Origin: a virus
Strand: one strand, 5' to 3'
DNA: 22,027 bases
IMG/VR virus record: IMGVR_UViG_3300034954_000646
Location: 1 to 22,027 of that record
Shown here: in pieces, positions 1-22,027 of the stretch
How positions within the stretch are numbered: position 1 is the first letter of the stretch
Layout: each line of letters opens with the position of its first letter
The notes under the pieces: generated by a model
Told to the model about the DNA's origin: nothing
The model's input: the letters and a program-made list of their open reading frames with translations, nothing else
The model's database searches: none
Position numbers and translations under genes: made by a program

Positions 1-617
1 CACATGAATAGAGACTTACCAACGCCAGTACCAGCGAGAGCGATATTGAGAGTCTTATCAGATAACCCACCTGACGTAATCTTGTTGAAATATTCAAGGT
101 CAAAGGGTATTTTGTTTTCAATTTTGTGGTAGTAAGCATAACGATCCTCCGCATCGTCTATGTAATCATGACCAACGTGTTGGTCGAATCCAACTGCTAG
201 TGCATCGGATAATATACTGGGAATTGCATCCCTATTCTTCTTTTCATCTTGTCCATCTGCAATCTTGATGCTCTCCATCAATGCATTGTATATTGCTCTC
301 TCTTTACACCATGCTTCAGTGGTGTCTAGCACCCACTCTTGTTCATATTCTGACTCTCCTAGTGCATCAATCAGTTGTTCTGTAGATTGAAACTCATCTT
401 GTGTGAGATCAGTTCTCTTACCAACCTCAATCTGCAAGACTTCCTTGGTAGGTAAACTGTCATATGCCTTGAGAAATGTTGCTATTTCTTCAAAGACAAC
501 CTTGTCTGATCTCTCCTCAAAATAATCCTCCTCAATAAATGGAATGACCTTTCTTGTGTATTCTTCATCATGAATTAGATTGTTGAGTATCGTTAGTGGT
601 ACTCTTTCACTCACCAT
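1..617 (-). CDS. 41: gp41-like replicative DNA helicase (3' end outside window)
   Basis: This is the N-terminal 205 codons of a DnaB/T4 gp41-type hexameric helicase, which unwinds the lagging-strand template at the phage fork and works with primase. The protein begins MVSERVPLTILNNLIHDEEY, typical of the helical N-terminal domain, and just before the window edge shows a P-loop, AGTGVGKS, that opens the RecA-like ATPase core. T4 gp41 is about 475 aa, so more than half the protein lies outside. The ATG at 617 overlaps the end of uvsX by 11 nt, which suggests translational coupling. The family call rests on the P-loop, the N-terminal sequence and the uvsX-41 gene order known from T4-like phages. 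Confidence 0.9.
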   Translation of the reverse strand, partial: MVSERVPLTILNNLIHDEEYTRKVIPFIEEDYFEERSDKVVFEEIATFLKAYDSLPTKEVLQIEVGKRTDLTQDEFQSTEQLIDALGESEYEQEWVLDTTEAWCKERAIYNALMESIKIADGQDEKKNRDAIPSILSDALAVGFDQHVGHDYIDDAEDRYAYYHKIENKIPFDLEYFNKITSGGLSDKTLNIALAGTGVGKSLFM

Positions 618-1611
618 AACTAAACTCTTTCTTTGCTACCTCGTCTAGTGCTTGCATAATCTCATCATCAAAGTATTTTTCTGGGTTAGAGTATACTTCT
701 TTAGCATACACCTTCTTACCTTTGATTTCATACCTATTTCCTACCTTCTTCACAATGTCATACTTCTCTGCAAGATCAAGTAGACCATAGTATTTGTCAA
801 GTCCACGTTCATCAAAAAACAATCGTATCTTGACTGCTTTATTTTCTTTACTCAACCTCGATTTGACAGTCTTTGCCGTGATAACATTTCCGATGACTTC
901 CGTGCCATCCTTTTCTTTTGCTTTGCTGAGATAAATGATTGTGCTTGCTGCATACTTGAGTCCAGAACCTCCCCCCATTTCTTTCGTTGGTACATAAGCT
1001 CCGATGACATCGTATGTATGATTTGTGACAATGAGTGGGACATTTGCTTGACCTAATTTGAGTGTGAGCATGCGGAATGCACCCTTGACAAGTTGTGATT
1101 TCGTCATGTCTCTGACGTTCTTGTCTTCTAGTGCATCTTTGATTTCTTTTTCAGTAGAAAGCATGCCCAATGAGTCTAACACAAACAAGCATGGTGTTCT
1201 TTCTTCTATTGGTTTATCCAGATATATGTCTAACGCTTTGAGTGCCTTGTTACGAAACTCCTCTACAGTGACAACCTCGATATGTCCGACCCTTTTTGTA
1301 TCAATTCGTCTAGACTCAAGTAATTCTCTATTGACCGCAGACTCAGTATCGAAATAAAGGACGTAACCATTAGGATTATTATCCAAAAAATTCTTGACGA
1401 CTGCAAGTGAGAAATAAGTTTTTCCAGTTGACGTTTCACCAGCAATAGCAGTAATGCGATTGCTAGAAACACCGCCCAAAATAGACCCACTAACGAGTCC
1501 ATTAAAAATGTACGATCCAGTGTCGATATATCTCTCAGTATCTTCCTTATCGGATGCGATTTTTGCATAGTCTGATCCAATCTCCTTTACAATTTCGTTC
1601 AATAAGTCCAT
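607..1611 (-). CDS. uvsX: UvsX, RecA-like recombinase
   Basis: UvsX is the phage strand-exchange protein that coats single-stranded DNA and starts recombination-dependent replication. The Walker A motif GETSTGKT is near residue 60 and Walker B (CLFVLDS) near 143-149; the core is RecA-like and length (334 aa) is slightly shorter than T4 UvsX (391 aa). I use the ATG at 1611; a TTG at 1617 is in frame two codons upstream but overlaps the stop of the preceding cytidylyltransferase gene. The gene overlaps gp41 by 11 nt, and the pair belongs to the 43 - uvsX - 41 replication unit. Identity is secure from motifs and neighbours. Confidence 0.95.
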   Translation of the reverse strand: MDLLNEIVKEIGSDYAKIASDKEDTERYIDTGSYIFNGLVSGSILGGVSSNRITAIAGETSTGKTYFSLAVVKNFLDNNPNGYVLYFDTESAVNRELLESRRIDTKRVGHIEVVTVEEFRNKALKALDIYLDKPIEERTPCLFVLDSLGMLSTEKEIKDALEDKNVRDMTKSQLVKGAFRMLTLKLGQANVPLIVTNHTYDVIGAYVPTKEMGGGSGLKYAASTIIYLSKAKEKDGTEVIGNVITAKTVKSRLSKENKAVKIRLFFDERGLDKYYGLLDLAEKYDIVKKVGNRYEIKGKKVYAKEVYSNPEKYFDDEIMQALDEVAKKEFSYGE

Positions 1612-1613
1612 AA

Positions 1614-2072
1614 TCAAATACCTAATAATTTACGTTGGCGTTCAAAATAACCATGTAGTATCCAAGAACTACTGTTCATTTTGTCGGTGCCACCGATACC
1701 CCACTCAAACTTTACTCTATCATTGTTGACAAATTTGTCAAGTTCAGGTGTGTTTCCCTTGGCACGATCACCACCATTACAAAAGATGACCTGCTCTGAG
1801 ATGTCGAGACACTTGTCTATTGCACCACAGGCAGAGTCATCAGCATCATCCCATGATATCACAGCATCAACCATGTCAAGATGACGTATTATATCAGCAC
1901 GTTCAGTCCATGACTGAAAGTATTGACCTTTCTTTCTCTTCAACCAAGGATCACCATTCAGACCCACCACCAAGTAGTTTGATAGGTCTTTTGCTCTTGC
2001 AAAATATTGTATGTGACCACTGTGTATAGGATCAAATCCACCTGTTACCAGACTAATCTTGTCAAAGAACAT
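1614..2072 (-). CDS. Nucleotidyltransferase of the cytidylyltransferase (HxGH) family
   Basis: The 152-aa protein is a small Rossmann-like cytidylyltransferase. It carries the HxGH signature (GGFDPIHSGHIQYF, residues about 11-24) and a late GGTDKMNSSS segment (about 127-136) that matches the position of the ISSTxxR-type nucleotide-binding motif. Relatives activate glycerol-3-phosphate, phosphoethanolamine or heptose phosphate with CTP or ATP; the substrate here cannot be told. Its ATG overlaps the stop of the upstream 67-aa gene by one base (TAATG), and its stop lies 2 nt before the uvsX ATG, so it is embedded in the replication operon. It may supply an activated sugar or lipid head group, which is inference. 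Confidence 0.8.
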   Translation of the reverse strand: MFFDKISLVTGGFDPIHSGHIQYFARAKDLSNYLVVGLNGDPWLKRKKGQYFQSWTERADIIRHLDMVDAVISWDDADDSACGAIDKCLDISEQVIFCNGGDRAKGNTPELDKFVNNDRVKFEWGIGGTDKMNSSSWILHGYFERQRKLLGI

Positions 2073-2275
2073 TACTTCTTAAAATATTTGTGGATGATGT
2101 CAATTTGATCTTGATATTTTGCTATCATATCAAGTTCTTGTTCTATAGCCTCCACAATATTAGAATGTTCTCCAATACCTGCAGGGTTTTGTAGATAAAC
2201 CTCTACATTTGCTACATGTTTTTGAATGTCTCCCTGTGCATGAGCAAGGAGTGCTTTGATAAGTTGATCTCTCAT
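2072..2275 (-). CDS. Small conserved-type hypothetical protein
   Basis: I do not recognise this 67-aa protein. It is predicted to be largely helical and soluble, with an amphipathic N-terminal helix (MRDQLIKALLAHAQGDIQKH) and a second acidic helix ending in HKYFKK. It has no membrane segment or cysteine. It lies 15 nt after the DNA polymerase stop and its TAA overlaps the ATG of the next gene by one base, so it is probably translated as part of the polymerase-uvsX unit. Continuous coupling on the downstream side and normal codon use support it being real; function is unknown. Confidence 0.7.
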   Translation of the reverse strand: MRDQLIKALLAHAQGDIQKHVANVEVYLQNPAGIGEHSNIVEAIEQELDMIAKYQDQIDIIHKYFKK

Positions 2276-2290
2276 AGGTTCAGTATAGCA

Positions 2291-4786
2291 TCAAACGAAA
2301 AAAGAGTCTAGCGTTGCAGTTTTTTCAACTGACCAACCTATAGCATCTAAAATCGCCTTGAGTGGTTCGATAAAAGATTTATCAAACTGTAAATCGTAAT
2401 CAATGTAGGGTGCTAGACCTAATTCTACGGGAAAATCGTTGATGAATGATATAACATTCTCTCGTATTGGGTTAGGATTTTTTAGATAGCAGAATCTAAT
2501 CTTCTCACCGTTGTTGATCACATTATATTTACCCAACAAATTTCTTTCTTTGAGATAATGATTGAATAATAGCGATCCCCTAACATGTATTGGTGTTCCT
2601 TTCTGGTAGATGGTCAAGTGACTCCTATACTTAGCAACATTGTTACAAGTTCGAGGAAAAGCAATGTCAGCAGGGTTCATATTACGAAACTCACCCCTCA
2701 TTTTCTTAATATATTTTTGAACATTATCCTCTGACTCGTTCATAATGATGCTGATAGCATCCTTGATCATCTTACGACATGGTGCAGGGGTAGATGATTT
2801 GACTGCTTCGATGCCCATCATCTTCAACTTTGGTTCTGCAAATCTAACTCCTTCTATGTCCCATGCATTCAACATATATCTTTTCTTTGCTGTCCATATA
2901 CCACGTTCAGCGATAGTTTCTCGCTTCATGAACATCTTTTGTTCGTATGCGTTTACGTACGAGGCCAACGCTTCGTAAGAACTCGAAATATACTTCTCAA
3001 GTTCCACGTTACACACCTTATCAATGAACGAAACAATCCCCTCAGTAGTCTTTTCTCTACCTTCGTATACCCTATCGACCAAATCACCCATATGCAGATA
3101 GATAGAGTCAGTATCACTGGCAATAACATAGTCTTTCTCCTTTGTTTTTAGTACATTGTTCATGTATTGATTGATTTTACGCTCGATCCACCGAATGCTG
3201 AACTGACCACCGAGAGTAATCGCTTCAGCATTCGCAAGCATATAATAACGAAAATAATTATTCCCGATAGCACCATAGGCACTATTAAGTTGAATTTTTT
3301 TCGCCATTTGGATGTTGTTACACCTTGCAATTTCCTTTTCGAGACGCTTTGTAGGGGTTTTTTCATACTCCTTCTTTGCCTCAAGCATTTTTTTCTTGAA
3401 GATGACTCGTTCATTGTAAATTTTCTCCATCAATTTGGGTAAAAAACCACGTTTCTTTGTAGTAAACATGGCACCATTAGGACATACAGTAACATCCTTC
3501 AGACCAGATAGATCCACCTCTTCATTCAACAGTTTATCGACAGAAACTGAGGGAAACCGTTCATCAAGAACAGTCTCAGGAGATATATTATACTGCATTA
3601 TGAGGTGAGGGTACAGTGAGTTGAGGTCAAACGACACAACCCAGTCATACATGCCAGGTATAGGTTCCTTTACATAAGCACCTGCATACTTTTCTACCTT
3701 ATCATGCTCTTTTTTTGGTGGTATGACTATACCTTTCTTTTTCAAGTCGTTGTATATTATCATGTCCCACATGCGAACCTGATAAAACACGTCAGTAAAG
3801 TTTACCTTTGCGTCAAATGCCATGGTGATGGCAAGTTCTATCAGTTTCATCTTCTCTTCCAGTCCGTCAACGATTCTAACGTCTTGGATGTTGTAATCTA
3901 CAAATTTATTCCATGCTTTTGTGTAAAATTCCTTGAATGTATCATGTTCAGAGTGGTCTAGTTTCTTCTGTCCTAGTTCTACCTCACCAATATAGTCGAG
4001 TCTGTATGATTCTTGTGCCTTATAGGTAAACTTTTTGTACAAATCCATGTAATCTAGGACTGTCACACCTCCTATGTCATACATGAGGTGTGGACGACCT
4101 GCCATGTAGATCTCTTCGTGTGTTACCAATCCCCATGGTGACAGTTTCTTACATGCTTTGTCACCTAACACTCTTGTAATTCTCTTAGCAAGGTATGGTA
4201 TATCATATAACTGACAGTTCCACCCCGTGACTACCTCTGGTGGTGTTTTAGACCAGTAGTTTATGAAGTGTGTGAGCATATCATACTCATCATTACACTG
4301 CACATACTTGACCATCTTGTCTTGTGTCCTGTATGCACCTACACCAAAGGTCAGAATACGTTTAGTGTTGTAATCTTGTAGTGAAATGAGCAACATTTCC
4401 TCATCACATTTTTCTACAGTAGGAAATCCACTCTCTGATTTGACCTCTATATCAATCGTCACAAGATTCATTTTCTTGAGGTCAAATTTTATTTCATTCT
4501 CTGGATATCTGTCAGAAATATATTGATATATGTACCTGTTATTACCATACACCTCAAAGTTATCTACATTCTCATGACTTCTAATAAATTCTCTAGTCTC
4601 TCTGACTGTACCAGGTTGTATGCTCTGCACATACTTACCATCTAGTGTCCTATATTTTGTTTTTTTCTTACTAGGAACAAACATCGTGGGTTGGAATGAC
4701 TCCCTTGATGTAAAACTTTTGCCACCTTCATATCCACGGACGAGAAAATCATTCCCAACCATCTGGACATTAGTATAATATCTCAT
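2291..4786 (-). CDS. 43: DNA polymerase gp43 (family B) with 3'-5' exonuclease
   Basis: This is the replicative family B polymerase, 831 aa (T4 gp43 is about 898). Exonuclease motifs are visible: Exo I IDIE (D112, E114), Exo II NCQLYD (N190-D195) and Exo III YNIQD (Y298, D302). Polymerase motifs follow: motif A DLNSLYP (387-393), motif B K497 with NSAYG (501-505), and motif C DTDS (558-561). The C-terminus ATLDSFFV resembles the short hydrophobic peptide by which T4/RB69 polymerases bind the gp45 clamp. The ATG overlaps the stop of the radical-SAM gene by 4 nt (ATGA), so polymerase translation is coupled to that gene. All catalytic residues look intact. Confidence 0.98.
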   Translation of the reverse strand: MRYYTNVQMVGNDFLVRGYEGGKSFTSRESFQPTMFVPSKKKTKYRTLDGKYVQSIQPGTVRETREFIRSHENVDNFEVYGNNRYIYQYISDRYPENEIKFDLKKMNLVTIDIEVKSESGFPTVEKCDEEMLLISLQDYNTKRILTFGVGAYRTQDKMVKYVQCNDEYDMLTHFINYWSKTPPEVVTGWNCQLYDIPYLAKRITRVLGDKACKKLSPWGLVTHEEIYMAGRPHLMYDIGGVTVLDYMDLYKKFTYKAQESYRLDYIGEVELGQKKLDHSEHDTFKEFYTKAWNKFVDYNIQDVRIVDGLEEKMKLIELAITMAFDAKVNFTDVFYQVRMWDMIIYNDLKKKGIVIPPKKEHDKVEKYAGAYVKEPIPGMYDWVVSFDLNSLYPHLIMQYNISPETVLDERFPSVSVDKLLNEEVDLSGLKDVTVCPNGAMFTTKKRGFLPKLMEKIYNERVIFKKKMLEAKKEYEKTPTKRLEKEIARCNNIQMAKKIQLNSAYGAIGNNYFRYYMLANAEAITLGGQFSIRWIERKINQYMNNVLKTKEKDYVIASDTDSIYLHMGDLVDRVYEGREKTTEGIVSFIDKVCNVELEKYISSSYEALASYVNAYEQKMFMKRETIAERGIWTAKKRYMLNAWDIEGVRFAEPKLKMMGIEAVKSSTPAPCRKMIKDAISIIMNESEDNVQKYIKKMRGEFRNMNPADIAFPRTCNNVAKYRSHLTIYQKGTPIHVRGSLLFNHYLKERNLLGKYNVINNGEKIRFCYLKNPNPIRENVISFINDFPVELGLAPYIDYDLQFDKSFIEPLKAILDAIGWSVEKTATLDSFFV

Positions 4787-6207
4787 ACGAGCATCTTAGC
4801 ACGTTCACGGTACAGTGTCACGAAGTTATCAAACATGTATTGAATATCCTCCCTACTCATATATGGTGATGGCATATCAAGAAAAGATCCTTGATCATCA
4901 CTTCTCATCTCAACGATAAGATCTTTGTCTATAAAACCAGCATCCACACACATATCTCTCATAGGTGTGCCATGGTAGGGAGTGTATATGAAAGCGTTTG
5001 TATCATCACATCCTAGTTTTGCTGCTAAATCAACAGACTTCATACAACTTTCCATTGTTTCATATGGGTATCCTATAATAAAATTACATGTGGTCGACAA
5101 ACCTGCTTCTCTGGCAATTCTAAAAGCATCTATTGCTTTTTGATTATCATACACTCTACCTATGACATCTTTACGGAACTGTGGATCTCCATGCTCCACA
5201 CCCATGTTCAATTTTTCACATCCTATCTCGACTAATCTCTTTGCTTGGTGGGGTGATAACAGTTCTGGTCTAGTTTGAGCAAAAAAAGGTATCTTATATT
5301 TGGAATACATGTCACAGAACTCATCAAATTTTTTCTTTGATGTTGTGAGTAATGTATCTGTTACTATCCATAGAAATTCTACATCAATAGTTTTTATAAG
5401 GTGCTGTATCTCCATTTCTATATGTTCAACAGTCCTGTGTCTGAAGAACAAACTATCAGTTTCTTCTTTGTATATCCCTGCATTTGATGGCGAGTTGCAA
5501 AACTTACATTTGAATGGACATCCACGTTGCGTCTCGACTGTGGCAATTTTGATTATCTTTCCTTGAAAAGGTCTATACAATGATCTCTTGTCAAATATCT
5601 CATGATCTGTAGGTGGCAAAGTATTGACATTCAATGCAGGTCTCATTTCATTTGGATAGATGTTTGATAAATGATGCCCCTCTTTACCCTCACTAATCAA
5701 GTCCATCAACTCTGGTATTACTTCATCACCCTCACCTCTACAAATATAATCTGCCTTACCCACAAATTCTTCTGGATTGTATGTAACAAAAACACCACCA
5801 ACAACACTGATAAATTTTTGATCAGAAATCTGATTCATAAATTTACGCCATATGTAATATGTGTCTTCTACGATTGATGATATAATAACATCTGGTTTAT
5901 ATTCTACTACCTTCTTTCTCCAAGCAACATACATATTTTCATTCTCTAGAGTAAAAAAATCTGACTCTACATCATCTCTCTCCCATTTATATTCTGGGAA
6001 CATTTGTCTTTTCTCTCTCTCCTTATCTCTATCTGGTCTTGAAAATTCTTCCTCATCCACTGGATACCATGTGGCATCAAATAATTCAATGTTACTATAA
6101 CCTGCTCTCTTCAAACATGCAGTGATAATTGCAACACCACCAGGTGGTGTAACTCTCATGTGCTGATTAGGATAACACCATAATATTCTAAGACTTTTCT
6201 GTGACAT
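4783..6207 (-). CDS. B12-binding-type radical SAM enzyme
   Basis: The 474-aa protein has an N-terminal cobalamin-binding-like Rossmann domain (about 1-200, with VVGGVFVTYNPEEF near 136-149 and CRGEGDE near 156) followed by a radical SAM core with the 4Fe-4S motif CPFKCKFC (C230, C234, C237). Later segments such as GVEHGD and FIIGYPYET fit the TIM-barrel. Such enzymes catalyse methyl transfer or ring and C-C bond chemistry, for example in lipid, hopanoid or tetrapyrrole modification; the substrate here is not evident. The gene overlaps its upstream neighbour by 20 nt and the polymerase gene by 4 nt. It looks intact and is probably an auxiliary metabolic gene carried inside the replication operon. 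Confidence 0.88.
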   Translation of the reverse strand: MSQKSLRILWCYPNQHMRVTPPGGVAIITACLKRAGYSNIELFDATWYPVDEEEFSRPDRDKEREKRQMFPEYKWERDDVESDFFTLENENMYVAWRKKVVEYKPDVIISSIVEDTYYIWRKFMNQISDQKFISVVGGVFVTYNPEEFVGKADYICRGEGDEVIPELMDLISEGKEGHHLSNIYPNEMRPALNVNTLPPTDHEIFDKRSLYRPFQGKIIKIATVETQRGCPFKCKFCNSPSNAGIYKEETDSLFFRHRTVEHIEMEIQHLIKTIDVEFLWIVTDTLLTTSKKKFDEFCDMYSKYKIPFFAQTRPELLSPHQAKRLVEIGCEKLNMGVEHGDPQFRKDVIGRVYDNQKAIDAFRIAREAGLSTTCNFIIGYPYETMESCMKSVDLAAKLGCDDTNAFIYTPYHGTPMRDMCVDAGFIDKDLIVEMRSDDQGSFLDMPSPYMSREDIQYMFDNFVTLYRERAKMLV

Positions 6208-6451
6208 TCTTAGCAGTCAACGCTTGGTACTTATCTAGCTGTGTTTTATCTGGTTCTATGATAGTCAAAAAACTATCTGAGTGCACCATCATCTCTCTCT
6301 GTAGAGTGAAAGATGGCCATGATTCAAGATAATCACCCTTTAGTTCAAATGGATCGATAAGTTTGCAATCAGGTTCTCCCATCTCAGATCCAACCTCCTC
6401 CAACCTAGTGATGAGAACTAGGTTGTTCTTAAATAATATAATTTTTATCAT
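6188..6451 (-). CDS. Small beta-rich protein, possible Sm-like fold
   Basis: No function is recognised for this 87-aa protein. It consists mostly of short alternating hydrophobic stretches (IILFKNNLVLITRLEEVG, then CKLIDPFEL, then SWPSFTLQREMMVHSDSFLTIIEP by segment), a pattern of about five beta strands ending in a helix (LDKYQALT). The order of key residues (I-D-P, then W-P, then S-x5-I-x-E-P and D-K-Y) resembles the central part of the protein encoded at 20079-20537, suggesting paralogues with an Sm/LSm-like barrel; that is inference. The ATG overlaps the nucleotidyltransferase stop by 4 nt and the 3' end overlaps the radical-SAM gene by 20 nt. Confidence 0.75.
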   Translation of the reverse strand: MIKIILFKNNLVLITRLEEVGSEMGEPDCKLIDPFELKGDYLESWPSFTLQREMMVHSDSFLTIIEPDKTQLDKYQALTAKNVTEKS

Positions 6452-7179
6452 AATGAAAGACTTCTTGACTTTAAGTTTACCACAACTGTACGCACTTTGT
6501 CAATATAACCTTGATTTCTAAGTTCTTTGAACACCATGTTCTCAAAACCATACTCTCCATATTTCTGTAGTGATACTGACCTACTATCTCTAAGTTTCTT
6601 TACCAGTTCTCTCAGTCCGTCTACATTTTCATTCTTGATGAATGCATCTATTTTAGTTTTGAAGTTGTTTACCTTTTTCTCGATCTCTTTTTCTTCAACC
6701 TCACCCTCAATTCTTTCTGGTTCTTGTATCCATGTCTTCTTCATGAGACTATACACACCTTGACTCTTCTTACGGGTGACCTTTGGTCTCTCTATGTATG
6801 GTTCTGCTTTGACACCATAGATTGTAACGTTGTGAGTCAATTCCCATAGAGTTTTCTTGTCCATATAATACTGGTCAAGCAAGTCTGGTTCACAATCAGG
6901 AATGAACTTTGGATCTACAACTATATGCACATCCAAATCAGAGTATTGTGTGTAATTATACCCTGCATTACCACCTAATAAAAGAACATCAACGATTGCT
7001 CTCTCATCTAGATCAACATAAGCAGCAAATGCTTCTGCAAAATTCATCAATGCCTCGTTTACCTCAGGCTTGAGAGAATCCCCAATCCAAAAGGTTGGAT
7101 TGAGGATTTCTGTGAACCTAAGAGTCAGTGACTCTCTAAGGTCTTTGGGTTTGATATGTCTAAGGACTCTTGAATACAT
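6448..7179 (-). CDS. Pol-beta-type nucleotidyltransferase
   Basis: The protein (243 aa from the ATG at 7179) carries the nucleotidyltransferase signature GGNAGYNYTQYSDLDVHIVV: a GG helix turn followed by the SDLD pair of metal-binding aspartates. This is the hallmark of the DNA polymerase beta / poly(A) polymerase / aminoglycoside-modifying superfamily. The C-terminal half is charged and helical (EVEEKEIEKKVNNF). The substrate could be RNA, protein or a small molecule. An in-frame TTG at 7197 would add six residues and overlap hsp20 by 10 nt; I prefer the ATG, which leaves an 8-nt gap. It is coupled downstream by ATGA to the 87-aa gene. Confidence 0.8.
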   Translation of the reverse strand: MYSRVLRHIKPKDLRESLTLRFTEILNPTFWIGDSLKPEVNEALMNFAEAFAAYVDLDERAIVDVLLLGGNAGYNYTQYSDLDVHIVVDPKFIPDCEPDLLDQYYMDKKTLWELTHNVTIYGVKAEPYIERPKVTRKKSQGVYSLMKKTWIQEPERIEGEVEEKEIEKKVNNFKTKIDAFIKNENVDGLRELVKKLRDSRSVSLQKYGEYGFENMVFKELRNQGYIDKVRTVVVNLKSRSLSL

Positions 7180-7187
7180 GTATGTAT

Positions 7188-7619
7188 TTAGAGCCAATCT
7201 TTTCGCTGCTGTGCTTTTGGTATAACTTTCTCGATGTCTATGAGTAATAGACCATCTTCAAATTTCACACTCTTGACAACAAGTTCTTCTGGTAGTGACC
7301 ACGCACGAGTAAATGCTCTTTGTGCTAGTCCTCTGTGCATGTACTCATGCTCTACACCATCATCCTTCTTGCCTTCTATAACAAGTTGTCCTTCTTGTGT
7401 ATAGACTTTTAGATTCTCTTTCTTGAATCCTGCTGCTGCTACCTCAACCCTATACTCATGATTCGATAACTTTATCGTATTATAAGGTGGATAGTTTTGT
7501 ACTGGTGTATCAAACTGTTGTGACCAGTCATCAAAACCAATCATGTTTCTTCTTATCTTGTTGAGATAATCGAATGTATCTGCAGTAGTCAAAGTGATAC
7601 TGCCATCTGTGCCAAACAT
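7188..7619 (-). CDS. Hsp20 / alpha-crystallin small heat-shock protein
   Basis: This 143-aa protein is a small heat-shock chaperone, a holdase that binds unfolding proteins. The alpha-crystallin domain spans about residues 42-135: YPPYNTIKLSNHEYRVEVAA, then AGFKKENLKV, then a QLVIEGKK strand and the conserved FTRAWSLPEELVV and LLLIDIEK segments. The N-terminal arm is short and the C-terminus lacks a classical IxI motif. Hsp20 is a common gene in T4-like cyanophages. It has the clearest Shine-Dalgarno of the window, AGGAGGT 4 nt before the ATG, and heads a transcription unit with its own promoter-like site and a UUCG hairpin in the leader. Confidence 0.93.
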   Translation of the reverse strand: MFGTDGSITLTTADTFDYLNKIRRNMIGFDDWSQQFDTPVQNYPPYNTIKLSNHEYRVEVAAAGFKKENLKVYTQEGQLVIEGKKDDGVEHEYMHRGLAQRAFTRAWSLPEELVVKSVKFEDGLLLIDIEKVIPKAQQRKDWL

Positions 7620-7648
7620 AGTGACCTCCTAAAGCGTCTAGTTATAAT

Positions 7649-7664
7649 GTCCCCGAAGGCGACA
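7649..7664 (-). other. UUCG-tetraloop hairpin in the hsp20 leader
   Basis: Read on the minus strand, TGTC-G-CC-TTCG-GG-GACA forms a compact hairpin with a C(UUCG)G tetraloop and one bulged G. No U-run follows, so it is not a typical intrinsic terminator. It sits between the TATAAT at 7671-7676 and the strong hsp20 ribosome binding site, so it may stabilise the mRNA 5' end or mark a processing site downstream of regA. Confidence 0.55.
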
Positions 7665-7670
7665 CTACTA

Positions 7671-7676
7671 ATTATA
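7671..7676 (-). promoter_or_regulatory. Promoter-like -10 upstream of hsp20
   Basis: The minus strand reads TTGTGTATAATTAG, a perfect TATAAT hexamer about 50 nt before the hsp20 ATG, in the only gap (83 nt) between regA and hsp20. The -35 position 17 nt upstream (AACTCA) is poor, so recognition would need an activator or phage-modified polymerase. The gap location supports a real start. Confidence 0.45.
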
Positions 7677-7689
7677 CACAATCATATTT

Positions 7690-7716
7690 TTATTGAGTTC
7701 GGTTATTGGGGTTCGG
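7690..7716 (-). repeat. Imperfect tandem repeat at the regA 3' end
   Basis: On the plus strand TTATTGAGTTCGG (7690-7702) is followed directly by TTATTGGGGTTCGG (7703-7716). The second copy holds the regA stop codon (TAA at 7703-7705) and its last codons. It looks like a small slippage duplication. Confidence 0.6.
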
Positions 7717-8128
7717 TCTTTTTCTTTCCAATATTATACTTAGTTTCTAAAGTCCAATTGTTTTTTTCTTTATATGATATTACTTTTATTTGATTCAATG
7801 GTGCTATGTCAAGGGTCTCATCTATAACCGTAGTGACCAATCCCCAATCAGATAATAATTGTATGATTCTATTTCTTCTTTGCACATCATTGATACTAAG
7901 ATTCGCCTTCTTACCATCCAATGCAAATAATTCTTTGAAGTGTACGATATAATACTTGCCCTGCTTGTGAAGAATGTGACAAGATTGATATAATTTTTTT
8001 TCTTTTCTGGATGCTACTCCAATTCTTGTGAGAGTTTCTCTGACTTTCAAAAAATCATCAGGTTCAGATAATAATATCTCAACCATTTTATCAGGTGACC
8101 ACTGATACTCAGGTTCCATAACGTTCAT
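7703..8128 (-). CDS. regA: RegA translational repressor
   Basis: RegA binds the initiation region of early phage mRNAs, including its own and clamp-loader messages in T4, and blocks ribosome loading. The 141-aa protein matches T4 RegA (122 aa) in several blocks: DDFLKVRETLTRIGVAS, LYQSCHILHKQGKYYIVHFK, and the DWGL and KVISYK segments. It has an N-terminal extension of about 16 residues (MNVMEPEYQWSPDKMV) relative to T4 and a charged C-terminal tail KKKTEPQ. The ATG overlaps the gp62 stop by 4 nt (ATGA), preserving the 62-regA order of T4. It ends the long speD-to-regA operon. Confidence 0.95.
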   Translation of the reverse strand: MNVMEPEYQWSPDKMVEILLSEPDDFLKVRETLTRIGVASRKEKKLYQSCHILHKQGKYYIVHFKELFALDGKKANLSINDVQRRNRIIQLLSDWGLVTTVIDETLDIAPLNQIKVISYKEKNNWTLETKYNIGKKKTEPQ

Positions 8129-8511
8129 TTCAATCCACCAACCTCAAGTTTATTTTGAATAAATGTAATCTGTTCTTTGGTTAGAAGTGGGAGTACTTGT
8201 TTCGCCTTCTCATTACTATAACCATAGTATGACTTGATAGACTCAAGGTTCTTCAACTCTTCTTTCCTAATCCAAGGTGCAAACCTTTTCTTAGATCTGA
8301 GAGTATTTAGATAAAAGTCATATTGCAACTGCTTGTCTAGGTCTATGTGCATGTTCATCTCATTGACATACATGATGCAATCAAGGTGACCTGACAGGCA
8401 TCTGTTGATGATATATGGTGGGTAATTCTTGATGCAGTCTGGATCTTCCTCCACCAAATTTTTCTTGGTGCTGTTGATAGAGTTCAACCAATCCTTTAGT
8501 TCAACGGTCAA
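8125..8511 (-). CDS. 62: gp62-like clamp-loader small subunit
   Basis: The 128-aa protein is the small subunit of the gp44/62 clamp loader, which opens and loads gp45 clamps. It is shorter than T4 gp62 (187 aa), as in other cyanophages. Recognition rests on the segment CIKNYPPYIINRCLSGHLDC and FYLNTLRSKKRFAPW, and on location directly upstream of regA, the same order as T4. It overlaps regA by 4 nt and the upstream 156-aa gene by 11 nt. gp44 is not adjacent here: about 3 kb of other genes separates the two clamp-loader subunits. Confidence 0.88.
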   Translation of the reverse strand: MTVELKDWLNSINSTKKNLVEEDPDCIKNYPPYIINRCLSGHLDCIMYVNEMNMHIDLDKQLQYDFYLNTLRSKKRFAPWIRKEELKNLESIKSYYGYSNEKAKQVLPLLTKEQITFIQNKLEVGGLK

Positions 8512-8971
8512 TGATCCTCTCCTTCATCTCAGGTGTCCAATTATCATAATAACCTGTTTTCATCAGTTGTGCTCTTGCTTCTTCTAGTTCCTTACGTTTT
8601 TGCACAATCAATAAAGCGAGTCCACTGTTTATTCTAACACCTGACACCTCTTCTATTTTTGTAGGGTGCTCATCATAAAAAATATAATCAGGATACCTAT
8701 CATGATATACTGCACAGGTTATCTCCAAGTCATTTGGTAGGGATGGTGTATCCTCGAACTCATATATTATTACTTCTTTATCCCAATTAGCGAGATCATG
8801 GTCTAATGATTCAAAACTCTCAAACTTCTTGACCTCTACATTACCATCCAACCATGCTTTTTTAGCATAGGGACAAGGGGGTAGGTTGTCAAAGACTTTA
8901 TTAGGTTCACTAAGAAAGTCCAGTATCCAACTTTGTAGATCTCGGTTTGATGATGATTCTGTTGTTTTCAT
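8501..8971 (-). CDS. Hypothetical protein with a CPYA motif
   Basis: I do not recognise the function of this 156-aa soluble protein. It begins MKTTESSSNRDLQSWILDFL and shows a notable LPPCPYAKKAWLDG segment (around residues 34-47) that resembles the CPFA-type motif of some uncharacterised bacterial families (the DUF1415 kind); this is a weak comparison. A central aromatic-acidic stretch (YHDRYPDYIFYDEHP) and a helical C-terminus (VQKRKELEEARAQLMKTGYY) follow. I use the ATG at 8971; a TTG at 8989 is in frame. Its 3' end overlaps gp62 by 11 nt. Its first 62 nt overlap the end of the small ORF at 8910-9074. Confidence 0.75.
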   Translation of the reverse strand: MKTTESSSNRDLQSWILDFLSEPNKVFDNLPPCPYAKKAWLDGNVEVKKFESFESLDHDLANWDKEVIIYEFEDTPSLPNDLEITCAVYHDRYPDYIFYDEHPTKIEEVSGVRINSGLALLIVQKRKELEEARAQLMKTGYYDNWTPEMKERIIDR

Positions 8972-9074
8972 AATCTGCTCTGAAGTCAAGTCTCACACTA
9001 GGATCCCAACACATTTCTTCATATAACATGTTGAGTCGTTCCATATCTTCGTATAGGTCTTCTACTTTATCCAT
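8910..9074 (-). CDS. Small acidic-helix protein, overlapping its neighbour
   Basis: A 54-codon ORF starts at the ATG at 9074 (8-nt overlap with the previous gene's stop) and reads MDKVEDLYEDMERLNMLYEE as an amphipathic helix, then DPSVRLDFRADYENNRIIIK and a short basic tail. It fills the otherwise empty 95-nt gap between its neighbours and then continues 62 nt into the next gene in another frame. The gap filling, coupled start and protein-like composition favour a real gene; the long overlap is unusual for this tightly but briefly overlapping genome. Function unknown. Confidence 0.55.
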   Translation of the reverse strand: MDKVEDLYEDMERLNMLYEEMCWDPSVRLDFRADYENNRIIIKPRSTKLDTGLS

Positions 9075-9309
9075 GGTCTTTCAAGAAATCACTGAGTGAA
9101 GATTGGAACTGACCCTCATTTTCTTTTGGGTCAAACTTGTGATATCCTTTCATTCTCTTCCATTCATTATACATTGCACCAAGTAACCATGATTGAGACA
9201 GACTCTTTGCTCCGTTCTCTAGAAGTTCTCGCTGTCTTTTAGTGACATGTTTGTAACCGAGGTAGTCTTCCCTCCAGTTACTGTCATCGTAAGGTTTACT
9301 TTGTGTCAT
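9067..9309 (-). CDS. Small hypothetical protein
   Basis: The 80-aa product from the ATG at 9309 (MTQSKPYDDSNWREDYLGYK) is hydrophilic, helical and without recognised domains; it contains ENGAKSLSQSWLLGAMYNEW and ends SSLSDFLKDHG. A GTG at 9348 would add 13 basic residues but would enlarge the overlap with the upstream gene from 14 to 53 nt, so I prefer the ATG. It overlaps the following 54-aa ORF by 8 nt. Position inside the overlapping operon supports it being translated; nothing indicates its role. Confidence 0.65.
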   Translation of the reverse strand: MTQSKPYDDSNWREDYLGYKHVTKRQRELLENGAKSLSQSWLLGAMYNEWKRMKGYHKFDPKENEGQFQSSLSDFLKDHG

Positions 9310-9808
9310 AGGTAAAGGTTTTTCCCTTCTTCTGGGTTTCGTTTTCACCAGATCTACCAGGTCTCATCTTTCCAAGTTTGATGTTTCTCTTGGGTAACCC
9401 ACCTTTTCTGGTTCTCTTTAGTGTAGCACTTTTATCACCTTTTTGCTGAGTTATTACAGAGTCCTGACCATATTTCTTACCTAAGGACTTGACTGCCTTT
9501 TTGAACTTTCTCTTTCCCATCTTACCAGACTGTATCACATGACTTCTTTCCTTGACTCTCTTAGTCTGACCTGTCTTCTCATCTTTCTCATCATATTTTC
9601 CAGTTACTTTAGTTGCACCCTTACCAAATTTACTACGTATGTCTCTATCAAGTTTCTTCGCTCTCGCTCTGTTCTCTTTAGCAGACAAATTACCTCTTGA
9701 TGCTGACATCACAGCAGTGCCACCCTTGTCAGACTGTGACTTTAGGCGAGTCATGCTGCTCTCATCTAACTCAGGTATATCATCTATGAATTGTTGAAAC
9801 GTTTTCAT
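9296..9808 (-). CDS. Very basic protein with a capsid-targeting-like N-terminus
   Basis: The 170-aa protein starts MKTFQQFIDDIPELDE. T4 internal head proteins (IPI-III) start MKTYQEFIAE, the capsid-targeting sequence removed by the prohead protease gp21 after (L/I)-x-E. Here I-P-E and L-D-E lie at residues 11-13 and 14-16, in the right place for cleavage. The rest is strongly basic: by hand count about 46 Lys/Arg against 14 Asp/Glu in the remaining 154 residues, with runs such as KMGKRKFKKAVKSLGKK. By analogy it could be packed into the head and injected with DNA. It overlaps the methylase gene by 29 nt upstream. No enzymatic motif is visible. The packaging role is inference; the ORF itself is secure. 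Confidence 0.85.
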   Translation of the reverse strand: MKTFQQFIDDIPELDESSMTRLKSQSDKGGTAVMSASRGNLSAKENRARAKKLDRDIRSKFGKGATKVTGKYDEKDEKTGQTKRVKERSHVIQSGKMGKRKFKKAVKSLGKKYGQDSVITQQKGDKSATLKRTRKGGLPKRNIKLGKMRPGRSGENETQKKGKTFTYDTK

Positions 9809-10616
9809 AATTCGTTAGTACAAGTTCCTTCCTTTTCTTTTGTTCTTTGATGTAATCGCCAGTCGATCTCATCGTGTAGGTGTGATCGTACTCTGCTGCT
9901 TTCCAATCAGCGAATCTTCTTTTATTTAGATTTGATGAATTATAACTTACAATCATGTCATGATTAGATGCTGTGCATGCTTCAGAAAATCTAGTGTGAT
10001 GAAAATATTTTTGCATGCCACCCTTCTTACCATAAAGATTTGATCCTATCTCATATGGTGGATCAAGATATATGAAAGATCCCTTACCATCAAGCATGTG
10101 TTCATAAGATAGATTTGTTATTTTCCAATGCTTGATAAGATTCTGATACCCTGATAATTTTTCTATACCATTCATTGAGAAATTAGAATCACTTGCTTGT
10201 GCTGAGAAAGAACTGTTCTCTCCTAGTCCACTGAAACTACACTTGTTGATAATATAAAAAGCAACTGCACGATCTAAATCATCGCCAGTTGATACTTGAT
10301 TCTTACACTCTAAAAATAATTCCTTTGCTTTATCTGGATCAGGATTCTCTTCTTTTATATTTGACAAAATATCTTGCATCTCACCACCACTTGTCTGTAA
10401 CTGTGTCCAAAAATTGTACAGTGGTTCATACAAATCATTTACCCATATCAATAGGTCAGGGTAGGTCTTTGTAACCCATAGGGAAACAGACCCACCTCCT
10501 ACAAATGGTTCTCTGAATTGATCATACTTACTTAGATCAGGAAAAAACTCACTGATCTTTGTGATTGCTCTGCTCTTACCGCCAGGATAACGCAGGGGTG
10601 TTTTCAAGTTCTTCAT
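9780..10616 (-). CDS. dam: Dam-type (D12 class) DNA adenine N6-methyltransferase
   Basis: This protein (278 aa from the ATG at 10616) transfers a methyl group from S-adenosylmethionine to adenine N6 in DNA. It has the D12-class landmarks: PLRYPGGKSR (N-terminal PGGK), FREPFVGGGSV (SAM-binding FxGGG motif) and FIYLDPPYEIG (catalytic DPPY). Length fits Dam and T4 Dam (259 aa). The recognition site, GATC or other, cannot be read from the sequence. The ATG overlaps the epimerase gene by 41 nt; a TTG three codons in would shorten this. It could protect phage DNA from restriction or mark replicated DNA. It lies beside the candidate head-internal basic protein. Confidence 0.92.
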   Translation of the reverse strand: MKNLKTPLRYPGGKSRAITKISEFFPDLSKYDQFREPFVGGGSVSLWVTKTYPDLLIWVNDLYEPLYNFWTQLQTSGGEMQDILSNIKEENPDPDKAKELFLECKNQVSTGDDLDRAVAFYIINKCSFSGLGENSSFSAQASDSNFSMNGIEKLSGYQNLIKHWKITNLSYEHMLDGKGSFIYLDPPYEIGSNLYGKKGGMQKYFHHTRFSEACTASNHDMIVSYNSSNLNKRRFADWKAAEYDHTYTMRSTGDYIKEQKKRKELVLTNYENVSTIHR

Positions 10617-11493
10617 GGATGTAGTCTTCAATTGATTTACGAGGGAACCAGTTCAAAGCAACTGCTGCTTTGTAAATTTCAGCAAGGGTTTCTCTTGCTT
10701 CACCAGGTCTTTCTGGTATGTATTCAATATCTCCCCCTATCATATTAGCAAGATCAATGACAGATGTATTTTTACCTGTGCCAATGTTGATCTCTATGCC
10801 AGAAAAATTACACATCATAGCGTCTATGTTTGCTTCAACAACATCACTAACATGAGTAAAGTCTCTTCGTTGTAAACCATCACCTACCACGGTAAGTGGT
10901 TTACCTGCCTTCTTCTGTTCTAAAAACAGACCAACCACAGGAGCATATAATCCTTTGAGTGGTTGACGATCACCATAAACATTGAAGTATCTTAGTGTAA
11001 TAGTTCTAAGACCGAACAAGTTATGGTACATCTGACACATAATTTCTGCTGATCTTTTACTAGCAGAGTAATGATTCAGACAATCAGTGGGCATGTCCTC
11101 TCTCAAGGGTGGTTCGTTCTTCAAACCATAGAGAGATGATGTGGATGAGTTGATAAACCTTCTCACACCCCACATTCTTGCACACTCCAACATGTTGACA
11201 GTGCCTTGAATGTTAGTGTCAAGACACTCTTGTGGATTCTGCATAGCAACTTGTATTCTGCTATGTGCTGCTAAATGGAAGACGGTATCCACACCCTCAA
11301 ATAGAGGATAGCAAGCATCCATATCACGGATGTCAAAAGAATGATACTCAGCGAGTGGGTTGTTATAAAATTTTTCATTAGATACAGCAGACTCGTTGTC
11401 AATAACAACGACCTCATTGTTTTCATTTTTGCATAGTCTATCGACTATATGGGAACCGATAAAACCCGATCCACCAGTTACTAAACATTTCAT
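10576..11493 (-). CDS. NAD-dependent sugar-nucleotide epimerase/dehydratase
   Basis: This 305-aa protein is an extended short-chain dehydrogenase of the UDP-glucose/UDP-GlcNAc 4-epimerase kind. The NAD-binding TGGSGFIGSH is at residues 6-15, NSSTSSLYG at 115-123 carries the catalytic Ser/Thr, and HYSASK holds the YxxxK pair (Y142, K146). The C-terminal substrate part (LRYFNVYGDRQPLKG, GDGLQRRDFTHVSDVVEAN) is complete. It probably interconverts or prepares a nucleotide sugar, either for phage glycosylation or to change the host surface. The ATG overlaps the gp44 stop by 4 nt (ATGA), so it is translated with the clamp loader. Confidence 0.92.
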   Translation of the reverse strand: MKCLVTGGSGFIGSHIVDRLCKNENNEVVVIDNESAVSNEKFYNNPLAEYHSFDIRDMDACYPLFEGVDTVFHLAAHSRIQVAMQNPQECLDTNIQGTVNMLECARMWGVRRFINSSTSSLYGLKNEPPLREDMPTDCLNHYSASKRSAEIMCQMYHNLFGLRTITLRYFNVYGDRQPLKGLYAPVVGLFLEQKKAGKPLTVVGDGLQRRDFTHVSDVVEANIDAMMCNFSGIEINIGTGKNTSVIDLANMIGGDIEYIPERPGEARETLAEIYKAAVALNWFPRKSIEDYIHEELENTPALSWR

Positions 11494-12431
11494 TTGAATT
11501 CACAGTTACACATGATCTCAGTCAATGCTGCCAACAGATTGATCTCTTGATCAGCAACAAAGGCAGACTGATATTGATACTTAGCAATAATCAATACTGC
11601 CTCAGGTATTGACTTTGGTTTCATCGACTCATAGATTGAGTCGTATACACTTCTAAGTATAGCATTAGTATCGTTATCTAGGTTCTGAACTATCCATTTC
11701 CTAACATTTGGAAACTCTTTCTTTTTGAGAAAATCTACAAGTTCTTTTACATTTGAGTCGGTAAGGACTGCTAATATACCTGTGTCTATCTTACCACCTG
11801 CAGAGTATCTCTGACACTCATTGAGTACACGTCTCCAATCAGGAAAGTATTTGTTTATTAGTTCTGCTATGACTCTTTTATCACTCTCTACATTCTCTTC
11901 TTCTAATATCTGATTTATTCTTGTGAAGAATTGTGCTGCGATAGATGGTTTATCCTGTCTACTGATACTAAAGTCCACAACAGAGCACCTGCTATGGAGT
12001 GGTTCGATAATTTTATTTTTGTAGTTGCAAGTGAATATAAATCTACAGTTTTTGTAGAATGCCTCAATGTTCGCTCTAAGAAGGAGTTGTACATCGGAAG
12101 TGGTATTGTCTGCTTCGTCGATGATAATGACTTTGTGATTCGCACGAGACGTGAGAGAGACCGTTGACGCAAAGTTCTTCGCTTGATTACGCACTGTATC
12201 CAAGAACCTACCCTCATCAGAACCGTTGATAACATAATAATCACACCCTAGTTGTTCACATAATGCCTTCGCCACTGTCGTCTTACCGATACCAGGCGGA
12301 CCTGCAAGCAGTAAGTTAGGTATCTCACCATCATTGACAAACTCCTTGAAGGTATTCTTGATACCATCAGGGAGAATACAATCTTCAATTGTTCTGGGTC
12401 TGTATTTTTCAACCCATATAAAATCACTCAT
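11490..12431 (-). CDS. 44: gp44 clamp-loader large subunit (AAA+ ATPase)
   Basis: The 313-aa protein is the ATPase subunit of the gp44/62 complex that loads the gp45 clamp at primer ends. It shows FIWVEKYRPRTIEDCILP at the N-terminus, Walker A GPPGIGKTT at 44-52, Walker B IIIDEAD at 102-108 and the SRC motif with the trans arginine finger at 148-150, as in RFC and DnaX relatives. Length is close to T4 gp44 (319 aa). Its start overlaps the oxygenase gene by 8 nt, its end the epimerase gene by 4 nt. All catalytic motifs look intact. Confidence 0.97.
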   Translation of the reverse strand: MSDFIWVEKYRPRTIEDCILPDGIKNTFKEFVNDGEIPNLLLAGPPGIGKTTVAKALCEQLGCDYYVINGSDEGRFLDTVRNQAKNFASTVSLTSRANHKVIIIDEADNTTSDVQLLLRANIEAFYKNCRFIFTCNYKNKIIEPLHSRCSVVDFSISRQDKPSIAAQFFTRINQILEEENVESDKRVIAELINKYFPDWRRVLNECQRYSAGGKIDTGILAVLTDSNVKELVDFLKKKEFPNVRKWIVQNLDNDTNAILRSVYDSIYESMKPKSIPEAVLIIAKYQYQSAFVADQEINLLAALTEIMCNCEFK

Positions 12432-12984
12432 TTTTCACTAGGAGATTCATTGCTAAGACAGTCCTCTTTCCATGTGTAGGTGGGACTGAGTGGTAGAGAG
12501 TACCTGGCCACACTATAAGCATACCACTCTCAGGCATAATTTTCAACGTCTGCACACCATCAAAATGTATAGGTGAGCAATTTTCATCTGCTTCAACATA
12601 ATATGATGCAACATAAGGACATGGGAAATGTTGATGACTCTTGGTATAATCTGAGTTGTCATACATGATTGCCCAGAAATCTCTTAGATAAAGAGTTGAC
12701 TCAAACCCTGCAAAACCACAGAATGTTCTGTCATATTTTTTGATACTCTTGATGTGTGAAAGTATCACATCAATATAAGGTTGAAAGTGAGGGTTTATCT
12801 TGTGTGTATTTTTAGCACTGTTCCATGCCTTGACATTAGACGAGTTTCCTTTATCAAATACCTGTCTATGATTTTGTATTATTCTTTTTAGTTTGTCATT
12901 ATCAATATCAAGTATCTTAGTGTACACAGGAACAGACACTAACTTATGGTAGATAAACCAATCGTAGACATTTTGTTCATTCAT
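12424..12984 (-). CDS. Putative 2-oxoglutarate/Fe(II)-dependent oxygenase
   Basis: The 186-aa protein resembles the 2OG-Fe(II) oxygenase family common in cyanophages. The C-terminal half has the double-stranded helix pattern: SHQHFPCPYVASYYVEADE (H117, H119), then GMLIVWPGTLYHSVPPTHGK (H165) and R174 in KRTVLAMNL, in the order expected for the two iron-binding histidines and the 2OG-binding arginine. The usual HxD acidic ligand appears as H-x-H, so the iron site may differ. The N-terminal half is helical. Substrate unknown; phage relatives are often linked with modification of proteins, nucleotides or sugars. It is coupled to DUF4385 upstream and gp44 downstream by 8-nt overlaps. Confidence 0.78.
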   Translation of the reverse strand: MNEQNVYDWFIYHKLVSVPVYTKILDIDNDKLKRIIQNHRQVFDKGNSSNVKAWNSAKNTHKINPHFQPYIDVILSHIKSIKKYDRTFCGFAGFESTLYLRDFWAIMYDNSDYTKSHQHFPCPYVASYYVEADENCSPIHFDGVQTLKIMPESGMLIVWPGTLYHSVPPTHGKRTVLAMNLLVKNE

Positions 12985-13438
12985 TCTCTCTCCATTGTTG
13001 CCTCATGCTAACATACGATGCACTCTTAGCAACAACATCTCTAGTTTTCTTGAATATAGAAGCAGACACTGCAAAATGACAAGTAGCATGATCTGGTTCT
13101 TGGGGTCTTACATTACCTTCATTATCATATTTCTTTCCTGTGCGATGATTAGCATATCTTCTTGACCTTGTGAATCCCATCTCTAGAAATTTACGACACA
13201 TATCCATACCGATAAAATCTTTTTTATCACGATAAATTAGATACATCTCATAAATCTTAGCAGCACTTTTCTTTGCTATCTCTGGAGTCTTGAATCTCCA
13301 ATGAGCACATATATCGTTAGTATAAGGGCGAACCAATAGAACTCCTTGCTCTCCCCTTCCAATACGATAAAGTTTACGAGTCTTCTCGTCTGTAAAATCA
13401 AGTTCTTTGTAATTGAGATCATAATCAAATTCTTTCAT
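12977..13438 (-). CDS. DUF4385 family protein
   Basis: This 153-aa protein matches what I know of the DUF4385 family of bacteria and cyanophages: an N-terminal FDYDLNYKELDF, the block YRIGRGEQGVLLVRPYTNDI, AHWRFKTPEIAKKSA, and FLEMGFTRSRRYANHRTGKK. The end (VSMRQQWRENE) takes the place of the usual aromatic C-terminus. The family has no established function; the many conserved Arg, His and aromatic residues suggest ligand or nucleic-acid binding. It overlaps speD by 14 nt and the oxygenase by 8 nt, so it is made together with the polyamine enzyme. Confidence 0.8.
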   Translation of the reverse strand: MKEFDYDLNYKELDFTDEKTRKLYRIGRGEQGVLLVRPYTNDICAHWRFKTPEIAKKSAAKIYEMYLIYRDKKDFIGMDMCRKFLEMGFTRSRRYANHRTGKKYDNEGNVRPQEPDHATCHFAVSASIFKKTRDVVAKSASYVSMRQQWRENE

Positions 13439-13754
13439 GATGTGAGTATGTCAGGTCTTTAGATTGAAATTGTTTACATAAGTATTCTACCGCTTCCATA
13501 GGTGTAGTGTCAACACCACAGGTAAAAATATCACACATGGCAAGATTATTTTCAGGCCATGTGTGTATGCTTATATGACTGTCAGCAAGCATCGCTAAAC
13601 CTGTAACTCCTTGTGGATCAAATTTATGTGCACTTATATTGAGTAGTTCAGAATTTGATTTTTTAGCAGCAACATGCAAAGATAATCTTATATGTTCCTC
13701 GCTATCAAGGAGATCATTTGGACATCCACGTAATTCAAATAATATGTGTTTCAC
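13425..13754 (-). CDS. speD: S-adenosylmethionine decarboxylase proenzyme
   Basis: SpeD decarboxylates S-adenosylmethionine to give the aminopropyl donor for spermidine. The 109-aa protein is the short class 1B form and has the self-cleavage region LADSHISIHTWPE (55-67): chain cleavage before S59 yields the pyruvoyl group, with H64 and the C79-G80 segment (FTCGVD) as processing and catalytic residues. The only possible start is a GTG at 13754, since an in-frame stop lies just upstream; the GTGA overlaps the stop of a 27-aa membrane peptide. speD is frequent in T4-like cyanophages, where it may support polyamine-dependent DNA packing or host photosynthesis. Confidence 0.93.
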   Translation of the reverse strand: MKHILFELRGCPNDLLDSEEHIRLSLHVAAKKSNSELLNISAHKFDPQGVTGLAMLADSHISIHTWPENNLAMCDIFTCGVDTTPMEAVEYLCKQFQSKDLTYSHHERI

Positions 13755-13834
13755 CCTTTACTTTTATCATAAAGGTAGATAAGGGATAGAGAGAAAACTA
13801 CCCAGAAAGTTACTTCAAGTCCGTAATGATTCAT
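13751..13834 (-). CDS. 27-aa single-pass membrane peptide between gp45 and speD
   Basis: The gap between gp45 and speD is filled exactly by a 27-codon ORF, MNHYGLEVTFWVVFSLSLIY followed by LYDKSKG. Its ATG overlaps the gp45 stop (ATGA at 13834-13831) and its TGA overlaps the GTG of speD (GTGA), so all three could be translated by reinitiation. Residues about 7-22 form one hydrophobic segment and the tail is charged, a topology like small thylakoid-membrane subunits. No Shine-Dalgarno is seen. The double coupling is the main evidence. Function unknown. Confidence 0.6.
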   Translation of the reverse strand: MNHYGLEVTFWVVFSLSLIYLYDKSKG

Positions 13835-14502
13835 TCGTATGTTGAGTCGGGTTCTAGTGCTATAAAGTATGTAAGTTTATAATCTGTATTATAGAACTTT
13901 GCTAAGTTTTTGCAAGAGATAGAAACCTGATATGTTCCTGTGATAAGTTTGATGTTCTCAATCTTGAAGTTGAATGAGAATGTCTTATCTGTTCTACCTA
14001 CAACCACAGCAAAATCATTAGATGTGTCGTTCTTACGATCACTCACAACAAGTTTGACTACACCTGCCTCACCTACAACTGATAGGTCTGGTAGTCCGAG
14101 TATAGATGATGACTTGAGTATCTTTGTTAGTTGTTCTTCGCCAAGAATGAACTGCACATCTTCACTAGGCAGTGCCATCTCTTTCTCTGGTGGTGCAACA
14201 ATTACACTTGGGTCTGAGAAAAAGTATTTGGATCTGTTTGCTGTTCCTTCCTTGATATGTGCAAACGAATTGTTAGTTGACACATCTATGTCTGGAGAAC
14301 TGCAAAGAGATACAGTATTCAAAAACTGTGGTAAATCATAGATGGCAAAATCTTTGGGAATATATTCTTCTATCTCTGCTTCTGCCAATACATTTTTCAT
14401 GACAGATATTGTTCGTAATTTCTTACCTTCTTTGAACGCTAATGACTGATTGATAGTCGTGAAGTTCTGAAGGATCTTCAGTGTTTTGTCAGATAGTTTC
14501 AT
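13831..14502 (-). CDS. 45: gp45 sliding clamp
   Basis: The trimeric clamp tethers gp43 to DNA and, in T4-like phages, acts as mobile activator of late transcription with gp55 and gp33. The 223-aa protein aligns with T4 gp45 (228 aa) from its first residues (MKLSDKTLKILQNFTTIN; T4 MKLSKDTTALLKNFATIN), through AIYDLPQFLNTVSL and DPSVIVAPPEKE to the end ALEPDSTYE (T4 ALEADSTHDF). I therefore place the start at the ATG at 14502, not at an in-frame GTG at 14523. A promoter with extended -10 lies about 45 nt upstream. The stop overlaps the ATG of the 27-aa peptide. Confidence 0.97.
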   Translation of the reverse strand: MKLSDKTLKILQNFTTINQSLAFKEGKKLRTISVMKNVLAEAEIEEYIPKDFAIYDLPQFLNTVSLCSSPDIDVSTNNSFAHIKEGTANRSKYFFSDPSVIVAPPEKEMALPSEDVQFILGEEQLTKILKSSSILGLPDLSVVGEAGVVKLVVSDRKNDTSNDFAVVVGRTDKTFSFNFKIENIKLITGTYQVSISCKNLAKFYNTDYKLTYFIALEPDSTYE

Positions 14503-14545
14503 GCTTCTTTCTTTGAGTTTCACAATACATGATGTAAGTAAACTC

Positions 14546-14574
14546 AGTATAACATGCTATCTATTTTTTTGCAA
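14546..14574 (-). promoter_or_regulatory. Sigma-70-like promoter for gp45
   Basis: On the minus strand TTGCAA (14574-14569), a 17-nt spacer and TATACT (14551-14546) form a promoter, with an extended -10 (TGTTATACT). It starts within the last codons of the 106-aa gene and would give an mRNA with a leader of about 37 nt before the gp45 ATG. The -10 context CATGTTATACT closely resembles CATGCTATAAT before gp55. Confidence 0.65.
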
Positions 14575-14877
14575 TCTCTCCACTGCTGTTGATGCTTGAA
14601 TTGCTGGCACGTCATTCAATCCATTTACATCAAACCAAGGAGCATTCTCCCAGTCAAATCCCTCTCCAAACGTGTTGTCTGCCTGTTGCACATACCAATG
14701 ACACTGAGCATCAGGTATGTCAACTGCACAAACCGCCCAGTCATCTGTCCACTGTGGCACTTGCACATACAATACTGGCACATCTGCATACGCAGTAGTA
14801 GACACTCCAATAAGTATTGCAAAGGTTACTGCCCATGCAAATATTTTTGGTACCCAACTGATAGGTAGTCTGTTCAT
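14557..14877 (-). CDS. Exported or membrane-anchored protein of the hli cluster
   Basis: I do not recognise this 106-aa protein. It starts MNRLPISWVPKIFAWAVTF, a basic N-region followed by a hydrophobic segment ending STTAYADVPV, which looks like a signal peptide with an AYA-D cleavage site near residue 31. The exported part is small, acidic and Trp-rich, with two cysteines (C49, C59) that could form a disulfide: VPQWTDDWAVCAVDIPDAQC then HWY. A periplasmic or thylakoid-lumen location is likely. It is the last member of the coupled chain that begins with hli genes; its ATG overlaps the stop of the 30-aa peptide by 4 nt. Confidence 0.75.
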   Translation of the reverse strand: MNRLPISWVPKIFAWAVTFAILIGVSTTAYADVPVLYVQVPQWTDDWAVCAVDIPDAQCHWYVQQADNTFGEGFDWENAPWFDVNGLNDVPAIQASTAVERLQKNR

Positions 14878-14966
14878 ACGATACCTGCCATACCTGCTGC
14901 TGTTCCTATTATAACAAAGAAACCAAATTCTATAAGTGGGTAGTAGGGATTAGAAAATACTCTCAT
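14874..14966 (-). CDS. 30-aa hydrophobic micro-protein
   Basis: A 30-codon ORF, MRVFSNPYYPLIEFGFFVII then GTAAGMAGIV, overlaps both neighbours by 4 nt: its ATG (14966) sits in the stop of the 24-aa ORF and its TGA in the ATG of the 106-aa gene. Residues about 10-30 are one continuous hydrophobic, glycine/alanine-containing helix. Size and topology recall low-molecular-weight photosystem or cytochrome b6f subunits, but I see no specific match. Coupling on both sides is the evidence for translation. Confidence 0.6.
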   Translation of the reverse strand: MRVFSNPYYPLIEFGFFVIIGTAAGMAGIV

Positions 14967-15037
14967 GCGAAAGCAATGTTACCTACACCTGACACTATGT
15001 AGAGTGCTACAACTGATGTAAAAAGAATGTGATACAT
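14963..15037 (-). CDS. 24-aa hydrophobic micro-protein
   Basis: A 24-codon ORF, MYHILFTSVVALYIVSGVGN then IAFA, is almost entirely one transmembrane helix. It has a good Shine-Dalgarno, AAGGAG, 4 nt before the ATG, embedded in the last codons of the upstream 56-aa gene. The ATG overlaps that gene's TAA by one base (TAATG) and its own TGA overlaps the next ATG (ATGA). A good ribosome site on so short an ORF argues that it is translated, either for the peptide or to hand ribosomes to the next gene. Confidence 0.6.
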   Translation of the reverse strand: MYHILFTSVVALYIVSGVGNIAFA

Positions 15038-15207
15038 TATACTCCTTGATAAACTGGGGACATTACGCCACCGCCTTGGTCATCGTCATCGTCATCACCA
15101 TTGACGGCACGTAAAAATAATTCTATAAAAACTATGGCACCTATGGGGTAGAACGCCCATAGGATTGCCTGAAAAGGTGTAATAGTATGTGGTTCTAAAC
15201 CTGTCAT
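15037..15207 (-). CDS. 56-aa membrane protein with poly-Asp tail
   Basis: The ORF encodes MTGLEPHTITPFQAILWAFY, a transmembrane segment continuing PIGAIVFIELFLRAV, then NGDDDDDDQGGG and MSPVYQGV. It is a single-pass protein (helix about residues 12-34) with a run of six aspartates next to glycines, placing a strong negative charge on one membrane face. The ATG lies 2 nt after the hli-3 stop and its own stop overlaps the next ATG by one base. I know no function; similar short proteins near hli in cyanophages are plausible but I cannot verify this here. Confidence 0.75.
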   Translation of the reverse strand: MTGLEPHTITPFQAILWAFYPIGAIVFIELFLRAVNGDDDDDDQGGGVMSPVYQGV

Positions 15208-15209
15208 AC

Positions 15210-15332
15210 TTACACGTAACCAGGAATCAATTGTCCTGTTGTGAGGTATGCTCCGATACCTGCGATGATGCCGAGCATGGCAAGTCTGCCATTTAGTTTC
15301 TCAGCAACTTTTTTTGACTCTTTATCTGTCAT
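15210..15332 (-). CDS. hli: High-light-inducible protein (hli copy 3)
   Basis: Hli proteins are single-helix relatives of the LHC/CAB family that bind chlorophyll and carotenoid and protect photosystem II. The 40-aa product MTDKESKKVAEKLNGRLAML continues GIIAGIGAYLTTGQLIPGYV and has the intact ExxNGRxAM chlorophyll-binding signature with the TTGQ/PG end. I use the ATG at 15332, which overlaps the stop of hli copy 2 by one base; a longer reading frame upstream is the other-frame shadow of copy 2. It ends 2 nt before the 56-aa gene. Confidence 0.92.
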   Translation of the reverse strand: MTDKESKKVAEKLNGRLAMLGIIAGIGAYLTTGQLIPGYV

Positions 15333-15439
15333 TAGAAGATGCCTGGAATGATGTTTCCTGTTGTAGCGTATGCTCCGACTGCTGCAACGAAACCAATCAT
15401 TGCACACCAACCGTTGAACTTTTCTGCTTCTGGTGTCAT
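15332..15439 (-). CDS. hli: High-light-inducible protein (hli copy 2), 35 aa
   Basis: The shortest hli copy, 35 aa: MTPEAEKFNGWCAMIGFVAA then VGAYATTGNIIPGIF. The membrane helix and TTGxIIPG end match the other copies, but the usual NGR of the ExxNGRxAM signature reads NGW, losing the arginine that normally forms an ion pair with a glutamate across the helix dimer. It may pair with a full Hli rather than with itself. The ATG at 15439 overlaps the hli-1 stop by one base and has AGGAG 7 nt upstream within hli-1. Confidence 0.9.
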   Translation of the reverse strand: MTPEAEKFNGWCAMIGFVAAVGAYATTGNIIPGIF

Positions 15440-15636
15440 TAGAATACTCCTGGAATAATTTGACCTGTAGTGATGTAAGCACCAAGTAGTGCTACAAATC
15501 CAATCATCGCCCAACGACCATTTACTTTTTCTGCATTTTGTGGATACCCTTCGTAGGATACGGACTCGTCTATGTAAGGACGAACTTCAGTTGGAAATGC
15601 ATTTTGTCTTCCACCTGATTCAGTAGTTACGGTCAT
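15439..15636 (-). CDS. hli: High-light-inducible protein (hli copy 1), 65 aa
   Basis: The first and longest hli copy, 65 aa, has a hydrophilic N-terminal extension (MTVTTESGGRQNAFPTEVRP, about 33 residues) before the chlorophyll-binding helix AEKVNGRWAMIGFVALLGAY and the TTGQIIPGVF end. The ExxNGRxAM signature is intact. It heads a coupled operon and lies directly behind a consensus sigma-70 promoter, which suggests early expression to keep photosynthesis running during infection. No Shine-Dalgarno is visible before its ATG. Its C-terminal PGVF codons contain the ribosome binding site for copy 2. Confidence 0.95.
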   Translation of the reverse strand: MTVTTESGGRQNAFPTEVRPYIDESVSYEGYPQNAEKVNGRWAMIGFVALLGAYITTGQIIPGVF

Positions 15637-15662
15637 GAATGATTATGAACTTTTGTTACATT

Positions 15663-15691
15663 ATTATATAGGAAATATAAAGTTTTGTAAA
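15663..15691 (-). promoter_or_regulatory. Consensus sigma-70 promoter for the hli operon
   Basis: On the minus strand TTTACA (15691-15686), a 17-nt spacer and TATAAT (15668-15663) match the bacterial consensus at 11 of 12 positions. It lies about 27 nt before the hli-1 ATG, in a 90-nt gap without a supported gene, so host polymerase should start the hli micro-ORF operon early in infection. Confidence 0.75.
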
Positions 15692-15725
15692 GATATATTT
15701 ACATTTGTAATTCTTATGACACTCA

Positions 15726-15848
15726 TTACTCACCCTTATCAATCGGTGTTGTGAACTTGAGATACAAGGATATCACTATGGCAGCAGGTACCGTAGTGAG
15801 AAAAATTATCATCAAAACCATCACCACCATGTTAGCAATATCTGACAT
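15726..15848 (-). CDS. 40-aa single-pass membrane micro-protein
   Basis: The ORF encodes MSDIANMVVMVLMIIFLTTV followed by PAAIVISLYLKFTTPIDKGE: a short polar start, one long hydrophobic helix with a central proline, and a basic-to-acidic tail. The order V-P-x-A, then Y-x-K-x-T after the helix, recalls the photosystem II subunit PsbM, but the likeness is short and could be convergence. A GATAAATA late-promoter-like motif ends 22 nt before the ATG. It stands alone in an otherwise gene-poor 350-nt stretch. No Shine-Dalgarno is seen. Confidence 0.55.
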   Translation of the reverse strand: MSDIANMVVMVLMIIFLTTVPAAIVISLYLKFTTPIDKGE

Positions 15849-15868
15849 ACATTTGTAAAGAAGTGTTA

Positions 15869-15988
15869 CTATTTATCACAATATTGTATCACCCACCCAT
15901 GCACATCATTCTTCAGTACATGTGAAGTCAAGTGAGCACCCTCTATTACTACCATACAACTCAATAATATTACTATAATTTTCTGCAT
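15869..15988 (-). CDS. 39-aa possible exported peptide behind the terminator
   Basis: A 39-codon ORF, MQKIIVILLSCMVVIEGAHL then TSHVLKNDVHGWVIQYCDK, begins with a signal-peptide-like basic and hydrophobic N-terminus and ends in a small polar part with a cysteine. Its ATG follows directly after the U-run of the terminator, so it would be translated only from read-through RNA, and no Shine-Dalgarno exists. The hydrophobic start could be chance in AT-rich DNA. I list it as a possible gene only. Confidence 0.35.
   Translation of the reverse strand: MQKIIVILLSCMVVIEGAHLTSHVLKNDVHGWVIQYCDK
15870..15877 (-). promoter_or_regulatory. Late-promoter-like motif GATAAATA
   Basis: The minus strand reads GATAAATA, seven of eight bases of the T4 late consensus TATAAATA. 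It lies 22 nt before the ATG of the 40-aa membrane peptide, the right distance for a short-leader late transcript. The flanking DNA is AT-rich, so chance is possible. Confidence 0.4.
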
Positions 15989-16012
15989 AAAAAAAGGGGT
16001 CGTTAGACCCCC
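15989..16012 (-). terminator. Rho-independent terminator after the outer-membrane-like gene
   Basis: The minus strand reads GGGGTC-TAAC-GACCCC followed by seven T, a perfect 6-bp GC-rich stem with a 4-nt loop and U-run, 20 nt after the stop of the 117-aa gene. It should end transcripts from the TATAAATA promoter at 16492-16499 and separate them from the hli region. Confidence 0.9.
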
Positions 16013-16031
16013 TTATTATACTACGTTATTG

Positions 16032-16385
16032 TTAGAATGTATATTTTGTTCCTAACTTCACACCGTATAAGTTATCTGTTGTCTCTTTTGTTTGAACTGA
16101 GAACTCACCATAGATTCCTACAGAATCAGTGAATGCAACATCTCCACCAACTTTACCTAAGAAGTCAGTTGTTGATTCTCCACCATCAGGTTGTGTTACA
16201 AGACCACCACCTTGTACGAACCAATTAGATCCTTCCCAACCAACTGCTAATTCAGTTGCTGATTGAGTATAGTCTGTACCTGTGTATGAGGAATTTACTT
16301 CTAAGTTCACATAAGGACCAGCAATAGCGGCTCCCGATACGAGTGAAGTTGATGCAGCGAGTGCTGCGATTGTTGATTTGATCAT
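16032..16385 (-). CDS. Small outer-membrane / beta-barrel-like protein
   Basis: The 117-aa protein has a clear signal peptide, MIKSTIAALAASTSLVSGAA, with likely cleavage near AIAG. The mature part alternates hydrophobic and polar residues in short strands (YVNLEVNSSYTG, ELAVGWEGSNWFVQGGGLV, VGIYGEFSVQT) and ends GTKYTF with a terminal phenylalanine, the mark of outer-membrane barrel proteins. At about 95 residues it is smaller than an eight-stranded barrel such as OmpX, so it may oligomerise or be a truncated porin domain. It forms its own unit: late promoter, structured leader, gene, strong terminator. A role in the host surface late in infection is inference. Confidence 0.82.
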   Translation of the reverse strand: MIKSTIAALAASTSLVSGAAIAGPYVNLEVNSSYTGTDYTQSATELAVGWEGSNWFVQGGGLVTQPDGGESTTDFLGKVGGDVAFTDSVGIYGEFSVQTKETTDNLYGVKLGTKYTF

Positions 16386-16411
16386 GTTTATTTTTTTGTC
16401 TCGCAGATAAT

Positions 16412-16485
16412 AAAAAACCTGCGGATGATACCACTCCCGACAAGGGTGGTGTTCTACGCAGGGGCACGATCTTTCGATCCCGTTG
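16412..16485 (-). ncRNA. Structured leader / possible small RNA with attenuator-like hairpin
   Basis: Between the late promoter and the outer-membrane-like gene the minus strand holds two structures. First GATC-GAAA-GATC (16479-16468), a perfect stem with a GNRA tetraloop. Then a long hairpin, CCTGCG (16462-16457) pairing with CGCAGG (16423-16418), enclosing a second stem of ACCAC and GTGGT type, followed by six T (16417-16412). The second looks like an intrinsic terminator inside the leader, so it could yield an RNA of about 75 nt or act as attenuator. It may also stop read-through from gp46. I cannot match it to a named RNA family. Confidence 0.6.
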
Positions 16486-16491
16486 TAATGT

Positions 16492-16499
16492 TATTTATA
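16492..16499 (-). promoter_or_regulatory. T4-type late promoter TATAAATA
   Basis: The minus strand reads CTATAAATAACATT, all eight bases of the T4 late promoter element recognised by gp55-bound RNA polymerase with gp45 as activator; both proteins are encoded in this window. Transcription would begin near 16485, just ahead of the GNRA hairpin, about 100 nt before the 117-aa gene. Confidence 0.75.
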
Positions 16500-16521
16500 G
16501 TAGCACAATCAGTGAACTATG

Positions 16522-18234
16522 TCAATGTTTTAGTTTGCTAAAACCTTTGACTTTCTCAAACTCCATGGAATAATGAAACTTATCATACAATTCATTCTTG
16601 TGACTAATGATGAAAACGTTAGCATCCTCTATTACAAACCTCACGATCTTGAGAAACTCATCAGTACCAAACCCATCAAGTGATGAATCAAATACCTCAT
16701 CCATAATCAATAGATTTGTAACAACACTATTCTTGAGTCTTGCAATATCTCTCCATGTGAATAAGAGTGCAAGGTCAATCCTCATCTTCTCACCCTCTGA
16801 GAATGATGCATAGGAAAATCTCTCATGCATGGGTGTCTGTATACTCTCACCAAACTCTTCATCAAGTGTAAAGTTGATGTAGAAGTCCATCCTCTGTAGA
16901 TAGTCATTGACCTGACGATTGATAAGAGGTAGATACTTACGTATGATAGACTTCTTGACACCATCATCATTCATCAATGCCTTAGATTGATCTAAGTATT
17001 CATGATCATCTTTGAGTTCTGTAAGTTCAGATAATATATCTTTGAGTCTGGTTTTGTATTCTTCTAATTTGTCATTCTCAACAGTTCGATTTTCAATCTT
17101 GTCGGTAATGTTTTGAATTTCTGTTTCAAGATCCTTTTTGAGTTTTGTTGTTGTAGATAAGTGAATGTTGTGTTGAGAAATCTCATTGTTGAGTTTAGTA
17201 ATCTCGTTTTGAAAACCTAGGAACTTGGCATATCTCTGCTCTTCAGCGTTGACTGCTTGTTCTAATTCCTCTACGTTCGCCCTGTACTTGGCGATGTCTT
17301 CTTCGAGTTTGCCAATCTTATCTAGTCTAAAAGATTCTTCTATAGACTGTGTACACTTAGGGCAAACCGTATTGTTGTTCCAGAACCCCAGTTCACCACA
17401 GGCATCTTGTCTTTTGAAATTTACTTTGTCTCTAAATTTTTCTAATTTCTTTACAGTATCACCTGCTGTAAGGTATTCTGCCATTGCTTTTTCCTTTTCA
17501 CTGACACCAGTGATGAGAGTCTCAACACGTTCTTGATAGTCGGTAAATTTTTTGTCACAATCAGCAATTTTTTGTCTCTTCTTGTTGATGTCATTCTCAC
17601 CTTCCTCCTCTATTTGTTTGATAAATCTTTTCTGCATTACTATTTTATCTGCAACAGATTCTTTCTTCAACTCCAACACCTTGATACGGTCACGACACAC
17701 CTTCAGTTTCTCTTTGAGTAAGTCAGACATACTAGAGAACACTTTGATGTCTAATAGGTCTTCTATGACCTCTCTGCGATGAGGAGCAGATAATTGCATG
17801 AAAGGAACAAAAGAGGCAGACCCAAGAATAACAATTTGTGTAAACGATTTGTAGTTGAGTTTGAGTATTTGTCCTTCCAGATACTTCTGTTGATCGTTAG
17901 CAGAAGAGTCCTCGTTGAGTTTTTGTCCATTCTTATAAATCTCGAATACATTAGGTTTGATGCCACGTACGACATGGTAGTCCACAGTTGATATCGAAAA
18001 GTCGATCTCTACTCTTGCATCCCTTTCGTTGATACTATTGATCAGTTGACTCTTACTAATTTTTCTAAACGGTTTACCGAACAAAGAGAATGTCAACGCA
18101 TCAAGGAGGGTGCTCTTACCCGAACCATTGTTACCTACTATCAGAGTATCTTTGTGTACATTCAAAGGGATAGTTGTAAAATAATTTCCTGATGATAGAA
18201 AATTTTTATATTTTATTGTCTTAAATTCTATCAT
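16522..18234 (-). CDS. 46: gp46, SbcC/Rad50-like recombination nuclease subunit
   Basis: gp46 is the ATPase subunit of the gp46/47 nuclease that resects DNA ends for recombination and host DNA breakdown. The 570-aa protein has Walker A VGNNGSGKS (33-41), two long coiled-coil arms (about 170-275 and 300-420) with a zinc-hook CPKC (C291, C294) between them, the ABC signature FSEGE (478-482), Walker B LLIMDE (508-513) and an H-loop histidine near 545. Length is like T4 gp46 (560 aa). It overlaps the DUF3110 gene by 14 nt and ends the gp55-47-46 unit. Confidence 0.97.
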   Translation of the reverse strand: MIEFKTIKYKNFLSSGNYFTTIPLNVHKDTLIVGNNGSGKSTLLDALTFSLFGKPFRKISKSQLINSINERDARVEIDFSISTVDYHVVRGIKPNVFEIYKNGQKLNEDSSANDQQKYLEGQILKLNYKSFTQIVILGSASFVPFMQLSAPHRREVIEDLLDIKVFSSMSDLLKEKLKVCRDRIKVLELKKESVADKIVMQKRFIKQIEEEGENDINKKRQKIADCDKKFTDYQERVETLITGVSEKEKAMAEYLTAGDTVKKLEKFRDKVNFKRQDACGELGFWNNNTVCPKCTQSIEESFRLDKIGKLEEDIAKYRANVEELEQAVNAEEQRYAKFLGFQNEITKLNNEISQHNIHLSTTTKLKKDLETEIQNITDKIENRTVENDKLEEYKTRLKDILSELTELKDDHEYLDQSKALMNDDGVKKSIIRKYLPLINRQVNDYLQRMDFYINFTLDEEFGESIQTPMHERFSYASFSEGEKMRIDLALLFTWRDIARLKNSVVTNLLIMDEVFDSSLDGFGTDEFLKIVRFVIEDANVFIISHKNELYDKFHYSMEFEKVKGFSKLKH

Positions 18235-18493
18235 TTTTTGGTGGTGGTGGGATTACTAAATCATCTGACCCTATTACAGTATACCTTGTGCCTGTTCTTT
18301 CGCAAGCAGCAATTGCTACATTGTCCTTTATAGAAACCACTACCATCTCTGGATCTCCTTGTGCTTCTAATTGCTCTGCGTACCTGTAAGCATCATCTTT
18401 CTCCTCAAACATGAAGACGACCTTTTCTCCATACTCATTTGTGACAGCATAAGCACCCTCCTGACTCATACCTTTGATAGTTATTATATGCAT
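18221..18493 (-). CDS. DUF3110-like protein between gp47 and gp46
   Basis: This 90-aa protein matches the cyanobacterial DUF3110 pattern: GAYAVTNEYGEKVVFMFEEK, DDAYRYAEQLEAQGDPEMVV and VSIKDNVAIAACERTGTRYT, ending in a proline-rich tail (VIPPPPKND). The family is small, soluble, ferredoxin-fold-like by its alternating pattern, and has no assigned function; it is found mostly in cyanobacteria and plants, so the phage copy is probably host-derived. It overlaps gp47 by 10 nt and gp46 by 14 nt, so it is made with the recombination nuclease. Confidence 0.78.
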   Translation of the reverse strand: MHIITIKGMSQEGAYAVTNEYGEKVVFMFEEKDDAYRYAEQLEAQGDPEMVVVSIKDNVAIAACERTGTRYTVIGSDDLVIPPPPKNDRI

Positions 18494-19524
18494 TCTAGTG
18501 CTTCTCTATAAATTTCACTAATCACTTTCTTTATTCTAATTCTATCTAAATCAGTGTCAAGTTCATCAATATATTTTGTAAGCAATGTCATGGTGTCCTC
18601 TGTTTGATCTATAAACTCATCTGCAACTGCTAGATGATCTGTCCTCTCTACTATTTTTATATCAACAGGTCTAGCTTTGTCAAGTGCTTTCATAAACCTA
18701 TTGTATTCTTTCTCATCACTCTTTTGTCTTACCACAACCTTGACTATTTTACCACTATACTCTGTAAAATTTGTTAGTTGTCTAGGGGTGTCATTGTAAT
18801 TGATTACCTTGTATAATTGGAATGGATTATTGATTGTCTTGAGTTTCAATGTCTCTGTATCGTAAATATGGAATCCTCTCTTGTCATTCACATCGTTCCA
18901 AAACATCTCGTACGGATTACCTAGGTAGTAAATCGTACCATTATTACTACGAGTATGAAAATGCCCACTAAAAACTTGTTTGAATTTGTTGTATATCTCA
19001 AAGTCTGCACCATGCTCCATGAGATGTCCATGAGTAGCAACGAATCCGTTGAGTTCCAAGTGACCCATCGCAACTTTACACTTACTCTCCTTTATTTTTT
19101 TATATGTTTCAATCTCGTTTTCGATGTTGATCCAAGGTATGAAAAGTACATCTAAGTTACCTACCTTCAATTCCTGACACTCAGAAACAATGGTGACATT
19201 ATCATACTCTCGTAGTAATAAGTCGATAGTATTGATCTCGTTAGTGTTTTTGTAGAAAGCAGTATGATTTCCGACAATACTAACCAGACTAATGCCCATA
19301 CTGCGAATAGGGTCGAAATAATGTTTCTTCGCCCAATCCAAAGAATATGAATCAATACCTTTACGATTGTCAAAAGTGTCACCAAGGTCGAGAATAGTTG
19401 TGATACCTTCTCTTTCAAGTGTTGGAAAGAAAGTTTCCTCATAGAACTTTAGGAAGTAGTCGTGATATAACTTTGATCCTTTCTTGAATCCAAAGTGTTG
19501 GTCTGTGATGATAGCAACCTTCAT
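18484..19524 (-). CDS. 47: gp47, SbcD/Mre11-like recombination nuclease subunit
   Basis: gp47 is the metallophosphoesterase nuclease that works with gp46. The 346-aa protein (T4 gp47 is 339) carries the five phosphodiesterase motifs: DQH (D8, H10), GDTFDNR (D49), GNH (N86, H87), MGHLE (H155) and SGHFH (H188, H190), all intact. The C-terminal third is the cap/DNA-binding part. The ATG overlaps the gp55 stop by 4 nt, so nuclease and late sigma factor are translated together. Confidence 0.97.
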   Translation of the reverse strand: MKVAIITDQHFGFKKGSKLYHDYFLKFYEETFFPTLEREGITTILDLGDTFDNRKGIDSYSLDWAKKHYFDPIRSMGISLVSIVGNHTAFYKNTNEINTIDLLLREYDNVTIVSECQELKVGNLDVLFIPWINIENEIETYKKIKESKCKVAMGHLELNGFVATHGHLMEHGADFEIYNKFKQVFSGHFHTRSNNGTIYYLGNPYEMFWNDVNDKRGFHIYDTETLKLKTINNPFQLYKVINYNDTPRQLTNFTEYSGKIVKVVVRQKSDEKEYNRFMKALDKARPVDIKIVERTDHLAVADEFIDQTEDTMTLLTKYIDELDTDLDRIRIKKVISEIYREALECI

Positions 19525-19988
19525 CTATTATTCCTATACTGTATGGCATCTTTGATCTGATTGTATTCTGATGTCTTACCACTTTCGTCTGCGACGAAAA
19601 CTTCGTCAAACCCAGATCTCTCTATAATTTTTTGTCTTATCTCTAGTTGTTTCTTTTCTTTCTGTATCCTACGTAGAAAGGCATAGTGTATAATCTGAGT
19701 AAAGTATGCAAAGGGATTAGTAGACTTCTCAGGATTGAAGTTGTTGATATATTGTACACAGTTCTCTATACCATCACAAACCATATCATCTTTAAACATA
19801 TAGTTCACAAAGTTTGGTTTGTATGACAGGTGTGTAGCAATCTTTAGAAAACATTCACCGATGTAACGGGGTATCACAGGTTTAGGTTGACCTGCTTCCT
19901 CTGCGTCCTTGATATCCTGTTTATATGCAACAATAGCGTATAGAAACTCTTTATTGTTTACATAATGTTCAGATCTTTTTCTTGCCAT
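19521..19988 (-). CDS. 55: gp55 late-transcription sigma factor
   Basis: gp55 is the small sigma-family factor that directs RNA polymerase to TATAAATA late promoters. The 155-aa protein (T4 185 aa) has a region-2-like core: DDMVCDGIENCVQYINNFNP, then FAYFTQIIHYAFLRRIQKEK (about residues 67-113), with helical flanks; it lacks sigma region 4, as expected. It is first in the 55-47-DUF3110-46 unit and has a near-perfect sigma-70 promoter just upstream. A TATAAATA promoter in this same window is a likely target. Confidence 0.95.
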   Translation of the reverse strand: MARKRSEHYVNNKEFLYAIVAYKQDIKDAEEAGQPKPVIPRYIGECFLKIATHLSYKPNFVNYMFKDDMVCDGIENCVQYINNFNPEKSTNPFAYFTQIIHYAFLRRIQKEKKQLEIRQKIIERSGFDEVFVADESGKTSEYNQIKDAIQYRNNR

Positions 19989-20010
19989 TTATGTTGTTTT
20001 GTATACAGAA

Positions 20011-20039
20011 ATTATAGCATGACTTGACAACGTTGGCAA
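20011..20039 (-). promoter_or_regulatory. Sigma-70 promoter with extended -10 for gp55 operon
   Basis: On the minus strand TTGCCA (20039-20034), a 17-nt spacer and TATAAT (20016-20011) match the consensus at 11 of 12 positions, with the extended -10 TGCTATAAT. It lies in the 90-nt gap before gp55, with about 22 nt between the -10 and the ATG. Confidence 0.78.
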
Positions 20040-20042
20040 ATA

Positions 20043-20074
20043 CCGTTACACTAACAGTGTCGCTGTTCAAACGG
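20043..20074 (-). repeat. Inverted repeat upstream of the gp55 promoter
   Basis: The minus strand has CCGTT (20074-20070) and AACGG (20047-20043) enclosing AACAG-CGACA-CTGTT, and also an alternative ACACT-GTT-AGTGT stem. It begins 4 nt after the upstream gene's stop and lies next to the gp55 -35 box. No U-run follows, so it may be an operator, a barrier to read-through or an mRNA 3'-end stabiliser. Confidence 0.5.
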
Positions 20075-20078
20075 GAAG

Positions 20079-20537
20079 CTATATGTCTTTTTTAGGTTCT
20101 TTAGAGGCAGAGTCTGCCTTATACAACTTTTCTATTATTGCTCTTGCATTGTCCACTGAATTTATATATCCCATGCTTCTATCAATATCTGGATGTTGAC
20201 GTTTGAATCCACCCTCGATGATGTTGTTATAAGTTTTGATTACTAGATCATCTTTGATCTCAGATAAAGTAATAATTTTATCAAGACTCAATACAAAAAC
20301 ATCTTCTTCTGTCATTTTTATCCAAGGTTCAAACTTGTACCCCAAGGGTACATTCGCACCTGCGGTGCGAACCTCTTGACATATGACAGGATTATCAATA
20401 ATTATTTGCTCCTCTTCTGATGAATAATCTACAATTACTTTAGTGAGAATCTCCTCTCCACTGACAAGTTTTACCGTGGCAACAAACTCATCATACGGTT
20501 CTTTGTTTTTATCAGATTTTGATCTGAATAATTTCAT
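20079..20537 (-). CDS. Hypothetical protein, possible Sm-like barrel
   Basis: The 152-aa protein (ATG at 20537, MKLFRSKSDKNKEPYDEF) has an N-terminal strand-rich part with ATVKLVSGEEILTKVIVDY, IIIDNPVIC, YKFEPWIKM and VFVLSLDKIITLSEI, a succession of about five strands like Sm/LSm proteins, then a helical, charged C-terminus. The pattern VKLxxGEEI-(n)-INP-(n)-EPW-(n)-LS-x5-T is similar to the 87-aa protein at 6188-6451. An in-frame TTG at 20576 is possible but gives a 65-nt overlap with uvsW; the ATG overlaps by 26 nt. RNA or protein binding would fit the fold, but this is inference. Confidence 0.75.
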   Translation of the reverse strand: MKLFRSKSDKNKEPYDEFVATVKLVSGEEILTKVIVDYSSEEEQIIIDNPVICQEVRTAGANVPLGYKFEPWIKMTEEDVFVLSLDKIITLSEIKDDLVIKTYNNIIEGGFKRQHPDIDRSMGYINSVDNARAIIEKLYKADSASKEPKKDI

Positions 20538-21960
20538 AACTGAACTTTTCCTCGTTGTAGTATTTGATGCGTTCAATCAAATGATTCAATGTATAGTTTT
20601 GTTTTGACCCTTTTTTACAATCATCTGCTATGTCATACAAAGTAGCGTTCAATTTATCTTTACTCTTTCTAAGAACTCTACCTATGGATTGTAAAGTTCT
20701 GATCCTAGATTTACTAGGAGATGCAAAGATTACATTATGTAGATTCTTGATGTTGATGCCTGTTGAGAACGTACCAAAAGATGCGATAATAATTGCATCG
20801 TTCTCCTCCTCAGTAATTCTTCTTACTGATTCTCTCTCCTCAACATCTACTCCACCGTGAACAAAGAAAATTTTTCGTTCATCATTATTTATTATATCGT
20901 AAAGCACCTCACCATGGGTGGCAACCCTACTGTATAGTATCAATGTGTTACCTTTCAAGTCCCACGCTAGGTTTCTTATGAACTTATTTCTTTTTTCATG
21001 TGTGATTAAAAACTGCACCTCATCCTCATACGTGTCAAAGGTTGTTGGTTCATGTTTGAGTAGCAGCACCTTGATATTGAGTGTTGCTAGATAACCTTTC
21101 TCCTGTAACTCTTTAGTATTGACGATTTTATATGAGGGTCCGAATAGACCTTCAAGCACCCACTTATGAGTTTGTGTACCATCAAGCGTACCTGTGAAAC
21201 CATACCTATACTTGGTATCATATAGTTTTGTCATGATACTTACCAGCGACTTGGACTTAAATTGATGTGCCTCGTCACCAATTACCACACCAAACTTTTC
21301 AAACCATGTCTTAGGTAATTTGTATATTGATTGCCAAGTTGATATTATAACTGGTTTTTTACTAAGTAAGTCTTTACCTGCATAAATTTTGTGGCAATAT
21401 GTGTCTGCATCCCAACTGTAGTCTATGAAGTCCTTGTACATTTGCTCAACCAATGATGTGGTGGGAACAATGATGAGTGTTGACCTTTGATGTTCTGTGT
21501 GATATCTTGTAATAGCGTATATCATAAGGGACTTACCTGACCCTGTAGGTGATATCAATAGTCTTCTATTTTTTTGCAATGCATCAGTCACACCCTCAAT
21601 CTGATAGTCACGAGGTTTGTATTTCGAGATTCCCGTTAGGTAGTCCTTTACTCCCTCATGAGAGACTGATTCCGTCTCTTGGTACGGGAGGCCATAGAAC
21701 TTGGAGTTTTCAAATTCGTAATCGTAATCGTATCTGCGACAAAATTGAACAATCTTATCTAGAAGACCAACGTAGATTTGATTTTTCTGTAGATTGAAAA
21801 GTCTTATCTTACCATCCCAATACTTTGACCTGTATTGTGGCATGAATTTAGCACCTGGCACATCAAATGTAAACTCATCTTGTAACTCATGACTTATATG
21901 TGCATCGCATTCTATCTGTAAATATACTTCATTCTTCTTTTTGATAACAAGATTAGCCAT
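20512..21960 (-). CDS. uvsW: UvsW recombination helicase
   Basis: UvsW is an SF2 helicase that unwinds R-loops and branched DNA and moves T4 replication from origin-dependent to recombination-dependent mode. From the ATG at 21960 the protein is 482 aa: an N-terminal domain (PQYRSKYWDGKIRLFN), Walker A SPTGSGKS (137-144), DEAH (229-232), GFTGT and the C-terminal motif VI QSIGRVLRK (424-432). T4 UvsW is about 500 aa. A second ATG 33 nt upstream (21993) is in frame, but the chosen start aligns with T4 UvsW and overlaps the upstream gene by only 8 nt. Confidence 0.96.
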   Translation of the reverse strand: MANLVIKKKNEVYLQIECDAHISHELQDEFTFDVPGAKFMPQYRSKYWDGKIRLFNLQKNQIYVGLLDKIVQFCRRYDYDYEFENSKFYGLPYQETESVSHEGVKDYLTGISKYKPRDYQIEGVTDALQKNRRLLISPTGSGKSLMIYAITRYHTEHQRSTLIIVPTTSLVEQMYKDFIDYSWDADTYCHKIYAGKDLLSKKPVIISTWQSIYKLPKTWFEKFGVVIGDEAHQFKSKSLVSIMTKLYDTKYRYGFTGTLDGTQTHKWVLEGLFGPSYKIVNTKELQEKGYLATLNIKVLLLKHEPTTFDTYEDEVQFLITHEKRNKFIRNLAWDLKGNTLILYSRVATHGEVLYDIINNDERKIFFVHGGVDVEERESVRRITEEENDAIIIASFGTFSTGINIKNLHNVIFASPSKSRIRTLQSIGRVLRKSKDKLNATLYDIADDCKKGSKQNYTLNHLIERIKYYNEEKFSYEIIQIKI

Positions 21961-22027
21961 AACCAGAAGAGAATCTTCGCCACTCAATAGCATTCTTTAT
22001 TTGATAGGTTCTATTAGAGATTTGCCT
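21953..22027 (-). CDS. uvsY: Probable UvsY C-terminus (5' part outside window)
   Basis: A frame open to the window edge ends at a TAA (21955-21953) and encodes RQISNRTYQIKNAIEWRRFS then SGYG. The end of T4 UvsY, RGFAIKHIQDMRAFEAGK, has the same spacing: R-x-(F/Y)-x-I-K, then R-x-F-x-x-G. UvsY loads UvsX on gp32-coated DNA and lies next to uvsW in cyanophages. The other two frames close within 33 nt of the edge. Only 24 residues are visible, so the identity is likely but not proven. Confidence 0.6.
   Translation of the reverse strand, partial: RQISNRTYQIKNAIEWRRFSSGYG

Follow-up and report, generated by a model that had tools for sequence, protein, structure and literature searches.

In Synechocystis, Psb34 and the high-light-inducible proteins (Hlips) HliA and HliB have an N-terminal arm in common, and their binding to CP47-containing PSII depends on PsbH; HliC is the partner of HliA/B (PMC9458560). 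The first gene of the phage locus described here, hli1, encodes a Hlip helix with a weakly Psb34-like N-terminus, and short Hlips are encoded with it. Different from Synechocystis, these short Hlips are 35-40 aa long, and one has Trp in place of Arg in its motif. The four genes that follow, o56, o24, o30 and o106, have no known counterpart in the HliA/B-HliC/Psb34 system (PMC9458560).

Clusters of hli genes in cyanophages are not new. The available part of Sullivan 2010 (PMC3037559) catalogues them, along with the T4-like clusters GC 267/436 (hli), 437, 554/594 and 438. In P-HM1, P-HM2 and P-SSM4, hli03/hli04 are followed by GC437 (o56) and GC438 (o106), which are the same loci, and GC554/594 overlap the position of o30 in P-HM1 and P-HM2. 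Within that part of the catalogue o24 is unannotated, and the ORFs are not presented as one coupled chain. GC438 is listed as 'carboxylesterase', which the models used here do not support.

Two other arrangements come close. Prochlorococcus hosts have o56-PTOX (plastoquinol oxidase) and hli-o30-o56 loci (L258, L257, L231) with the same protein families, and in L231 an hli stop and the o56 start overlap too. Compared to the phage chain, the host genes are mostly dispersed and come in a different order, with o30 before o56 in L257, and a search of 151 host genomes found no o24. Synechococcus phages carry a psbD-o106-70aa-o56-like train (ACG-2014f, L007), likewise with overlapping micro-ORFs, the o106 core and an o56-like protein with a DDDDD tail. 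This train is however attached to psbD and not to hli, the N-terminus of its o106 is short and hydrophobic, and it contains no o24 or o30.

Already known are the hli clusters and GC437/438/554/594 (PMC3037559). This analysis adds the 24-aa gene, a coupled architecture seen in over 100 loci, host families for o56, o30 and o106, and the link to PTOX. No paper on any of these was found in the searches made of open-licence literature.

Layout of the chain

The window is the whole stretch of DNA analysed, a 22-kb virus contig (22,027 nucleotides) in which T4-like cyanophage replication genes flank the chain. The features are, from the promoter onwards:

15663..15691, minus strand: sigma-70-type promoter TTTACA-N17-TATAAT, 11/12 consensus positions
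15439..15636, minus strand: hli1, 65 aa, Hlip with motif ExxNGRxAMIG and a putative HliA/B-type arm at the N-terminus
15332..15439, minus strand: hli2, 35 aa, ATG at 15439, short Hlip with motif ExxNGWCAMIG
15210..15332, minus strand: hli3, 40 aa, ATG at 15332, short Hlip with motif ExxNGRLAMLG
15037..15207, minus strand: o56, 56 aa (T4-GC 437), one predicted helix followed by Arg and the tail Asp6-GGG-M-PVYQG
14963..15037, minus strand: o24, 24 aa, uncharged single predicted helix
14874..14966, minus strand: o30, 30 aa, one predicted helix, conserved EFxFFxxxGxxAGxxG
14557..14877, minus strand: o106, 106 aa (T4-GC 438), predicted exported/lumenal, conserved CAVDxPDxxCHWY

Re-reading the minus strand from hli1 through hli2, hli3, o56, o24 and o30 to o106 gives overlaps of 1 and 1 nt, a 2-nt gap, and overlaps of 1, 4 and 4 nt. 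The hli1/hli2 and hli2/hli3 overlaps are of the TAATG form, that of o24/o30 is ATGA. The seven micro-ORFs are as the initial annotation had them, with sizes and overlaps exact to the base. Its description of six of them as single helices, and of the last as exported, also holds up. In each of the seven proteins the most hydrophobic stretch of 19 residues has a Kyte-Doolittle mean of 1.5-2.1, which is the measure from which the helices are predicted, and o106 has a predicted signal peptide.

About 26 nt separate the promoter from the start codon of hli1, and it is the sole 11/12 sigma-70-type site near the chain. Among 88 relatives, the best site upstream of hli1 scores at least 10 in 74, of which 44 are perfect, against 2 of 88 when shuffled. 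The promoter that had been noted ahead of the chain is near-consensus and conserved. Expression early in infection had been proposed as well. Published data for P-HM2, where such genes belong to the middle class (PMC5082946), do not support this, and early timing was rejected on that evidence. An Rfam search of the window returned no RNA element.

By their sequences, hli1, hli2 and hli3 are clear members of phage Hlip families. hli1 matches phrog_178 (E=2e-28) as well as LHC-family entries in the PDB, and shares about 90% identity with Prochlorococcus Hlips along almost its entire length. Its residues 4-50 weakly match the Psb34 model NF033486 (E=0.01, below the cut-off of that model). hli2 matches phrog_178 (E=1e-19) and hli3 phrog_20629 (E=2e-20). 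Hlips are defined by one transmembrane helix with the chlorophyll-binding motif ExxN(G/A)RxAM(I/L)G, which is carried by hli1 and hli3, while hli2 has Trp for Arg. This Trp subclass is common among relatives, with 159 ORF matches versus 314 with Arg (nested starts counted), and also occurs in hosts. For Pfam PF00504, hli1 scores 20.3 and hli3 20.9 where the gathering cut-off is 22.3, and hli2 has no match. Such scores are expected and not decisive, because these proteins are only 35-65 aa long.

The last gene of the chain, o106, matches phrog_14182 with E=2e-52, and there are 181 phage records. The predicted signal peptide at its N-terminus has a clear AYA|D signal-peptidase site, and both cysteines of the core CAVDxPDxxCHWY are invariant among 45 aligned proteins. 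There is no Pfam, NCBIfam or significant PDB match for o106. The 'carboxylesterase' label in public records has no Pfam, NCBIfam or structural support; its sole echo is the PHROG name 'esterase'. At 106 aa including the signal peptide, o106 is also too small for a typical alpha/beta hydrolase. AlphaFold gives mature o106 a mean pLDDT of 52, which is not confident, and the only confident helix of o106 is at the signal peptide.

The window holds some further small or overlapping genes. Upstream of hli1 are two small hydrophobic ORFs on the minus strand, of 40 aa (15726-15848) and 39 aa (15869-15988). They have relatives in 19 and 12 loci respectively, duplicates included, which are 63-97% identical among the matches listed. 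The 40-aa ORF has no significant PDB match. Elsewhere, a D12-class adenine methyltransferase gene (9780-10631, minus strand, PF02086, E=1e-29) overlaps at its end with the gene for an S-adenosylmethionine lyase family protein (9296-9808, minus strand, PF23780, E=7e-20). A gene for a radical-SAM protein with a B12-binding domain (4783-6207, minus strand) shares its last 4 nt with the start of the DNA polymerase gene.

Coding and coupling of the small frames

Two viral scans delivered 156 loci with relatives of o56 or o106, some of them on the same contigs. The isolates P-HM1, P-HM2, MED4-213, P-SSM3, P-SSM4, P-RSM3 and S-SSM4 were added to these. A frame of 18 codons or more counts as a coupled successor of o56 if its ATG is no further than 14 nt from the o56 stop.

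Such a successor is present in 111 of 118 distinct phage loci. The frame is exactly 24 codons long in 81 of the 111, and 23-27 codons in 89. Most of the others are either a mini-Hlip (32-40 aa), an ORF of the o30 type or the beginning of an o106-like ORF. The initial annotation had suggested comparing the interval across cyanophages, with frames broken in close relatives counting against it; with o24 this constant, such breakage did not occur.

Counting on from the o56 stop, the mean number of coupled successors is 2.10, versus 0.08 when the downstream DNA is shuffled. After the first hli it is 2.88, versus 0.03. These counts rule out chance ORFs. Of 264 chain micro-ORFs of at most 70 aa, 262 are hydrophobic, as opposed to 26% of ORFs on the antisense strand and 7% in shuffles; the antisense figure rules out antisense effects.

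The pN/pS ratios are 0.31-0.39 for o24, 0.19-0.27 for o30 and 0.24-0.34 for o56, all below every column-shuffled control (0.75-0.86 for o24), and they are descriptive because sequence pairs are not independent. Ten distinct nucleotide sequences code for the o24 peptide of the window, MYHILFTSVVALYIVSGVGNIAFA. Judged by their evolution, o24, o30 and o56 are real coding sequences under purifying selection.

The end of o56 is often TAT CAA GGA GCA TAA TG, which reads as YQGA-stop. A Shine-Dalgarno-like motif is found in the last codons of o56 in 100 of the 111 loci with a coupled successor, versus 1 of the 7 without (Fisher p=2e-5). Together with the TAATG and ATGA overlaps, this placement suggests that the genes are translationally coupled.

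The smallest genes were said to be short enough for gene callers to miss, and this is what has happened. In P-HM1, P-HM2, MED4-213, P-SSM3, S-SSM4 and P-SSM7, six isolate genomes, o24 is present and unannotated. At the annotation level, P-SSM4 and P-RSM3 also have nothing in its place, and o30 is without annotation in P-SSM3. The o24 sequence classes diverge strongly, and some chains (L101, L108-L110) have no o24. o30 is found in 90 of 118 loci and is 30-38 aa long, with one of 48. In many loci it is 26-66 nt from o24 and hence uncoupled there, yet o24 is kept.

Mini-Hlips of 32-36 aa (for example MDWSHSYWKYAELVNGRLAMIGIIILLIKCLN) also occur directly after o56, where they replace or precede o24 (L154:2700-2800, L159, L060, L080).

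Profile searches of the PDB returned a weak PsbM match for o56 (E=0.7), a weak PsaM match for o24 (E=3) and nothing for o30, so none that is significant. These three have no significant homology to a known small subunit of photosystem I or II. The PDB and family-model searches found no homology of o56, o24 or o30 to any characterised protein.

Relatives in phages and hosts

Apart from L007, all phage loci that extend 500 nt or more to the left have hli just upstream of o56. There are two main settings. One is gp46-OMP-hli-chain-gp45, and this is the setting of the window, where the chain lies between gp46/OMP and gp45 and not beside psbA. The other is hli-chain-psbA-psbD. The sequenced flanks contain a psbA-family match in 34 of 118 loci, and in Synechococcus phages o106 overlaps psbD or comes after it.

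In 13 phage loci the o106 match is followed by PTOX at a distance of 131 nt, and L100 has a further coupled 28-aa ORF between the two. There is no PTOX nearby in the window or in many other chain-bearing phage loci.

Cyanophages have several micro-ORF trains of this kind, of which the chain is just one. Up to ten coupled small ORFs, almost all hydrophobic, run through the hli region in L030:1861-3349, L067, L144 and L118. In L105:2796-3380 and L100:3348-4107, o106 or PTOX sits amid other coupled tiny membrane ORFs, of 27, 33, 33, 28 and 58 aa, that overlap by 1 or 4 nt.

Homologues of hli, o56, o30 and o106 are found on Prochlorococcus host chromosomes. A contig scan with one low-complexity o56 pattern gave no match, and a later whole-genome profile search did find relatives. 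In this search, strong o56 homologues (E<1e-15) are present in 77 of 300 host genomes and strong o30 homologues in 89, while 70 genomes share both (raw counts that include related genomes). o106 homologues occur in 50 of 151 host genomes, with a best E of about 1e-41. These host matches are not stray phage contigs, because many are inside long chromosomal contigs. By this homology, o56, o30 and o106 belong to protein families of the host and are not phage inventions. For o24 the count is 0 of 151 host genomes, in a search that found the phage positive controls and that a strongly diverged copy could escape.

In 14 of 20 host loci, about 137 nt separate o56 from PTOX downstream of it (PF01786, E=2e-15), although these loci apparently represent one clade, with PTOX 90-100% identical across them. 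In L256, L257, L259, L269 and L231, hli, o30 and o56 are near each other. Host o106 adjoins genes resembling fur/znuB or peroxiredoxin, not photosynthesis genes.

In larger, Synechococcus-size genomes, a small membrane protein whose DDDN-GGGG-M-PV tail resembles that of o56 lies beside HupE/CobW-like genes (L301:2915-3154, L302:2922-3161) and is possibly a remote relative of o56. Such weak matches were left uncounted because they mainly have the DDDN-GGG-M-P tail in common.

What the chain may do

The initial annotation suggested that the chain is perhaps an accessory to photosystem protection. This is the best available reading, because these are conserved membrane micro-genes with links to hli and, in phage and host alike, to genes of PSII or PTOX. 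What speaks against it is that the PTOX and psbA neighbourhoods are correlative, and that several come from single clades. It appears likely, if only moderately so, that the chain is a host-derived photoprotection operon of translationally coupled micro-genes, the thylakoid proteins of which help Hlips protect PSII and electron transport.

Such an operon would be transcribed from the single promoter as one message. Ribosomes would re-initiate along it so that the small proteins are co-produced, with the Shine-Dalgarno sequence of o24 inside the end of o56 linking the translation of o24 to that of o56. The proteins would presumably be inserted in the thylakoid membrane. There, the Hlips would be the pigment-binding part. 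hli1 may use its putative HliA/B-type arm to dock at CP47-containing PSII, and the short Hlips could be its helix partners, as HliC is for HliA/B. The proteins o56, o24 and o30 may be stabilising or docking helices for Hlips, for plastoquinol-oxidising machinery, or for both, and o106 would act on the lumenal side. The net effect would be to maintain PSII assembly and repair, and electron flow, in the light for as long as phage replication goes on. Complex formation, a PSII or PTOX partner and a benefit to the phage are all putative.

There are other ways to explain parts of the data. It could be that o24, and perhaps o30, are mainly coupling spacers that carry ribosomes from hli/o56 to o106, with peptides that do little. 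The start/stop overlaps and the Shine-Dalgarno placement are indeed tightly conserved, and the o24 classes are strongly divergent, lack a detectable host relative and are missing from some chains. A relay however has no need for purifying selection on amino acids, for one peptide being kept by 10 nucleotide sequences, or for an o24 of constant 24-aa length and constant hydrophobicity that persists where o30 is uncoupled from it. This makes such a relay unlikely. Small membrane proteins often serve phages in superinfection exclusion, in lysis timing or as toxins. The chain might similarly encode peptides for superinfection exclusion or lysis timing, or inner-membrane toxins, that take over the membrane and are unrelated to photosynthesis, and as far as seen o24 is phage-only. 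We consider this quite unlikely, given that the families of o56, o30 and o106 are found on host chromosomes, in some cases linked to hli or PTOX, and that the chain nearly always comes after hli and in many phages is beside psbA, psbD or PTOX.

Closer to photoprotection, o56, o30 and o106 could serve a plastoquinone-oxidising valve (PTOX/electron flow) and not Hlips or PSII assembly. What favours this is that PTOX comes after o56 in 14 of 20 host loci and after o106 in 13 phage loci. Adjacency to hli is however far more constant, the PTOX counts come from few clades, and many phage chains, including that of the window, have no PTOX near them, which leaves the valve improbable as the sole role. 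A wider form of the photoprotection reading is more tentative. Cyanophages and Prochlorococcus might share a previously undescribed microprotein set, consisting of o56, o30, o106 and the phage-specific 24-aa member, that physically accompanies Hlips and PTOX. In phages, where it would be strung into trains of up to ten coupled ORFs, it would act as a rapidly assembled thylakoid stress complex. This is possible, and we hold it with some doubt.

The photosynthesis genes of cyanophages affect ocean primary production, and attention has so far been on the large named ones, psbA, psbD, PTOX and hli. The same loci hold a conserved layer of microproteins, including a 24-aa gene that was missed in the isolate genomes checked. 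Laboratory phage-host pairs exist in the form of P-HM1, P-HM2 or MED4-213 on MED4. Since the microproteins are mostly host families, some of which are found beside Hlips or PTOX, Hlips and PTOX may have small partners in Prochlorococcus too, and these proteins are candidates for that role.
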